Shown here: in pieces, positions 1 to 64,000 of the stretch
How positions within the stretch are numbered: the first letter of the stretch is position 1
Layout: the number at the start of each line of letters is the position of its first letter
Assembly (NCBI GenBank): GCA_937958265.1
Contig: CALGNX010000001.1
Coordinates: forward strand, 62,001 to 126,000
DNA from: an uncultured Algibacter sp.
GTDB taxonomy: Bacteria; Bacteroidota; Bacteroidia; Flavobacteriales; Flavobacteriaceae
Direction of reading: 5' to 3'
Length of the DNA stretch: 64,000 nucleotides
Made by a program: the position numbers and the translations under genes
The notes under the pieces: generated by a model
Told to the model about the DNA's origin: nothing
Database searches by the model: none
What the model saw: only the letters and a program-made list of their open reading frames with translations

Positions 1-115
1 TAAACGCTAAGCTAATCAATATTAATAATATTTTTTTAGCTTAAAAAGCGGTTGAAAAATCTAATATTTTTTGATATTTATAAGATGCTTAATTCTTTTT
101 ATGAATACGATTGTG

Positions 116-123
116 TAAATTTG
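116..123 (+). promoter_or_regulatory. Candidate -7 element of lpd promoter
   Basis: TAAATTTG matches the Bacteroidetes -7 consensus TAnnTTTG and lies 18 bases before the lpd start codon. No clear -33 TTG is seen at the usual 17-19 base spacing, so this is only half a promoter. Confidence 0.4.
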
Positions 124-141
124 TAACTTAAATTTATAGAA

Positions 142-1518
142 ATGAACAAATACGATATTATAGTTCTTGGAAGTGGACCTGGTGGTTATGTAACAGCTAT
201 TAGAGCATCACAATTAGGTTTTAAAACCGCTATTGTTGAAAAAGAAAGTCTTGGTGGTGTATGTTTAAATTGGGGTTGTATTCCAACAAAAGCATTACTT
301 AAATCTGCACAAGTATTTGAATATTTAAAACATGCCGAAGATTACGGTTTAAGCGTTAAAGATGCTTCTCACGATTTTGATGCGGTTGTTAAACGTAGCC
401 GTGGTGTTGCCGAAGGTATGAGTAAAGGTGTTCAATTTTTAATGAAGAAAAATAAAATTGATGTTATACAAGGTTATGGAAAATTGAAGCCAGGAAAAAA
501 GGTTGATGTTGACGGTACTGAATATAGTGCAGATAATATAATTATTGCAACAGGTGCACGCTCTCGCGAATTACCAAATTTACCTCAGGATGGTGAAAAA
601 GTGATTGGGTATAGATTAGCTATGACTTTAAAAAAGCAGCCTAAAAAAATGATTGTAGTAGGTTCTGGTGCTATTGGTGTTGAATTTGCATATTTCTACA
701 ACGCTATGGGTACCGATGTAACCATTGTTGAATATTTACCAAGTATAGTGCCTGTTGAGGATGAAGATGTTTCAAAACAACTAGAGCGTTCTTTCAAAAA
801 GTCTGGAATAAAAATAATGACTTCAGCCGAGGTTACTGCTGTTGATACATCTGGAGATGGCGTTAAGGCCACAGTAAAAACAAGTAAAGGTGAGCAAGTT
901 TTAGAAGCTGATATTATTTTAAGCGCTGTTGGTATAAAAACAAATATTGAAAATATAGGTCTTGAAGATGTTGGTATTGTTGTAGATAGAGATAAAGTAA
1001 TTGTAAACGATTTTTATCAAACTAATATTCCTGGTTACTACGCTATTGGAGATGTTACCCCTGGTCCTGCTTTAGCACACGTTGCTTCTGCCGAAGGCAT
1101 TTTATGTGTAGAAAAATTAGCGGGGCAACATGTTGAAGCCTTAGATTATGGAAATATTCCGGGTTGTACATATGCCTCCCCAGAAATTGCATCTGTTGGT
1201 TTAACCGAAAAACAAGCAAAAGATAAAGGCTTAGATATAAAGGTGGGTAAGTTCCCGTTTTCAGCTTCTGGTAAAGCCAGCGCAGGTGGAACAAAAGAAG
1301 GTTTTGTTAAAGTAATTTTTGATGCAAAATATGGCGAATGGTTAGGTTGCCATATGATTGGTGCTGGTGTAACCGATATGATTGCTGAAGCTGTTTTAGG
1401 TAGAAAATTAGAAACTACAGGCCATGAAGTATTAAAAACAATTCACCCACACCCAACAATGAGTGAAGCAGTTATGGAAGCTGTGGCTGATGCTTACGAT
1501 GAAGTTATACATTTATAA
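142..1518 (+). CDS. lpd: Dihydrolipoyl dehydrogenase (E3)
   Basis: FAD flavoprotein of 458 residues that reoxidises dihydrolipoamide in the 2-oxoacid dehydrogenase complexes and glycine cleavage system, passing electrons to NAD+ in the cytoplasm. Visible marks: the FAD-binding GSGPGG at residues 10-15; the redox disulfide CLNWGC (Cys41, Cys46) in the class-typical context GGVCLNWGCIPTK; a second nucleotide-binding motif (VVGSGAIGVEF) near residue 175; an AIGD FAD motif near 310; and the C-terminal HPHPTMSE catalytic His/Glu motif. Length is normal for the family. It stands alone, ends in a strong hairpin terminator, and no other complex subunit is in the window. Mercuric reductase and glutathione reductase are ruled out by the active-site context. 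Confidence 0.97.
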   Translation: MNKYDIIVLGSGPGGYVTAIRASQLGFKTAIVEKESLGGVCLNWGCIPTKALLKSAQVFEYLKHAEDYGLSVKDASHDFDAVVKRSRGVAEGMSKGVQFLMKKNKIDVIQGYGKLKPGKKVDVDGTEYSADNIIIATGARSRELPNLPQDGEKVIGYRLAMTLKKQPKKMIVVGSGAIGVEFAYFYNAMGTDVTIVEYLPSIVPVEDEDVSKQLERSFKKSGIKIMTSAEVTAVDTSGDGVKATVKTSKGEQVLEADIILSAVGIKTNIENIGLEDVGIVVDRDKVIVNDFYQTNIPGYYAIGDVTPGPALAHVASAEGILCVEKLAGQHVEALDYGNIPGCTYASPEIASVGLTEKQAKDKGLDIKVGKFPFSASGKASAGGTKEGFVKVIFDAKYGEWLGCHMIGAGVTDMIAEAVLGRKLETTGHEVLKTIHPHPTMSEAVMEAVADAYDEVIHL

Positions 1519-1550
1519 GCCTTGTATTTAAAATTATAATGTGTTTTTAC

Positions 1551-1585
1551 AAAAAAAAGCGATTCAAAATTGAATCGCTTTTTTT
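1551..1585 (+). terminator. Rho-independent terminator of lpd
   Basis: An A-run, then an inverted repeat (AAGCGATTCAA against TTGAATCGCTT), then a T-run, directly after lpd. Because the hairpin is flanked by A and T runs it could also serve transcription arriving from aroQ on the other strand. Confidence 0.85.
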
Positions 1586-1839
1586 GTACTAAATTAGATC
1601 TTCTCTATGTTAGGTGCTATAATAAAAAAAACATACTATTAGCTTCCTTTAAACTAATGTAGACCGTAAGATAAAGACATAACGTTTGATTTTGTTTAAG
1701 TATAGCAACTATTTTACGATACAATTTGGTATTACTATTACTAATTTTGGTATTCTATTTTTAGAATCACCTATAAATATTTAGCAAAACATTGGATTAT
1801 CAATAATAGCAAGCATAAGTATTTTTTCTATATTAAAAT
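1586..1839. other. Intergenic, no gene seen
   Basis: AT-rich spacer between the convergent lpd and aroQ genes (321 bases including the lpd terminator). I see no open frame, tRNA or repeat here. Confidence 0.6.
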
Positions 1840-2259
1840 TTAGTCTAAAAAACTTTGTATGGCTAATTCGTAACTCTGTAAACCAAAACCTAGAATAACG
1901 CCTTTTGCATTTGGTGAAATATAGGATTGATGACGAAACTCTTCCCTGCCAAATGTATTAGATATATGTACCTCTATAACCGGGGTTTCTATAGCTTTAA
2001 TAGCATCTCCAATACCTACTGATGTATGTGTGTAAGCTGCTGCATTTAAAATAATACCGTCGTAATTAAAACCAAATTCTTGAATTTTATCTATTAACTC
2101 CCCTTCTATATTGGATTGAAAATAATCTAAACTTACATTGAGGTACTTACCCTTTATTGTGTCCAAAAATTCAGTAAAAGATAAACTTCCATAAATACTT
2201 GGTTCTCTTTTTCCTAATAGATTTAAATTAGGTCCGTTAATGATAATTAGTTTTTTCAT
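1840..2259 (-). CDS. aroQ: Type II 3-dehydroquinate dehydratase
   Basis: 139-residue cytosolic enzyme that dehydrates 3-dehydroquinate to 3-dehydroshikimate (shikimate pathway, third step). The type II signature is clear: N-terminal IINGPNLNLLGKREPSIYG with the catalytic Arg and Tyr on the flexible loop, then ILNAAAYTHTSVGI (substrate-binding Asn and the catalytic-region His), and VEVH/IEVHISN followed by REEFRHQS. Length is normal for this small dodecameric class. It is divergent from the xer recombinase gene at 2480, a pairing I recall from other Flavobacteriaceae. Start ATG fits the family N-terminus (MKKLIIINGPN). Confidence 0.96.
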   Translation of the reverse strand: MKKLIIINGPNLNLLGKREPSIYGSLSFTEFLDTIKGKYLNVSLDYFQSNIEGELIDKIQEFGFNYDGIILNAAAYTHTSVGIGDAIKAIETPVIEVHISNTFGREEFRHQSYISPNAKGVILGFGLQSYELAIQSFLD

Positions 2260-2479
2260 ACTGTAAATATAAAAAAAGGCTTTGATTAATTTTTTAAAAC
2301 ATCAATTTGTGTAAACCCTCATTTCTCTCAGATTAGTAAAAGCTTTAATTGTATTAGGCTCTTCATTAATTTTCGACTATAATTTTATTTAGTGCAATTC
2401 CTGATTTATTGAGTTTGATGATGCTCATAAATATAAAAAACTACCTTATGTTAGTTTTTTTATGTTTAATTTTATAGCA

Positions 2480-3391
2480 ATGAAATGGCAAAATGCACTA
2501 AACGATTATCAACTCTATTTAAAAATAGAGCGCGGTCTCTCAAAAAATTCAATCGATAATTACACGCTTGATGTTAGTAAACTTATTACGTTTTTAAATA
2601 TCAACAATATAAATGTAGCGCCTACTTCCATTAATACAGAAATTGTACAAAAATTTATTTATGACACTTCTAAAAATATTAATGCCAGATCACAATCCCG
2701 ATTAATTTCTGGTTTGCGCAGCTTTTTTAATTATTTAATATTTGAAGATTACAGAAAAGATAATCCTTTAGAGCTTATTGAATCTCCAAAAATTGGCATT
2801 AAACTTCCAGACACATTATCTGAAGGAGAAATAAATAAACTAATAAATGCTATTGATTTAACCAGAACCTACAATAATGTTAAAATTGGAGAGCGTAATC
2901 GCTCAATTCTAGAAACTTTATATGGCTGTGGTTTACGAGTAACTGAATTAATTGATTTAAAAATTTCAGATTTATTTTTTAATGAAGGTTTTATAAAAGT
3001 AACCGGTAAGGGTAGTAAGCAACGTTTTGTACCTATTGTAGAAGCTACCAAAAAATATATTAATATATACGCAACACAAGTTCGAACACATATAAAAATT
3101 AAACCCGGCTTTGAAGATACTTTGTTTTTAAACCATAACGGAAAGCAATTAACACGAGCCATGATTTTTACAATTATTAAAGATTTAGCAAAAAAAATAG
3201 AACTTAAAAAAAAAATATCTCCTCACACATTCAGGCATTCCTTTGCTACTCACCTTTTACAAAATAACGCAGATTTACGTTCAATACAACTTATGTTAGG
3301 TCATGAAAGTATTACTACAACCGAAATTTACGTCCACTTAGATAAAAGTCACCTTGCTGAAGTGATTGAAAAATACCACCCAAGAAAATAG
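2480..3391 (+). CDS. xerD: Site-specific tyrosine recombinase (XerC/XerD family)
   Basis: Recombinase expected to resolve chromosome dimers at dif with FtsK. An N-terminal SAM-like core-binding domain (residues about 1-90) precedes the catalytic domain, which holds all the expected residues: Arg in CGLRVTELIDL, Lys in TGKGSKQR, His-x-x-Arg in SPHTFRHSF, His in LGHESI, and the nucleophile Tyr in TTEIYVHLD. I start at the ATG at 2480 (MKWQNALNDYQ, 303 residues); an in-frame ATG at 2462 would add six residues. Only one Xer gene is in the window, so it could be a sole XerA/XerD-type enzyme or one of a pair. Nothing suggests an integrase of a mobile element: the neighbours are housekeeping genes and no attachment-site repeat is visible. 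Confidence 0.92.
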   Translation: MKWQNALNDYQLYLKIERGLSKNSIDNYTLDVSKLITFLNINNINVAPTSINTEIVQKFIYDTSKNINARSQSRLISGLRSFFNYLIFEDYRKDNPLELIESPKIGIKLPDTLSEGEINKLINAIDLTRTYNNVKIGERNRSILETLYGCGLRVTELIDLKISDLFFNEGFIKVTGKGSKQRFVPIVEATKKYINIYATQVRTHIKIKPGFEDTLFLNHNGKQLTRAMIFTIIKDLAKKIELKKKISPHTFRHSFATHLLQNNADLRSIQLMLGHESITTTEIYVHLDKSHLAEVIEKYHPRK

Positions 3392-3421
3392 CTTTCTAAA
3401 TATTTTGAAATTAGTTGAAAT

Positions 3422-3454
3422 AAAAAAAAATCTAGCTTACGCTAGATTTTTTTT
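3422..3454. terminator. Bidirectional terminator between xerD and rny
   Basis: Perfect hairpin (AAAATCTAGC, loop TTAC, GCTAGATTTT) flanked by an A-run on one side and a T-run on the other, between two convergent genes. Confidence 0.85.
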
Positions 3455-3487
3455 ATAAATATTAAACAGTGTAATTTAAACTACCAA

Positions 3488-5062
3488 TTACTTAGCAATA
3501 TTAACGGCTCTAGTTTCTCTAATAACAGTAACCTTTACCTGACCTGGATATGTCATGTCAGTTTGTACCTTCTGGGAAATACTAAAGGATAATTCTGATG
3601 CTTTTTGATCGTCAACCTTTTCGCTTTCAACAATAACACGTAATTCTCTTCCAGCCTGAATAGCATAAGCTTTCTTAACACCACCAAAACCTATAGCAAT
3701 ATCTTCTAAATCTTTAAGACGTTGAATATAACTATCCAAAACTTGTCGACGTGCTCCTGGTCTTGCGCCGGAAATAGCATCACAAACTTGAATAATAGGG
3801 GAAATTAAAAATTTCATTTCAACTTCATCGTGGTGTGCACCTATAGCGTTACAAACTTCTGGCTTTTCTCCAAATTTCTCGGCCCACTGCATACCTAAAA
3901 TAGCATGTGGTGTTTCCATATCAACTTCGGCATCTGGTACTTTTCCAATATCATGTAACAATCCTGCACGTTTGGCCATTTTAGAATTTAAGCCCAATTC
4001 TGCAGCCATAACACCACAAAGTTTGGCAACTTCGCGAGAGTGTTGTAACAGGTTTTGCCCATAAGACGAACGATATTTCATTCTTCCAACCATTTTAATA
4101 AGTTGAGGGTGTAAATTATGTATACCAAGATCTATAACCGTTCGTTTACCTACTTCTATAATTTCTTGCTCAATTTGTTTCTGTGTTTTTTTAACAACCT
4201 CCTCTATTCTAGCTGGGTGTATCCTGCCATCGGTTACTAATTTATGAAGTGATAAACGTGCCACTTCACGCCTAACAGAATCAAAACAAGATAAGATAAT
4301 GGCTTCAGGTGTATCGTCCACAATAATTTCAACCCCTGTCGCTGCTTCAATAGCTCTAATATTTCGTCCTTCACGACCTATAATTCGCCCTTTCACATCA
4401 TCAGACTCAATATTAAATACAGAAACACAATTATCAACGGCTTCTTCTGTACCAATACGCTGTATTGTGTTTATTATAATTTTTTTAGCGTCCTGTTCTG
4501 CCGTAAGCTTAGCTTCCTCTGCTGCACTTTGCACGTATGCCATCGCATCATTCTTAGCCTCTCCTTTTAACGATTCAACCAATTGCTCTTTAGCCTCCTC
4601 TGCAGACAAGCTCGAAATTACTTCCAATTGCTCTACTTGGCTTTTATGCAATCTATCAACCTCTTCCTGCTTTTTTTCTAAAGCATCAAGCCTTAGGTCG
4701 TAATTCTTAGTCTTATTTTCTAAACTTTCATTAAGTTTTTTATTTTTAGCCACTTCACTAGACAATTGCGACTCCTTATCTCGCGTACGCTTTTCAGACT
4801 CAGCTATTTTCTTATCACGACTTAAAATAATTTTCTCATGCTCTGCTTTAAGTTCAATAAATTTCTCTTTCGCTTGTAAAATTTTATTTTTCTTTAATGC
4901 TTCAGCCTCTATTTTTGCCTCCTTAAGTATAGATTCCGAATCTTTTTTCGCATCATTCACAACTTTTGAAGCGTTATTTTTTTCTAACGATTTTGCTATT
5001 AAAAAACCTATTACAAGCCCTAATATAACGCCACCTATTGCCAATATAATTGATAATTCCAT
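3488..5062 (-). CDS. rny: Ribonuclease Y
   Basis: Membrane-anchored endoribonuclease of 524 residues that starts mRNA decay. Domain order is textbook: an N-terminal membrane helix (residues about 4-24), a long charged coiled coil (about 30-200), a KH RNA-binding domain with [15 protein letters not shown], and an HD domain with [10 protein letters not shown] and downstream His/Asp metal ligands (IGAHHDE). Length matches the family. It is the last gene after zapB-like, zapA and the probable 6S RNA on the minus strand, and could be partly co-transcribed with them. Confidence 0.96.
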
Positions 5063-5090
5063 TAATTTTATTTAGTTAATTATAGTATAT

Positions 5091-5296
5091 AAAAAAGCCT
5101 ACACCAGCATAAAGTTTTGTATAAACTCCTTAAAAACAAGTTTAGGGCTAACAAGCGGATCAAGGGTCTGCCCGAGATACTGTATTACCAAAATAAATTG
5201 ACTTACAGCACTAGCAGCATGCTTTTACAACTTAAACTCACCCTTTTTAAAGAAATGATCGTTGAGTTTATCAAAAAAAATAACTAATGTAGGCAG
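5091..5296 (-). ncRNA. ssrS: Probable 6S RNA
   Basis: The 264-base gap between zapA and rny contains an RNA-like unit of about 200 nt on the minus strand. Its ends pair as an 11-bp closing stem: GCCTACATTAG (5294-5284) with CTGGTGTAGGC (5107-5097), two pairs being G-U wobbles. A U-run follows at once (5096-5091), as in a terminator. Inside, an apical stem (CTGTA with TACAG, flanked by CTGC with GCAG) leaves large internal bulges, and each strand has its own small hairpin (TAAACTC/GAGTTTA and TAAACT/AGTTTA). Size, rod shape and position directly after zapA match 6S RNA, which mimics open promoter DNA and binds sigma-factor-loaded RNA polymerase. I could not run a covariance search, so the name rests on structure and synteny. 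Confidence 0.72.
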
Positions 5297-5326
5297 TAAC
5301 TTTTTTTAGTTTATTTAAAAGAACGT

Positions 5327-5623
5327 TTAAGAAGAGACTAAACTCAAATTAAGCAACTCGTTTAAGGCGTTTAGTTTTTCTTCTACCTGCCTATTTAGGT
5401 TTGCTTTTTCTATGGATTTTTGCTCTACCTGCGATGCAAATTGTAACGCACACATAGCTAATACATCTTGTTTATCTCGAACCGAATAACTTTTTTCAAA
5501 TTGCTTAATCATACTATCAATACGTTTAGCAGCCTTTCGCAAACCTTCTTCTTGACTTGCATCAATTGTTAAAGGATAAGCCCGATTAGCTACCGATAGT
5601 TTTATTTTTAGCTTTTCAGACAT
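5327..5623 (-). CDS. zapA: Cell division protein ZapA
   Basis: 98-residue FtsZ-associated protein that bundles FtsZ filaments at mid-cell. The N-terminal globular part (KLKIKLSVANRAYPLTID, then EEGLRKAAKRIDSMIKQFE) and C-terminal coiled-coil helix (about residues 55-95) fit ZapA. It follows the 96-residue coiled-coil gene by 15 bases and precedes the probable 6S RNA, the same order as zapA-ssrS in gamma-proteobacteria. Confidence 0.9.
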   Translation of the reverse strand: MSEKLKIKLSVANRAYPLTIDASQEEGLRKAAKRIDSMIKQFEKSYSVRDKQDVLAMCALQFASQVEQKSIEKANLNRQVEEKLNALNELLNLSLVSS

Positions 5624-5638
5624 TGATATTATTAAGTT

Positions 5639-5929
5639 TTAACCAGCAATTTGACTAATACAATAGTCAATATCTCTAATTAAAGCATTTATTTTGAGTT
5701 TCGTTTCTCTCTTATTATCGTTACCACCAAGTATTCCGTTAGTAATTTTAAGCGTTTCGTATTTTTGTTCCCAATTTGCAATTTGACTTTGCTGAACAGA
5801 AACCTGTTGCTTTGAAATTTCTAATTCCTCATTTAATTTCGAATTAGCAATCTTTAAACGCTCTAATTTGAGTAATACCTTATTAATCTTGTTTTCTAAC
5901 GAATCTACAACATCTTCAATATTACTCAT
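5639..5929 (-). CDS. Small coiled-coil protein, ZapB-like position
   Basis: 96 residues, predicted almost wholly helical. Heptad-like spacing of Leu/Ile with many Lys, Glu and Gln (NKVLLKLERLKIANSKL, then EELEISKQQ) indicates a coiled coil. It has no signal peptide or membrane helix. It shares a transcript with zapA, and a consensus promoter lies about 25 bases upstream. Size, coiled-coil character and pairing with zapA suggest a division-associated partner comparable to ZapB, but I see no motif that proves it. Conserved hypothetical is the safe name. Confidence 0.75.
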   Translation of the reverse strand: MSNIEDVVDSLENKINKVLLKLERLKIANSKLNEELEISKQQVSVQQSQIANWEQKYETLKITNGILGGNDNKRETKLKINALIRDIDYCISQIAG

Positions 5930-5954
5930 ACTTAATAACCGAATACTTAGATTA

Positions 5955-5983
5955 CAAAGTTAACATTCCTTATCATAAATCAA
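5955..5983 (-). promoter_or_regulatory. Bacteroidetes-type promoter of the zapBA-ssrS unit
   Basis: Read on the minus strand: TTG (5983-5981), 18 bases, TAACTTTG (5962-5955). This matches TTG-N17/19-TAnnTTTG exactly and would start transcription about 20 bases before the first gene of the zapA operon. Confidence 0.7.
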
Positions 5984-6669
5984 AATGGTTTTATCAAAAA
6001 AATAAAAATATAAGTTTAGAAATAAACATCTAATAATTAATTTTTAGAAACCATTTATCAAACAACTAACAACTAGTGCTTTAAAGTGGTGTTAAACTAG
6101 AATATAGGAAATGATTTGTGTGCTACCAAAAAGTTTTTTGGATATCTATTACAATTTTACGTTGTTTAAAAAGCATGCTGACCTTGCATAAACCAACCTT
6201 GAAGGGGAAAGACAATCGTATTTAAATAATAATTAACTCTTAATACCTTGGGATTAATTTTATTGTTATAATTATAGATCGAGTGGGCAAAAGCAGTCTC
6301 TCATTAGTCTAAATGATTAAATGTTAGAACATTTAAAAAGTAAACTAAAAAATAGAATTCATAAAACGTACTGTAACTCTGTAATACCCTAATATGAAGA
6401 AATTTTGCTACTTCATATGAGCTTTTAAACATCTAGTGTTCATGATTCTGGTGTTTATTTTACCTAATCCTATTTTATTCTTTGTGCTTTCAAATCAAAT
6501 TAATATTTTAGCCTGAGAGGCATTTGGTTTATGGTTCATTTAAAACATTACATCTGCTAAACACGAATTTAATTAGTCAATCGTTTTTAAAGCATTTTTA
6601 AAACGAATACAACCATAACTTCAGGTGTTATAAACTCAAAATGAAACGCCGTTAATCATATATACACTT
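5984..6669. other. Long intergenic region, no gene seen
   Basis: About 690 bases between the divergent zapA operon and the M23 peptidase gene. It is AT-rich with stops in all frames. I found no tRNA, no copy of either repeat family, and no consensus promoter facing the peptidase gene. Confidence 0.55.
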
Positions 6670-8358
6670 ATGCGATTTATACTGTTGCTCTTTTTGATTT
6701 TTTCTATACTTGTAGGTGCTCAAAATAATTTCCCGCAAAATTATTTTAATAATCCACTTGATATCCCTTTAATATTATCAGGCACCTTTGCCGAGTTACG
6801 CTCAAACCACTTTCATTCCGGTGTTGATATTAAAACACAACAACGCCAGGGTTTAAAAGTAAAAGCAGCTGCAAATGGTTTTGTTAGTAGAATTAAAATA
6901 TCGCATTATGGATACGGCAAAGCTTTATACATAACACACCCCAATGGCTATACGACTGTATATGCACATCTTCAAAAATTTTCACCAGAAATCGAGGCCT
7001 TTGTAAAAAAACAGCAATACGAAAAAGAATCTTACCAGTTGGAGTTGTTTCCAAAAGCTGATGCCATTCCTGTCTTACAAGATATGCTTATAGCATACAG
7101 CGGAAACTCCGGTGGTTCTGGCGGTCCGCATTTACATTTTGAAATTAGGGATAAAAAAGAACGCCCAATAAATCCAATGCTTTTTGGCATGGAAATTAAG
7201 GACACAACACCCCCCTTGGTCAGGTCAATTTATGCCTACCCGTTAGATAAAAATGCGCTTATAAACGGATCTACCACTAAGCAAAAATTAAAACTAATCC
7301 CACTTAAAAATGGAGATTACACAACACAAAATATTGATGCTATTGGTAATATTGGTTTTGGAATAGAAACTATTGATAGGCAAGATTTGGCGGCCAATTC
7401 AAATGGAGTTTATAACATTCAATCTTTTATAAATGGTAGTCAAAATTTCGAAATAGATTTTAAACGTTTTTCATTTGAAGAAACGAAACACATAAATGCG
7501 CTAATAGACTATAAGCATTATATAACAAAGAAAAAGCGGATTCAAAAATTATTTAATCAAAATAATCCGTTAAGTATTTTAAAATCGAACATTAACAATG
7601 GAATTATTAAAATTGAAGATAGTACCAACGCTATGTATAAAATTAAAATTTCCGATTTTAAAAATAACCAAGCCTGGGTTACAGTACATATAAAAGGCAC
7701 AAAAAAAAATAATGTGTTAGAGCCTTATGTAGAATACACCACACCGCATTATATAAAAAACAATGAAACCATTAATTTAACAAAAGGTAATATATGCGTC
7801 GATTTTTTTAAAAACACATTTTACGATAATTTTTATATAGATTTTGAAGTAAAAAACGATACATTGAAACTCCACAAAGATGTAATTCCAACAAAAAAAA
7901 GATTCAATATTAGTTTTGATGTTAGCAAATATTCTAACACAGACAAAAACAAATTATACATTGCTAGACTTGTTGGCTATAAAAATTATCCCGTGTATAT
8001 TACTACTAGAAGAAAAGATAATACTTTAATCGCTAGTGCAAAAAAACTAGGTACTTATACACTTGCTATCGATACGATAAAACCCAAAATAAAAAATTAT
8101 AATTTTAAAAATAAGCAGTGGTTAAGTAAATACCGCTATTTAAAAGTAAAAATAAGCGATAAAGACTCGGGAATATCAAACTACAGAGCTACTATAAATG
8201 GTAAATGGATATTAATGGAGTACGATTATAAGCTTAAAATGTTAACTTACGATTTTAATGATGCTGTAATAGCAGATAGCAAAAATAATTTAAAAGTAAT
8301 TGTAACTGATAATGTTGGAAATAATTCTACTTTTGAAATGTTATTTTACAGAAAATAA
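6670..8358 (+). CDS. M23 family (LytM-type) metallopeptidase
   Basis: 562-residue secreted zinc peptidase expected to cut peptidoglycan cross-links. A signal peptide (MRFILLLFLIFSILVGAQ) is followed by the M23 domain: HFHSGVDIK with zinc ligands His49 and Asp53, YTTVYAHL, and GPHLHFEI with the third ligand and a catalytic His near residue 155. The remaining 390 residues are a beta-rich region without a domain I can name; such C-terminal extensions are common in flavobacterial M23 proteins. All metal ligands are present, so it is probably active rather than an EnvC/NlpD-like activator. The TonB receptor gene begins at or before its stop codon, so the two are likely co-transcribed. Confidence 0.9.
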   Translation: MRFILLLFLIFSILVGAQNNFPQNYFNNPLDIPLILSGTFAELRSNHFHSGVDIKTQQRQGLKVKAAANGFVSRIKISHYGYGKALYITHPNGYTTVYAHLQKFSPEIEAFVKKQQYEKESYQLELFPKADAIPVLQDMLIAYSGNSGGSGGPHLHFEIRDKKERPINPMLFGMEIKDTTPPLVRSIYAYPLDKNALINGSTTKQKLKLIPLKNGDYTTQNIDAIGNIGFGIETIDRQDLAANSNGVYNIQSFINGSQNFEIDFKRFSFEETKHINALIDYKHYITKKKRIQKLFNQNNPLSILKSNINNGIIKIEDSTNAMYKIKISDFKNNQAWVTVHIKGTKKNNVLEPYVEYTTPHYIKNNETINLTKGNICVDFFKNTFYDNFYIDFEVKNDTLKLHKDVIPTKKRFNISFDVSKYSNTDKNKLYIARLVGYKNYPVYITTRRKDNTLIASAKKLGTYTLAIDTIKPKIKNYNFKNKQWLSKYRYLKVKISDKDSGISNYRATINGKWILMEYDYKLKMLTYDFNDAVIADSKNNLKVIVTDNVGNNSTFEMLFYRK

Positions 8359-8371
8359 ACCTTTATCGCAC

Positions 8372-10831
8372 TTGAAAGCAAAGCAAATACTCGCCCCCGT
8401 TCTTTTTTTTTTAATATGCACCTTAAATTTCGCTCAAAACGCTACGATTAAAGGTATTATTCTTGATGATGAAAATCGACCTATTGAAAATGTTAATATT
8501 AAATCAAAATCTAATGGAACTAAAACAAATACCAACGGCTTTTTTATTTTAAAAATACCTGCCAATGAAGATGTTGTTTTAGAATTCACACATATTTCTC
8601 ATAAAAAAATAAAAAGCACCTTTTACTTAAAAAGCGGTGAGGAGTTAGAGTTCAATCCTGTAATGAGTACAACTATTGAGCAAATTGCCACAGTAATAAT
8701 TAGTGGTAATCGCCGTAAAGATGTTGAAGGCATTATAACAATAAAACCCGATGTTATTAGAAAAATACCTGGAGCCAATGCTGGCGTAGAAAATTTACTA
8801 TTAACATTACCCGGAGTTAGTAATAACAACGAATTAAGCACACAATACTCCGTACGTGGCGGAAATTACGACGAGAATTTAGTTTATGTAAATGGTATTG
8901 AGGTGTATCGCCCTTTTTTAGTCCGCTCTGGCCAACAGGAAGGCTTAAGTTTTGTAAACACCGATTTAGTACAAAATGTAGATTTTTCAGCTGGTGGCTT
9001 TCAAGCTAAATATGGGGATAAGTTATCTTCTGTTTTAGATATCACCTACAAAGATCCGTATAAGTTTGAAGTAAATGCAGATTTAAGTTTACTTGGTGGT
9101 AGTTTATCTTATGAAAACATTAGTAAAGACTCTAAATTTACAGGCATTACTGGCCTGCGTTACAGAGATAACAGTTTATTAGTAAATGCTAAAGAAACCA
9201 AAATTAATTTCAGGCCTACTTTTGCAGATGCACAAAGTTATTTCACTTACAAGTTTAATGATAAATTCCATTTAAGCTTTTTAGGTAGTGCCGCTTTAAA
9301 TAAATATAATTTTAAACCTTTAGAGCGTGAAACAAATTTTGGAACACTAACAGATCCTATGGCATTATTAATTTTTTATGAAGGCCAAGAAAAAACGAGA
9401 TACCAAACGCTTTTTGGAGCCTTTAAAGGCTCTTATTTTGTTAACGATGATTTAACGCTTCATTTTATTGCTTCAACTTACCATACCACCGAAGAAGAAT
9501 ATTTTGATATTTTAGCACAATACCGTTTAGGTGAAGTAAATAGTAATATAGGGGATGAAAACTTAGGCGAAGTTGAATTTAGCCGAGGTGTAGGCAGTCA
9601 GCTTTTACATGGTAGAAATGATTTAGATGCGCTTATAACAAATATCGAACATAAAGGTGACTTTAAACTTAATGAAAACCGTTTTGAATGGTCTGTAAAA
9701 TATACGAACGAGGATTTTAGAGACCGCTTAGTTGAATGGGAGGTTATTGATTCTGTTGGATTTTCAGTAAGACCACCAAGAACAGCGCCTAACAACCAAC
9801 CCTATAACGCATTTGCTGCTCCATTAGAACCTTTTCAAAATATACGAACGGTAAACAAAACACAAATAAACAGATTTCAGGCCTATGCACAGTGGAGTAA
9901 ACGCACCACTTTAGGAAGTAGTGATGTTTGGTATAATGCCGGAATTCGCACACATGGTTGGTCTGTAAGTGGTGAAAACATCGCAACATCCAATCAAATT
10001 GTTTTAACACCGCGTGGCCAATTTAGCATAAAACCAAACTGGGAAAAAGATATGCTTTTTAGAGTTTCTACAGGCTTTTATTATCAGCCGCCGTTTTACC
10101 GCGAATTACGTGGGCGCGATGGCTCGGTAAACCCAAGTGTAAACTCTCAAAAATCGTTTCATTTTGTAGTAGGTAACGATTATAGTTTTAAAATGTGGGA
10201 TAGGCCATTTAAATTAACTTCGGAGTTGTATTATAAAAATTTAAACGATGTTAACACATATACGCTGGAAAATGTTCGAATTCGTTATAGGGCAAATAAC
10301 GATGCTGTAGCTTACGCCTATGGGTTAGATTTACGATTAAATGGAGAGTTTGTACCTGGTACCGAATCGTGGTTTAGTTTTGGGTATTTAAAAACAGAGG
10401 AGAATTTAGATAATCGTGGCTTTATAGCTCGCCCTACAGACCAGCGTTTAAAATTTGCAGCGTTATTTCAAGATTACGTACCTAATATGCCTAATTTAAA
10501 ATTATACTTAAATTTAGTTTATAATACTGGCTTACCAGGTGGGTCGCCAAGCTTTGCAGATCCTTACCAGTTTCAAAATAGATTACCAAATTACAATAGA
10601 GCAGATTTAGGGTTGCAATATGTTTTAGTAGATTCTAAAAAATTGTTTGATAGTGGCTGGAAAAAGCCATTTAAAGCGTTGTCTTTAGGTTTTGAAATTT
10701 TTAATATTTTCGATGTTCAAAACTCAATAACCAATACCTGGGTTAGAGATGTAAGTAACCAAAGGCAAATTGCTATTCCTAACTTTTTAACCCCTCGTGT
10801 TTTTAATATTAGAACCACTATGAAGTTTTAG
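8372..10831 (+). CDS. TonB-dependent outer-membrane receptor
   Basis: Outer-membrane beta-barrel transporter driven by TonB/ExbBD. After a signal peptide (ILAPVLFFLICTLNFAQ) come a carboxypeptidase-like regulatory domain (ATIKGIILDDENRPIENV, about 75 residues), a plug domain (IKPDVIRKIPGANAGVENLLLTLPGV region, with YSVRGGNYDENLVYVNG), and a long barrel ending in the aromatic-rich RTTMKF. There is no SusD partner, so it need not be a glycan importer; substrate unknown. Start choice: ATG at 8312 overlaps the peptidase gene by 47 bases and puts 20 non-signal-like residues before the signal peptide; TTG at 8372 gives a clean signal peptide 13 bases after the upstream stop. I chose TTG but the longer form (839 residues) is possible. 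Confidence 0.88.
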   Translation: MKAKQILAPVLFFLICTLNFAQNATIKGIILDDENRPIENVNIKSKSNGTKTNTNGFFILKIPANEDVVLEFTHISHKKIKSTFYLKSGEELEFNPVMSTTIEQIATVIISGNRRKDVEGIITIKPDVIRKIPGANAGVENLLLTLPGVSNNNELSTQYSVRGGNYDENLVYVNGIEVYRPFLVRSGQQEGLSFVNTDLVQNVDFSAGGFQAKYGDKLSSVLDITYKDPYKFEVNADLSLLGGSLSYENISKDSKFTGITGLRYRDNSLLVNAKETKINFRPTFADAQSYFTYKFNDKFHLSFLGSAALNKYNFKPLERETNFGTLTDPMALLIFYEGQEKTRYQTLFGAFKGSYFVNDDLTLHFIASTYHTTEEEYFDILAQYRLGEVNSNIGDENLGEVEFSRGVGSQLLHGRNDLDALITNIEHKGDFKLNENRFEWSVKYTNEDFRDRLVEWEVIDSVGFSVRPPRTAPNNQPYNAFAAPLEPFQNIRTVNKTQINRFQAYAQWSKRTTLGSSDVWYNAGIRTHGWSVSGENIATSNQIVLTPRGQFSIKPNWEKDMLFRVSTGFYYQPPFYRELRGRDGSVNPSVNSQKSFHFVVGNDYSFKMWDRPFKLTSELYYKNLNDVNTYTLENVRIRYRANNDAVAYAYGLDLRLNGEFVPGTESWFSFGYLKTEENLDNRGFIARPTDQRLKFAALFQDYVPNMPNLKLYLNLVYNTGLPGGSPSFADPYQFQNRLPNYNRADLGLQYVLVDSKKLFDSGWKKPFKALSLGFEIFNIFDVQNSITNTWVRDVSNQRQIAIPNFLTPRVFNIRTTMKF

Positions 10832-10940
10832 TAGAATTAAGTGTTACTTAATAGTTAATTTACAGGAGCTTAGTGTTAAAAAAAAACAGTTACATTTAGA
10901 TTAAAACATGATATAAATCCGTATCATTAAATATTGTAAT

Positions 10941-12083
10941 TTATATAAATGCTTTTAAAACACCTATTACATAGTCAACCTCTGGTTTTGTGTTATATTT
11001 ACTGAAGGAAAATCTTAGAGAAGGCTTTTTCAAATCAGTATCATTTAAAATCTCCACTAAAACATGAGATTTTTGGGCGCTTCCGCTTTGACATGCGCTC
11101 CCTCGAGAGCATGCAATACCTTTTAAATCCAATTGAAACAAAAGCATATTCGATTTTTCAGGAGGAATGGGCAAGCAAATATTTACTAATGTGTGACTAC
11201 TTAGTGTTAAATTTTTAGAGCTACCATTAAAAAGAATATTAGGAATAGCTGTTTCAATCTGGTTAATAAAATACTGCTTTAAATTTTTAATATAAAGCAT
11301 TTCATTTTCTAAATTATCTTCAGCTAAGTTCAAAGCTTTTTCAATACCTACTATATTATGTACACTTTCTGTGCCTGCGCGTAGGCCTCGCTCCTGCTCG
11401 CCTCCTACTATAGTTGCTCGTAAACCAGAGTTTTTTCTAACAAAAGCAAAACCAATACCCTTAGGGCCATGAAATTTATGCGCAGAGGCGGCTAAAAAGT
11501 CTAATGGGGTGTTTTGTAAATCTAGCTTATAATGGCCCACAGACTGCACGGCATCGCTATGGAATAAAGCATTATTTGATTTACATAAATTAGCTACCTG
11601 CTTTATATCTAGAATGGTGCCTATTTCATTATTGACATGCATTAAGCTTACCAATGTTTTTTTTGTAGTAGTACTTAGTAGCTGCTCTAAATGGGTGTAA
11701 TCTATGCTTCCATCCTGCTTAATAGCAACATAGCTAATAGTTATATTGGATTTCGCCTGAAGCTGTTGCACTGTATGCAGTACTGCATGATGCTCTATAC
11801 GAGATGTAATTATATGGGTTACGTTTAAATCTTGAACGCTACTTTTTAAAATTAAATTATCGGCTTCTGTGCCACCCGAAGTAAAAATGATTTCTGCGGC
11901 AGATACATTTAAACATTTTGCAATAGCTTTTCGTGATTTTTCCACCAAAGCCTTTGCGGACCTACCGAAACTATGTGATGATGATGGGTTACCAAAGTCA
12001 CTCTGCATGGTTTTAAAAACAGCCTGCGCAACTTCCTCTCGCATGGGCGTTGTTGCTGCATTATCAAAATAAACTGATTTCAT
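10941..12083 (-). CDS. Cysteine desulfurase (NifS/IscS family)
   Basis: PLP enzyme that removes sulfur from cysteine to form an enzyme persulfide for Fe-S clusters or tRNA thiolation. Visible: N-terminal VYFDNAATTPMR; SGGTEADNL cofactor-loop region; AVQSVGH; PLP lysine in SAHKFHGPKGIGF; and the catalytic loop SRGSACQSGSAQKSHVL with the nucleophilic Cys near residue 330. The SACxSG loop is the group I (IscS/NifS) form. I start at ATG 12083 (MKSVYFDNAATT) because the ATG at 12104 lies over a -7-like TAATTTTG (12102-12109). No iscU or other Suf/Isc gene is adjacent, so the exact role is open. Confidence 0.9.
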   Translation of the reverse strand: MKSVYFDNAATTPMREEVAQAVFKTMQSDFGNPSSSHSFGRSAKALVEKSRKAIAKCLNVSAAEIIFTSGGTEADNLILKSSVQDLNVTHIITSRIEHHAVLHTVQQLQAKSNITISYVAIKQDGSIDYTHLEQLLSTTTKKTLVSLMHVNNEIGTILDIKQVANLCKSNNALFHSDAVQSVGHYKLDLQNTPLDFLAASAHKFHGPKGIGFAFVRKNSGLRATIVGGEQERGLRAGTESVHNIVGIEKALNLAEDNLENEMLYIKNLKQYFINQIETAIPNILFNGSSKNLTLSSHTLVNICLPIPPEKSNMLLFQLDLKGIACSRGSACQSGSAQKSHVLVEILNDTDLKKPSLRFSFSKYNTKPEVDYVIGVLKAFI

Positions 12084-12373
12084 AGGGTTTAAATTTTTCA
12101 ACAAAATTATTAAATTATAATTGAAACGGAACTACGTTTAATTTGTTACATATATTTACATTTTAAGTTTGACATTATTTTTTCAATAGTTGAATTTGTA
12201 AATTAATCTGTTAACTCCTTTTTAAAAGCTTACACAGTATGTTTTTTTTTAAATGTGTTAATACTTGTTTTTCTTAAATTTAAAAGCAAGTTTGTGCTTA
12301 TACTGTGCATTAAATTACCATTATAAAAAATGAAAGCACTTTAAACATACCCAATATCTTCCATAAAATAGTT

Positions 12374-12466
12374 GCGTTAAGGATAGTAGTGAAAAGCCCA
12401 CAGCCCGACTTTTTAGGAGGTGCGAGGACTTGTAACGTATAGCCTGACCATTTTGGGAACGCCCAA
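12374..12466 (-). repeat. Dispersed ~90-bp intergenic repeat, copy 1
   Basis: On the minus strand it starts TTGGGCGTTCCC and ends CTTAACGC. It shares its central blocks, GTCCTCGCACCTCCTAAAA and GTCGGGCTGTGGGCTTT, with the copies at 51154-51248 and 62248-62340. The ends (GCGTT and AACGC) are complementary. It lies in the 470-base gap between the desulfurase and lipoprotein genes, which otherwise shows no gene. Confidence 0.85.
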
Positions 12467-12553
12467 GTTATTTTATTGTTTATTCTTAACTTTATATATT
12501 AAAGCTACGTTATAATACACAAATATTTTATTTTTGCTTAAAACACGAATACC

Positions 12554-13465
12554 ATGCGTAAAATATTTTTTATTTTAGTTAGCCTTAACATATTACTATT
12601 AGCCTCTTGTGATGATGGCGACATTATTACTACCGAACTAGATTTTGATAATAATTTTGAGGTATGTGCTAGTGGTAGAGATTTAGTGTTTTTTAAAACT
12701 AAGAATGAACCTTCGGAATCTTTATCATTAAAGGTCGCCAACCTTAGCTTAGCTGATCTTATTGCGGTAGATGAATTTGGTGTTTTTATTGATACCCTAA
12801 ATATAACAACTACAAACATATTTAATTACCGCACATACCGAAATGCAACTTTGCCTAGTGATTTATTTTGTAATGCGATACCAAACTCGAATGTTAGTAT
12901 TACACAGGATGTTGAAAGTACTAGTGGAACGGCGCCAATAAAAACTATTTTAACCGAGGATGACGATGATGGTATTTCTATTGAATTGGATGTTGATATA
13001 AACAATAACAATGATACTGATGGAGACGGTTTGCCTAATTTTATTGATGCTGATGATGATGGTGATAATGTGTTGACTAAAGATGAAAACCCCGACCCAA
13101 ATGGCGACGGCAATTTAGACGATGCACAAGACACAGATGAGGATGGCATTCCTGATTATTTGGATGCTGATGATGATGGTGATGGCATTAATACAAGGGA
13201 TGAAGAAAATGATAGCCAAAACCAAAATCCTGCAGATGACATTACTGTAAATGGGCTTCCCGATTATTTAAATAAGGATGTTGCTAATTTAAATACGCCC
13301 GCAGCCACAGCTTTTAGAGAACATCTTATATCTCAAAACTACGTTATTACTGTACAAATTAAAGATATTGATTTAGAATTAATTTCACTAGACACATTTA
13401 ATTTTGGTGTTTTAAACAATAGTATTACAACATCTTCTAGAAGAGTGGTTCCTGAATTTCGTTAA
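12554..13465 (+). CDS. Acidic lipoprotein with thrombospondin type 3-like calcium repeats
   Basis: 303 residues. The N-terminus (MRKIFFILVSLNILLLASC) is a lipoprotein signal with Cys19 as the lipid site, followed by DDGD. Residues about 150-225 hold repeats of the form DTDGDGLPNFIDADDDGD and DEDGIPDYLDADDDGD, the calcium-binding pattern of thrombospondin type 3 repeats found in outer-membrane proteins of this phylum. The rest is unrecognised. It is convergent with the Smr-domain gene, 15 bases away. A TATTTTTG element (12529-12536) is a possible -7 box. Probably anchored in the outer membrane; function not shown. Confidence 0.82.
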   Translation: MRKIFFILVSLNILLLASCDDGDIITTELDFDNNFEVCASGRDLVFFKTKNEPSESLSLKVANLSLADLIAVDEFGVFIDTLNITTTNIFNYRTYRNATLPSDLFCNAIPNSNVSITQDVESTSGTAPIKTILTEDDDDGISIELDVDINNNNDTDGDGLPNFIDADDDGDNVLTKDENPDPNGDGNLDDAQDTDEDGIPDYLDADDDGDGINTRDEENDSQNQNPADDITVNGLPDYLNKDVANLNTPAATAFREHLISQNYVITVQIKDIDLELISLDTFNFGVLNNSITTSSRRVVPEFR

Positions 13466-13480
13466 ATGAGTTTAAGCGTT

Positions 13481-14032
13481 TTAATTTTGATAAATATAAA
13501 CCTCGGTGGCTCCTAAACCGTACTTTTGGTAATTGGCATCGTAAAATTTAATGTTGCTATAACGGCCAAAAAGATAATCTAGTTCCATTTTTAAAACGCC
13601 CTCGCCAACACCGTGTATAAATACTATTTTCTGGATGCGCTTGTTTATAGCAAATTCCAATTTATGTTTTGCTGTATCTAGCTGGTGCGTTAACATATCA
13701 TGGTTGGTCATGCCTCTAGAGGATTTTACGAGTTGATGAATATGTAAATCGACCTCCATGGTAGGTTCAAAACGGTCTTTAGCTCTTACTTTAGGCTGAT
13801 TTTTTCGCTTTGGAATTTCTTTTTCAGAAACGACTGAATGCAAGCTAGAGTTTGAAAATATATTAGGTGTAATAGTATCGTCTTTATTTTTTTTCACCAA
13901 TTCGTTAACTTCAAATTTTAACAAAAAGCCATCTTGAGTTTCAATAGAAATAATATCACCCTCAATTTTTTGTATAACACCAGATAAATCCTCATCTAAA
14001 ACTAATACTAAATCTCCTAAATTCAAATGCAT
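13481..14032 (-). CDS. Smr (MutS2 C-terminal) domain protein
   Basis: 183-residue cytoplasmic protein. Residues 1-45 form a small beta domain (HLNLGDLVLVLDEDLSGVI, then GFLLKFEVNELV) resembling the DUF2027 N-terminus. Residues about 88-183 are a Smr domain: VDLHIHQL near the start, IVFIHGVGEGVLK as the HGxG motif, and GLGATEVYI at the end. Smr domains are nicking nucleases or nucleic-acid binders seen in MutS2 and ribosome-rescue factors. It lacks the MutS ATPase, so it is a short stand-alone Smr protein. It runs 12 bases from a small membrane-protein gene and is probably in one transcript with it. Confidence 0.83.
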   Translation of the reverse strand: MHLNLGDLVLVLDEDLSGVIQKIEGDIISIETQDGFLLKFEVNELVKKNKDDTITPNIFSNSSLHSVVSEKEIPKRKNQPKVRAKDRFEPTMEVDLHIHQLVKSSRGMTNHDMLTHQLDTAKHKLEFAINKRIQKIVFIHGVGEGVLKMELDYLFGRYSNIKFYDANYQKYGLGATEVYIYQN

Positions 14033-14044
14033 AATTAATAAGTT

Positions 14045-14227
14045 TTATGTGTGGTCTTGGCTCTCGCCATCATTTTTATGCGGTATAGTTTTTGAAATCC
14101 TATAAATTCCAACCATAAGTAAAACAATACCTATTATAAGTACATACTGATTTTGTTGCGATCCTGCTTTTGAGTACATAGCAATAAAAGCACCAGCAAT
14201 AATTAATATATAATTTAAAAAATTCAT
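14045..14227 (-). CDS. Small two-helix membrane protein
   Basis: 60 residues from the ATG at 14227 (MNFLNYILIIAGAFIAMYS); an upstream ATG at 14278 adds 17 poorly matching residues. Two hydrophobic helices (about 4-20 and 27-43) flank a short polar loop, and the tail is charged (KTIPHKNDGESQDHT). No family motif is recognised. It precedes the Smr-domain gene by 12 bases. Confidence 0.65.
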   Translation of the reverse strand: MNFLNYILIIAGAFIAMYSKAGSQQNQYVLIIGIVLLMVGIYRISKTIPHKNDGESQDHT

Positions 14228-14394
14228 AATCTGCAATTGTATAGCTCTGCAAATTAAAATAAATTTTGTGGTTAACACATTAAATTATTTTAATTTATAT
14301 TGTCGTTCTGCGCAAAAAAACAACCGGACAACTACTAATTTACTGTAAATCAATTAAAAGATGTAATTTTAATTTTATTTAAAATCAAGACATT

Positions 14395-16167
14395 ATGTTT
14401 AAGCAAATTTTTATTCTTTTATTAATTAGTTTTAATTTTAGTTACGGGCAGCTTTCTGTGCGCAATGATGCTTTTGTTTTTGTTACAGATGAAATTGTTT
14501 TTGTGGAAGATGATATAAATTTAAATGAAGCTGAAAGCACTATATATTTACGGAACGAGGCTCAAATTATTCAAGGCGCAGGTACAACTGGAAATACGGG
14601 TATTGGAGCGTTAAGTGTTTACCAAAATGGAAACGTAGGTGCGCACGAATATAATTATTGGTGTTCGCCTGTAGGCAACAAAAGCCCTAGTAGTGTAAAT
14701 AACCCTTTTGGCGTTACGCTTTTAAACGATGTTGTTAATCTTACTAATTCTACACCCGCAAAAGCTAGTGTGAATTTGCCTAATTTAAATGGCACTTCCA
14801 ATCCTTTAAGCATTGAACCGTATTGGATTTGGAAATTTATAGCCGCAGATGAGTATGCGGATTGGATTTATGTAGGAGACAATACTAGTATAAATTCCGG
14901 TGAGGGTTTTAGTATGAAAGGCACTTCAGGTTCTGCCAATAATCAATTATATGACTTTAGAGGAAAACCAAACAAAGGGACTATGGCAATTAATGTTTTG
15001 CCAAACCAATTTACTTTGGTTGGCAACCCTTACCCATCTGCGCTAGATGCTTTGGCATATATACACGATCCTGAAAATGCAGCTGTAATTAATGGTACAT
15101 TATATTATTGGGAACAGGACTTAAATGTTAATTCGCACTTAATACGGGAGTACGATGGCGGCTATGCAACTTATACAATATCTGCAGATGGCACATTAGT
15201 TACCGCTTTACCTGCAACATTTAGCACTTACGATGATAATGGGGTTATTGCTGGTGCTGGTAATGGAACACCTTCCGGAAAAGAACCTAAAAGATATATA
15301 CCCATTGGCCAAGGTTTTATGGTTGAAGGTATAGCTACTGGTGCGGTAAAAGCAAAAAATGAACACCGCGTTTATGTAAAAGAAACAAATACGAATAGTG
15401 AATTTTTTAAGACAACAAAAGACACAAAGGCAAAGTCAATTAAAACGAATGCATTTCCTTTAGTGCCAAACAACATTAAACGCTTTAGATTAAATATTGA
15501 TTTTAATAATACATACACAAGACAACTTTTAGAAAACTTTAGCGACTCTGCTACTGCCGGTTTTGACTATGGTATGGAATCTACAACAAATGCCAATGAT
15601 GTGCTTTCGAGTGACGCTTATTTTTCAAACGAGACACTTATTTACCGTGCCCAAGCTCTAGTTTTTAATGAAGATTTAAAAATTCCATTGGTTATAAAAA
15701 CAGATAATAAAATGCCTGTACGCGTAAGAGTTGCGGATATACAAAATATAGCCTCTTTTTTACCCATTTATTTACATGATAAAACAAATAATACGTACAC
15801 TAATTTGAAAAACATAGATTTTAACACGAATTTAGATCCTGGAAATTATTATGATCGTTTTGAAATTACATTTAAAAAACCAAGCACATTAAATATTGAA
15901 AATATTGCAACTTTTGATGATTTTAAAATATTACAAAATAATAAAATTGCTGAATTAACAATTATAAACACAAAAAAACTAGACGTAAAATCCTTCACGC
16001 TTATTGATGTTACTGGAAAGCAGGTTTTAAATACTATTTTAAATTCGAACAAAACAAAACAGCAATACTCTACAAAAACATTAAGTAATGGCCTTTATTT
16101 AGTTAAAATTAGTTTAATGGATAATCAAACTATCAGCAAAAAAATTATTATTGGCAATAAAAACTAA
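14395..16167 (+). CDS. Secreted protein with T9SS sorting tail
   Basis: 590 residues. A signal peptide (MFKQIFILLLISFNFSYGQ) and a C-terminal type A sorting domain of about 75 residues (IINTKKLDVKSFTLIDVTG, then LSNGLYLVKISL and a lysine-rich end) mark export by the type IX system to the surface. The middle contains NYWCSPVGN, FTLVGNPYPSALD and GQGFMVEG, motifs of large flavobacterial surface proteins that I recognise only as that group; no catalytic domain is visible. It is followed by two small membrane-protein genes. Confidence 0.85.
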   Translation: MFKQIFILLLISFNFSYGQLSVRNDAFVFVTDEIVFVEDDINLNEAESTIYLRNEAQIIQGAGTTGNTGIGALSVYQNGNVGAHEYNYWCSPVGNKSPSSVNNPFGVTLLNDVVNLTNSTPAKASVNLPNLNGTSNPLSIEPYWIWKFIAADEYADWIYVGDNTSINSGEGFSMKGTSGSANNQLYDFRGKPNKGTMAINVLPNQFTLVGNPYPSALDALAYIHDPENAAVINGTLYYWEQDLNVNSHLIREYDGGYATYTISADGTLVTALPATFSTYDDNGVIAGAGNGTPSGKEPKRYIPIGQGFMVEGIATGAVKAKNEHRVYVKETNTNSEFFKTTKDTKAKSIKTNAFPLVPNNIKRFRLNIDFNNTYTRQLLENFSDSATAGFDYGMESTTNANDVLSSDAYFSNETLIYRAQALVFNEDLKIPLVIKTDNKMPVRVRVADIQNIASFLPIYLHDKTNNTYTNLKNIDFNTNLDPGNYYDRFEITFKKPSTLNIENIATFDDFKILQNNKIAELTIINTKKLDVKSFTLIDVTGKQVLNTILNSNKTKQQYSTKTLSNGLYLVKISLMDNQTISKKIIIGNKN

Positions 16168-16207
16168 TCTAATTTCTAATTAAAAATTTTATTTTCTATT
16201 ATATTGT

Positions 16208-16489
16208 ATGGAGGAATATATGTTACCTTGTTTAAACAAACAGCTTTTTGGTATAGAGTGTATGGGCTGCGGTTTACAGCGCTCTTTTGCGTTATTTTTT
16301 AAAGGGGAATTTATTGAGGCATTTTATATGTATCCCGCTATTTATAGTTTAATTATGTTATTTGGATTTATTACTGTAAATACTTTTAGAAATTTTAAAT
16401 ATGCAAGTAAAATTATTTATATTTTAGCAGCTTTAAACGGTCTTATTATTGTAAGTAATTTTATAATAAAGACCTTTTTTATTGTATAA
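16208..16489 (+). CDS. DUF2752 family membrane protein
   Basis: 93 residues with the family's cysteine signature FGIECMGCGLQRSF near residues 14-27 and two hydrophobic helices (about 38-55 and 70-88). DUF2752 proteins are small inner-membrane proteins of unknown role. It lies 40 bases after the T9SS gene and 17 bases before the CCC-motif gene, so the two small genes likely share a transcript. Confidence 0.82.
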   Translation: MEEYMLPCLNKQLFGIECMGCGLQRSFALFFKGEFIEAFYMYPAIYSLIMLFGFITVNTFRNFKYASKIIYILAALNGLIIVSNFIIKTFFIV

Positions 16490-16506
16490 TAAATTAGAAA
16501 AATTTT

Positions 16507-16836
16507 ATGGATCAACAAAAGTTACCTAACGCAACTCTCATTTTAGTATTTGGTATTTTATCTATTTTAACGTGCTGTTGCTATGGTGTTATAGGATTAA
16601 TTATAGGTGTTGTTGGCGTAATATTAGCCAATAAAGCAACCAAAACTTATTTGAAAAACCCAGAAATGTATTCTGGTTATCAAAACGTGAAAAACGGAAA
16701 AACACTAGCTATTGTGGGTATTGTTTTAAGTGTTTTGTATTTAACATTTGTTGTTGCTATGATAGCTCTATTTGGATTTGACACTTTACAGGACCAAGAA
16801 TTATTGCAAGAAAAAATACAGGAATTAATGCTTTAA
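16507..16836 (+). CDS. CCC-motif membrane protein
   Basis: 109 residues with two or three membrane helices. The first helix carries the three adjacent cysteines (ILTCCCYGVIGLIIG) that give this Bacteroidota family its name; the linker ILANKATKTYLKNPEMY is also typical. A second helix pair follows at about 73-95. Function unknown; the pairing with DUF2752 recurs, as far as I recall, in other Flavobacteriaceae. Confidence 0.8.
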   Translation: MDQQKLPNATLILVFGILSILTCCCYGVIGLIIGVVGVILANKATKTYLKNPEMYSGYQNVKNGKTLAIVGIVLSVLYLTFVVAMIALFGFDTLQDQELLQEKIQELML

Positions 16837-16844
16837 TAGCGTTT

Positions 16845-16882
16845 AAAAAAAAAGCAATCTTATTACAGATTGCTTTTTTTTT
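16845..16882. terminator. Bidirectional terminator
   Basis: GCAATCT and AGATTGC separated by TATTAC, flanked by nine A and nine T. It sits between the CCC-motif gene (+) and rocD (-). Confidence 0.85.
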
Positions 16883-17025
16883 GATTTTTAAGATTCTCAT
16901 AAAACATCTACGCTACTACTTTTTTATTTAAATTTAAAAGAGAATTTATAGTATTGTAACGCCAAATCTAAATTTTACTAGAATTTAAAATTATTTATAT
17001 TGTAGCATTAAAAAACTAGAATGAT

Positions 17026-18306
17026 CTAGTTTTCAAAAGCCTTTAATGTTTTAATAATAATGCATATGCAATCTTGCAATTGCTCCTTTGTAATTACCAA
17101 AGGAGGGGCAAAACGGATAATATTGCCATGCGTAGGTTTTGCCAGTAGCCCATTATCCCTGAGTTTTAAACAAATTTCCCACGCCGTATTACTATCCTCA
17201 GTATCATTTATTACAATAGCATTAAGTAATCCTTTGCCTCGCACAAGACTAACTAACTTGCTAGTTTTAATATACGTATTTAATTCGTTTCTAAAAACTT
17301 GTCCTAATTCAAAAGCATTTTCAGCAAGTGCTTGGTCTCGTACAACTTCTAATGCTGCCATAGCCACTGCTGCTGCAACTGGGTTTCCTCCAAATGTACT
17401 GCCGTGGCTACCTGGTTTAATAACCTCCATAACATTATTATTTGCCAATACAGCAGATACAGGGTAAACGCCACCACTAATAGCTTTACCTAAAATAAGA
17501 ATATCTGGCTTAACATCTGGCTTACCTGAACAATTTTTGTCTGAACAAGAACAGTCTCCACAAGTAGCTAATAATCGTCCTGTTCTAGCAATACCTGTTT
17601 GCACTTCGTCTGCAATAAATAATACGTTGTATTTTTCGCATAAGGCCTTTGCTTTTAATAAGTAATCTTCATCTGGCACATAAACACCTGCTTCCCCTTG
17701 TATTGGCTCAACTAAAAACCCTGCAATATGAGAGTTCGCTTTAAGCGTTTCTTCCAAAGCTATTAAATTGTTATATTCAATTTTAATAAAGCCGTTTGTA
17801 TAAGGACCAAAGTTTTTACGAGCTACTGGATCGTTTGAAAATGAAATTATAGTTGTTGTTCTTCCATGAAAATTATTTTCACAAACAATAATTTCGGCTT
17901 TATTTTCCTCAATACCCTTAACTTCATAGGCCCATTTTCTGCAAATTTTTAAAGCAGTTTCAACCGCTTCTGCACCAGTATTCATGGGTAGTAATTTATC
18001 GAACCCAAAAAATTCGCATGCAAACTTCTCATACTTTCCTAACATGTCATTATGAAATGCCCTTGATGTTAATGCCAAACGCTGTGTTTGCTGCACAATT
18101 GCATTTACAATTTTAGGATGCGAGTGCCCTTGATTTACAGCTGAGTAGGCTGATAAAAAATCGTAATATTTTTTATCCTCTACATCCCACACATAAACAC
18201 CATCTCCCCTATTTAACACTACGGGTAATGGGTGATAATTATGCGCGCCATACTTATTTTCTAAATCTATAGCTTGTTTTGAAGTTATTGGGTAAGATGT
18301 TTTCAT
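17026..18306 (-). CDS. rocD: Ornithine aminotransferase
   Basis: 426-residue PLP enzyme converting ornithine and 2-oxoglutarate to glutamate semialdehyde and glutamate (arginine catabolism, proline link). Marks: [17 protein letters not shown]-terminus, [13 protein letters not shown], the [10 protein letters not shown] substrate loop, [13 protein letters not shown], and the PLP lysine in [10 protein letters not shown] followed by [12 protein letters not shown] cysteine-rich insert, [11 protein letters not shown], sits between IARTGRLLA and the PLP-lysine strand; I recall it from other Bacteroidota OATs. Acetylornithine aminotransferase is less likely given the N-terminus and length. A consensus promoter lies about 100 bases upstream. 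Confidence 0.94.
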
Positions 18307-18403
18307 TTGAAAAAAAATTAAATTTAAAAATTAGAATTCCTTCTAGACCTTTATTCTTTCTATTGAAAAAGCAGCGTGGGAGAGAAATCATCCCTAAAGC
18401 ATA

Positions 18404-18433
18404 CAAAATTAATTAAATATTGTGTCTTTTCAA
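18404..18433 (-). promoter_or_regulatory. Bacteroidetes-type promoter of rocD
   Basis: On the minus strand TTG (18433-18431), 19 bases, TAATTTTG (18411-18404). Full consensus. Predicted start near 18397 leaves a 5' leader of roughly 90 nt before rocD. Confidence 0.7.
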
Positions 18434-18479
18434 TTAATTCTGTGTCTTAATTAATAACTTAACTTCTTAAATTTATAAA

Positions 18480-19649
18480 ATGAACTACTTATCAAATGTA
18501 TTAGACAATCTTACTCAGTCAATTGGGGGTAATCTATCAAGCGTTATAGCTGCTATTATTATACTTGTTGTTGGCTGGTTTATTGCTGGTCTGCTTAAGC
18601 GTATTGCTATTAAATTGTTGAAAAAATCTGGTGTAGACGAAAAAATAAAAGGATCGAAAATGAGCATTTCTAATTTTATAGGAAAACTTATTTACTTTTT
18701 AGTGATGATATTTGTTTTTACTCTAGCACTAGAAAAATTAGGAATGACGAGTGTACTAGACCCAGTAAAAAATATGTTAAATGGTTTTACTGGATTTTTA
18801 CCTAGAATAGTTGGCGCAGGGTTAGTTTGCTACATTGGTTACATGCTAGCTACTATAGTTTCTGAGTTAGTGGAACTTGCTGGTGATACATTAAGAAGCT
18901 TTACACCAAAACTAAAATTACCAGAAAATATAAATATTGTAACTATTTTAAAGAAAGTTGTATTTATTTTTATATTTATACCTTTATTAATAACAGCTTT
19001 TAATATATTAAACATGGACTCTATTTCTGAGCCTGCTACAGCCATGTTAAAGGATTTTTTTAATGCTATTCCTAAAATTATCGTAGCAGCGTTAATATTA
19101 ATTATTTTTGTTGTGGGAGGTCGTTTTTTAAGCGAATTAATAAAAGATTTATTAAATAGCATGAATCTGAACAACTTTTTCAATAAAGCCGGTTTAGCTT
19201 CTGTTACAGGAAACACAAACCTTGTAAAGTTAATAGGTAACTTGGTTTATTTTTTCATTGTTCTATTTGGAATTAGCACAGCTGTAGATAAATTAGAATT
19301 CTCACACCTTTCTGATGTTTTAACAACAGTTACAAATTACGCCGGAAAAATATTGTTTGGTTTAATAATATTAGCTATCGGAAACTGGATTTCTACCATT
19401 GCTGCAAGTAATTTTTCTAAAAATGATAATAATACTTTTGTAGCTTCAATTATTAGAATTGCCATTTTAGCTATATTTTTAGCTATAGGCTTAAGAACTA
19501 TGGGTATTGCAGACGAAATAATAAACCTTGCTTTTGGTATTACTTTAGGTACTGTGGCCTTGACTATTGTTTTATCGTTTGGTCTTGGAGGCCGTGAAGC
19601 TGCCGGAAAACAGATGGATAAAATACTTAATAAATTCAATAAAGAGTAG
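18480..19649 (+). CDS. Mechanosensitive channel-related protein with TM-helix repeats
   Basis: 389-residue inner-membrane protein. It has about eight hydrophobic segments in repeats that start with the pattern IAAIIILVVGWFIAGLLKRI, the conserved TM-helix repeat of CmpX-like proteins annotated as small mechanosensitive channels; the fourth repeat reads ILFGLIILAIGNWISTI. It lacks the full soluble beta domain of MscS and ends in FGLGGREAAGKQMDKIL, where the Gly/Ala-rich segment resembles a pore-adjacent motif. Likely osmotic or membrane-stress related. It is monocistronic and has its own terminator. Confidence 0.8.
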   Translation: MNYLSNVLDNLTQSIGGNLSSVIAAIIILVVGWFIAGLLKRIAIKLLKKSGVDEKIKGSKMSISNFIGKLIYFLVMIFVFTLALEKLGMTSVLDPVKNMLNGFTGFLPRIVGAGLVCYIGYMLATIVSELVELAGDTLRSFTPKLKLPENINIVTILKKVVFIFIFIPLLITAFNILNMDSISEPATAMLKDFFNAIPKIIVAALILIIFVVGGRFLSELIKDLLNSMNLNNFFNKAGLASVTGNTNLVKLIGNLVYFFIVLFGISTAVDKLEFSHLSDVLTTVTNYAGKILFGLIILAIGNWISTIAASNFSKNDNNTFVASIIRIAILAIFLAIGLRTMGIADEIINLAFGITLGTVALTIVLSFGLGGREAAGKQMDKILNKFNKE

Positions 19650-19672
19650 TAGTATTTTAACCTGAAAAAATT

Positions 19673-19709
19673 AAAAAGCTACCGAGTTTTTAACTTGGTA
19701 GCTTTTTTT
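19673..19709 (+). terminator. Terminator of the mechanosensitive channel gene
   Basis: AAGCTACCGAG pairs with CTTGGTAGCTT (one G-U) and is followed by a run of seven T. Confidence 0.85.
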
Positions 19710-20361
19710 ATTACTCTTAATTCATAAGATTATTAGTCAATATGGCTTTTCATATAATAAGTAGTATAGCATTCGCGCTTAAAAAACTTAATTGTATCGT
19801 CTTTTAAAAATTTCTGACAACAAAATATTTTTTATCTAGAGTGTAATTTTAGGCTAGCTTATTAATAAAAATAAACTATTATGAAAAACACCTGTAATAT
19901 TTAAATAAACCCTCGCTTATACTAAATAGTGCTAAACGACTGCGAAGAGACAAAGCTCTGTATTGCACTAAAAATAACATCAAAATTATATGTATATATC
20001 ATTTGTATGTTTGCCTCAAACAATAAATTTAGCCGTTGACTAATCATTAAATATTAGCTCTCAATAATTTTATTTGATAACACTTATTAATTGAACTTAA
20101 CAAATTTGTAAAGCTAAAAAATAGCACACATTAATTGTTTTCTTTTTTAAAACCAGCATAAAACAGCTTGTACTAATTCAATTTTTTGATTATGTTCAAA
20201 TTAAAATGTTAGTAAGATGTTTTTAAATTTAAATACAATTAAAAATATACACTTATACAAGATAAATACAACAGGATTAATAAATTTATTTTTCAAATTC
20301 CTAATCTAAATTTTGGCTTTAGAGATAACTTATTTAAACCAATTTAACATTACTTGTAAAT
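19710..20361. other. Long intergenic region, no gene seen
   Basis: About 650 AT-rich bases between two convergent genes, each with its own terminator. A TATGTTTG (20006-20013) resembles a -7 box but has no TTG partner. No frame, tRNA or repeat copy is visible. Confidence 0.55.
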
Positions 20362-20400
20362 AAAAAAAACGCTTACCTTGAGCTATATGGTAAGCGTTTT
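20362..20400 (-). terminator. Terminator of the polysaccharide lyase-like gene
   Basis: ACGCTTACC and GGTAAGCGT around an 11-base loop, with a T-run on the minus strand just beyond the gene's stop. Confidence 0.8.
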
Positions 20401-20424
20401 AAACAAAAAAATATTACGTTTTTT

Positions 20425-21813
20425 TTATTTTTTAATAAAAGAAATCACTTTTTGCGAGCCATCTTTTATAATTTTTAAAAAATAAATTCCTCTTGATAGT
20501 GTAGCTACATTAACTTTTGGATTATTTTCACTAACAAAGCCATTTAACCTTTTTTTTCCCACAATATCAATAACCTCTATTTGAGTCTTGCTTGAAATTC
20601 CTACTACATTTAAGAAATTTGTTGCCGGCGAGGGATAAATTTTAATACTATTTAATACGCTATTAGTAGTAAAATCATCTGTACTTAATGAAACGTCAGG
20701 GTTAACTGTGATAGTTACAAACGTTTCCGTTGCCGCATTATCAGCATCAAAGGCCCTTGCTGCTACTTTATACGTTCCAGGCGCTTCAGGTGTGAAAGTG
20801 GATGTAAACGGCTCATTTTTGTCTGTACTGTAATATTTATCATCTAATTTAAAATTAACCCTATCTAAATTTCCATCAACATCAGTTGCTGTTGCGCTAA
20901 AACCGATTTCATCTCCTATAGCATAAACAGCATTATTAGCAGGTGATGAAATAGAAATTGAAGGAGCACTATTTACAACACCGTCAGAAATCAATACATC
21001 ATTTAGCTTTTTTCCTATCTTCAATTCATCAAAATAAGCACTTGCATTGTAATCACAGGATTTTTTATTGTAAACACCCCATTTTGGATACACACCCGAA
21101 CCATCATTTGTTCTATGGAATGCTTTAAATTTATCATCAGAGAGTTTTACCTTATATTTATTAAATTGGCTGTTAGACAGTTTTTGTGGCTCGCCATTAA
21201 ACCAAAATTGGAATATACCTCCAAAATCCCCTTTATCTACCTTTATCCTAATTACAATTGAAACCCAGGTGTTTTGAGCTACTGGTTTCCGCCAAAGTAC
21301 AGTACGCATAGAAGCTTGTGAAGTGCTATTATTGTAATCTGGACCCCAGGCATTTAATGTTAAATCACCATCATACTCTAAATTTAAAGGATAATTTTGA
21401 TCATGAGACCCTTCTGATTTCCATTGAAACACAGTAACTTCTTGACTAATGCCACTATTGTCTTCTGTGTCTATTTTCCATCTCCAGCCTATATATACAT
21501 CATCACCTTCTTTCGGTTTAAAATAATCCCTATCACCTTCAGTCCTTGCAAACTCTGCTCTTTTTCTTTTTTTAGGTTTATTTATTTTCCAGATTTTACC
21601 ATAGTTAGCGTCATTAACTGTAGAAACTTTTGAAGACGCAACACCATTTTGATCTCCGCTTTGATAGCAAAAATCTTGAGGATAATTGCCACTATCAAAT
21701 CTACGAAAAAAGTCATTGGGTTTGCTACTTGTATCTGGATTTGCGTACCAAACAACTTGGCTACTTGCTAAACTAAATTGAACTAAAGCAATTACTAGTA
21801 TTAAATATTTCAT
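20425..21813 (-). CDS. Probable secreted polysaccharide lyase with Ig-like domain and T9SS tail
   Basis: 462 residues. A signal peptide (MKYLILVIALVQFSLASSQ) precedes a concanavalin-like region (about 20-280) resembling the heparin lyase I/PL13-PL20 type polysaccharide lyase fold: YIGWRWKID, VFQWKSEGSHDQNYPLNLE, TWVSIVIRIKVD, FQFWFNGEPQ, and near its end YPKWGVYNKKSCDYNASAYFD. The pattern W-K-Y-PKWG-Y is how this family looks to me, but the exact PL family and substrate are not settled. Residues about 285-380 form an Ig-like domain (SISSPANNAVYAIGDEIGF) and the last 75 are a T9SS type A sorting domain. The upstream gene on this strand has the same Ig and sorting tail, so the pair probably acts together on one glycan. 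Confidence 0.72.
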   Translation of the reverse strand: MKYLILVIALVQFSLASSQVVWYANPDTSSKPNDFFRRFDSGNYPQDFCYQSGDQNGVASSKVSTVNDANYGKIWKINKPKKRKRAEFARTEGDRDYFKPKEGDDVYIGWRWKIDTEDNSGISQEVTVFQWKSEGSHDQNYPLNLEYDGDLTLNAWGPDYNNSTSQASMRTVLWRKPVAQNTWVSIVIRIKVDKGDFGGIFQFWFNGEPQKLSNSQFNKYKVKLSDDKFKAFHRTNDGSGVYPKWGVYNKKSCDYNASAYFDELKIGKKLNDVLISDGVVNSAPSISISSPANNAVYAIGDEIGFSATATDVDGNLDRVNFKLDDKYYSTDKNEPFTSTFTPEAPGTYKVAARAFDADNAATETFVTITVNPDVSLSTDDFTTNSVLNSIKIYPSPATNFLNVVGISSKTQIEVIDIVGKKRLNGFVSENNPKVNVATLSRGIYFLKIIKDGSQKVISFIKK

Positions 21814-21889
21814 ATAAATTGTTTTTTTGTTTGCTAATTACTTTGTTAACCAAAGTAATTCATACTTTAAAACCTATTTAATGTATATA

Positions 21890-23947
21890 TTATTTTTTCA
21901 CAAATACTATCGATTTTTGTTTTGTACTTTCAAACACTCTAAAAAAGTACAAACCGTTTGAAAGTGCAGAAACATTAACTTTATTATTTTTTCTGTTTAC
22001 ACTTGTTTTAAGGACTATTTTACCTGTCATGTCCATTATTTCAATTGGAGTGTGTCCCGTAATCCCTAAAACAGTTAAAAAATCGTTTGTTGGCAAGGGG
22101 TATAGTTTAAGTGCTGAGATTGGTTTTTTTTCAACTATCGTATTTGATGATAAACTGATTGAGGTAACTACTTTTATTGTAACGAATGACTCAAAAAACA
22201 AACCTTCTGAATCAAAAGCCCTTGCAGCAATTTTGTAAGTTCCTGTATTTTCTGGAACAAATGTTTTTTTAAACGGACTTGTTTTATCTTGCCCAAAAAA
22301 CACATCATCTATTTTAAAATTTACTTTATCTAAATTACCATCCTCGTCTGAAGCCTCTGCAATTAATTCGATAGTCTGCCCTAATTCAAATTCGCTACCA
22401 TCTGCTGGAAAAGTTAAAATAGCTGTAGGAGCACTGTTTTTAGAATTTACAGTTAATACTTGAGATACTGCTGTTGCAGCTTTATAAAGTGTATTACCTG
22501 GTTGTATAGCAGTAATAGTAGTCACCCCTGCCCCTACTAATACTACTTTTCCATTTTCTATTTTTGCTACATCCGTGTTAGAAGAGCTAAATGTAATAGC
22601 TAACCTAGAATCTGAAAAAGCAGATGGATAAAAAGCTTCATCGCCTTTATTTTTTTCTTCAAATGCAGAGAAAGAAATATGTTGACTTATTTTAACGTTA
22701 TTAATTTTTGAAACATTATCCATTATTTCTTGAGGCGTACCATATAAAATATAATACTCCCCACGATATATTTCGTACAAATTTTCCTGTAATCGTGTTC
22801 TATTAATCATTCCTGAAAAACGATTTGAAAAACCATATTTACTCATACTTGGAGCGCGAAATTTACTATGTGTTATCTTCGTTCCTTCAGCAGCCAATCT
22901 GATACGATCATCTTTATATGAAATTGTACCGAATCGTTCATCAATACCTACCACTGGTAAATTATTAATTGCAGAGTTTGGTTTATACAAGCCAAGTGCT
23001 CTACCCGAATTAGGATTAGAGGATTCTGCCATAATCAGAATACTCTGGTCGTAACTTGCAGGCACATTTTTTGTAGCCTCCAAAGCTACCCATTTATCTT
23101 CGGTGTTTTTAAAATAAACAAAATCGTAATCCCATTTACTCACATCGTTCCTTAAAGACCAAACAGCAATTACCCCATTAAGATCCTTGTCTGTTCCGGG
23201 AAAACGGCCTGATGGAGCTTTATTCGTAATTTCTCTTCTGAGAGCACTTTCGTTAAACGCAGGCGTGCCTTCGCCAAACTGACTTATACAATGACCGGGT
23301 TCACGAATAAAAGAAGCCTCAAAATAATGCCTTATAGCAGAAACATTAATACCATTTTCACCATATAAATCCTCGTAAGTACCATAGTAGTCAAATTCAC
23401 TTAAAACCTCTTCTGCTTGTTTACCTGGTAAATTACTTTCGTCTAACCCATCCTTATCACTATTACCGCTATCACTATCTTTAGAATCACTACCTATATT
23501 TTCCCATTCTGTATAATCATACCTGCCATCTCCAAACCATAAAGCCAACCCACGTTGCGGAATAATTAATTTTTTACCATCTCTAATAACTTTACATTTA
23601 GTACCTAAGTCCTCATTATAACCAGCTTGCGTAGGGTTATAACTACCGTCATGAGATGAATCTCTAAATGCCAACTGACCTGCTCTTCCGTAACGATCTG
23701 ACGCTAATCGCATGATATCACCTTTTCCTGGTAAACCTATAAAATTAATAACACCACCGCCATTGGAAGTAATTCCTATTTCAAAGCCGGAGGTCCCTGA
23801 AGACAACTTATGGGTAGTAACACTATTATCAGAATGCGCAAGAACTTGAAAATCTTGAGCTGATAAAAGTGTCGAAACTCCAAAAACAGAGAAAAGACCT
23901 AGAGAATATTTTATTAAAATTTTGTTAAAACTCGTAAAGTTATCCAT
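21890..23947 (-). CDS. Large secreted protein, unrecognised N-terminal region, Ig-like domains and T9SS tail
   Basis: 685 residues from ATG 23947; an ATG at 23983 would add 12. A signal peptide ends near LLSAQ. Residues about 35-430 match no family I know; they are aromatic and Gly/Asp rich (GQLAFRDSSHDGSYNP, RGLALWFGDGRYDYTEW, SIRHYFEASFIREPGHC-like stretches), consistent with a beta-sandwich or carbohydrate-active domain. There follow a Big2/MBG-like domain (SSSNTDVAKIENGKVVLVG), an Ig-like domain clearly paralogous to that of the downstream lyase-like gene (DEDGNLDKVNFKIDD here, DVDGNLDRVNFKLDD there), and a T9SS type A sorting tail. The spacing of 76 bases to the next gene suggests co-expression. 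A glycan-degrading or glycan-binding role is inferred from the neighbour only. Confidence 0.75.
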   Translation of the reverse strand: MDNFTSFNKILIKYSLGLFSVFGVSTLLSAQDFQVLAHSDNSVTTHKLSSGTSGFEIGITSNGGGVINFIGLPGKGDIMRLASDRYGRAGQLAFRDSSHDGSYNPTQAGYNEDLGTKCKVIRDGKKLIIPQRGLALWFGDGRYDYTEWENIGSDSKDSDSGNSDKDGLDESNLPGKQAEEVLSEFDYYGTYEDLYGENGINVSAIRHYFEASFIREPGHCISQFGEGTPAFNESALRREITNKAPSGRFPGTDKDLNGVIAVWSLRNDVSKWDYDFVYFKNTEDKWVALEATKNVPASYDQSILIMAESSNPNSGRALGLYKPNSAINNLPVVGIDERFGTISYKDDRIRLAAEGTKITHSKFRAPSMSKYGFSNRFSGMINRTRLQENLYEIYRGEYYILYGTPQEIMDNVSKINNVKISQHISFSAFEEKNKGDEAFYPSAFSDSRLAITFSSSNTDVAKIENGKVVLVGAGVTTITAIQPGNTLYKAATAVSQVLTVNSKNSAPTAILTFPADGSEFELGQTIELIAEASDEDGNLDKVNFKIDDVFFGQDKTSPFKKTFVPENTGTYKIAARAFDSEGLFFESFVTIKVVTSISLSSNTIVEKKPISALKLYPLPTNDFLTVLGITGHTPIEIMDMTGKIVLKTSVNRKNNKVNVSALSNGLYFFRVFESTKQKSIVFVKK

Positions 23948-23983
23948 AGTATTTATTGTTATTATTATTAATATTATCTTCAA

Positions 23984-24397
23984 GTAGTTAATGTTAAGTA
24001 CCTAAACTATTTAATGCTTTTGGATGTAAAAGCATTAAAAACAGAATACCAAACACTTGTATGAATGTAAAATACTACAAATAAAATGAAATAAAAAATT
24101 ATTGGGCATAACTTTAGCTATATAGCACACAGCATAAACCTTTCATAGACAATTTAATAGCCCTAAGGTATACTCAATTTTAATCAATTAAGTTTTATTT
24201 CTTAATCTTCGAGAAAAGACAAGCTTGTTTGGTGCGTTACTAGCTTTAAAAACATTAAATTAAAAACAATTTACATATTCATCTACTACCAATTTTAACA
24301 CATCAAAAAAAAGCATAAGTTTACCAAACATTTAAAATAAAAATTATAAATCCTAAAAGTTAATACAAATAAATCTATTTTTATTAATTGCTATTAT
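23984..24397. other. Intergenic between divergent genes, no gene seen
   Basis: AT-rich spacer between the large secreted protein and rlmD. No repeat copy, RNA gene or complete consensus promoter is visible; only the -7-like element just before rlmD. Confidence 0.5.
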
Positions 24398-24405
24398 TAT
24401 TTTTG
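24398..24405 (+). promoter_or_regulatory. Candidate -7 element very close to rlmD start
   Basis: TATTTTTG matches TAnnTTTG but ends only four bases before the rlmD ATG. If used, the mRNA would be leaderless or nearly so. No -33 TTG is found at the right distance. Confidence 0.3.
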
Positions 24406-24409
24406 CCGA

Positions 24410-25825
24410 ATGTCTAGAAGAGCAAAACAAAGAAAACAAGTTTTTGAAAACGTAGAAGTGATTGATACTGCTGCAAAAGGTAAAACGGTTGCGAAAGCAC
24501 CAGATGGAAAAGTTATTTTCCTGTCGAATGCCGTTCCTGGCGACGTAGTTGATGCGCAATCGTTCAAAAAACGTAAAGCCTATTTTGAAGCAAAAGCTAC
24601 TGTTTTTCATAAATTATCGGATAAAAGAACAGAACCTGCCTGCGAACATTTTGGCACTTGTGGTGGATGTAAATGGCAAAATATGGGCTATGAGCACCAA
24701 TTATTCTACAAACAAAAAGAAGTCACTAATAATTTATTGCGTATTGGACATATTGAGCTTCCAGAAGTCACTCCTATTTTGGGTTCCGCAGAGCATTATT
24801 TTTACAGGAATAAAATGGAGTTTTCTTTTAGTGATAGCAGATGGTTAACCCTTGAAGAAATTCAATCGGATAAGGACCTAGGCGATAGAAACGCTTTAGG
24901 ATTTCATATACCCGGAATGTGGGATAAAATTTTAGATGTTAATAAATGTCACCTACAAGCAGACCCTTCAAACGCAATTAGAAATGCTGTAAAACAGTTT
25001 TCTATCGAAAATAATTTAGATTTTTTTAATACCAGAAATCAAACAGGATTGCTACGCACCATGATGATAAGAACATCTAGTACAGGCGATATAATGGTTT
25101 TACTTCAATTTTTTAAAGAAGATAAAGATAAACGAGAATTAATTTTAGATTTTATTTCTGATACTTTTCCACAGATTACATCCTTACAATATGTAATTAA
25201 TGGAAAGGCCAACGATACTATTTACGATCAAGATGTGATTTGCTACAAAGGTCAAGATCATATTTTTGAGGAAATGGAAGGGTTAAAGTTTAAAATTAAT
25301 GCAAAATCTTTTTATCAAACCAATTCCAATCAAGCTTTTGAGCTTTATAAAATAACTCGAAATTTTGCGGGATTAACTGGAAACGAACTAGTTTACGATT
25401 TATATACCGGTACTGGAACTATTGCTCAATTTGTGGCAAAACAAGCACTTAAAGTTATTGGTGTAGAGTCTGTACCCGATGCTATAACCGCTGCAAAAGA
25501 GAATGCACAATTAAACGGTATAAATAACGTTGAGTTTTTTGTAGGTGACATGAAAAAAGTATTTAACGATACCTTTATAAAAACACACGGACAACCTGAT
25601 ATTATCATTACAGACCCACCACGCGATGGTATGCATAAAGATGTTGTACAACAAATACTAAATATCGCACCAAAACGTGTGGTATATGTAAGTTGCAATA
25701 GCGCCACTCAAGCTAGAGATTTAGCATTAATGGATGCGCAATACAAGGTAGTAAAAACACAAGCTGTAGATATGTTTCCGCAAACATTTCATGTGGAAAA
25801 TGTAGTACTTTTGGAATTAAGATAA
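24410..25825 (+). CDS. rlmD: 23S rRNA (uracil-1939-C5)-methyltransferase RlmD
   Basis: 471-residue enzyme of the TrmA/RumA family that makes m5U in 23S rRNA using SAM. An N-terminal TRAM-type RNA-binding region (residues about 10-70, with APDGKVIFLSNAVPGDVV) precedes an iron-sulfur cysteine cluster (CEHFGTCGGCKWQNM, fourth Cys in DVNKCHLQ). The methyltransferase domain shows YDLYTGTGTIAQFVA (SAM motif I), TDPPRDGMHKDVV, and VYVSCNSATQARDL with the catalytic Cys. The presence of the Fe-S cysteines supports RlmD over TrmA or RlmC. It is followed by the DUF6452/DUF6048 gene pair, as I recall from related genomes. Confidence 0.93.
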   Translation: MSRRAKQRKQVFENVEVIDTAAKGKTVAKAPDGKVIFLSNAVPGDVVDAQSFKKRKAYFEAKATVFHKLSDKRTEPACEHFGTCGGCKWQNMGYEHQLFYKQKEVTNNLLRIGHIELPEVTPILGSAEHYFYRNKMEFSFSDSRWLTLEEIQSDKDLGDRNALGFHIPGMWDKILDVNKCHLQADPSNAIRNAVKQFSIENNLDFFNTRNQTGLLRTMMIRTSSTGDIMVLLQFFKEDKDKRELILDFISDTFPQITSLQYVINGKANDTIYDQDVICYKGQDHIFEEMEGLKFKINAKSFYQTNSNQAFELYKITRNFAGLTGNELVYDLYTGTGTIAQFVAKQALKVIGVESVPDAITAAKENAQLNGINNVEFFVGDMKKVFNDTFIKTHGQPDIIITDPPRDGMHKDVVQQILNIAPKRVVYVSCNSATQARDLALMDAQYKVVKTQAVDMFPQTFHVENVVLLELR

Positions 25826-25941
25826 AGCTATATAATTATTTTAATTAATTGGAATTATGTAGCATTACATGAAATAAATATTAGAAAGGCTAAACAGGTT
25901 TCCTAAAGCAATACGGAGCCATTAAAAAAGATAAAATATTA

Positions 25942-26508
25942 ATGAGAAAAATAAGCCTGCTTACTATAATTTTAAGTTTACTAGTAATCTATAGTTGTGA
26001 GCGTGATGATATTTGTGCTGCATCAACGCCTACTACACCCCGATTATTAATTGATTTAAATGATGTTACCGACTCCGAAATAAAGAAAAACGTTTTTGAT
26101 TTAGTTGTTGTAGGTAGTGATTTTATAACAGATGATAAGATTCCAGCTAACACATCTGTTTTTTTGCCGGCATATATTTTTCAAGATGTAAACAACTTAG
26201 TGTTACCCTTAAAAACCGATAGTGATTCGACTGAATACATATTAGTAGAACGTGCCGATATAAGTAATAATGGAACCCCAGAAGACGCATCAGACGATTT
26301 TATAAGCGGTAATCAAGACCGGATCATTATAAACTATAGCCGTAAACAAGTGTTTGTATCTCGTGCCTGTGGCTTTAAAACTGTTTTTGAAAACATTACG
26401 CTTAACATTATAGAAGATAATGACAATTGGATGCTTTCCAGACAACCTTTAACCAATAACCAATCTGTAGAAGATGAAACCACAGCACACTTTAGTATTT
26501 CGCATTAA
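25942..26508 (+). CDS. DUF6452 family lipoprotein
   Basis: 188 residues with a lipoprotein signal (MRKISLLTIILSLLVIYSC, Cys19 as lipid site) followed by ERDDICAASTPTTPRLLID, which I recognise as the start of DUF6452 proteins of Flavobacteriia. The rest is a beta-rich domain ending RACGFKTVFENITLNI. The next gene starts 35 bases before this stop, in another frame, indicating translational coupling. Function unknown; probably periplasmic side of the envelope. Confidence 0.82.
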   Translation: MRKISLLTIILSLLVIYSCERDDICAASTPTTPRLLIDLNDVTDSEIKKNVFDLVVVGSDFITDDKIPANTSVFLPAYIFQDVNNLVLPLKTDSDSTEYILVERADISNNGTPEDASDDFISGNQDRIIINYSRKQVFVSRACGFKTVFENITLNIIEDNDNWMLSRQPLTNNQSVEDETTAHFSISH

Positions 26509-27199
26509 TACCTTAATATGCGCGTTATTTTTGTGTTTTACAGTAAATTCACAAAACGACAGCATTGCTAATATAAAAAACGATTCTACCAAAATAAAGC
26601 TAAAATACGGCTTACGCCTTGGTGGTGATATTGGTAAACTTATTAGAACCTCCATTGACAAGAACTATACAGGTTTTGAAGTTATGGCAGATTTTCGCTT
26701 AAAAAAGAAACTTTATATAGCCGGTGAAATTGGTTTTGAAGAAAAAAACACAACTAATGACTTTTTAAATATTACAACTAACGGAAGCTACCTAAAAGCC
26801 GGTGTAGATTTTAACATGTACGAAAACTGGTTGGATATGGATAATATGGTGTATGCTGGTTTTCGGGTTGGAGCAAGCACATTTAGCCATAATTTGAATA
26901 ACTTTACCGTTTATAGTACAGACCAATATTGGTCGCCTCAATTGCTAGTAAATACCACACAAGAATATAACGGATTAACCGCTTTTTGGGGTGAAATTAT
27001 ATTAGGTATAAAAGCTGAACTTTTTAAAAATCTTTACATGGGTTTGAACATGCAATTAAAAATATCTGTTAGCCAAACCATTCCAGATAATTTTGATAAT
27101 GTGTACATTCCTGGTTTTGGAAAAACTTACGACAGCAGCGCTATTGGTGCTGGTTATAGTTACTTTATTGCTTACAGAATCCCGCTTTATAAAAAATAA
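26474..27199 (+). CDS. DUF6048 family outer-membrane protein
   Basis: 241 residues with a signal peptide (INTLICALFLCFTVNSQ). The body alternates short amphipathic strands and ends in an aromatic-rich segment (AGYSYFIAYRIPLYKK), as in small outer-membrane beta-barrels; LKYGLRLGGDIGKLIRTSID is the family's recognisable start. It overlaps the DUF6452 gene by 35 bases. The repeated pairing suggests the two act in one envelope function, but what they do is not known to me. Confidence 0.82.
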   Translation: MKPQHTLVFRINTLICALFLCFTVNSQNDSIANIKNDSTKIKLKYGLRLGGDIGKLIRTSIDKNYTGFEVMADFRLKKKLYIAGEIGFEEKNTTNDFLNITTNGSYLKAGVDFNMYENWLDMDNMVYAGFRVGASTFSHNLNNFTVYSTDQYWSPQLLVNTTQEYNGLTAFWGEIILGIKAELFKNLYMGLNMQLKISVSQTIPDNFDNVYIPGFGKTYDSSAIGAGYSYFIAYRIPLYKK

Positions 27200-27318
27200 A
27201 ATAATATCTTTTTTGTTCAATAATAAAAAGGTTGCTAATAAATAACATAGGTATCCTCTCAGTACAACATCATAAAAAACCAAAATATTTTTATCCATTA
27301 GGCACTTAAACTACTTGT

Positions 27319-27798
27319 TTACTTCGTTTTAACTATAATTTTGGCATAATGCTCCACATTAAAATTACACGAGTTAGCTATAAAACATAAACTATTTGCT
27401 TTAGTGTGTAGTTTTGTTGCTAGTTCTATTTTTGAAGATTCTGCTATGGTAACTATAGGATTTAAGACTACTTTTTTAAAGCATCCACTACCAGAACTAT
27501 CAACTTTCAAAATACCTTCAGCATTATCATTGTAGCTTAAAACCTCAATATTATTTTGGGTGCAAACATATAGATAGGACATCATGTGGCAGGATGCTAA
27601 AGCAGATAATAATAAGTCCTCAGGGTTATATAATGTAGCGTCTCCTCGAAATGATTTGGCTGCCGAAATTTCCAAAGGCGCTTTTTTATTAGCAATAGTA
27701 ACATTGTGATTTCTACTAAAGCCGTTAGCCTTTTTAGTTGTTTCTTGTTTACCCAATTCCCAGTTCACCTCGGCTTTAAATACATGTTGTAAAAACAT
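27319..27798 (-). CDS. OsmC family protein
   Basis: 159-residue cytoplasmic protein of the OsmC/Ohr fold, which reduces organic hydroperoxides through two cysteines. Seen here: NPEDLLLSALASCHMMSYL with the first redox Cys near residue 79 and KANSLCFIANSCNFNV near the end with the second. The spacing and sequence are closer to general OsmC/YhfA-like proteins than to Ohr. No ohrR-like regulator is adjacent. Confidence 0.88.
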   Translation of the reverse strand: MFLQHVFKAEVNWELGKQETTKKANGFSRNHNVTIANKKAPLEISAAKSFRGDATLYNPEDLLLSALASCHMMSYLYVCTQNNIEVLSYNDNAEGILKVDSSGSGCFKKVVLNPIVTIAESSKIELATKLHTKANSLCFIANSCNFNVEHYAKIIVKTK

Positions 27799-28324
27799 AG
27801 CTTTTTTTTAAAAAAATTAGTAAAATATATACTTTATTAGAAGTCAAATATACCGAAATGACTGTTTACGCCTATTGCATCGCGCTATTTGTTTGAGCTA
27901 TAAGTTACTTTATGAGAAATAAAGATATAGCATTAATAAAATTTTAGATATAGGCCGAACAAAATATAATTAGTCGTATTAACCATAAAGATAATAATCA
28001 ATTAATAACACTAGCCTAACTTCTGCTAACATAAAACTATATTAAACCAATACAATCCCAAATTATAAATAATTGTTTTAATTAACATTTAAAAAACCAT
28101 ATTCTAATTATAGTCCGTAAATTATACTAGTAACTTATATTTTCGGTAACTTTGGTTAAACGGCCATAATACCACTGCTTGAATAAGTTATTTGTAATTC
28201 AACTTATAATTTGTTCAGGTAAAACCAATATAGCTAAAAAAATCATGTTGCATATTTTAAAACGATTTGAGTATATACTGCTACAATTTCACTTCAAAAA
28301 AAACTTAACCTATAAAAAACACCT
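27799..28324. other. Long intergenic region, no gene seen
   Basis: 526 AT-rich bases between divergent OsmC and acyl-CoA dehydrogenase genes. A TAACTTTG (28147-28154) fits the -7 consensus in the direction of the dehydrogenase but has no TTG at the right distance. Nothing else seen. Confidence 0.5.
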
Positions 28325-29686
28325 ATGGAATTCTTTAAAAAAATAAAACAAATCACCCATTTAATGAAACAGATTGATTTTAATGAATTGGGTAAAATTT
28401 CAAGTAAAATTGATTTACCTAAAATCATGAAATCTGTTGGCGAGCTAGACGACACGCAGCTAAAAGGCCTAACAAAGATGCTTACAGAAAAGGTAAAAAA
28501 AGGCCAACACAAATTACCTCCTATTGATGGCGACTTTTACGATTACGACCTAAAACTTACACAAGAGCAACGTGCTATACAAATGAAAGTACGCAACTTT
28601 ATGGAAACGGAAGTAGAACCCATAGCTAATCATTATTGGAAAAAAGCAGAATTTCCAATGGAAATTATACCCAAATTAGCAGCTCTAAATATATGTGGTG
28701 TTGCTTACGAAGGGTATGGATGCCCAGAATTATCGTTTGTAATGGAAGGTATAATTGCTGAAGAAATTGCTCGGGTAGATGTATCTATTTCTACCTTTTT
28801 TGGAGTACATAGTGGCCTAGCTATGGGGTCTATTTATTTATGTGGTAGCGAGGAACAAAAACAGGAATGGCTACCTAAAATGCAAAAAATGCAAGCCATT
28901 GGCGCCTTTGGGTTAACGGAACCTAATGTGGGTAGTGGCGTTGCAGGAGGTATGGAAACCACATGCGAAAAAATTGGTGATGACTGGGTTTTAAACGGAC
29001 AAAAAAAATGGATAGGTAATGCCACTTTTGCCGATGTTACCATTATATGGGCAAGAAACAAAGCCGACAATAAAGCTAAAGGCTTTTTAGTACGCAAAGG
29101 AAACCCAGGATACAAGGCTGAAAAAATTGAAAACAAAATGGCTTTGCGCACCGTGCAAAACGCTATTATTACGCTTACCAATTGTAAAATTCCTGAAAGT
29201 GACAGATTACAAAAAGCCAACGCATTTAAAGATACGGCTAAAGTTTTAAGGATGACGCGTGCTGGCGTAGCTTGGCAAGCCTTAGGATGTGCTAGAGGTG
29301 CTTACGAAAGCGCTTTAAAATACACGAAAAAGCGCGAACAATTCGGAAAGCCAATTGCAAAGTTTCAGCTTATTCAAAACCATTTGGTGGATATGCTTGC
29401 AAACCTTACCGCTATGAAAGCTATGGTTTTTCGCCTTTCCGAATTACAAGATCAAGGTTTATTAACAGACGAGCACGCATCTTTAGCAAAAGTTTTTTGC
29501 TCTATGCGCACTAGAGATGTTGTAAGTCGCGCCAGAGAAGTCATGGGAGGTAATGGTATTTTATTGGAATATGATGTTGCACGCTTTGTAGCAGATGCCG
29601 AAGCCATTTATTCTTATGAGGGTACAAAAGAAATTAATTCCTTAATCGTAGGAAGAGCTATTACGGGTTACAGTGCATTCGTTTAA
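28325..29686 (+). CDS. Acyl-CoA dehydrogenase, glutaryl-CoA dehydrogenase-like
   Basis: 453 residues. FAD-dependent oxidation of an acyl-CoA thioester. Domain marks: FGLTEPNVGSGVAGGMET and WVLNGQKKWIGNATFADV (FAD and substrate region), KKREQFGKPIAKFQLIQNHLVDM, VMGGNGILLEYDVARF, and the catalytic-base segment YEGTKEINSLIVGRAITG, whose Glu position and wording are those of glutaryl-CoA dehydrogenases. About 65 extra, lysine-rich residues precede the catalytic domain (MEFFKKIKQITHLMKQIDF), more than the usual N-terminus; their role is unclear. No ETF or lysine-degradation gene is nearby, so glutaryl-CoA as substrate is inference. Confidence 0.85.
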   Translation: MEFFKKIKQITHLMKQIDFNELGKISSKIDLPKIMKSVGELDDTQLKGLTKMLTEKVKKGQHKLPPIDGDFYDYDLKLTQEQRAIQMKVRNFMETEVEPIANHYWKKAEFPMEIIPKLAALNICGVAYEGYGCPELSFVMEGIIAEEIARVDVSISTFFGVHSGLAMGSIYLCGSEEQKQEWLPKMQKMQAIGAFGLTEPNVGSGVAGGMETTCEKIGDDWVLNGQKKWIGNATFADVTIIWARNKADNKAKGFLVRKGNPGYKAEKIENKMALRTVQNAIITLTNCKIPESDRLQKANAFKDTAKVLRMTRAGVAWQALGCARGAYESALKYTKKREQFGKPIAKFQLIQNHLVDMLANLTAMKAMVFRLSELQDQGLLTDEHASLAKVFCSMRTRDVVSRAREVMGGNGILLEYDVARFVADAEAIYSYEGTKEINSLIVGRAITGYSAFV

Positions 29687-29752
29687 AAATTTAATAAACT
29701 TAAATCCTTTTATTAACTTTACTTAAAATTAAAGATTACCAATATACCACGC

Positions 29753-31021
29753 ATGAACGAAATTATATGTCCAAATTGTAAAAAAGCGTTTAAAGTAGAT
29801 GAAGCAGGATTTGCAGATATACTTAAACAAGTTAGAGACCACCAATTTGAGGAAGAATTAAATAATCGCCTTGCTCTTGCTGAAAAAGAAAAATTAAACG
29901 CTGTCGAACTTGCAAAAGCAACCATTAAAAACGCGCTGCAAGACGAATTAGCTAAAAAAGATAGAGCACTTTTTAACCTAAAAATGAAATCTGATAACGA
30001 GCTGGCTGAAAAATTAGCTAAAAAAGAATCGGAAATCGCTGCCATGAAATCGCAAATTCAAAATGCTCAAATTCAAAAACAATTAGATGTTACTGAAGCT
30101 TTAAAACATATTGAAAAAGAACGTGATAACCTGGTTAACAATTTAAAATTAAAAGAAACTGAAACACAATTGCTTGAAAAATCTATAAAAGAGCAATTTA
30201 CAAACAAACTCGTTGTTAAGGATGAAACCATAAAAATGAAGGACGAGGAAATAGCGCGATTAAAAGATTTTAAACAAAAGCTTTCCACCAAAATGGTTGG
30301 CGAAACTTTAGAGCAACATTGCGAAACGGAATTTAATAAACTTAGAGCAACGGCGTTCCAAAACGCCTATTTTGAGAAAGATAACGATTCTAGGGGTGGT
30401 AATAAAGGGGATTTCATCTATAGGGAAGTTGATGATACAGGAAACGAAATCATTTCCATTATGTTTGAAATGAAAAATGAAAATGACCAAACCGCAACAA
30501 AAAAACGAAATGAAGATTTTTTTGCTAAACTAGATAAAGACAGAAACGATAAACGTTGTGAGTATGCTATTTTAGTTTCGCTATTGGAAACTGAAAACGA
30601 ATTTTACAACACAGGGATAGTCGATGTGTCGTATAAATACGAGAAAATGTATGTGGTAAGGCCACAATTTTTCATACCTATAATTACCCTATTACGCAAT
30701 GCTGCCATGTCTTCTTTAAAATATAAAGCAGAGTTAAATTTAATGAAGACCCAAAATGTGGATATTACAAATTTTGAAGAAAAAATTGATTCTTTCAAAA
30801 CCGCATTTGCCAAAAATTACGATCTTGCTAGCAGACAATTTAAAACGGCTATTGATGAAATTGACAAATCCGTATCGCATCTTCAAAAAACAAAAGACGC
30901 GCTGCTATCTTCCGTTAATAATTTGCGTTTAGCTAATAATAAAGCAGGCGACTTAACCATTAAAAAATTAACCCATGGCAACTCTACCATGAAAGAAAAA
31001 TTTAATGAAATTTCAGGCTAA
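29753..31021 (+). CDS. DUF2130 domain protein
   Basis: 422 residues. It opens with a zinc-ribbon half ([13 protein letters not shown]), continues as a long charged coiled coil (about 25-185), then the conserved DUF2130 core: [62 protein letters not shown] and [11 protein letters not shown]. The core pattern D-(x)-E-x-K (GDFIYRE and FEMKNE) resembles a restriction-endonuclease-like fold; that link is my inference. Cellular role unknown. It is convergent with the THUMP methyltransferase gene. Confidence 0.85.
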
Positions 31022-31068
31022 CTATCGCATAAAGCAATAATATTAAGCTATTTTTTAACAAATAGAAT

Positions 31069-31101
31069 AAAATTCCTGCCTCGGCAGGAATTTTAGTTTT
31101 T
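31069..31101. terminator. Bidirectional terminator
   Basis: Perfect 12-bp stem (AAAATTCCTGCC and GGCAGGAATTTT, loop TC) followed by T-rich sequence, between two convergent genes. It overlaps the last codons of the methyltransferase gene. Confidence 0.8.
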
Positions 31102-32253
31102 CATATATTTACCTTTTTTACTACCTTCATACATAACGTATTTTACCAAACGCGATTCTAGTTTAGCATTAAATAAATGTATTTTTCGTGATGGTCTTAA
31201 ACCTACATGCTTTAAAGCGTCTAAATTACTAGTAATAAACCAGGCATCTGTACCCGGATAATTTTGCTTTAAAGTATCACCAATATTTGCATAAAACGCC
31301 TCCATGTCAATATTTAAACGCTCACCATAAGGCGGGTTAAAAACCATATGAAGTTTGTCATCACCACCTTTTCGGGTTTTAAAAAAATCTTCATGCTTTA
31401 CCTCTATAAAATCTTCTAACTGTGCATTTTTTACGTTTTCTATAGCTTTAGAAACGGCACTAGGCGCCTTATCATAACCAATAATTTTATGATGAAAATC
31501 TCTAGTTTTACCTAGTAGCGATTGTTCAATTTTCTCAAAAAGCGCTACATCCCAATCATTCCATCTTTCAAAAGCAAATTCTTTTCGCATTAAGTTTGGT
31601 GGAATATTACAAGCTATCATTGCAGCTTCAATAAGCATAGTCCCAGAGCCACACATTGGATCCATAAAATCTGTTTGGCCATCCCAACCCGATAACATAA
31701 TTAGTCCAGCAGCCAACACCTCGTTAATTGGCGCTATATTAGTTGCTAATTTATAGCCACGTTTATGTAAACTATCTCCAGAAGAATCTAGAGATATGGT
31801 ACATTTTTTGCGATCTATATGCACGTTTATCTTTAAATCTGGAAATTTCAAATCTACACTGGGTCTTTGCCCGTCTGTATCTCTAAACTTGTCCACTATC
31901 GCATCTTTTGTTTTTTGAGCAATATATAAAGAGTGCGTAAACAATTCGGAATGTATGGTAGCATCAACAGCTAAAGTACCTGTGGCTTTTAGGTGCTTAG
32001 ACCAATCCATGGCATATATTTTATCGTATAAATCTTTTTCGTTATTAACGTTAAAAGAATGAATGGGTTTCAAAATTTTTACTGCGGTGCGCAACCCTAA
32101 GTTACATTTATACATAAACCCTTTATCTCCAGAAAAAGAAACCACACGAATGCCTTTTTTTACGTGAAGAGCACCAAGTTGCGTAAGCTCATCTGCTAAC
32201 AAATCTTCAAATCCAAATAAGGTTTTGGCAACCATGTTAAAATTTTCCTCCAT
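31093..32253 (-). CDS. THUMP-domain RNA N2-guanine methyltransferase (RlmL N-half/YpsC type)
   Basis: 386 residues. An N-terminal ferredoxin-like/THUMP region (MVAKTLFGFEDLLADEL, then HIDRKKCTISLDSSGDSLHKRG) is followed by a Rossmann methyltransferase with PMCGSGTMLIEAAMIA (motif I) and the catalytic MVFNPPYGERL. This is the layout of proteins that make m2G2445 in 23S rRNA. It lacks the C-terminal RlmK half of the E. coli fusion, as is usual outside gamma-proteobacteria. A -7-like TATTTTTG lies upstream on its strand (32299-32292), overlapping the opposite promoter. Confidence 0.88.
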   Translation of the reverse strand: MEENFNMVAKTLFGFEDLLADELTQLGALHVKKGIRVVSFSGDKGFMYKCNLGLRTAVKILKPIHSFNVNNEKDLYDKIYAMDWSKHLKATGTLAVDATIHSELFTHSLYIAQKTKDAIVDKFRDTDGQRPSVDLKFPDLKINVHIDRKKCTISLDSSGDSLHKRGYKLATNIAPINEVLAAGLIMLSGWDGQTDFMDPMCGSGTMLIEAAMIACNIPPNLMRKEFAFERWNDWDVALFEKIEQSLLGKTRDFHHKIIGYDKAPSAVSKAIENVKNAQLEDFIEVKHEDFFKTRKGGDDKLHMVFNPPYGERLNIDMEAFYANIGDTLKQNYPGTDAWFITSNLDALKHVGLRPSRKIHLFNAKLESRLVKYVMYEGSKKGKYMKN

Positions 32254-32281
32254 TTTTTTCGTCTGATAAAGTAATTAGGTC

Positions 32282-32310
32282 TTGTAAATTGCAAAAATAA
32301 CGTAATTTTG
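32282..32310 (+). promoter_or_regulatory. Bacteroidetes-type promoter upstream of the methyltransferase gene at 32483
   Basis: TTG (32282-32284), 18 bases, TAATTTTG (32303-32310): full consensus. The predicted start leaves a leader of about 165 nt before the coding region, in which I see no clear riboswitch. Confidence 0.65.
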
Positions 32311-32482
32311 CAGCAAACATAAAGTTTATTGAAAAATCAAGTTAAGGATTGCTATAAAACATTAGTGTTTATAAAATTACTGCACTAATTAAAGTATTTA
32401 AATTAAAGCACTCGTGTAGATAATTTTTAACAAAACACGCATAATTAAAAATGTTTATCGCAGATAAACTTTAAACAAAAAA

Positions 32483-33214
32483 ATGACAGACGATAAAAAT
32501 AAATGGTTTACCTCCTGGTTTGATACACCGTTTTACCATACGTTATACAAAGACAGAGATGATACCGAAGCCCAAGCATTTATGGAAACGCTTACGGACT
32601 ATCTTAATATACCCGAAAACGGAACAATTTTAGATCTAGCGTGTGGTAAAGGCAGGCATTCTTTGTATTTAAATAAAATAGGGTACCATGTTACAGGTGT
32701 GGACCTAAGTAAAAATAGTATTGCATTTTCAAAACAATTTGAAAACAACAGTTTGAACTTTGCGGTTCACGATATGTGTACGCCCTACCATAAACAGTTT
32801 GATGCTGTTTTTAATTTATTTACTAGCTTTGGATATTTTAAACACGATAACGATAATTTAAGAACCATAGAAGCTATTAAAGCAGAACTAAATCCTTCTG
32901 GTTTTGGCGTTATCGATTTTATGAATAGTACGTTTGTTATTAATAACTTAGTACCCAACGAAATTAAAACGGTAGATGGTATAGATTTTCACCTAAAACG
33001 CTACGTTGAAAATGGCTTTATTATTAAGGATATTACATTTACCGTAAATAATGAATCGTATAATTTCCAGGAACGTGTAAGAGCTTTTACATTGGCAGAT
33101 TTTGAAGCTCTTTTTGAGCAAGCAGGCGTTTATTTACTAGATGTTTTTGGCGATTATAAATTACGTAAATTTAACGAAAAAACATCAGAACGTTTAGTAA
33201 TGATTTTTAAATAG
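32483..33214 (+). CDS. Class I SAM-dependent methyltransferase, substrate unknown
   Basis: 243 residues. The Rossmann core has motif I ILDLACGKGRHSLYL, motif II GYHVTGVDLS, motif III AVHDM, and motif IV FDAVFNLFTSFGYF. The FTSFGYF segment is common in small-molecule methyltransferases of this type annotated only generally. N-terminal WFTSWFDTPFYHTLYKDRD is a recognisable conserved opening in Bacteroidota. Substrate not predictable from sequence. Confidence 0.83.
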   Translation: MTDDKNKWFTSWFDTPFYHTLYKDRDDTEAQAFMETLTDYLNIPENGTILDLACGKGRHSLYLNKIGYHVTGVDLSKNSIAFSKQFENNSLNFAVHDMCTPYHKQFDAVFNLFTSFGYFKHDNDNLRTIEAIKAELNPSGFGVIDFMNSTFVINNLVPNEIKTVDGIDFHLKRYVENGFIIKDITFTVNNESYNFQERVRAFTLADFEALFEQAGVYLLDVFGDYKLRKFNEKTSERLVMIFK

Positions 33215-33294
33215 TTAATAAACATCGCCTTTCTAACCTTACAGGTATTTGGAAATATTGTGTTTTTATTATTTAATTGAAAGTGTATTTTTTA

Positions 33295-33969
33295 ATGGAT
33301 AAGTTTTTTTTACCCTTATTAGCAGTTTTAATAGGCTTTATACTAGCGCTTATTACTAAAAAGCAAAAGTCTTGGAACACGAAACTCCTACTCGCTTTTA
33401 GTGGGGCTTTTTTATTAGCATTAACACTCTTCGAGTTACTTCCAGAAGTATACAGTCACTTAAATACAAAAAGAACAGGACTCTTTATTATGGGTGGTAT
33501 TATGCTACAAATAGTATTAGAATTATTTTCGAAAGGTGCAGAACATGGTCATGTTCATACTCAAAATCATAAAACCACCTTTCCGTGGTTGTTATTTATT
33601 AGTTTAAGTATTCATAGTTTTTTAGAAGGCTTTTCAATACACGACCATAACACTATGGTTTTTGGCATATTAGTCCATAAAATACCTATTGCTACACTGC
33701 TTACCATGTTTTTACTACAATCCAATTACACTAAATATCAGGTTGGTAGTTTTTTAATACTATTTGCCTTTATGACGCCTTTAGGTACTTGGATTTCGCA
33801 TAATTTCACAAGTATTAATAATTATACACATATTATAAACGCGATAGTTATTGGTATATTTTTTCATATTTCAACCACTATTTTATTTGAAAGTGGAGAC
33901 GGCCATAAATTTAACTTATCTAAATTCGTTTCCATTATACTAGGTGTAATCATAGCATATTTCATATAA
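33295..33969 (+). CDS. ZIP family metal transporter
   Basis: Inner-membrane divalent metal importer of about 224 residues with seven or eight helices. Helix 4 carries SIHSFLEGFSIHD and helix 5 LVHKIPIATLL, the His/Glu metal-binding motifs of ZIP proteins; the cytoplasmic loop has a His-rich stretch (HGHVHTQNH). I start at ATG 33295 (MDKFFLPLLAVLIGFI); an in-frame TTG at 33277 would add six residues. Metal likely Zn2+, possibly others. It sits between the methyltransferase and DUF4268 genes, all on the plus strand. Confidence 0.86.
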   Translation: MDKFFLPLLAVLIGFILALITKKQKSWNTKLLLAFSGAFLLALTLFELLPEVYSHLNTKRTGLFIMGGIMLQIVLELFSKGAEHGHVHTQNHKTTFPWLLFISLSIHSFLEGFSIHDHNTMVFGILVHKIPIATLLTMFLLQSNYTKYQVGSFLILFAFMTPLGTWISHNFTSINNYTHIINAIVIGIFFHISTTILFESGDGHKFNLSKFVSIILGVIIAYFI

Positions 33970-34048
33970 ATCCCCAATAAGAACAGCATGCGGTTTTATA
34001 CTTTTAATAGTAAAAATACTTTTTAAACAAGAATAAAAAATACTTTTA

Positions 34049-34477
34049 ATGTTTAGCAAAGAAGAATCAAGACGTTTACGCGAAGAGTTTTGGATAAGTT
34101 TTGGAAAATCATTCCCAAGAAAATGGGTGTTGTATGATACTAAGCTTAAAGGCTTAAGTTTTAAGTTTTATTTTGATACCAAATCTGCTTTAATAGCTCT
34201 GGATTTAGAAGACGACCTAGAGAAACGCATAACACACTGGGAGAAACTAATAAGTTTAAAATCTATATTGTTAGCTGATTATATACCTGAAGCTATTTTC
34301 GAGGAAGAATATTTTTTAGATAATGAAAAAGAAATTTCTAGAATATATTTACCGTTAAATCAAAAAGTATCCATACATAATAAAAATTCATGGGGTGATG
34401 TTATGGTTTTTTTTAATAAAAACATGAGCTTATTTGAAGATTTTTTTGAAACATATAGAGAGGTTATCGAAGCTTAA
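34049..34477 (+). CDS. DUF4268 family protein
   Basis: 142 residues, mostly helical and acidic. Opening FSKEESRRLREEFWISFGK and the later LKGLSFKFYFD and RITHWEKL match DUF4268, a family of unknown function that also occurs as a C-terminal domain next to nuclease-like folds. Here it stands alone. No signal peptide or membrane segment. Confidence 0.8.
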   Translation: MFSKEESRRLREEFWISFGKSFPRKWVLYDTKLKGLSFKFYFDTKSALIALDLEDDLEKRITHWEKLISLKSILLADYIPEAIFEEEYFLDNEKEISRIYLPLNQKVSIHNKNSWGDVMVFFNKNMSLFEDFFETYREVIEA

Positions 34478-34555
34478 TTTAAAACAACACCAATTAGCAC
34501 TTAAAATAAGCCATATAATTAGTTGCCATTACAGCCCTTGTTTCAATATAAAATA

Positions 34556-34580
34556 AAACCATAACTTAAAGTTATGGTTT
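34556..34580. terminator. Hairpin between DUF4268 and hsdR genes
   Basis: AAACCATAAC pairs with GTTATGGTTT. Short flanking A and T runs; could end either convergent gene. Confidence 0.6.
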
Positions 34581-34601
34581 AACTTTCTTGAGAACACTTA
34601 T

Positions 34602-37472
34602 TTACCCCGTCATACCATTAATAAATACGGTTATGTATTTTTTCATTTTTATAATAATACGTTCGCCAATTTCACGCGCTTTTAAAATACTTGGTCTGTT
34701 GTCTAGGCATTTAAAAACATCTTGTTTAATGGGTTCTTGTCCGTTATAAATATAGCTTTCTATTAAAGCACTAAATTGCTCTTGGTCTAAATTTTCTTCT
34801 TCACAAATTTTAGATAATGCCAAAACTTTTTCTTGTTTCCAGAATTTTTCAAATTCATCTTGTATAGCATCTACATCATCTATAAAAGGTAAGTTTTCTT
34901 CTATAAATTTTTCAATCAATTCACGTTTGCTTCTTAATTTTATTGTTCCACCCAGTAAATCTACTATTGCTTTTTTTTGTTTTTCAGCTTCTGTTTTATT
35001 TGAAGTTTTCATTTTTGATAAAAGCTGTAAAATATAAATTACATTAATTTCATCTCTATGAATTAATTCCAATTCAAAATCGATATCGTTTAAAATTGAT
35101 ATTTTTTGTGTGGCGCTTTGTTGGTCTACAAAATCTTTAATTTCTAAATACTCACTTTGGTATTCAAAAAACGTTTGCTCATCAATCCCTAAATCTTCCC
35201 AGTTAAAATCAACGTATGATTGTAGCGCATTTTTAGCTCTTAAAAGCCTTCTAAAGGCTTGTACAAATTGATACTGTTGCTCCTCGCCTATTAAATTATC
35301 TACACTTTGGTGAGTAGGCGTAATTTTTAATAATGCTTGTAAAGCTTCGTCAAATTTCTGTGCTACCGCATCATAATTTGGCGTAAAAATGGTTTCATTA
35401 GCATTCTTTTTTGAAAACAACGAAATCGCTTCATCTGTAGCTTTTTTTAAGTTTCTAAAACACAAAATGTTTCCTTGAGATTTCTTCTCGTCTAAAATTC
35501 TATTGGTTCTAGAAAAAGCCTGTATTAAGCCATGATGCTTTAAATTTTTATCTACATATAATGTATTTACTTTCTTAGCATCAAAACCGGTTAGCATCAT
35601 GTTTACTACAATTACAAGATCCAACCTATCTTTTACATTGTCAAAATTTTTCTTTTCCCGCTCTTTTAAACGCTTGCTTATATCTTTAAAATACGCTTCG
35701 AACAGCTTGCCGTCTTTGGTAGAAAAAGCAGTATTATACATACCGTTATAATCGGCAATATATTCGTCTAATTTTTCTCTAGAATGGCTGCTGTATGGAC
35801 TTTCTTCTTCTGCCGCAATACCAATTGGTGTGTCTGGTAAACAACCTTGTGCATCTGTACTTGCTTCATTGGCTGCGTAAGAAAAAATAGTTGCAATTCT
35901 TAAATTGTGTTCTCCTGCTAATTTTTTCGCCTTAAAAATATCGTAATATTTAATTAAAGTTTTAATGTCTGAAACTGCAAACAAAGCAGAAAAATGTTTT
36001 GATGCGGTTTTTACGTCATGATATTTTATAATATAATCTGCAATTTTTTCTAAGCGTTTTTCGTCTTTAAAAACTTCGGTTTTATTTATATCTTCTACAT
36101 CAATATCTAAAAGCGTGTTGTTTTTATTTTTATACCTGCCAACATATTCTATTCCAAAACGCAATACATTGCCATCGCCAATGGCATCTGTAATTACATA
36201 TTTATGCAAACAGTTACCAAATAAATCTTTAGTGGTTCTTTTCCCTAAATCGTTTTTTGAGGCATTTTCTGCAAAAATAGGTGTGCCTGTAAAACCAAAT
36301 AATTGGGCATTGCTAAAATAGTTGGTAATTAGTTTGTGTGTGTCTCCAAACTGACTTCTATGGCATTCATCAAAAATTAAAACTACTTTTTGCGTTTTTA
36401 AATGCGCTATTTTATTTTTGTATTGCGCTTTAGAAATGGCATTGTTTAGCTTTTGTATGGTAGTTAGCACCAATTTGGAGTTATCTGCCAATTGCTTTAC
36501 CAAACTATTGGTATTGTTTGTAACATCTACACTTCCTTTTTTAAAAGCGTTAAATTCGTTCATGGTTTGGTAGTCTAAATCTTTTCTATCTACCACAAAT
36601 AAAACCTTATCTACAGCAGGCAAATTCATAATAATTTGGCTGGCTTTAAAAGAGGTTAATGTTTTACCGGAACCTGTTGTGTGCCATATATAGGCGTTTT
36701 CTGATGTATTTTGTACCTGAGCAACCAAATTTTCTACAGCATAAAATTGATAAGGTCTTAACACCATTAAAATTTTATAGGTTTCGTTACTCACAATATA
36801 TTTGGCAATTATTAATCCTAAATGTTTTGGGTTTAAAAAGGCATCTGCAAAAGGTGCTAATTCCTTAATATTTTTATTGTTAATGTCCGACCAGAAAAAG
36901 CATTGTTTTACAGATTGTAATGCATTATTCGCGAGGTATTTTGTAATTACACCATTACTTATTACAAACAATTGCACGTATTGAAATAAACCATGATGAG
37001 ACCAAAAAGAATGTTTTTGATACCGATTAATTTGATTAAAGGCTTCTTTAATTTCTAAACCTGGTCTTTTTAATTCTATTTGTACCAAAGGCAAACCATT
37101 TACCAACAAAGTAACATCGTATCTGTTTTTATACGTGCCTTCTAAAGTAACTTGATTAGTTACTTGATAAATATTCTTAGAAGTATCTTCACTATTAAAA
37201 AACCGAATGTAAGTGGCTTCTCCCCTGTCATTTTCAAACTGAAAACGACCACGTAACGTTTTAGATTTTTCGAAAACATTACCCTTTTCTAAATGATTTA
37301 AAATTGTAGAAAATTCTTTATTCGAAAACGTACAATTATTAAACCTTTCTAATTGTGTTTTTAGGTTAGCAACTAAAGCGTCTCCATTTAAAACAGCAAC
37401 TTTGGTGTAACCTAAACCTACTAATTGCTTTATAAGGTTATTTTCTAATTGAAGCTCTGATATTTTACTCAT
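34602..37472 (-). CDS. hsdR: Type I restriction enzyme, R subunit
   Basis: 956-residue motor and nuclease subunit of the type I restriction-modification complex. The N-terminal nuclease domain shows the E-x-K motif in VQIELKRPG (near residue 135) within the family's typical IRFFN...NQVTLEG context. The SF2 translocase follows: Walker A in WHTTGSGKTLTSFK (about 265), the DEAD-box variant in LIFDECHRSQFG (about 370), GFTGTPI, and MLTGFDAKKVNTLYVDK / QAFSRTNR (motifs V and VI). C-terminal helical domain binds the methylase. All key motifs are intact. It is the last gene of the locus, separated from hsdM/hsdS by the REP array and a GIY-YIG gene. Confidence 0.95.
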   Translation of the reverse strand: MSKISELQLENNLIKQLVGLGYTKVAVLNGDALVANLKTQLERFNNCTFSNKEFSTILNHLEKGNVFEKSKTLRGRFQFENDRGEATYIRFFNSEDTSKNIYQVTNQVTLEGTYKNRYDVTLLVNGLPLVQIELKRPGLEIKEAFNQINRYQKHSFWSHHGLFQYVQLFVISNGVITKYLANNALQSVKQCFFWSDINNKNIKELAPFADAFLNPKHLGLIIAKYIVSNETYKILMVLRPYQFYAVENLVAQVQNTSENAYIWHTTGSGKTLTSFKASQIIMNLPAVDKVLFVVDRKDLDYQTMNEFNAFKKGSVDVTNNTNSLVKQLADNSKLVLTTIQKLNNAISKAQYKNKIAHLKTQKVVLIFDECHRSQFGDTHKLITNYFSNAQLFGFTGTPIFAENASKNDLGKRTTKDLFGNCLHKYVITDAIGDGNVLRFGIEYVGRYKNKNNTLLDIDVEDINKTEVFKDEKRLEKIADYIIKYHDVKTASKHFSALFAVSDIKTLIKYYDIFKAKKLAGEHNLRIATIFSYAANEASTDAQGCLPDTPIGIAAEEESPYSSHSREKLDEYIADYNGMYNTAFSTKDGKLFEAYFKDISKRLKEREKKNFDNVKDRLDLVIVVNMMLTGFDAKKVNTLYVDKNLKHHGLIQAFSRTNRILDEKKSQGNILCFRNLKKATDEAISLFSKKNANETIFTPNYDAVAQKFDEALQALLKITPTHQSVDNLIGEEQQYQFVQAFRRLLRAKNALQSYVDFNWEDLGIDEQTFFEYQSEYLEIKDFVDQQSATQKISILNDIDFELELIHRDEINVIYILQLLSKMKTSNKTEAEKQKKAIVDLLGGTIKLRSKRELIEKFIEENLPFIDDVDAIQDEFEKFWKQEKVLALSKICEEENLDQEQFSALIESYIYNGQEPIKQDVFKCLDNRPSILKAREIGERIIIKMKKYITVFINGMTG

Positions 37473-37709
37473 TTTATTTTCTTTCTATCCGTCAATACTA
37501 TTATTAATGCATTGCTCTCAAATGTTCTATTACGACGTTTTAGCGCCTGTTGCGAGGTATAAGATAAAGGCAATCTGTTTATTAAAAACTAAAACGCTTT
37601 ATTTGCCTAATACTACCTTCTCACTCATGTTTAATATGGCTTCATGCTTTGCAAAAACACGCGAAACTGGCATTTGTAGGGCATTTTTTATTGTTATCGA
37701 AAACAAAAA

Positions 37710-37988
37710 CTACATTAAATCATCCCAATTAGGGTTTATACGTTCTATTAATGCAATTTTTGCCGCTCTATTTCCTGCTTTTAATTGTTTTTCTCTTGCA
37801 ATAGCATCGCCAATCATTTGGAAAGATTCATGATACACTAATTTATTCAAATTATATTTAGCAGTAAAAGATTTCTTGTTTAGTTTACTCCTGTGCTGGT
37901 TTATACGTTCTTCTAACTGCGATGTTGCACCAACATATAATGTGGTGTTATTTTTATTGGTTAGTATGTATATATAGCCTGGCTTCAT
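37710..37988 (-). CDS. GIY-YIG nuclease family protein
   Basis: 92-residue stand-alone GIY-YIG domain of the UvrC/Slx1-like small type. GYIYILTNKNNTTLYVG holds the two strand motifs; the conserved Arg falls in QLEERINQH and the metal-binding Glu in AIAREKQLK. Proteins of this size are numerous in flavobacterial genomes and are often near repeats. It lies between the REP array and hsdR on the same strand, with 237 bases to hsdR. Whether it belongs to the restriction system functionally is unknown. Confidence 0.85.
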   Translation of the reverse strand: MKPGYIYILTNKNNTTLYVGATSQLEERINQHRSKLNKKSFTAKYNLNKLVYHESFQMIGDAIAREKQLKAGNRAAKIALIERINPNWDDLM

Positions 37989-38100
37989 AAGATTTGGGGT
38001 TTGTTGTTTTTTATTAAAGCTCTAAGATACGGTTTTGTTCTTGAATTTAGCATGGCGATGCAAAGCCTGTTTCCTTTTTTGGTTTGCTTTGCTTGCCTTT

Positions 38101-39265
38101 GCTTGCTTACTCTTGTTTGGGGTTGCCACACGCTCACTGCGTTTCGTTCGCAATGACATGCTAGATGGCTTAGTGTGGTGTGAAAATTTATTTGCCTGTT
38201 GTTTATTTACGTCATTGCGAGGCACGAAGCAATCTGTTTGTTGTTTATTTGTGTGCTTGATTTTTTGCTTTGCCTTGTTTGGGTGGGTTTGCTTGCTTAC
38301 TCTTGTTTGGGGTTGCCACACTCTCACTGCGTTTCGTTCGCAATAACGTGCTAGATGGCTTGTCGTGGCGTAAAACTTTATCTGGCTGCTGTTTGTTTCT
38401 GTCATTGCGAGGCACGAAGCAATCTGTTTGTTGTTTATTTGTGTGCTTGATTTTTTGCTTTGCCTTGTTTGACCGCCTGTTTCTTGCTTACTGCTCTTTG
38501 GGTTTGCCACACTCTCACTGCGTTTCGTTCGCAATGACATGCTAGATGGTGTGGCGTAAAACTTTATCTACCTGCTGTTTGTTTCTGTCATTGCGAGGCA
38601 CGAAGCAATCTGTTTGTTGTTTACCTGTTTGCTTGATTTGTTTGACCGCCTGTTGCTTACTCTTGTTTGGGTTTGCCGCACGCTCACTGCGTTTCGTTCG
38701 CAATGACATGCTTGATGGCTTGGTGCGAAACTTTAACCACCTTAGTTTGCTTACTCTTGTTTGGGTTTGCCTCACTTTCACTGCGTTTCGTTCGCAATGA
38801 CATGCTAGATGGCTTGGTGTGGTGTGAAAATTTATTTGCCTTTGCTTGCTTACTCTTGTTTGAGGTTGCCACACTCTCACTGCGTTTCGTTCGCAATGAC
38901 ATGCTAGATAGTGTTTATTTACGTCATTGCGAGGCACGAAGCAATCTGTTTGTTGTTTACCTGTTTGCTTGATTTGTTTGACCGCCTGTTGCTTACTCTT
39001 GTTTGGGGTTGCCACACTCTCACTGCGTTTCGTTCGCAATGACATGCTTGATGGCTTGGTGTGGTGTGAAATTTTACTTGCCTTTGCTCGCTTACTCTTG
39101 TTTGGGGTTGCCACACTCTCACTACGTTTCGTTCGCAATGACATGCATGATAGTGTTTGTTTACGTCATTGCGAGGCACGAAGCAATCTGTTTGTTGTTA
39201 ACCTGTTTGCTTGCTGCTATTTGGGTTTGCTACACGCTCACTGCGCTTCGTTGGCAATAACACGC
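38101..39265. repeat. Array of REP-like inverted units, about 190-bp higher-order period
   Basis: GC-richer than its surroundings. Two kinds of unit alternate in opposite orientation. Forward units with GTCATTGCGAGGCACGAAGC start at 38211, 38401, 38587, 38922 and 39165. Reverse units with CTGCGTTTCGTTCGCAATGA occur near 38135, 38323, 38511, 38684, 38777, 38877 and 39020, and altered copies near 39118 and 39237. A linker with CTTACTCTTGTTTGGG precedes many reverse units. The first two copies repeat at exactly 190 bases, the next at 186; later spacing is irregular. It abuts the hsdS stop codon (39271). Open frames on both strands across it are by-products of the repeats. Comparable to bacterial interspersed mosaic elements, amplified in place. 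Confidence 0.9.
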
Positions 39266-39270
39266 TTACT

Positions 39271-40659
39271 CTAAACAAACAGCTGCTGCAACAAACCTTT
39301 TTTAAAGGTTTGTGTTTTTGCTATTTGGGTTTGTACACTTTCTATTTTTGTATCAATGGCACTTAAATAAGTGGCTATTTTTTGTTGTTCTTTTAGGGAT
39401 GGAAAACTAAATTTTAAATTTGAAAAATCAGTTTTATTTATTTGAGGAACAGCTTGAACTCCTGCTAACAATTTAATTTTAGCACCTCTAAAACTTAATA
39501 TTGAATAGATAAAATCATTACTATTATTTTTATTAGCTTCTAAAACATTTATTTGTTGATTAGTTAAACACTCCTCTGTTGTTTGAGCAACTTTTCCAAT
39601 AGTAGAACCAATACATACAAATAACACACTATTTTTTTTTACTATTCTTCCTTTTTTAAAACCTAATTCTGTTAAAGTGGTTTTTGTGTTAAAAACATAT
39701 TTATTTTCTTGAATATCAGCAGGAGAAACAAATAATTTTGAACCTCCATAATATTTTTGATTATTAGTTGATGGTGTACTTCCTGTAATAATTCTAGCAA
39801 CCTCCCCCAACTTCTTCTCTTCCCAATCTGGAAAAGAGGTTTGTTCCTTTTTCGAATTAGAGATTGCTTCACTAGCGTTCGCAATGACGTTTGAATTCGC
39901 AATAACGTCTGGTTTGTTTGTGTCTGGTTTAAAACGCAATTGCTGAGAAAAAATTTGTTGCATTGCGCCTTTTTTGTACTGCTCTAAAAGGGTTTTCTTT
40001 TGGGTTAATTGTTGTATTTTATTGTCTACAGCTGTTAAAAATGATACTATTTTTTGTTGTTCTTGGAGGGTTGGGAGATTTAACTCTATTTTGGATAATC
40101 TACTTGTTGCAATACCTAAAACTTTTGTTCCTTGAGCAATAGTCATTATTTGTTTTCTAACTTTCCAAGACTGAACTAGATAGTTTGAGAAACCTAAATA
40201 CATCTTGTACTTGTTTGGTCTAGCTAAAAATGTATGCAATCCAGCCAATGTTTTTTCTCCATTTAGATTTATAATTTCAATTGATTTACCAATATCATTA
40301 TAATCTTCAGAAGCATCAGCAATAACTAAATCTCCTATTTGACAATAATTTCCCTCTTTTATTCTTGTTAAATTAACTTCTTTATTAATAAAAGGTACTA
40401 ACTCGTTTTCAATATTAAACAAAGAAGAAAATTTAGTATGAATATCTCCATAATGAATATTTCTAACTCCTTTTTTATTATAATTTAACTTATCTCTAGA
40501 ATACGAATTAGTTGAGTAAAATGAGTAAATATCACCATACAACTTTTTTAACCAATCACCTTCAAACTCTTTAAAACGTAGTTTAGGAGTTAAAGAAACA
40601 GATTGCTTCATTCGTTCCTCATTCGCAATGACGTTAAGTTCTTTCTTTTCTGTTGCCAT
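39271..40659 (-). CDS. hsdS: Type I restriction-modification specificity subunit
   Basis: 462-residue DNA-recognition subunit with the usual two target-recognition domains (about 22-190 and 270-415), each followed by a conserved helix: LPTLQEQQKIVSFLTAVDNK (about 195-215) and FPSLKEQQKIATYLSAIDTK (about 410-430). The second domain begins FPDWEEKKLGEVARIITGST, a standard TRD opening. Two peptides come from REP elements in the DNA: VIANEERMKQS near residue 10 and VIANSNVIANASEAIS near 251-266, both in flexible places (N-terminus and the central linker). The ATG overlaps the hsdM stop by one base (TAATG), so translation is coupled. No second hsdS or invertase gene is present that would allow domain shuffling. 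Confidence 0.93.
   Translation of the reverse strand: MATEKKELNVIANEERMKQSVSLTPKLRFKEFEGDWLKKLYGDIYSFYSTNSYSRDKLNYNKKGVRNIHYGDIHTKFSSLFNIENELVPFINKEVNLTRIKEGNYCQIGDLVIADASEDYNDIGKSIEIINLNGEKTLAGLHTFLARPNKYKMYLGFSNYLVQSWKVRKQIMTIAQGTKVLGIATSRLSKIELNLPTLQEQQKIVSFLTAVDNKIQQLTQKKTLLEQYKKGAMQQIFSQQLRFKPDTNKPDVIANSNVIANASEAISNSKKEQTSFPDWEEKKLGEVARIITGSTPSTNNQKYYGGSKLFVSPADIQENKYVFNTKTTLTELGFKKGRIVKKNSVLFVCIGSTIGKVAQTTEECLTNQQINVLEANKNNSNDFIYSILSFRGAKIKLLAGVQAVPQINKTDFSNLKFSFPSLKEQQKIATYLSAIDTKIESVQTQIAKTQTFKKGLLQQLFV
39862..39907 (-). repeat. REP-like element inside hsdS (central linker)
   Basis: On the minus strand it contains GTTATTGCGAATTCAAAC and then GTCATTGCGAACGCTAGTGA followed by AGCAATC: the same core as the array units. 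It is in frame and encodes the Ala/Asn/Ser-rich stretch at about residues 251-266 between the two halves of HsdS. Confidence 0.8.
40611..40633 (-). repeat. REP-like element inside hsdS (N-terminus)
   Basis: On the minus strand GTCATTGCGAATGAGGAACG, then AATGAAGCAATC. Same GTCATTGCGA...GAAGCAATC core as the array; in frame, encoding about residues 10-20 of HsdS before the first recognition domain. Confidence 0.75.
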
Positions 40660-42221
40660 TAAAAAGGTGTTTCAATATTTAACTCTTTACAGAAATTGGC
40701 AATAATGCCATCTGTCTTTTCAATATCGGTTTCTAAGGCTTTTAAATCTTTGGCAACTTCTTCTAAAATTACAGGCTCTTCTTCTTCAAACGTATCTACA
40801 TAACGTGGTATGTTTAAGTTATAGTCGTTTTCTTTAACTTCGTTTAAAGTAGCCAAATAGCTGTATTTGTCTTTGGTTTCTCGGTTTCTGTAAGTATCTA
40901 TAATGTCTTGTAAATGCGCATCAGTAAGTACATTTTGCGTTTTCACTTTGTCAAAAGCATTGCTGGCATCAATAAAAAGAATATTTTTTGTGCTTTCGCG
41001 GTTTTTCTTCAATACCAAAATACAAGTGGGAATACTTGTACCAAAAAAGATGTTACTAGGCAAACCAATAACAGCATCTAATTGGTTTTTATCTTCAATT
41101 AAATATTTACGTATATGGCCTTCTGCAGCCCCTCTGAACAAAACACCATGTGGTAACACGCAAGCCATGGTTCCATTATCATCTAACTGATGTATCATGT
41201 GTTGTACAAAGGCAAAATCTGCTTTACTTTTAGGAGCCATTTTTCCGTACGGCGAAAAACGATCATCACTAATAATACTATCTGGATTCCATTTTGCAGA
41301 AAATGGCGGATTTGCAACAATGGCTTCAAAACGCTCTTCTGTATGTTTTGGGCTTGGATTTACTAAGGTATCTTCATTATAAATATCGAACTTTTTGTAA
41401 TGTACATCGTGCATAATCAGGTTCATTCTGCACAAGTTATAGGTTGTTGGGTTGCTTTCTTGCCCGTAAAAACTACCTACTTCTTTTACCTCTTTGGCAA
41501 CTCTAAGTAATAAAGAGCCAGAGCCACAAGTTGGGTCGTAAACCGATTTTAAACGCTCTTTACCTGTGGTTACAATTTGTGCTAATATTTTAGATACTTG
41601 TTGTGGTGTGTAAAACTCGCCTGCTTTTTTACCTGCTCCAGAGGCAAATTGCCCAATTAAATACTCGTAAGCATCACCCAGCAAATCGTTTTCGTTGTTT
41701 TCTAAATCGAAATTAATGCCTTCTAAATGCATTAATACTTTTACAATAAGTTCGTTTTTGGCTTCTTCTGTTTTACCAAGTTTGCTACTTGTTAAATCTA
41801 AATCTTCAAAAAGGTTACCAAAGTCGTCCTCAGATTCGCTACCCATGGTACTTTGCTCAATATTGGTGAGTACCTTTTGTAAATCTTCTAAAATAAATTT
41901 ATTAATTCCTCCAGCATTGCCTCTTTTAGCTATTTCGCTAAACAATTCTTTAGGTTTTAAAAAATAGCCCAGCGCATCTAAAGACGAATATTTTATTTCT
42001 TGTAAAAGCAAAGCTTCTTGTTCGTGCCCAATTACATCTTCATATTCTAAACCATCTGGTTTTAAGATGATGTTGGCGTGCAACGCCATTTTTTTACTTA
42101 AATATTTATAGAAAATAAAGCCTAGTATATAATCTCTAAAATCATCAGCATCCATATTACCACGTAAATCGTTGGCAATATTCCATAATGTTTGATGCAA
42201 TTGAAGTTGGTTTTCCGACAT
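40659..42221 (-). CDS. hsdM: Type I restriction-modification methyltransferase subunit
   Basis: 520-residue adenine-N6 methyltransferase of the type I complex. An N-terminal helical domain (WNIANDLRGNMDADDFRDYI, then FIFYKYLSKK) is followed by the catalytic domain with GEFYTPQQVSKILAQ, SAM motif I DPTCGSGSLLLRVA (about residue 230) and the N6-adenine motif IVANPPFSAKWN (about 303). A C-terminal coiled segment follows (LEEVAKDLKALETDIEK). All motifs are intact. It is the first gene of the coupled hsdM-hsdS pair. Confidence 0.95.
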   Translation of the reverse strand: MSENQLQLHQTLWNIANDLRGNMDADDFRDYILGFIFYKYLSKKMALHANIILKPDGLEYEDVIGHEQEALLLQEIKYSSLDALGYFLKPKELFSEIAKRGNAGGINKFILEDLQKVLTNIEQSTMGSESEDDFGNLFEDLDLTSSKLGKTEEAKNELIVKVLMHLEGINFDLENNENDLLGDAYEYLIGQFASGAGKKAGEFYTPQQVSKILAQIVTTGKERLKSVYDPTCGSGSLLLRVAKEVKEVGSFYGQESNPTTYNLCRMNLIMHDVHYKKFDIYNEDTLVNPSPKHTEERFEAIVANPPFSAKWNPDSIISDDRFSPYGKMAPKSKADFAFVQHMIHQLDDNGTMACVLPHGVLFRGAAEGHIRKYLIEDKNQLDAVIGLPSNIFFGTSIPTCILVLKKNRESTKNILFIDASNAFDKVKTQNVLTDAHLQDIIDTYRNRETKDKYSYLATLNEVKENDYNLNIPRYVDTFEEEEPVILEEVAKDLKALETDIEKTDGIIANFCKELNIETPF

Positions 42222-42361
42222 GTTTTTTTTGTGGTTTTTTTATGAAATAAACTTCATAAAATAGCTTTTTTTTTAATTTTTAAAAGTACAGAAATTGGGG
42301 AAAGCAGCAAGGTAAATTAGATGTTTTTTTTGTTATTGTGAATGAAACGCAGTGTTATTTC

Positions 42362-42446
42362 TCGTCATTGCGAGTGCAATGCAGTGAAAGCGAAGCAATC
42401 TATTAATTTAAACTAACAGATTGCTTCGCTATCGCTCGCAATAACG
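42362..42446. repeat. Palindromic REP pair upstream of hsdM
   Basis: Two units face each other: CGTCATTGCGAG ... CGAAGCAATCT and, after a 19-base AT-rich loop, AGATTGCTTCG ... CTCGCAATAACG. The whole can fold into a long hairpin. Same family as the array at 38101-39265. It lies between hsdM and the upstream DUF6642-like gene. Confidence 0.85.
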
Positions 42447-42507
42447 AATTTGAATGCAATAATGCTAAAACAATCAATAGGTTGCTTTACTTTATTTGCA
42501 ATGGTTT

Positions 42508-43107
42508 TTAATAGTACAACCTAAAATCTAGCAATTTACAAGCGCTGTAATATTTTTGGTGCAATTCTTCTACCACATCAAACATATTATCATCTTCCTT
42601 AAACAGATTAAAAAAGGCTTTATCTAGTTGCGAACTTGTAATACTATTAAATGGCTTGCCGTAACCAGAAACCGCTTTTGCTCCTGTAATGTCTAGAAAA
42701 TATTGCGCTTCATCTGCATCTAAATCTAATACTTTAGCGTTGGAGAAATGCAGAATTTTACCCTGTAACCTACCTTCAAAAAGCTCGGCAATTTCTTGTA
42801 AACTATAGCAATAATCGTTTATGCATATATTATTTGCTTCACCCTTAATTATTAAATAAATAATTTCGTAATCTTTAAAGTTATGATCGTCTGATAATAA
42901 TGTGGTTAAACTAGCCTCCAACCCCTCGATAGTATCGCAAGTTTTATAAATACTAGTTATGCCAAATTGCATGGTTAATTCTGTTAAGTCCTTTTGCACT
43001 GCAGTAATTGTATGGGTTTCTACATCGTTTACAGCTTCCAGGCAGTAAATAAAATAGTCTGCATCTATGGCATTGGGCTGGGGTAATTGTGTGTTTTTAT
43101 TTAACAA
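42508..43107 (-). CDS. DUF6642-like protein (caspase/CHAT-like fold), catalytic dyad apparently lost
   Basis: 199 residues, no signal peptide. From memory it aligns with DUF6642 proteins, a CHAT/caspase-like group: YFIYCLEAV, CDTIEGLEASL, YEIIYLIIKGEA, INDYCYSLQEIAELFEGR, GKILHFSNAKVL, FLDITGAKAVSGYG and terminal LLDFRLYY. Where the family has His in 'AFHGE' this protein has Lys88 (IIKGE), and where it has Cys in 'FASC' it has Ala124 (FSNA). If the alignment is right the protease dyad is gone, leaving a scaffold or binding role. It is upstream of hsdM on the same strand with a 287-base REP-bearing gap, so a link to the restriction system is only positional. A -7-like TAATTTTG lies 31 bases upstream (43145-43138). 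Confidence 0.55.
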   Translation of the reverse strand: MLNKNTQLPQPNAIDADYFIYCLEAVNDVETHTITAVQKDLTELTMQFGITSIYKTCDTIEGLEASLTTLLSDDHNFKDYEIIYLIIKGEANNICINDYCYSLQEIAELFEGRLQGKILHFSNAKVLDLDADEAQYFLDITGAKAVSGYGKPFNSITSSQLDKAFFNLFKEDDNMFDVVEELHQKYYSACKLLDFRLYY

Positions 43108-43466
43108 ATTTCAATTTTTTAAAAGGTATTTAAAACACAAAATTAAACATTATTTCACATATTAAACCGCTTAACAGTTTAAGCCTTTACTAAACTATAT
43201 TTAAACTATTCTTAACACCTAAACGCGTTTTATTTTAAAGAAAACCGGCTTTTATTAGGCCTTGTAATCCTAATAAAACATAGCCGAATTTTTCGCTTTT
43301 TTAAGTGGGTTTTTATTTAAATACATATTTTTTAAACTTACAAAAAGTTGCTTTACAACCGTTTTAATAGGCTTTTTATCTGTAAAATATGCTAAATAAT
43401 AAGATTTTTAATATATTTATAAATTATACAATTTACTAATTACCAGGCCATTGCAATGCTAAGTAT
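43108..43466. other. Intergenic between divergent genes, no gene seen
   Basis: AT-rich spacer between the DUF6642-like gene and the DUF1800 operon. Apart from the -7-like element near 43138, I see no promoter, RNA or repeat. Confidence 0.5.
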
Positions 43467-45275
43467 ATGAAAACATTTCTACTTTTTTTATTTTTATATT
43501 TTCCTGTCTGTATTTATTCGCAACCATACACAGACTATTTAGGTGCAGGACATAGCACGGGCGTAACTGTAACGGCAAGCCACCAAGAGGCGCGCTTAAA
43601 CTGGAATGAAGTAGCTCGTGCAAACCATACTGTAAATGGGCAAGGTTTGGATGCGCGGCTACTAGAAACCTCGCGTTTTTTAGCACAAGCTACTTTTGGA
43701 ACCGACTTAAATTACATAAAAAGCGTTTCGGAAAACACTTTTGAAGATTGGATTGATAATCAATTTACTATAAACTCCCCATCTATGGGAGTACGCACAC
43801 AAACTATTTACGATAAGGCGTTAAGCAAATTTGTGGCAAACGGCGGGAATGAAGATGATTATTTTGGTCCATATTGGCCACATTTTCAATACGCTTGGTG
43901 GGAAAGCAACATTGGAAACAACGACTTATTACGGCAAAAGGTAGCTTTAGCGCTAAGTGAAATAATGGTTATATCTAGAAATTCTAATATTGGGGATTAT
44001 GGTGTAGGTTTAGGTGATTATTATGATGTTTTAAAAGATAATGCATTTGGTAATTTTAAAAACTTACTTACGGATGTTACATTACACCCTATGATGGGGT
44101 TTTATTTAAGCCACTTTAATAATCCTAAAAGTAACCCGAGAGATAATATTTTTCCCGATGAAAATTTTGCAAGAGAAATTATGCAACTTTTTACTATTGG
44201 CCTTTACGAGTTAAACACAAACGGTAGTTACGTGTTAAATAGTACTGGCGATCGCATTCCTACATACAACAATAACGATATTAAGGAATTTGCTAAAATA
44301 TTTACCGGCCTTGGGGCTGCTGGTGCTATTGAAAACCCTTGGGGCGTAGTTGCTCGCTTTGGAATGGATCAATTTTTAGCCGTAAAGGACAAGCCTATGA
44401 TAGTTTATGAGGCCTTTCATGAAGCTGGCGAAAAACGTTTATTAAATGGGGTAACAGTGCCAGGCGGGCAGTCTGGCATGCAAGACATTAATGCTGCTAT
44501 TGATAATTTATTTAACCACAAAAATGTAGGTCCATTTATTGCGCTTCGGCTTATACAGCAATTAGTAAAATCGAACCCGTCGCCTGGCTATATAGCAAGG
44601 GTAAGCGCAGCATTTAATAATACGCGCGGTGTTAGAGGTGATATGAAAGCTGTAATAAAAGCTATTTTGTTAGATGAAGAAGCAAGAAGCTGTAGCGGTA
44701 TAACCAATCCGTCTAGCGGAAAACTAATTGAGCCTATGATGCGGTATTTTAATGTATCGAGACAGCTAGATTTAAATAATGAAAACATTGAAAACTGGAA
44801 TGTAGGTTATGATTTTTATAATGCCTCGGGCCAAGCACCATTAGCTGCGCCATCTGTTTTTAACTTTTTTACGCCAGATTATGCACCCAACTCAGAATTT
44901 GCTGCAGCCAGGTTAGTTGCGCCAGAGTTTCAAATACATGACTCGGCCACTAGTATAGCATTTATAAACCAAGTAGATTCTTGGACGTTTCCGCAGTATC
45001 AATCTATTTTAAAAACATGGGATTTAGAAATGGAAGGGCGCGCCCTAGATTTTGAAGCTTTACGGTATTATGCGCAAGATAGTGAGGTTTTAATAAATCA
45101 ATTAGATAAATTATTTACTCATGGTCAATTATCCAAAGAAACTAGACAACTTATGCGTAACGCTATTGACCCTATTGTAAATGGTTGGAACGCCGATTTT
45201 AAATATACCGATTTACGCGTAAAAATGGCTTTATATTTATTACTTATTAGCCCAGATTATGCCATTCTTAAATAA
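43467..45275 (+). CDS. DUF1800 family secreted protein
   Basis: 602 residues with a signal peptide (KTFLLFLFLYFPVCIYSQ). The DUF1800 domain fills most of the rest: TSRFLAQATFGTDLNYI-like opening, FEDWIDNQF, LRQKVALALSEIMVIS, GFYLSHFNNPKSNP, PDENFAREIMQLFTIGLYELN, NNNDIKEFAKIFTG and VGPFIALRLIQQLVKSNPSP. DUF1800 proteins are widespread in Bacteroidota and are almost always encoded next to DUF1501, as here (6-base gap). Molecular function unknown; probably exported and acting with its partner. Confidence 0.9.
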   Translation: MKTFLLFLFLYFPVCIYSQPYTDYLGAGHSTGVTVTASHQEARLNWNEVARANHTVNGQGLDARLLETSRFLAQATFGTDLNYIKSVSENTFEDWIDNQFTINSPSMGVRTQTIYDKALSKFVANGGNEDDYFGPYWPHFQYAWWESNIGNNDLLRQKVALALSEIMVISRNSNIGDYGVGLGDYYDVLKDNAFGNFKNLLTDVTLHPMMGFYLSHFNNPKSNPRDNIFPDENFAREIMQLFTIGLYELNTNGSYVLNSTGDRIPTYNNNDIKEFAKIFTGLGAAGAIENPWGVVARFGMDQFLAVKDKPMIVYEAFHEAGEKRLLNGVTVPGGQSGMQDINAAIDNLFNHKNVGPFIALRLIQQLVKSNPSPGYIARVSAAFNNTRGVRGDMKAVIKAILLDEEARSCSGITNPSSGKLIEPMMRYFNVSRQLDLNNENIENWNVGYDFYNASGQAPLAAPSVFNFFTPDYAPNSEFAAARLVAPEFQIHDSATSIAFINQVDSWTFPQYQSILKTWDLEMEGRALDFEALRYYAQDSEVLINQLDKLFTHGQLSKETRQLMRNAIDPIVNGWNADFKYTDLRVKMALYLLLISPDYAILK

Positions 45276-45281
45276 TATAAA

Positions 45282-46694
45282 ATGACGAAGCATAAAAACA
45301 TATCAAGACGTAAATTTATTGGAGACTCTTGTGCAGCCTTAGGCTATACAACGTTATTTTCGTCGCTTATAAATTTAAAGGCCATGGCAGCATCGGCTAT
45401 GGATAATTCATCGTTAATTTCGTTGGGTGGCGATTATAAAGCCATGGTTTGTGTTCTACTTGGTGGTGGTAACGACTCGTACAACATGTTAATTCCAAAA
45501 GGTAATGCAGAATATAATGAGTACGCCATTACAAGATCTAACCTAGCGATACCACAAAATGATATTTTACAAATTAACCCGAACACAAGCGATGGCAGAA
45601 CATTTGGGCTACACCCAGCGCTTAAAGATATGCAGCAACTGTTTGAGTCTGGTAATTTAGCTTTTCTAAGTAATGTGGGCACATTAATTGAGCCATCAAC
45701 AAAAACACAAATTGATAGTGGCTCAATAAGAACACCACTAGGCTTATTTTCGCATGCAGACCAAGTTCAACAATGGCAAACCGGGCGCCCAAGCGAAAGA
45801 ACAAATACAGGCTGGGGTGGTAGAATTGCAGAACTCGTGCAATCCATGAATGCTAACCAAGATATTTCCATGAATATATCCTTAAAAGGAAGTAACATAT
45901 TCCAGCGCGGAGATATCATTACACCTTACAGTATAAGTAATAATGGTAGTATTGGAATTAATGGGTTTGGTAAATCTGGCCATTTTGATGCGCTTAAAAC
46001 AGCAGCTTTAAATAGTATGCTAGAACGCGATTATCAAGATGTGTTTAAAAACGCTTACAAAAACACCATAAAAACCTCCAACGATGCTAATATAGGTTTC
46101 CAAACCGCTTTAGATGGTGTTATGGAGTTTAATGCTATTTTACCCGAAGCTAATGAATTGGCAGCACAATTTAGAATGGTAGCTAAAACTATAGCCTCTA
46201 GAGACACCTTAGGCTTCTCTAGACAAATATTTTTTGTTCAACTAGATACCTGGGACCATCATGATGAGCTTTTGGTAAACCACGCCAATCAATTAACACA
46301 GGTAAACCAAGCGCTTAAATATTTTAACGATGTTATGTTGGAGCTAAATTTGAATGACTGTGTAACAACATTTAGTATTTCAGATTTTGCCAGAACATTA
46401 ACCTCTAATGGTAACGGTACAGACCACGCATGGGGCGGTAATGCTTTTATGATGGGCGGTGCTGTAAAAGGAAAAGAGATTTATGGTAGCTACCCCAATT
46501 TAGCAATAAATAAAAACGTAAATATTAACGGAAATATTATTGTACCAACAACAGCGGCAGATTCCTACATGGCAGAATTAGCCTTATGGTTTGGTGTGCC
46601 AGCATCGGAATTGGAAACCATTTTTCCAAATATCTCAAATTTTTATAATACAAACTCTAATGTACCACCATTAGGTTTTATGAACATGTCTTAA
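45282..46694 (+). CDS. DUF1501 family protein with Tat-like signal
   Basis: 470 residues. The N-terminus KNISRRKFIGDSCAALGYTT has a twin-arginine pattern (S-R-R-K-F-I), implying folded export. The DUF1501 domain, related to sulfatase/alkaline-phosphatase-like folds, shows CVLLGGGNDSYNMLIP, FGLHPALKDMQQLFESGNL, LDTWDHHDELL, TTFSISDFARTLTSNGNGTDHAWGG and GYP/GSYPNLAI. The D-H-A-W-G motif is typical. Its stop overlaps the next start by one base (TAATGA), so the third gene is translationally coupled. Confidence 0.9.
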   Translation: MTKHKNISRRKFIGDSCAALGYTTLFSSLINLKAMAASAMDNSSLISLGGDYKAMVCVLLGGGNDSYNMLIPKGNAEYNEYAITRSNLAIPQNDILQINPNTSDGRTFGLHPALKDMQQLFESGNLAFLSNVGTLIEPSTKTQIDSGSIRTPLGLFSHADQVQQWQTGRPSERTNTGWGGRIAELVQSMNANQDISMNISLKGSNIFQRGDIITPYSISNNGSIGINGFGKSGHFDALKTAALNSMLERDYQDVFKNAYKNTIKTSNDANIGFQTALDGVMEFNAILPEANELAAQFRMVAKTIASRDTLGFSRQIFFVQLDTWDHHDELLVNHANQLTQVNQALKYFNDVMLELNLNDCVTTFSISDFARTLTSNGNGTDHAWGGNAFMMGGAVKGKEIYGSYPNLAINKNVNINGNIIVPTTAADSYMAELALWFGVPASELETIFPNISNFYNTNSNVPPLGFMNMS

Positions 46695-47446
46695 TGAAAA
46701 AACGAAATTTATACACGATACTACTTGCACTATTAAGCCTTCAACTAAGCCAATCGCAATGCTTTGAAGATAGACATAGTACAAATTGGTACGATGGTTG
46801 GGTATCTTGCGAAATTTCGCAAAATCCAATAGCGTCCTACGGAAAAACACACTGGATATTATACGATTTTGGATACGATTACACCCTAAGCAAATCTCAA
46901 ATTTGGAACGCTAACGAGCCCAAAAATTTAGATTACGGCATACAAAAATATACTGTAGATTACTCAACAGACGCTATTAATTGGATAAACTTAGGTGAAT
47001 TTGTTATGGAACGTGCCTCTGGCGCATCCACATACCAAGGTAATAAAGGGCCAGATTTTAAAGCTATAAAGGCACGCTACGTATTAATAACTCCAAGCTC
47101 CAATTACGGCGGTAGTTGTTATGGTTTAAGCGAGTTAAAAATTTCAATAACCAATCCGCTTTTAGATGTTAATGAGGAAGAAGGCTTTAAAACAACCATT
47201 TACCCAAACCCTTTTATTGATAATATTTCGATAAAAATAGCCACACTAGACATAAACACGCCAATAGAATATAGGCTTTATGATATTTTAGGCCGCACAG
47301 TAACACAAAATAGCTTAATTATAACAGAAGGCAATAGCGCCCATGAGTTGTCTATAAATGGTAGCAACCTATCGGTTGGTTTATATGTGTTGAAAATAAC
47401 ACAGAATGGTAAAGAACAAACCTATAAACTCGTTAAAAATGAATAG
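46694..47446 (+). CDS. Secreted discoidin-like protein with T9SS tail
   Basis: 250 residues. A signal peptide (LYTILLALLSLQLSQSQ) is followed by a beta-sandwich of the F5/8 type C (discoidin) kind: HWILYDFGYDYTLSKSQIWN, VDYSTDAINWINLGEF, KARYVLITPSSNYGGSCYGLSELKI. The last 75 residues are a T9SS type A sorting domain (TIYPNPFIDNISIKI, YRLYDILGRTV, LSVGLYVLKI). Coupled to the DUF1501 gene, it is probably the surface-exposed, ligand-binding member of the three-gene unit. Confidence 0.86.
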   Translation: MKKRNLYTILLALLSLQLSQSQCFEDRHSTNWYDGWVSCEISQNPIASYGKTHWILYDFGYDYTLSKSQIWNANEPKNLDYGIQKYTVDYSTDAINWINLGEFVMERASGASTYQGNKGPDFKAIKARYVLITPSSNYGGSCYGLSELKISITNPLLDVNEEEGFKTTIYPNPFIDNISIKIATLDINTPIEYRLYDILGRTVTQNSLIITEGNSAHELSINGSNLSVGLYVLKITQNGKEQTYKLVKNE

Positions 47447-47511
47447 TGTTATTTGCTATAATTTTTAAATAAAATAAGTTTGTTTTTTCTCCATAATACT
47501 AATAATAATAA

Positions 47512-47545
47512 TAATAAGAAACATGGGAAACTCTGTTTCTTATTA
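47512..47545 (+). terminator. Terminator-like hairpin after the DUF1800 operon
   Basis: Perfect 12-bp inverted repeat (TAATAAGAAACA and TGTTTCTTATTA, 10-base loop), immediately preceded by an AAT trinucleotide run. No long T-run follows. Confidence 0.5.
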
Positions 47546-47613
47546 TCTATTTAAAAACAGAAAACATCTAGTTGTAGATTATACCAATTAAAATTTAAAA
47601 CAAAGCTTAAGTG

Positions 47614-48240
47614 TTAGCCAATTTTAAAAACACTTATAACTGCAGAAATAATAAATTCAATACCTATTGCAATAACAATAAAACCAATAATTCTAGATAG
47701 CGCATTTATTCCTGAAGCACCTAGCCTTTTAACAATAAAAAAAGAGCTTTTCAATATAATATATATACATATTACAGACAACACTATTGCCCCACTAACA
47801 ATTAAAACATCTTGCAACCCTTTAAACTCCTGGTTATAGGTAATTAGTAAAGAAATTGTTCCCGGACCAGCAATCATAGGCAAAGCCAATGGCGTTAACG
47901 AAATTTCCGATCGGCTTTTAATATCTTCAATAACCTTGTTTTTCTTCATGCCCTTATGTTTACTAAATTCTCCTGTTAACAAAGCAAAACCAGACGAAAC
48001 AATAATTAAGCCTCCAGCAATTTTTAAAGAGTTTAAAGTAATACCAAAAAATGATAGAATAAACTTTCCTGTAAAAAATGAGATAAATAATATTATTAAA
48101 ACATTTACAGATGTCCAAAACGCTATTTTATTTCGCTCTAATTTACTATACTCCGTGGTTAAGCTTATAAAAACAGGCACCGTTCCGAAAGGATTCATAA
48201 CTGAAATTAACGCACCAAATATCATTAAAAATAATTCCAT
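47614..48240 (-). CDS. MarC family membrane protein
   Basis: 208-residue inner-membrane protein with six helices. The conserved MarC features are here: LISVMNPFGTVPVFISLT in helix 1, LKIAGGLIIVSSGFALLTG in helix 3 and SLTPLALPMIAGPGTISLLI in helix 4. The family was once thought to be linked to multiple antibiotic resistance; its transport role is not established. Monocistronic. Confidence 0.9.
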   Translation of the reverse strand: MELFLMIFGALISVMNPFGTVPVFISLTTEYSKLERNKIAFWTSVNVLIILFISFFTGKFILSFFGITLNSLKIAGGLIIVSSGFALLTGEFSKHKGMKKNKVIEDIKSRSEISLTPLALPMIAGPGTISLLITYNQEFKGLQDVLIVSGAIVLSVICIYIILKSSFFIVKRLGASGINALSRIIGFIVIAIGIEFIISAVISVFKIG

Positions 48241-48377
48241 CTTTTTTTTCCAAAAATTGACTTTTTAATTATTTTTAATGTAAAGTTTGGATGAAGTTTA
48301 TGTTAAATAAACACAACTAAACATAAAACACTATAGCTTAGCAATATAGATTTCTTCGTGCTCTTGCCTAAATTATT

Positions 48378-48463
48378 TTGGGCGTGCCCTAAAGGTCGGG
48401 CTTTACGTTACAATCTTTTTGCTCGTACCTCACAAAAAGGATTTCCGCTACAATCCCTCACGC
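48378..48463 (+). repeat. Dispersed ~90-bp intergenic repeat, copy 2 (divergent)
   Basis: Starts TTGGGCGTGCCC, has GGTCGGGCTTTACGTTACAA and ends CGCTACAATCCCTCACGC. The ends match the other copies, but the middle differs (CTTTTTGCTCGTACCTCACA in place of the GTCCTCGCACCTCC block). It is followed at once by the A-run of the heme-binding gene's terminator. Confidence 0.75.
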
Positions 48464-48498
48464 AAAAAAAAAGCGAGTAATTTTATATAATTACTCGC
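48464..48498 (-). terminator. Terminator of the HbpS-like gene
   Basis: GCGAGTAATT and AATTACTCGC around a 6-base loop; on the minus strand it is followed by nine T. Confidence 0.85.
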
Positions 48499-48526
48499 TC
48501 AAACTAATACGTTATATTAGGTATTA

Positions 48527-48925
48527 CTAAATTGCTAATGCTCCAGCTTCTGCAACTGTATGATCGTTTTCAACAGAACTTCCACTTACGCCAATAGCAC
48601 CAATAATTTCACCTGCTGCATTTTTTATTGGCACGCCTCCTGGAAACGTAATTAATCCGTTATTTGAATGTTCGATATTAAACAAAGGTTGCCCCGGCTG
48701 AGATAACTCTCCAATAACACCTGTATTCATATCAAAATATCGGGCTGTTTTTGCTTTTTTTATAGAAATATCCAAAGAGCCTAACCATGCACCATCCATA
48801 CGGCCAAATGCTACTAAGTTTGCACCGGCATCTACAACAGCTATATTCATTTTTGTTTCAATAGCTACAGATTTTTGTTTTGCTGCTAAAATTGCTTTTT
48901 CTGCTTGTTCTAATGTAATATTCAT
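48527..48925 (-). CDS. GlcG/HbpS family heme-binding protein
   Basis: 132 residues of the DUF336 (GlcG/HbpS) fold, octamer-forming small proteins some of which bind heme or degrade it. Seen: [57 protein letters not shown] and [21 protein letters not shown], the standard family landmarks in order. No signal peptide, so likely cytoplasmic. It has its own full-consensus promoter and terminator. An AraC regulator gene follows upstream on the same strand. Confidence 0.86.
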
Positions 48926-48961
48926 AATATATTTTTAAATAATGTTTTTTTTAATTTGACA

Positions 48962-48990
48962 CAAAATTATGAAAACATTTACAATAACAA
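48962..48990 (-). promoter_or_regulatory. Bacteroidetes-type promoter of the HbpS-like gene
   Basis: On the minus strand TTG (48990-48988), 18 bases, TAATTTTG (48969-48962). Full consensus, about 36 bases before the start codon. Confidence 0.7.
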
Positions 48991-49042
48991 GTGGTTAAAA
49001 CAGCTCACTAACTTATGATAAAAGGCCAAATACCTTATTAAA

Positions 49043-49882
49043 TTATAGCGCTGTTTGGCTCGGGCTAAAACCAAATTTCTTTTTGTAAGCGCTACTAAAA
49101 TTTGAAAGGTTATTATAGCCAAAATCCGAATAAATATCCGAGGGCTTTAAGACGCCTTCTACTAAAATTTCTTTTGCTTTTTGAAGCCGTTTGTCTTGCA
49201 GCCATTTCCCTGGTGATATTTGGTACTCCTTTATAAAATGACGCTTAAAGGTGGACAAACTCATATGGCACAAAAATGCAATTTCTTCCAACTTGAGGTT
49301 TGAGTGTATTTTATTTTCTACAATTTTTCTAAAAGTCGATGTTTCTTTGCTTATTAAAGAATATAGATAGTTTTTAAAGGATTGACCATATTTCTGTAAG
49401 AGATAAAGCATTAACTCTTCAAATTTAACTGCCAGCAAGTTTTCTGCAAAAACTTTAGGAGCTTCGCTAATAGTCGCTAAAGAATTTATGTAAGAAGCAA
49501 TATAATTATCGTTCCTTATTGTAAAATAGGGCGATTCTTGTAATGTTACAGACTCCTTAGTGGTGTGTTTTTCTAAAAAATCGATTAGTTTTTTTTCTGA
49601 GAAGAATAACAATTTACAAAAATAAATTGCCTCTGTATCTAATAATTCCGTCCAGAGCCAATTTCCTTTTTTTAATATTAACGATTGCTCTTTATTAACT
49701 GCCACGGCATTTCCTGCAAAATGAACTTGTTTTTTCCCTTCTTGTAAAAAGCTAAACATATTCATACTTAAATTAACCTTACTTTTAACTACATCGTTTG
49801 TCATTTTAAAATCGTAAACAAACAGATCGGGTAATTGATTTTTATCTTTTAAGTAACTTAAGGGTATGTTTTCTACAGCCAT
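49043..49882 (-). CDS. AraC family transcriptional regulator
   Basis: 279 residues. The C-terminal 95 hold two helix-turn-helix motifs of the AraC type: LKLEEIAFLCHMSLSTFKRHF and the second with SDIYSDFGYNNLSNFSSAYKK followed by KFGFSPSQ. The N-terminal domain is cupin-like (SFLQEGKKQVHFAGNAVAV, LILKKGNWLW) and resembles the ExsA-type sensing domain. Ligand unknown. It lies 117 bases upstream of the HbpS-like gene on the same strand and may control it. Confidence 0.87.
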   Translation of the reverse strand: MAVENIPLSYLKDKNQLPDLFVYDFKMTNDVVKSKVNLSMNMFSFLQEGKKQVHFAGNAVAVNKEQSLILKKGNWLWTELLDTEAIYFCKLLFFSEKKLIDFLEKHTTKESVTLQESPYFTIRNDNYIASYINSLATISEAPKVFAENLLAVKFEELMLYLLQKYGQSFKNYLYSLISKETSTFRKIVENKIHSNLKLEEIAFLCHMSLSTFKRHFIKEYQISPGKWLQDKRLQKAKEILVEGVLKPSDIYSDFGYNNLSNFSSAYKKKFGFSPSQTAL

Positions 49883-50152
49883 TTTTTATGTTATTATGCA
49901 CTAATGGTTTTAAAGTAATTTCGTGTAATGTGTAGTATATTTTTAAATAATAGGTTTTATTTCTTTAAAACATGAACTATATAGTGTGTGTATTATCGCT
50001 TAGACAAATAAAACAGTAATGCCAATTAAAAACCGGTAAAACTCAAAAATTTACGTAAAAGTAAAGATCAAGTTTATTAATTTTTAACATCGCAATGTAT
50101 TTTTGGCATATTTAATGTAATGCACAAAACTATTTTATTTTGCTTTTTTATT

Positions 50153-50187
50153 TTAGCTAGTACTATAATACTAGCTAAGCATTTTTT
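50153..50187 (+). terminator. Hairpin with T-run on the plus strand
   Basis: TTAGCTAGTA pairs perfectly with TACTAGCTAA (loop CTATAA) and TTTTTT follows three bases later. No annotated plus-strand gene precedes it; see findings for a possible short transcript. Confidence 0.5.
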
Positions 50188-50965
50188 ACAAATTACATAA
50201 CTTACCCAAAGTTAAATCGTTATTAAGTTTTATTTTATCTAAAAAATGATAACGCTCATTTGAATGCACAATGTAATCGCGTCTTTTAAAATTTGGGCAT
50301 GTTAGTAAAATAGGAAAATGGTCCTTATAAAAATCGTTGTTCCAAATAGTAATAGTCGATTTTTTTTCGACCAATATTAAGTATTCACTTTCCTTAACTT
50401 GAATGGGTATGTAGGACGGTAAAACATCTACTTTATTTACAACAAAAGCTTTACCACTTTTAAAATAAATTGTTTTTTCTTGTTGGGAAATTACACTAGG
50501 AAATATAGCAAATTCAAGTTCTAAACTATTATTTTGTAAAACAACTTCTGTCCATTGCGGTAATTTTACCACTAAATTAGGTAGCAAATTATTAATATTT
50601 TTTATTAGCTCTATTTTATTTTGGTCGCCAAAATAAAATTCTAGTAGAAATTGCTCTAGTGATTTTCCGTTGGAAAACACAGCGTCCTTTTTTAAAACAA
50701 ATAACAACTCTGTAGTTTTGTTTTGCTTAGTAAGTAATTGTGAAAATATTTTTTTGTTAAAACTCGAATTATTAGCAATATAATAACTAATTGCTTCTGC
50801 AACTATAACTTTTATTTTATCTTGTTTTGATAAGTCCTTATAAATAAATCCGTTAGTATTTAAGTTATTATGATTAGCGTTTAAATTTTCTGCATCGTTA
50901 TTAGTACAAGTATAAAAAAAACTAGTCATAATAAAGACATAAACAGCCTTTTTAAAATCTTTCAT
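50186..50965 (-). CDS. Putative lipoprotein of unknown function
   Basis: 259 residues. The N-terminus MKDFKKAVYVFIMTSFFYTC ends in a Cys at a plausible lipobox (FFYTC), followed by an Asn-rich linker (NNDAENLNANHNNLNTNG), as in surface lipoproteins. Residues about 45-120 look helical, the remainder beta-rich with IWNNDFYKDHFPILL. No known domain recognised. Isolated gene with a 515-base upstream gap holding a repeat copy. Confidence 0.65.
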   Translation of the reverse strand: MKDFKKAVYVFIMTSFFYTCTNNDAENLNANHNNLNTNGFIYKDLSKQDKIKVIVAEAISYYIANNSSFNKKIFSQLLTKQNKTTELLFVLKKDAVFSNGKSLEQFLLEFYFGDQNKIELIKNINNLLPNLVVKLPQWTEVVLQNNSLELEFAIFPSVISQQEKTIYFKSGKAFVVNKVDVLPSYIPIQVKESEYLILVEKKSTITIWNNDFYKDHFPILLTCPNFKRRDYIVHSNERYHFLDKIKLNNDLTLGKLCNL

Positions 50966-51153
50966 ATGCGTAAAATTTATTTGGTTTTTAATGCTTTATG
51001 GCATTCTGTATAAAATTACTAAAAACGTATCGCCTTTACAAGAAGGCTAATTTAGTATTTATTTTATACAACTACTCCCTATTAAAAGGTTACTGAACTT
51101 ATTTTTTAAAACACGATAAAGCTTAAAAAAATCTGATTTATAACGTAGTGCTC

Positions 51154-51248
51154 GCGTTAAGGATTGTAACGTAAAGCCCACAGCCCGACTTTTTAGGAGG
51201 TGCGAGGACTTGCAGTGTAAAGCCTGACCCTTTTCGGGTAACGCCCAA
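51154..51248 (-). repeat. Dispersed ~90-bp intergenic repeat, copy 3
   Basis: On the minus strand TTGGGCGTTACCCGAAAAGG ... GTCCTCGCACCTCC ... GTCGGGCTGTGGGCTTTACG ... CCTTAACGC. Contains an inner hairpin (ACCC-GAAAA-GGGT) and complementary ends (GCGTT/AACGC). It lies in the 515-base gap before the DUF3108 gene; nothing else is seen in that gap. Confidence 0.88.
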
Positions 51249-51480
51249 AATTTTATAATTAAAGGTTAATTCGTTTAGAAAGCAATGTTGACTAAGTAAA
51301 CTAAGAACAATTAAGGTGCGCTTTAATTTATGTGTTTTAAAATTATTGCCTCTTTATCGATTAATATTTTAAATTAACTCTAGTTTTACTTATTAAAAAT
51401 AAATTAGTTTAATAAATCTAAGGATTGTATTTTGGCATAGTATATGTTTACTACCCTGCTAAAACCTAAAGAGTCTTTTT

Positions 51481-52236
51481 ATGAAGCGTATTACTTTTTT
51501 ATATTTGTTTTTAATTTCAGGAGTATTAATTGCCCAAAACAATGCAGTTGGCTTTAAGGAAAAATTAGTTTACACGGCTTCTTATAACATGTCGGGCGTT
51601 TTAACCGATTTGGCTGAGGTGACTATGCAAACAAATACTGTAAAAACATCTAGAGCTACACTTTTACGTCTTAAATGCACAGCTTTTACATATAGTAAAT
51701 GGGATAGTTTTTTTAAAATTAGAGATTTATACGAGACTTACGTAAGCCCAAATACATTAAAACCGTATTTGCATAATAGAGAAATTAATGAAGGTGGATA
51801 TTTTAAAAATATGAAATATACATTTAGCCATAAAACAAAAACTGTAAAAGCGATACAAACGAAAAAAAATAATTGGGTAGAAAATGAAACCATAGCTATT
51901 GGAGCAGATACAAAGGATATAATATCGACTTTATATACCTTACGAACTTTTGATTTATCGAACTTAAAATCTGGTATAAGTAAAACTTTTACTGTTTTAT
52001 TTGATAGAAAAGAGGCTAAAGTTAGAGTTACATACCTTGGTAAAGAAACTATTGAGACGGCTTTAGGTAATAAAGTTTGTTATAAAATAACTATGGGTGC
52101 CGCAAATTCGAACGCGATAAATGGTACTTTATGGCTCACTGCCGATGCTAATAAAATACCTGTGTACGGAAAATTTAAAATACCTGTTGGCAATGGTGAA
52201 TTAAAAATAAAATCTGCTTCCGGTTTAAAAAACTAA
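51481..52236 (+). CDS. DUF3108 family secreted protein
   Basis: 251 residues with a signal peptide (MKRITFLYLFLISGVLIAQ). The DUF3108 pattern is plain: FKEKLVYTASYNMSGVLT, FFKIRDLYETYVSPNTLKP, REINEGGYFKNMKYTF, DIISTLYTLRTFDLSNL and GTLWLTADANKIPVY. The predicted fold is a beta-barrel-like periplasmic domain. Function unknown. It is followed after 13 bases by a small membrane-protein gene and then an M28 peptidase. Confidence 0.86.
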   Translation: MKRITFLYLFLISGVLIAQNNAVGFKEKLVYTASYNMSGVLTDLAEVTMQTNTVKTSRATLLRLKCTAFTYSKWDSFFKIRDLYETYVSPNTLKPYLHNREINEGGYFKNMKYTFSHKTKTVKAIQTKKNNWVENETIAIGADTKDIISTLYTLRTFDLSNLKSGISKTFTVLFDRKEAKVRVTYLGKETIETALGNKVCYKITMGAANSNAINGTLWLTADANKIPVYGKFKIPVGNGELKIKSASGLKN

Positions 52237-52249
52237 ACATATTCTTAAA

Positions 52250-52615
52250 ATGAAACTACTTTTTACGTTTTTAGCTCTACTAACATCTGTTCTTGCAATT
52301 GTTTTTTCTGTTTTACCAATTTCTAATTTGGCTATTTTTCCTGCCCTTGCCGCATTATTTTTTAGTATCGTAGCCTTCTACCTTTCTAAAAAAGCAGGTC
52401 GTGTAAAAAAAATTATACCTTTTACTATTATATTAACTGCAATGGCTTTAAGTATTACAGCCTATAAGTGGGCATTTACAAAAACGGAGGTTATTAATAC
52501 AAAGTCTTTTGAGATTAAAGAGGATAAACTAGAGAAAGAAGCGATTAAAGAATTAGAGGGTATTGATATTGAAATTGACGAGACTGACTTAGAAACTATT
52601 GAGTTTGGAGATTAA
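52250..52615 (+). CDS. Small membrane protein of unknown function
   Basis: 121 residues: three hydrophobic helices (about 2-19, 21-39, 50-68) then an acidic tail (EDKLEKEAIKELEG, DETDLETIEFGD). I recognise no family. The 13-base spacing puts it in one transcript with the DUF3108 gene. Confidence 0.65.
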   Translation: MKLLFTFLALLTSVLAIVFSVLPISNLAIFPALAALFFSIVAFYLSKKAGRVKKIIPFTIILTAMALSITAYKWAFTKTEVINTKSFEIKEDKLEKEAIKELEGIDIEIDETDLETIEFGD

Positions 52616-52692
52616 TCCATTAATTTAAATTATACCATTTAAAATTATTATTTTTGGCGCTTATAGATAGATCCACTTAACAAATACCACTT

Positions 52693-53706
52693 ATGAAGCA
52701 AATAGCTGTATGTATTTATTTTACTTTTTTGTTAGTTTCCTGTAGCTCCTCGCAGAGTAAAAAAAATACTAAACCACAGGTAAAACCAGAAAGCTATGCC
52801 GCTACGATAACTGCGGAAGAGCTAAAAGACATGCTATACACTTATGCGTCTGATGATTACGAGGGTAGAAAAACGGGGGAACCTGGCCAAAAAAAAGCTA
52901 TTGAATTTATAAAAAAAGAGTATCAAAAAAACAATATTCCCTCCCCTATCGCAAACGGCGATTATTTTCAAGATATTCCTTCAAGCTATTTTGGTAGTCA
53001 AGCGAAAGCTTCGGAAAACGTTATTGCCTATATTAAAGGACGAGAAAAACCTAACGAAGTTATTATCGTTTCTGCGCATTTAGACCATATTGGAATTGAT
53101 GGAAATGGTGTTATTAATAATGGAGCCGATGATGATGGCTCTGGAACAGTTGCTATTTTAGAAATTGCTGAAGCTTTTAAAAAAGCAGAACAAAATGGTG
53201 ACGGACCAAAACGAACTGTGGTATTTTTACATGTAACAGGCGAGGAAATTGGACTTTATGGCTCGCGCTATTATACGGATGAAGACCCTATATTTCCACT
53301 AAAGCATACTGTAGCGAATTTAAATATTGATATGATTGGCCGTGTGGATAAAAAACATGAAGCCACTGGAAAAAATTACCTATATTTAATTGGCTCTGAT
53401 AAATTAAGTAAAGAATTGCATAATATTTCGGAGGCTGTAAATAAGGCTTATTTTAATTTGGAATTTGATTATACGTATAACGATGATAATGATCCTAACA
53501 GGTTTTATTACAGATCGGACCATTATAATTTTGCTAAAAATAGCATTCCTGTTATTTTTTATTTTAATGGAACACATGACGATTATCACAAACCGTCTGA
53601 CACGCCAGATAAAATTAATTATAATTTTTTAGAAACTCGAACCAAACTTATTTTTCATACCGCTTGGGAATTAGCGAATCGAGATGAACGTATTAAATTA
53701 GACTAA
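52693..53706 (+). CDS. M28 family zinc peptidase, lipoprotein
   Basis: 337 residues. Signal MKQIAVCIYFTFLLVSC gives a lipid-anchored Cys, then a Ser/Lys-rich linker. The M28 aminopeptidase domain has its di-zinc ligands: SAHLDHIG (about residue 127), NNGADDDGSGT, the catalytic HVTGEEIGLYGS, NIDMIGR, and GTHDDYHKPSDT near the end. Such proteins release N-terminal residues from peptides at the cell envelope. A -7-like TATTTTTG (52649-52656) lies 37 bases upstream. Confidence 0.92.
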   Translation: MKQIAVCIYFTFLLVSCSSSQSKKNTKPQVKPESYAATITAEELKDMLYTYASDDYEGRKTGEPGQKKAIEFIKKEYQKNNIPSPIANGDYFQDIPSSYFGSQAKASENVIAYIKGREKPNEVIIVSAHLDHIGIDGNGVINNGADDDGSGTVAILEIAEAFKKAEQNGDGPKRTVVFLHVTGEEIGLYGSRYYTDEDPIFPLKHTVANLNIDMIGRVDKKHEATGKNYLYLIGSDKLSKELHNISEAVNKAYFNLEFDYTYNDDNDPNRFYYRSDHYNFAKNSIPVIFYFNGTHDDYHKPSDTPDKINYNFLETRTKLIFHTAWELANRDERIKLD

Positions 53707-54273
53707 GCCAAATACTCTTACAAAAAAACGCCAAAACATTTAAGTTTTAGGGTAAAAATTACTTTATATAATTGTAGAGAATAAATTAAACTCATTATTT
53801 AAAACGCAGCGAAGTAAAACAAATAATAAGCTTATTTTATAGCCAAAATTCAAATATATTTAAAATGCATCTCACTTGTGTTTTAATTCAAAAAATTAAG
53901 GTTTAATGTTATTACGTAAACCTTTCTAAATGCTTTTAATTCTGCTTATTATTTTAGCTTTTAGTAATTGGCACAAATGATATAATTAAATGTTGAGGGC
54001 GTTGCCTTGACTGTCTTATAACTTAAAAAAATAGGACTTCCGTAAAAATCAAGGCTAACTAACTGATAAAAAAAGTGAAATAGGCTGCTTTTAAAACCTT
54101 TGGCAAAAAAAACAACATATACCTTATTGAAATTACTATGCTATTCTAGTAGTAAATCTTCAAATTCTTCAGCAAGCTTATTTAACATAAAAGCCTTTAG
54201 AACTCTGTATTGGTGTTTATGCGCTAAAAATAGTGCACTTAACCATTTTTTAATCCTCCATAGTTAATAATAC
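53707..54273. other. Long intergenic region, no gene seen
   Basis: About 570 AT-rich bases between the M28 peptidase gene and the tRNA-His terminator. I see no frame, RNA, promoter or repeat copy. Confidence 0.5.
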
Positions 54274-54309
54274 AAAAAAAGCCTTTCAATAAATATTGAA
54301 AGGCTTTCA
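54274..54309 (-). terminator. Terminator of the tRNA-His transcript
   Basis: GAAAGCCTTTCAATA pairs with its complement across a short AT loop, with a T-run on the minus strand, seven bases after the tRNA. Confidence 0.85.
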
Positions 54310-54315
54310 CTTTTT

Positions 54316-54391
54316 GGGTAGAAGACCGGATTCGAACCGGCGACCCTTGGTACCACAAACCAATGCTCTAACCAACTGAGCTACAACTACC
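54316..54391 (-). tRNA. tRNA-His (anticodon GTG)
   Basis: Full cloverleaf on the minus strand: D arm GCTCAGTTGGTTAGAGC, anticodon arm TTGGT-TTGTGGT-ACCAA with GTG at positions 34-36, T arm GCCGG-TTCGAAT-CCGGT. An extra 5' G opposite C73 fits tRNA-His. CCA is not encoded. In the acceptor stem (GGTAGTTG against CTTCTACC) two adjacent pairs are T-T mismatches, which is unusual. Confidence 0.9.
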
Positions 54392-54474
54392 GTGTTTTTT
54401 ATTTACTATCCTGTTAAGGATGTAAAAAGGAATGTTATTAAGCAATCCCTTTATTGCATTTTGTAATGCGAGTG

Positions 54475-54504
54475 CAAATATATATCTTTTTATAGTATCT
54501 ACAA
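54475..54504 (-). promoter_or_regulatory. Bacteroidetes-type promoter of tRNA-His
   Basis: On the minus strand TTG (54504-54502), 19 bases, TATATTTG (54482-54475): full consensus. The predicted start leaves about 75 nt of 5' leader to be removed by RNase P. Confidence 0.75.
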
Positions 54505-54560
54505 AGTTTTTTTGTGAAATTTTATGTAAAAATTAAAAATAAAACTCTGGTTTTAGCCAA

Positions 54561-55277
54561 TTACTTTATATCGAACAAACTATTTACCGCTACATAGCGT
54601 TCTACAGTAAAACCTTCTGCATTATCAACACCCACTATACGGCCCAAGTCTCGAGATCTGTAATTTATACTATCTGTAAAATTTTTACTTGTAATGGGTG
54701 TTTCTGGCTCATCACTAGATGCATTAAAAAATTGACTTTTATATGCTAAAACGGCATCCATTTTTTTATCTATATAGCCTGAAATATCCACTACTAATTC
54801 TGGCTCTATATTCTTCCATTGTATATAGTGGTATACTTGTTTTGGGCGCCATGGTTTCTGCACAACATCTTGTACTTTTGTAACAATTTTAATTAATCCG
54901 CTTAAAAAACAAGCATCACTTACCAACTTACTACCTTTACCATGGTCTATATGCCTATCTTTAATAGCATTACAAAGTATAATTTCTGGTTGATACTTCC
55001 TAATAACTTCAATAATGGCTAATTGATGTTTTTTATCATTTATAAAAAAGCCATCTGCAAAATTTAAATTTTCACGAATGCTTACGCCTAAAATTTTTCC
55101 CGCATTTAAAGCTTCTTGATCTCTAATTTCAGCTGATCCTCTTGTTCCTAATTCTCCCCTTGTTAAATCTACAATACCAACTTTTTTACCATTGGCAACC
55201 TCTTTCGCTATCGTGCCTCCACAACTTAGTTCAACGTCGTCTGGATGCGCGCCAAAGGCTAAAATATCTAATTTCAT
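54561..55277 (-). CDS. bshB1: Bacillithiol biosynthesis deacetylase BshB1
   Basis: 238-residue zinc deacetylase of the LmbE family. It removes acetyl from GlcNAc-malate, the second step of bacillithiol synthesis. Marks: FGAHPDDVELSCGGT with the HPDD zinc motif; DLTRGELGTRGSAEIRDQEA, the BshB-specific stretch; AIKDRHIDHGKGSKLV with the third zinc His; and ASSDEPETPITSKNF. The BshB1 name is supported by the full GELGTRG...R-x-x-EA context. bshA and bshC are not in the window. Confidence 0.93.
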   Translation of the reverse strand: MKLDILAFGAHPDDVELSCGGTIAKEVANGKKVGIVDLTRGELGTRGSAEIRDQEALNAGKILGVSIRENLNFADGFFINDKKHQLAIIEVIRKYQPEIILCNAIKDRHIDHGKGSKLVSDACFLSGLIKIVTKVQDVVQKPWRPKQVYHYIQWKNIEPELVVDISGYIDKKMDAVLAYKSQFFNASSDEPETPITSKNFTDSINYRSRDLGRIVGVDNAEGFTVERYVAVNSLFDIK

Positions 55278-55464
55278 ACGTGTTTTTTTTTATTATAATT
55301 CATGCCATGCTCAAATTGATATTGTAACAGCCTAAATTGATTTTAATTTTATTGTTAAACTAATGATGGTTTATTTTTTTACATCTTGAGTATAGATTGA
55401 TTTTTCGTTTTATTTTAATTTTATAATTTAAACTTTAAAAAATTGGATAAACTTAAATTAGTAA

Positions 55465-56289
55465 TTATCTAAATGTCCAGGCTACAATACGAGACATTTT
55501 GTTCCCTTGTGCCATATTTATAGTTTTAATATTGGTGGCTTTTAATTTAGTTAAAGAAGCATAAATACCTTTCAATAAATCTTTTTTTGAAACTAAGGTT
55601 GTAAACCAAATACATTGCGTTTTAAACAATGTGCTTTCATATAAATAATTATGTATAAAGGCTTTTTCACCACCCTTATAACATAATTCATTTTGAGTTC
55701 CTGCAAAGTTCCTTACTACCTTATCACCTATACTATTTAGCCCTTTTAATTTTCGGGATGTAGCTTCCAAAGCTTCTTTTTGGGATGTGAAAAATGGCGG
55801 ATTACACATGGTAGCTGTAAACATATCATGTTCTCCTATAACACCTTTAAGTATTTGTGATTCTTCACTTTGAAACCTTAAACTAATGGATTTACTCAAA
55901 TTATTTTTATTAATTATACGTTGCGCATGTTTTAAAGAATCTGCATCAATATCAACACCAACAAAATTCCATTTGTACTCAAGATGCCCTAAAATAGGAT
56001 AAATACAACTGGCACCTGTACCAATATCTAAAACTTTAATCTGTTTATGTATCTTACAAGATTCTAGCAAATCGGCTAGGTAATGCATATAATCTAGTCG
56101 TCCTGGAATTGGTGGACATAAATTGGTTTCTGGAAAATCCCAAAAGTTAATATTGTAGTGCTTAAAAAGCAGCGCTGTATTGAGTGCTTTAACTGCTTTA
56201 GGATTAGCAAAATCAACTGTTAACTTTTTAAATTTATTTTGGAATACAAATGGTAATAACTCTGGATAAGCTTCGCATAAAGCATCCAT
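55465..56289 (-). CDS. rlmF: 23S rRNA (adenine-1618-N6)-methyltransferase RlmF
   Basis: 274 residues from the first ATG. Landmarks: VDFANPKAVKALNTALLFKHYNINFWDFPE, broken here as VDFANPKAVKALN and INFWDFPETNLCPPIPGR; LDIGTGASCIYPILG (SAM motif I); and MCNPPFFTSQKEA (N6-adenine motif). The family usually has about 20 more N-terminal residues. Upstream codons in the same frame read like that N-terminus (NHNRNIFKSGYN before Met), yet no ATG, GTG or TTG occurs before the in-frame TAA. So either an unusual start codon is used or the gene has lost its first codons. Catalytic parts are intact. Confidence 0.86.
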   Translation of the reverse strand: MDALCEAYPELLPFVFQNKFKKLTVDFANPKAVKALNTALLFKHYNINFWDFPETNLCPPIPGRLDYMHYLADLLESCKIHKQIKVLDIGTGASCIYPILGHLEYKWNFVGVDIDADSLKHAQRIINKNNLSKSISLRFQSEESQILKGVIGEHDMFTATMCNPPFFTSQKEALEATSRKLKGLNSIGDKVVRNFAGTQNELCYKGGEKAFIHNYLYESTLFKTQCIWFTTLVSKKDLLKGIYASLTKLKATNIKTINMAQGNKMSRIVAWTFR

Positions 56290-56484
56290 ATTATAACCGG
56301 ATTTAAATATATTTCTATTGTGATTTTTTGTAGCTGATTTGATAACGACTTAGTTTTAATAAGGAAAACATTTTGACTTTTTACACAAATAAAAAATTAA
56401 TCTTACAATTAATTAACAAAGTATAATTAAACGATAAAAATAACCAATGTGTTCAAATTTTAAGCAAAAAAACGTGTTTTTAGC

Positions 56485-58347
56485 TTAAATATTTGTGGGA
56501 ATTGAAAAATAGAATATGGTACCTTCATTTTTTTGTGAGGTAAACCATATTTTACCGGAGTGTGCTTCTACTATTTTTTTACAATGAGCTAAACCTATTC
56601 CCGAACCCTCATAGTCTAATCTAGAGTGCAGGCGTTGGAAAATAGCAAAAACTTTGTTTTGGTACTCTTCTGCAATACCAATACCATTATCTTTAACTGC
56701 AAACACCCAGTTGGTTTGGTTATTATTTAATCCTTCTCCCTCCTCTACTACTTTTTTGCAAGTAATTAATATTTTTGGTGTTGTATTTAAAGCTCTAAAT
56801 TTTATCCCATTAGTAATAAGGTTTTGAAAAAGTAATCTTAACTCAACCTCGTTTCCTCTTATAGTTGGTAAATTTTCATATGTAATTTCAGCATTAGTAC
56901 TTTTAATAACACTTTGTAAGTCTAAGGTTAAAGCATCCATAAGCGTTAAACAATCTACATTAGCGTAAATATTATTTCGTCCTAATCTAGAATATTGCAA
57001 AAGTGCATCAATTAGTTTTTTCATTCTTACGCTCCCTTCCTTAACAAAACCCATCATTTGTTTCCCCTCTTCATCAAATTTACTGGCGTACTCTTCCTTT
57101 AAAATATCAATAAAACTAGATATTGTGTTTAGAGGTTCTTGCAAATCGTGACTTGTTATGTAAGCAAATTGTTCTAGCTCCTTATTCTTTGAATTTAGTT
57201 GTTTAGACTGTTTGTTAATCTCTTTGTGTTGACTTTTTAAACAATATGTTAATTTTTTAATATTAGTATAAGCGATTAATAGAGAAACACAGGCAATAAA
57301 CAATAGTGTGGATAATATAGACAAGATGGTATTATACTTACGTTGGGTATCTATAATTATATTTTTATTTTCTAAAATAGTTGTCTTTTCGTAAATGTTC
57401 TGCGTTTGTACCTTTAGTATTTTTTGTTGGTCTTCGATTTTTTTGTTGATAGCGTTTATCTTATCATTCTGAAATTTAATTTGATTAATTTGCTCCGCTA
57501 TTTTTTGTTCATTTAATCGCTCTTTATTAATTTTTTCAGTTATCCTTTTACTCATTTGTTCCCCTTCTAAAAACAAACTAGTTATCGAATCTTCCTTTTC
57601 AATTAGTGCTTCGTTTTTTTCGTTTAAATAATCAATTTGAGTGCCAATAGTTTTTATTTGGTTTTTAATAATCTCTTTTTGTTTGTCATTTTCTTTACTA
57701 ACAATAGAGAGTTTTTCCTCTGTCTTTTTAAATAAGTTATCGTCTATTTCTTTAGGTGTAACGGCATAACTGGCCAAAGTTCTGGATAGTGTTAAATTCG
57801 CCTTTCTAAAGTGCATTCTGTTTATATTATAACTGTAGCTATCTTCTACATACACCATATTAATCATTGCGGAGTTTACAGGATAGCCCTCTGTTATTAC
57901 TAAAATGTTATTCCCTTCGGCTTTAGTAAGAATGTCTTTTAATAAATACTCATAAGTTGCGCTTACATAAAGCACATGGTAAGATAAAACATTTTCTAAT
58001 TCGTTAATTTTTTTAACATCAATTAGCTTATTGTAAATACGCCTGTTAGCCGAAGTTTTTAAAAGATTATTTGCAATGTTACTTGTTGCTAAAACACCTA
58101 TATTAAAAGTGGTAAAATTATCGATATTAGGCCATTTAACCTGTTCCGACAAGTTTAAAATCATTGAAGAACGCTGGCTGTCTTTAGATTGCTGAATTGT
58201 AGATTTAACATTTTGCCCGAAAGTAAGACAAGAAAACAAAACAACAATTAGAAGCGTTATATTAAAATTATAAAGTGAAAATTTAGATAAAATTAAATTA
58301 TCTGAGGATACTTTTACAGGTAGAATATGATCAACTAATGATTTCAT
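56485..58347 (-). CDS. Sensor histidine kinase with YfiR-like N-terminal domain
   Basis: 620 residues. A signal/anchor region (hydrophobic 30-44) precedes a YfiR/DUF4154-like periplasmic domain (about 60-190: VKWPNIDNFTTFNIGVLA, ILVITEGYPVNSAMINMVY), a long coiled coil (205-335), a membrane helix (about 341-361), a second coil, a HisKA domain with the phospho-acceptor His400 in YITSHDLQEPLNTISSF, and an ATPase domain with NLITNGIKF, VKDNGIGIAEEYQNKVF and GSGIGLAHCKKIVEAHSG. YfiR-type domains sense envelope or redox signals in other systems. The single-domain response regulator upstream on the same strand is the likely partner. Confidence 0.86.
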   Translation of the reverse strand: MKSLVDHILPVKVSSDNLILSKFSLYNFNITLLIVVLFSCLTFGQNVKSTIQQSKDSQRSSMILNLSEQVKWPNIDNFTTFNIGVLATSNIANNLLKTSANRRIYNKLIDVKKINELENVLSYHVLYVSATYEYLLKDILTKAEGNNILVITEGYPVNSAMINMVYVEDSYSYNINRMHFRKANLTLSRTLASYAVTPKEIDDNLFKKTEEKLSIVSKENDKQKEIIKNQIKTIGTQIDYLNEKNEALIEKEDSITSLFLEGEQMSKRITEKINKERLNEQKIAEQINQIKFQNDKINAINKKIEDQQKILKVQTQNIYEKTTILENKNIIIDTQRKYNTILSILSTLLFIACVSLLIAYTNIKKLTYCLKSQHKEINKQSKQLNSKNKELEQFAYITSHDLQEPLNTISSFIDILKEEYASKFDEEGKQMMGFVKEGSVRMKKLIDALLQYSRLGRNNIYANVDCLTLMDALTLDLQSVIKSTNAEITYENLPTIRGNEVELRLLFQNLITNGIKFRALNTTPKILITCKKVVEEGEGLNNNQTNWVFAVKDNGIGIAEEYQNKVFAIFQRLHSRLDYEGSGIGLAHCKKIVEAHSGKIWFTSQKNEGTIFYFSIPTNI

Positions 58348-58683
58348 TACTTTTACATTAAAAAATAAGCGCCTTAATATTACTAAATTTACTTAATATT
58401 AAAATTAATGCTATTTAAATTTTTATTAAATTAACAACTATCATAAAAGCAATGTGAACTTTTTTACTTTTATTCATTTTGGTTAGAAAAAAGATAAATT
58501 ACATATCATTTAAGTTGTAAATTTTAACCAAAATAAAACACGTGCGTTTAAAGTGTTTAATACTGCGAAACAAATATTTGTAATTATCTATATTTTTATT
58601 TTAGATAATGCTTTTGCAACTATCTAGTTGTTTCCAAATTCTCACCGAGTAATACCATAACTTTATTACCCTAACTTATAAGG
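58348..58683. other. Intergenic, no gene seen
   Basis: 336 AT-rich bases between the response regulator and histidine kinase genes on the same strand. No terminator, promoter of full consensus or repeat copy is visible. Confidence 0.5.
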
Positions 58684-59088
58684 TTAAACTTCAATTAATA
58701 CAGAATTTAAAACTTGTTTGTTAAGTGGTTTTCTTAGAAAACCCGAAAGTTTTTTATAATTTTCAAACTTAGTTAAATCGCTAGGATCATCTGATGATGA
58801 CAACATAATAATACTAATATTATCTGTGAAACTTTGATCAAACTTATAAAATTCTTCTAAAAAATCCCAGCCTGTCATGGCAGGCATATTAATATCTAAG
58901 AAAATAATACTAGGTGCTTTAGCAGGTTCGGTTAAACATTCCTTAATAAAATTAATAGCCTCAAAACCGCTGTGTAACAAATAAATAGTATCTATAAAAT
59001 CACTACCCTTTGCTAAATGTTTATTTAAGAAATTAGTTGCTTTGTCATCATCAACAAACAAAATATTTATTTTTTTCACATCAACCAT
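58684..59088 (-). CDS. Single-domain response regulator
   Basis: 134 residues: a lone receiver domain with the acidic triad (ILFVDDDKAT), phospho-acceptor Asp in IIFLDINMPAMTGWDF (about residue 65), Ser in IMLSSSDD and Lys in FLRKPL. No output domain, so it acts by protein contact, as in Rcp1/CheY-like regulators. Its position 336 bases upstream of the histidine kinase gene suggests they form one pathway. Confidence 0.9.
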   Translation of the reverse strand: MVDVKKINILFVDDDKATNFLNKHLAKGSDFIDTIYLLHSGFEAINFIKECLTEPAKAPSIIFLDINMPAMTGWDFLEEFYKFDQSFTDNISIIMLSSSDDPSDLTKFENYKKLSGFLRKPLNKQVLNSVLIEV

Positions 59089-59284
59089 AGCACAAGAAAC
59101 TAATATTTTAAAAAGTTAGTAATAGAATTAACAATATAATAACATTGTATTTAAACAATCTATTATTTCGTTAAAACACAATTTTTAACCATTTAAGTGC
59201 GCGCTATATAAATCTCGTTTATTAAATACCTGTATGTTAGGCTTATATTAGGTTATCTTCTATATTAGCAAAAAAAAACATAAA

Positions 59285-59941
59285 ATGTTAAAAGCTGTTA
59301 TTTTTGATATGGATGGTGTTATTATTGATAGCGAACCAATGCACAATAAAGCCTACCATGATATGTTTAATGAAGTTGGCATTAAGGTTTCAAACAAACT
59401 TTACGAATCCTTTACAGGGCAATCAACCATAAATATTTGTAAGCAACTTGTCGATCAATTTAAATTAAGCCAAACACCAGAAGAATTAGTAGCGCTTAAA
59501 CGAAAACACTACAAACACTTTTTTTACAACAACGCTACCTTAAGTCTTATTGATGGGGTTTTAAATTTAATTAAAGATTACCACAATAACGGGCTTACGC
59601 TAGTTTTAGCCTCTTCTGCAGCCATGACAAGTATTAATCAAATTTTTGATAGGTTTGATTTAAATCAATACTTTGTAGCTAAACTAAGTGGCGGCGATTT
59701 AAAACAATCTAAACCGCACCCAGAAATTTTTATTAAAGCTGCGGAAGCTACAGGCTTCTCGAAAAATGAATGTATCGTTATTGAAGACTCTACCAACGGC
59801 GTAAAAGCAGCACATGCAGCAGGTATTTTTTGTGTTGGGTTTGATAGTTTTCATTCTAAAAACCAAGATTACTCAAAAGCCAATATTGTAATTAAAAACT
59901 TTAAAGATATTGCGTATAACAAAGCTATTAAGCTTATTTAA
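59285..59941 (+). CDS. HAD superfamily phosphatase (beta-phosphoglucomutase-like)
   Basis: 218 residues. Motif I FDMDGVIIDSEPMHNKA with nucleophile Asp8 and acid Asp10; helical cap (about 15-85); motif II LVLASSAAM; motif III Lys in KQSKPHPEIF; motif IV VIEDSTNGVKAAHAAG. The cap and motif II/III wording place it in the PgmB/phosphatase IA group; substrate not predictable. Its stop codon overlaps the end of the small basic gene on the other strand. Confidence 0.88.
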   Translation: MLKAVIFDMDGVIIDSEPMHNKAYHDMFNEVGIKVSNKLYESFTGQSTINICKQLVDQFKLSQTPEELVALKRKHYKHFFYNNATLSLIDGVLNLIKDYHNNGLTLVLASSAAMTSINQIFDRFDLNQYFVAKLSGGDLKQSKPHPEIFIKAAEATGFSKNECIVIEDSTNGVKAAHAAGIFCVGFDSFHSKNQDYSKANIVIKNFKDIAYNKAIKLI

Positions 59942-60096
59942 TCTGTACCCCGCACTTCCTTTGCCTTATTAATAATAGACTTTAGGCGCGCCTTCCTTAA
60001 TAAAACCTCAGATTTTTTTTTATTTTTCTTTTGGTTCATTAATTTCGAATGTTTCGCTTTATTTTTTGTGTTTTTTTCTCTACCTATTTTTCCCAT
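59938..60096 (-). CDS. Small, very basic protein (52 residues)
   Basis: ATG at 60096 opens a frame of 52 codons: MGKIGREKNTKNKAKHSKLM, then a lysine-rich stretch and KARLKSIINKAKEVRGTD. About 19 Lys and 5 Arg against few acids; predicted helical, with no cysteine or signal. It is too short for many gene finders. It ends 27 bases before the mscL stop region begins, on the same strand downstream of mscL, and its last bases overlap the HAD gene stop. Codon use looks like that of the neighbours. Possibly nucleic-acid or ribosome associated, by composition only. Confidence 0.55.
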   Translation of the reverse strand: MGKIGREKNTKNKAKHSKLMNQKKNKKKSEVLLRKARLKSIINKAKEVRGTD

Positions 60097-60123
60097 AATA
60101 TTTAATTTTCATTAAAGTTAATA

Positions 60124-60573
60124 TTATTTATTTTTTAGCAATGTATTTTGCTCTTCCATAAGTTCCTTAAGGTTTGAGAGTAGCTCAATATCCTTTGGTG
60201 TTGCCACCGTAACATCCTTAGTATCTTGTGCTTTGTTTTTAAGTCTGTTCATAAATTTCACTATAATAAAAACAGTAAAACCAATAATTAAAAAATCTAT
60301 AAAAGCCTCACTTAAAGCACCGTAACCAATAGCAGCTTCGCTAGTAACAATAGCTCCATCAGCATTTAAAACAGCTTCTCTTAAAACAATACGCTTACTT
60401 TGCAAATTCACACCATCAGTCATTAATGATAAAGGTGGCATAAGTACTTTTTTAACCAGTACATCAATTACTTTATTGAACGATGCCCCAATTATAATAC
60501 CAATAGCCATGTCCATCATATTTCCTTTTACGGCAAACTCTTTAAATTCATTAAATAATTTCATGTTTTTCAT
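60124..60573 (-). CDS. mscL: Large-conductance mechanosensitive channel
   Basis: 149-residue inner-membrane channel that opens under osmotic downshock. Helix 1 carries FKEFAVKGNMMDMAIGIIIG and FNKVIDVLVKKVLMPPL; helix 2 is FIDFLIIGFTVFIIVKFMNRL; the C-terminus has the coiled ELLSNLKELMEEQ bundle. Length is normal. An internal ATG at 60564 would shorten it by three residues. A -7-like TATCTTTG (60598-60591) lies upstream, without a TTG partner. Confidence 0.93.
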   Translation of the reverse strand: MKNMKLFNEFKEFAVKGNMMDMAIGIIIGASFNKVIDVLVKKVLMPPLSLMTDGVNLQSKRIVLREAVLNADGAIVTSEAAIGYGALSEAFIDFLIIGFTVFIIVKFMNRLKNKAQDTKDVTVATPKDIELLSNLKELMEEQNTLLKNK

Positions 60574-60738
60574 GTCATTTTTTTAGAGCGCAAAGATATC
60601 CGATTGAAATTAATAGTATTAATCTATGGCACATAAAAAAGTAATCTAAAAAAAATTATAATCTAATTAAGTAATACTACTATTTATAATTAAATTAGAT
60701 TATATTTAAAAATATTAGCTTTAAAACTAATAATTATC

Positions 60739-60767
60739 TTGCAACTTATTAAAAAATCATACATTTG
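60739..60767 (+). promoter_or_regulatory. Bacteroidetes-type promoter of the SatD-like/DUF3307 pair
   Basis: TTG (60739-60741), 18 bases, TACATTTG (60760-60767). Full consensus, about 79 bases before the first start codon. Confidence 0.7.
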
Positions 60768-60845
60768 TAATATGCTTAATTTAATAACTATTAAAAGTAA
60801 ATTTTAAACAAGCATAACTTTAGCCAAGACACTATTAACACTATT

Positions 60846-61448
60846 ATGACAAGCATTATAACAGGCGATATTATAAATTCTCAAAAAAACACACCAAACA
60901 ATTGGCTAAACCCACTTAAAACTATTTTAAATACTTTTGGCTCTACACCATTAACCTGGGAAATATACAGAGGCGATAGTTTTCAAATAGAAATTAAACC
61001 AACGCAAGCCTTGTTAGCCTGTTTTTTAATAAAAGCAACCATAAAACAGTTTGATAATATAGATGTAAGACTAGCCATTGGCATAGGTGAAAAAACATAT
61101 CAATCCAACAAAATTACAGAATCCAATGGTAGTGCTTTTGTAAATTCGGGCCTTTGTTTCGAAAACCTAAAAAAATCCACACTAGCCATAAAATCACCAT
61201 TCCCGGAGTTCGATACCATAATAAATATTATGCTAGATCTGGCGCAGTTAACTATAAACAATTGGTCTAGCACCTCCTCTACTCTTATAAAAACGACTTT
61301 AGAAACACCTAGGTTAAACCAAAGTCAATTAGCCGAAATCCTAAAAAGTACCCAAAGCAATATTAGTCAAGGCCATAAACGAGCCGGTTTCGACGAGGTT
61401 TCAAAATTATTACAATACTACCAAACCAAAATACAAACATTATGTTAA
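60846..61448 (+). CDS. SatD-like protein
   Basis: 200 residues. The opening TSIITGDIINSQ and WEIYRGDSFQIEI, then VRLAIGIGEK and SNGSAFVNSGLCFENLKK, match SatD-type proteins, a small cytosolic group of unknown mechanism. Residues about 150-195 look like a helix-turn-helix (LNQSQLAEILKSTQSNISQG), so DNA binding is plausible. Its stop overlaps the start of the DUF3307 gene, and this pairing recurs in my recollection. Confidence 0.72.
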   Translation: MTSIITGDIINSQKNTPNNWLNPLKTILNTFGSTPLTWEIYRGDSFQIEIKPTQALLACFLIKATIKQFDNIDVRLAIGIGEKTYQSNKITESNGSAFVNSGLCFENLKKSTLAIKSPFPEFDTIINIMLDLAQLTINNWSSTSSTLIKTTLETPRLNQSQLAEILKSTQSNISQGHKRAGFDEVSKLLQYYQTKIQTLC

Positions 61449-62161
61449 CCCTTGCCATAAAACTAATACTTGCACATATTATTGGCGATTTTGTATGCCA
61501 ACCTAATAAATGGGTACATCACAAAGCAACCCATAAGCATAAGTCCAAATTTTTATACTGGCACATCTTAGTGCACCTAGGCGCATTAATAGTTGTTTTA
61601 CAATTCAATTTCAAATATTGGTTGGCCTTGGTTTTAATACCAATATCTCACTATATTATAGATGTTATTAAGCTAAACCTTACCACAAAAATAAACCAAC
61701 GCATATTATTTGGCCTAGACCAATTAGCCCACATCTTAATAATTGCACTAATTATAAAAATTTACAAGCCATATAACATTAATTTAGAGGGTTTTTATGC
61801 ACCAAAATTTTTGTTATTACTAACATGTTTACTCTGCATAACCAAGGTATCTGCTATTATCATGAAAACTATAATCTCCAAATGGGATTTAAGCGCCTAT
61901 GATGATGAATCCTCACTTACAAACGCAGGCTCTTATATTGGAGTACTTGAGCGGTTATTCGTTTTCATGTTTATTATAACAAATCATTGGGAAGGCGTAG
62001 GTTTTTTAATAGCAGCAAAATCGGTTTTTCGTTTTGGCGATTTATCCAAAGCTAAAGATAGAAAGCTAACAGAATACATCCTTATCGGAACACTTTTAAG
62101 CTTTGGTTTAGCCATAGCGTCTGGCATGAGTTACCAATATATTTTAAACCTACTCTCCTAA
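61442..62161 (+). CDS. DUF3307 family membrane protein
   Basis: 239 residues with about six membrane helices. The first carries the family signature ILAHIIGDFVCQPNKWVHHK, with Asp and Gln in the helix, followed by LYWHILVHLG and PISHYIIDVIKL. A second set (FGLDQLAHILIIALI) holds D-x-x-x-H as well. Conserved His/Asp in helices could bind metal; function unknown. Overlaps the SatD-like gene by seven bases. Confidence 0.84.
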   Translation: MLTLAIKLILAHIIGDFVCQPNKWVHHKATHKHKSKFLYWHILVHLGALIVVLQFNFKYWLALVLIPISHYIIDVIKLNLTTKINQRILFGLDQLAHILIIALIIKIYKPYNINLEGFYAPKFLLLLTCLLCITKVSAIIMKTIISKWDLSAYDDESSLTNAGSYIGVLERLFVFMFIITNHWEGVGFLIAAKSVFRFGDLSKAKDRKLTEYILIGTLLSFGLAIASGMSYQYILNLLS

Positions 62162-62247
62162 TTTAAAATACGTAAAAACTCTTATTTTATTTATACCCCT
62201 ACCACTATTTTAATAAAAAAATTAAAACCCATAAAAACAACAACAAC

Positions 62248-62340
62248 TTGGGCGTTACCCGAAAAGGGTCGCGCTTTACGCTACAAGTCCTCGCACCTCC
62301 TAAAGTCGGGCTGTGGGCTTTACGCTACAATCGCTAACGC
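62248..62340 (+). repeat. Dispersed ~90-bp intergenic repeat, copy 4
   Basis: TTGGGCGTTACCCGAAAAGG ... GTCCTCGCACCTCC ... GTCGGGCTGTGGGCTTTACG ... ATCGCTAACGC, then nine A. Very close to the copy at 51154 but on the opposite strand. It lies between the convergent DUF3307 and FkbM genes. Confidence 0.88.
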
Positions 62341-62445
62341 AAAAAAAAAGCAATACAGTCTATAAAACACATGCAACAAAAAAATGCTTTTAAAGCTTTA
62401 AAACAAACATTTATTAATCTTAAAAAAATAAAACTACAAGAGAAA

Positions 62446-63321
62446 CTACCTATTTTTTAAAACCTCTTTGTAAGACCGTGTAAAAGCTTCAATTTTCGTC
62501 CTTGGCACTATAACATAATCACAGGCCGATAAATCTGCATGAATTCCTATTTCTGTAATAGCCTCTAAATTAATAAGTAAATCATTTTGCTTTACAATCC
62601 TAAAAAAGCTATAATTTAATCCAATAAAAAGCTCTTGAATTTCATTTTGCCTACTAATTCTAAACGTATTTTCTTTATTGTAAGCGGGAAGAATTTCTAA
62701 AAGTATTATAGGCTCACTCTTAGCTATGTAGCTTTTAAAACTTATAAGAACCTCTAATTCTGCACCTTCAACATCTATTTTTAAAATTGAAATACCTTCA
62801 AAATTAATTTTTGCATTTAAGTGCTCAACATCAAAAAGCGGAATATATGCTTTACGCTTAATAGCATGATTTTGCCTAAATTCCGTAATCATGGAAGCCG
62901 AACTATCTACCGCCGATTTTTCGATAAAATGCAATTCGCCAACCTCTGTTTTATTAGAAACACCAACAGGAATAAGGGTTGTATTTTTAAAGTTATTCTT
63001 ACTAATTAATTTACTGGTATATCCCACACAAAACGGATTAGGCTCAAAGCCTATATATTCTATTTTGGAAGACACGCTTTTTAACTTTAATAAAGTTTGC
63101 CCTGTATTAACACCAATATCGAAAAAACGCTTTTCACCTAAAGGTAAAATAATCTTTAACACATCCAACATCCAAGGCTCCGACGTAACCAAATTTGAAT
63201 AGCCAATATTATCGCTAATAGGAATTTTAAAATTTCTATTGTTTATTGTTGTTCTTACACTGAAGTTAAAAAATTTAAAAGCATTAATTTTTTTTAAAAC
63301 TTTAACTATAAAAACATTCAT
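62446..63321 (-). CDS. FkbM family methyltransferase
   Basis: 291 residues. Rossmann core with FFDIGVNTGQTLLKL (motif I), YIGFEPNPFCVGYTSKLI, and ISILKIDVEGAELEVLISFK, the FkbM-specific motif that follows the SAM site. FkbM enzymes O-methylate sugars, lipids or secondary metabolites; the acceptor here is unknown. No glycan-synthesis cluster is in the window. It ends 15 bases after ccsA on the same strand. Confidence 0.86.
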   Translation of the reverse strand: MNVFIVKVLKKINAFKFFNFSVRTTINNRNFKIPISDNIGYSNLVTSEPWMLDVLKIILPLGEKRFFDIGVNTGQTLLKLKSVSSKIEYIGFEPNPFCVGYTSKLISKNNFKNTTLIPVGVSNKTEVGELHFIEKSAVDSSASMITEFRQNHAIKRKAYIPLFDVEHLNAKINFEGISILKIDVEGAELEVLISFKSYIAKSEPIILLEILPAYNKENTFRISRQNEIQELFIGLNYSFFRIVKQNDLLINLEAITEIGIHADLSACDYVIVPRTKIEAFTRSYKEVLKNR

Positions 63322-63336
63322 AAACTCAAATTTAAT

Positions 63337-64000
63337 TTACTTTTTATAAAACTTAGTAAAGCCACGATAAGCAAAGTAACCTAAAATAGCAACCAATGCA
63401 CACGCTATGCTAATAAATTTAATACTTACAATTTGGTCGCCACTAGCATAACTATGTAAACCGGCTAAATAGAAATTAACACCAAAATACGTCATAATTA
63501 TACTTGCAAATGCAATTATAGACATTAAATTAAAAAACCAGCGACCTCTAAGACCTGGAATTAATCGCATGTGTATAACAAAAGCATAAATCATAATACT
63601 AATAAGCGCCCAAGTCTCTTTTGGATCCCAACCCCAGTAACGGCCCCAACTTTCGTTAGCCCACATACCACCTAAAAAGTTACCAATGGTAAGCATTACC
63701 AAGCCAACAGTTAAAGCCATTTCATTAATTACCGTAATCTCTTTAATATTCAAATCCATTTTAGCTTTATTGGCTTTCGTTGTAAAAATCATGAGTAATA
63801 AAGCTACAATACCTAAAATCATACCTAATGTAAACGGCCCATAACTACCAACAATTACCGCTACATGTATCATTAACCAATAGCTATCCAAAACTGGCTG
63901 CAAATTCGCAATAGCAGGATCCATCCAATTCCAATGCGCTATCATTAAAATCATGGCTGTAACAAAAGCTGTGCTAGCAATTGTTAAATCGCTTTTTCGC
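63337..64000 (-). CDS. ccsA: Cytochrome c biogenesis protein CcsA/CcsB-type (partial)
   Basis: Only the C-terminal part (221 codons) is inside; the frame continues past the right edge, so an ATG at 63954 is not the true start. The membrane helices and the tryptophan-rich heme-handling motif (WANESWGRYWGWDPKETWAL) place it in the CcsA/ResC family of system II cytochrome c assembly, which presents heme at the outer face of the membrane. In Bacteroidota this is often fused to a ResB-like half; that part would lie beyond the window. Conserved His in the WWD region and in MIHVAVIVGSY are heme-ligand candidates. Confidence 0.9.
   Translation of the reverse strand, partial: RKSDLTIASTAFVTAMILMIAHWNWMDPAIANLQPVLDSYWLMIHVAVIVGSYGPFTLGMILGIVALLLMIFTTKANKAKMDLNIKEITVINEMALTVGLVMLTIGNFLGGMWANESWGRYWGWDPKETWALISIMIYAFVIHMRLIPGLRGRWFFNLMSIIAFASIIMTYFGVNFYLAGLHSYASGDQIVSIKFISIACALVAILGYFAYRGFTKFYKK

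Follow-up and report, generated by a model that had tools for sequence, protein, structure and literature searches.

The GC-rich array behind hsdS in this Algibacter genome probably represents the DNA component, amplified in place, of a selfish cassette of nuclease and repeats, in which a small GIY-YIG gene and the CGTC-type hairpin repeats surrounding it reside in type I restriction-modification operons. We observed a pairing of gene and repeat across relatives, confinement of the repeat to one locus in this genome, likeness between the repeats at the two ends of a locus, different repeats beside different nuclease clades, presence or absence of the unit between species, particular sites of insertion, and duplications within the array.

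The window, the 64,000-nucleotide stretch of DNA that was analysed, contains all three genes of a type I restriction-modification system: hsdM (40659-42221; 520 aa; TIGR00497, 3.1e-136), a single hsdS (39271-40659; 462 aa; PF01420, 5.1e-37) and hsdR (34602-37472; 956 aa; TIGR00348, 1.5e-140). Between the array and hsdR, which is not the next gene after the array, stands an intact 92-aa GIY-YIG nuclease gene (37710-37988; Pfam PF01541, 5.2e-17), giving the order hsdM, hsdS, array, GIY-YIG, hsdR with every gene on the minus strand. The locus is flanked by genes for DUF6642 (42508-43107) and DUF4268 (34049-34477) proteins.

The array (38100-39266) stops four bases short of the stop codon of hsdS, whose lowest base is 39271 (minus strand), and is composed of five F and nine R units, each kind in a single orientation and the R units all facing the opposite way to the F units. 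The F core GTCATTGCGAGGCACGAAGC has five exact copies, all on the plus strand; F unit 1 (38211-38236, plus strand) reads GTCATTGCGAGGCACGAAGCAATCTG, and the others begin at 38401, 38587, 38923 and 39165 on the same strand. Within the array the R core CTGCGTTTCGTTCGCAATGAC is exact in six units and carries 1 mismatch in two and 3 in one, with an extra copy (3 mismatches) upstream of hsdM. The first R core (38137-38157 in plus-strand coordinates) reads GTCATTGCGAACGAAACGCAG on the minus strand, and the remaining R units begin at 38327, 38518, 38687, 38781, 38880, 39023, 39122 and 39241; directly 3' of the hsdS stop lies a degenerate R unit (39204-39266, plus strand) whose core reads GTTATTGCCA, with 2 mismatches. 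Tandem Repeats Finder reported periods of 190 (38095-38722), 99 (38653-38909) and 242 (38747-39213), the last being a head-to-tail duplication of 242 bp in 1.9 copies with a 94% match. Direct duplications of this kind (period 190 in the first part of the array, 242 in the last) show that it has grown by tandem duplication and that unequal recombination or slippage has happened. Its GC fraction of 0.448, against 0.318 for the window and 0.291 for hsdS, makes it the most GC-rich 1.17-kb stretch of the window (50-base steps). The description given from the letters alone thus held for the array itself, including at least five F and about nine R units, a period of 186-190 bases at its start, a GC content above the surroundings, an onset within a few bases of the hsdS stop, and an unusual local amplification of REP-like units inside a restriction locus. 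Two minus-strand open frames inside the array (38022-38540, 172 aa; 38542-39144, 200 aa; MSLRTKRSE...) are probably not genes.

Repeats are prone to misassembly, and an array of this kind could in principle be an assembly artefact. This is barely credible here: the R units are 3-17% divergent from the reference unit, which speaks against a simple artefact of duplication, the array is internal to a 417-kb contig, and other genera have repeats at the same place.

A search of the 2.89-Mb genome for exact copies of the core GTCATTGCGA found 15, all of them within 4.2 kb at the hsd locus (G000:C1:100148-104373), from the array to a point upstream of hsdM; the reversed motif, used as a control, has three matches in the genome. 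With 15 of 15 exact cores at one locus, the two other hsdS loci of the genome (C1:357 kb and C18:5 kb) and a weak third match (C18:10.8 kb) are left without a core. The sequence-only reading had proposed ordinary REP elements that were amplified by chance behind hsdS and might affect hsdS-hsdR expression. Although the units are REP-like and tandemly duplicated, the genome holds no dispersed family of the core and its sole Y1 transposase match lies on a different contig, C27, and we regard that account as very improbable. Because GTCATTGCGA is found only at the hsd locus, the repeats are not a genome-wide REP family amplified at this point; the F and R cores are likewise not dispersed, and genome-wide core counts revealed no similar arrays at unrelated loci. 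A RAYT partner was rejected as well, the one PF01797 match of the genome being that on C27, with none near the array. What the earlier reading described as an array was confirmed and its genome-wide REP interpretation contradicted; it had also overlooked the GIY-YIG partner and the repeat copies in hsdS and upstream of hsdM.

Those further copies are placed as follows. One lies in the hsdS reading frame before the first target recognition domain (TRD1) at codon 10 (40599-40632, minus strand; NVIANEERMKQSV), and two (39860-39906, minus strand; 1 and 0 mismatches) lie in the linker at codons 252 and 258, between LRFK and FPDWEEKKLG. An inverted pair sits upstream of hsdM (42332-42445). In the window the repeats are found solely on the 5' side of the GIY-YIG gene.

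The predicted model of the small GIY-YIG protein has a pLDDT of 95.8, and its sole match below E 0.001 in a PDB comparison was UPF0213 BH0048 (1zg2); Slx1 and the nuclease domain of UvrC came next, at E 0.02-0.1. Residues Y7, Y18, R28, H32, E66 and N85, which we take to be the catalytic positions, are invariant in a chosen set of 17 GIY-YIG sequences and in another set of 15. The genome has three more GIY-YIG matches, each in an open frame of 447-611 aa. In a 2025 paper, Neisseria Ssn is reportedly described as a single-strand nuclease of GIY-YIG type with many homologues and with NTS repeats as its target. As in the Ssn family, the protein here is a small single-domain GIY-YIG protein with the presumed catalytic residues, paired with GTCATT-type repeats that surround its gene, the exact core being absent nearby in 29 of 80 relatives. 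The general pairing of nuclease and repeat may already be in print; a location in type I loci, repeat copies within hsdS and a local array are not known to be features of the Ssn/NTS pair. The GIY-YIG genes of L084 (10001-10285) and L083 (4374-4649) contain an in-frame stop, and their repeats are still there.

Genome contigs were scanned for relatives of the GIY-YIG gene, and the best 80 of 570 confirmed candidate loci were used to measure how the core is distributed around it. Within 100 bp of the gene the core density was 5.6/kb upstream and 4.4/kb downstream, compared with 0.018/kb and 0.047/kb at 5-10 kb, distances that may be off by a few bases, a standard length having been used to place most gene ends. 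Core density beside the gene thus exceeds that at 5-10 kb about 100-fold among these best 80 of 570, and this holds in many phyla. Within 500 bp there were 177 cores, against a mean of 16.9 and a maximum of 43 in 2000 random placements; a core was present within this distance in 51/80 loci and on both sides in 39/80, and three control motifs gave 2, 1 and 1 matches overall. A second, partly overlapping draw that included the window had the 9-base core within 1.5 kb in 20 of 30 loci. The 8-mers most enriched beside the gene are pieces of the GTCATTGCGA-type repeat, and GCAATC or GCAAAC follows within 45 bases of 149 of 189 cores. Moreover, the inverted ends of a locus (plus strand before the gene, minus strand behind it) resemble one another, scoring 7.8 for own pairs versus 2.7, a difference reached in 0 of 5000 permutations (n=30). 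End pairs facing the same way are also alike within a locus (n=9 and n=16), and those with the minus strand before and the plus strand behind showed no such likeness (n=9, P 0.5).

The exact core was not found within 500 bp of the gene in 29 of the 80 loci. In eight of these a different GTCAT-type 10-mer was among the four most repeated (GTCATCCTGA in L099; GTCATCGCGA in L106; GTCATCCTCG in L123, where it is more repeated far from the gene than near it; GTCATTCCC in L130, L133 and L140; GTCATTCC in L154; GTCATTCTG in L158), and the remainder had none; the repeated 10-mer of the core-less locus L113 is GTCTTTGCGA. Folding of the inner part of the repeat gave no consistent excess of pairing (mean z -0.33 over 92 parts, with single-base shuffles), leaving a conserved inner hairpin unsupported overall. 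Exact cores were present at one of 20 loci on viral contigs, and we rejected viral spread as an explanation. The one locus, L264 (~5001-5288), on a contig listed as viral, has a 71% identical GIY-YIG gene with repeats on both sides.

The partner repeat differs in another branch of the nuclease family. L207, an hsd locus of the same family as that in the window, contains a distant GIY-YIG gene (8e-12; ~9749-10157) between hsdM and hsdS, whose product is 39% identical to the protein in the window. There a second motif, GAGCG.AG.CGA, flanks the nuclease and occurs in the N-terminal part of hsdS. Relatives of this second clade were sampled by taking 30 loci from 59 genomes with a match among 397, two of which (L309 and L313) are shorter loci with the gene place mis-set. 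Here 38 copies of GAGCG.AG.CGA lie within 400 bp of the gene, in 12 of 30 loci, and none elsewhere in the 3-kb loci; this loosely defined core also matches the hsdM or hsdS bodies of several loci in a chance-like manner. GTCATTGCGA was near one of the 30 second-clade genes, so a different nuclease clade has a different repeat. This, together with the density of the core beside the first clade, identifies the repeats as the DNA partner of the nuclease, and the second clade and the core-less loci suggest from their sequences that protein clades may match core variants. In L200 a second-type repeat was seen in the hsdS linker (position 9026; PAPSGAEG), with no GIY-YIG gene found in the locus.

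A compact form of the unit was observed in a Chryseobacterium-type genus, where a GIY-YIG gene with one repeat on each side, about 0.4 kb in all, lies between a ribonuclease gene (PF00545, 4.9e-16) and a barstar gene (PF01337, 3.4e-20). Among 30 loci fetched from 74 genomes with a match, the gene was present in 13, of which 12 had both exact inverted ends, and absent from 17, including one with 10 bases between ribonuclease and barstar and three with a leftover core. Six further loci from the 80-locus scan all have the gene, having been found through it and being partly of the same species. These (L092, L094, L095, L096, L097 and L111; ~9900-10450) show the arrangement of ribonuclease, GIY-YIG with inverted ends and barstar in Chryseobacterium, with presence varying by species.

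In a tree of 91 GIY-YIG loci, 14 had an hsd match within 10 kb (E <=1e-5, fragments included), and 12 of these were members of a single, weakly supported clade of 15 (82/85; 95 columns); two of them, G044 from the genus of the window and G017, are near a different type I family (26-31% identity). The order hsdM, hsdS, GIY-YIG, hsdR, with or without extra genes before hsdR, also occurs in L190, L191, L192, L082, L084, L085, L285 and L286. Extra genes between GIY-YIG and hsdR were seen in L082 (10497-13349; Fic and Abi_2) and L085 (10384-11703; no Pfam match), and this gap may be an insertion hot spot.

Repeat copies were mapped in nine nuclease-linked loci with up to 1 mismatch, the hsdS linker borders being set by motif. 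These nine include L285, whose TRD1 frame is broken and whose start and linker were placed by hand. Outside them stand L087, the loci L193, L195, L196, L081 and L290 (fragments or another type I family), and L080, whose hsdS is cut by the contig end and in which there is an upstream linker copy as well as copies 3' of the stop. Copies were present before TRD1 or within 100 bp upstream of the hsdS start in 8/9 loci (in L084 upstream only), in the linker in 6/9, and 0-30 bp behind the hsdS stop in 8/9, the 2-mismatch unit of the window being uncounted. The bodies of hsdM and hsdR and the TRDs of the nine loci contained none with up to 1 mismatch. Ten comparison loci, taken from among the best HsdS matches (104 of 249 genomes matched) and picked by likeness to the HsdS of the window, had copies before TRD1 in four (one exact, three with 1 mismatch), in the linker in none and behind the stop in one, along with one 1-mismatch match in an hsdS body (L207). 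With L207, which carries the second-clade nuclease, removed, Fisher tests of nine against nine gave 0.13 before TRD1, 0.009 in the linker and 0.003 behind the stop, and with all ten comparison loci 0.057, 0.003 and 0.001; the loci are related, and the insertions are thus not independent events.

The inserts in hsdS use three forward frames (VIA, HCER and SLR), which is most simply explained by separate insertions, and the HsdS peptides VIANASEAISN, SLRGTKQS and HCERSEAIS appear from their sequences to be repeat-derived. In the HsdS alignment the linker insert is absent from L082 and L087. In G113 the copy in hsdS and a copy beside the nuclease agree at 40 of 41 bases, and G225 has two systems of the same family, of which L191 carries both gene and repeats and L202 lacks both. 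The structure model of HsdS (pLDDT 37.8) was too poor to place the repeat-encoded inserts in loops. In L285 (8100-9575) there are tandem VIANAP-like copies in the HsdS N-terminus, and its broken TRD1 frame could reflect sequence error, decay or phase variation.

The three insertion sites lie where one or other of the two recognition modules of HsdS begins or ends. This fits a role in TRD shuffling, in which the nuclease and repeats would be kept since repeats bracketing the halves of hsdS allow TRDs to be swapped, lost or shifted between position 1 and position 2, but a tolerance of flexible joints for insertions explains the same sites. In several genera copies lie before TRD1, before TRD2 and after TRD2, like the x-TRD1-y-x-TRD2-y arrangement outlined in the sections consulted of PMC3077401. 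TRD position swaps do occur in this HsdS family: TRD1 of the window is 67% identical to TRD2 of L200, and its TRD2 matches the TRD1 of L082 at 71% and that of L200 at 65% identity. In the six linked genes with linker copies, identical stretches of 14-21 bases are common to the N-terminal and linker regions, versus shuffled maxima of 9-11, and the second, unlike pair in L207 is also in an hsd locus with a repeat in the hsdS N-terminus. However, swaps are also found at nuclease-free loci (L200 and L203), and the conserved regions of HsdS can by themselves supply the homology. Three of the nine linked loci have no linker copies, L087 has its nuclease 2.5 kb from hsdM without copies in hsdS, and the L200 linker bears a second-type repeat with no nuclease in the locus. 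We consider it unlikely, if deserving of some weight, that shuffling is what maintains the pair. We are equally doubtful of the broader proposal that GIY-YIG genes and the repeats they would cut form specificity-shuffling modules of type I loci, in which recombination triggered by the nuclease would swap, move or replace recognition domains, with at least two unlike pairs settled in the same place, and that such genes are generally the missing partner enzyme of CGTC-tagged REPs.

Tolerance alone might also account for the pattern, if inert repeats pile up harmlessly near the GIY-YIG gene and in HsdS linkers and the nuclease has no role in their spread. Insertion restricted to module borders in the linked loci is in keeping with this, as are repeats at the hsdS N-terminus of nuclease-free loci and in genomes with no GIY-YIG match (28 copies in G016, one each in G037 and G058); the gene is thus not needed for the repeat to be present. 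This explanation nevertheless leaves unaccounted for the ~100-fold enrichment at the gene in many phyla, the different repeat beside a different nuclease clade, the confinement to one locus in this genome and the like ends within loci, and we judge it improbable, more so than shuffling.

We favour a selfish cassette whose repeats would be copied locally. By analogy with Neisseria Ssn, the GIY-YIG nuclease would cut the repeat, probably in single-stranded form. Repair or strand slippage between copies could then generate new copies nearby, duplicate units in tandem and seed the neighbouring DNA. Selection would remove insertions that broke hsdM, hsdR or a TRD and spare those before TRD1, in the linker or behind the stop, and the 1.2-kb array would be where such duplications accumulate. 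Copying within the locus accounts for the local confinement better than transposition to random sites does. Weighing against the cassette are the 29 of 80 loci that lack the exact core close to the gene, the unlike ends of loci with the minus strand before and the plus strand behind, the copies before TRD1 in four of ten comparison loci, the unsupported inner hairpin, the one-sided repeats of the window and the in-frame stop in the hsd-linked nuclease gene of L084. In some genomes the repeat is dispersed, with 14 matches in G134 and 11 in G127, and these copies together with those in G016 indicate that local confinement is not its only behaviour.

The repeats are close to a known group. The CGTC-tagged REP superfamily, as described in the sections consulted of Di Nocera et al. 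2013 (PMC3733652), has Neisseria dRS3 and Rickettsia RPE-4/RPE-6 as members, counts Bacteroidetes among its phyla and appears to lack a dedicated transposase; a text search of the article found no occurrence of the term GIY-YIG. As in that superfamily, so far as those sections define it, the repeats here carry a CGTC or TGTC tag (C in 69 and T in 83 copies before GTC, 152 of 176 together), a stem beginning with AT, inverted pairs and some intragenic copies. In contrast to its 8-9 bp stem with a 4-5 base loop, however, the outer stem here is 5 bp and the inside variable (the F unit of the window folds with 5 bp and a 10-base loop, and other copies vary), and in place of the CCA tail the window copies continue with CTG, CTC or CCC. 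Furthermore, the repeats flank a GIY-YIG gene, whereas CGTC-tagged REPs have no apparent transposase. As these stem, loop and tail features are missing, we treat the repeats as related to the superfamily and do not file them as members.

Other systems offer partial parallels in the sections consulted of their descriptions. RAYT-REP and REPIN systems (PMC3116915, PMC8266576) likewise have short hairpin repeats on either side of a gene, and these repeats also occur singly or as inverted pairs, but their enzyme is a Y1 tyrosine transposase, which is not found beside the repeats here, where the enzyme is of GIY-YIG type and the repeats occupy one locus. DOMO in HsdS (PMC3077401) likewise involves TRDs that are flanked by repeats and common to positions 1 and 2, but those repeats belong to the organisation of the gene itself, whereas here a repeat of a nuclease-linked family has been added. 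Repeats in and near hsdS are also present in type I loci that combine duplicated hsdS genes with inverted repeats (PMC7394358), in contrast to the single hsdS of the present locus. Among the matches listed in our literature searches, mostly titles and abstract openings, none tied repeats in hsdS to a GIY-YIG gene and none concerned Ssn or GIY-YIG proteins with REPs.

The mover of CGTC-tagged REPs was left open in 2013, in the sections consulted of PMC3733652, and the pairing of gene and repeat in several phyla names a candidate enzyme. The presence of the pair in type I loci, where copies occupy the joints of HsdS, presents a case in which a selfish repeat may have shaped a defence protein.
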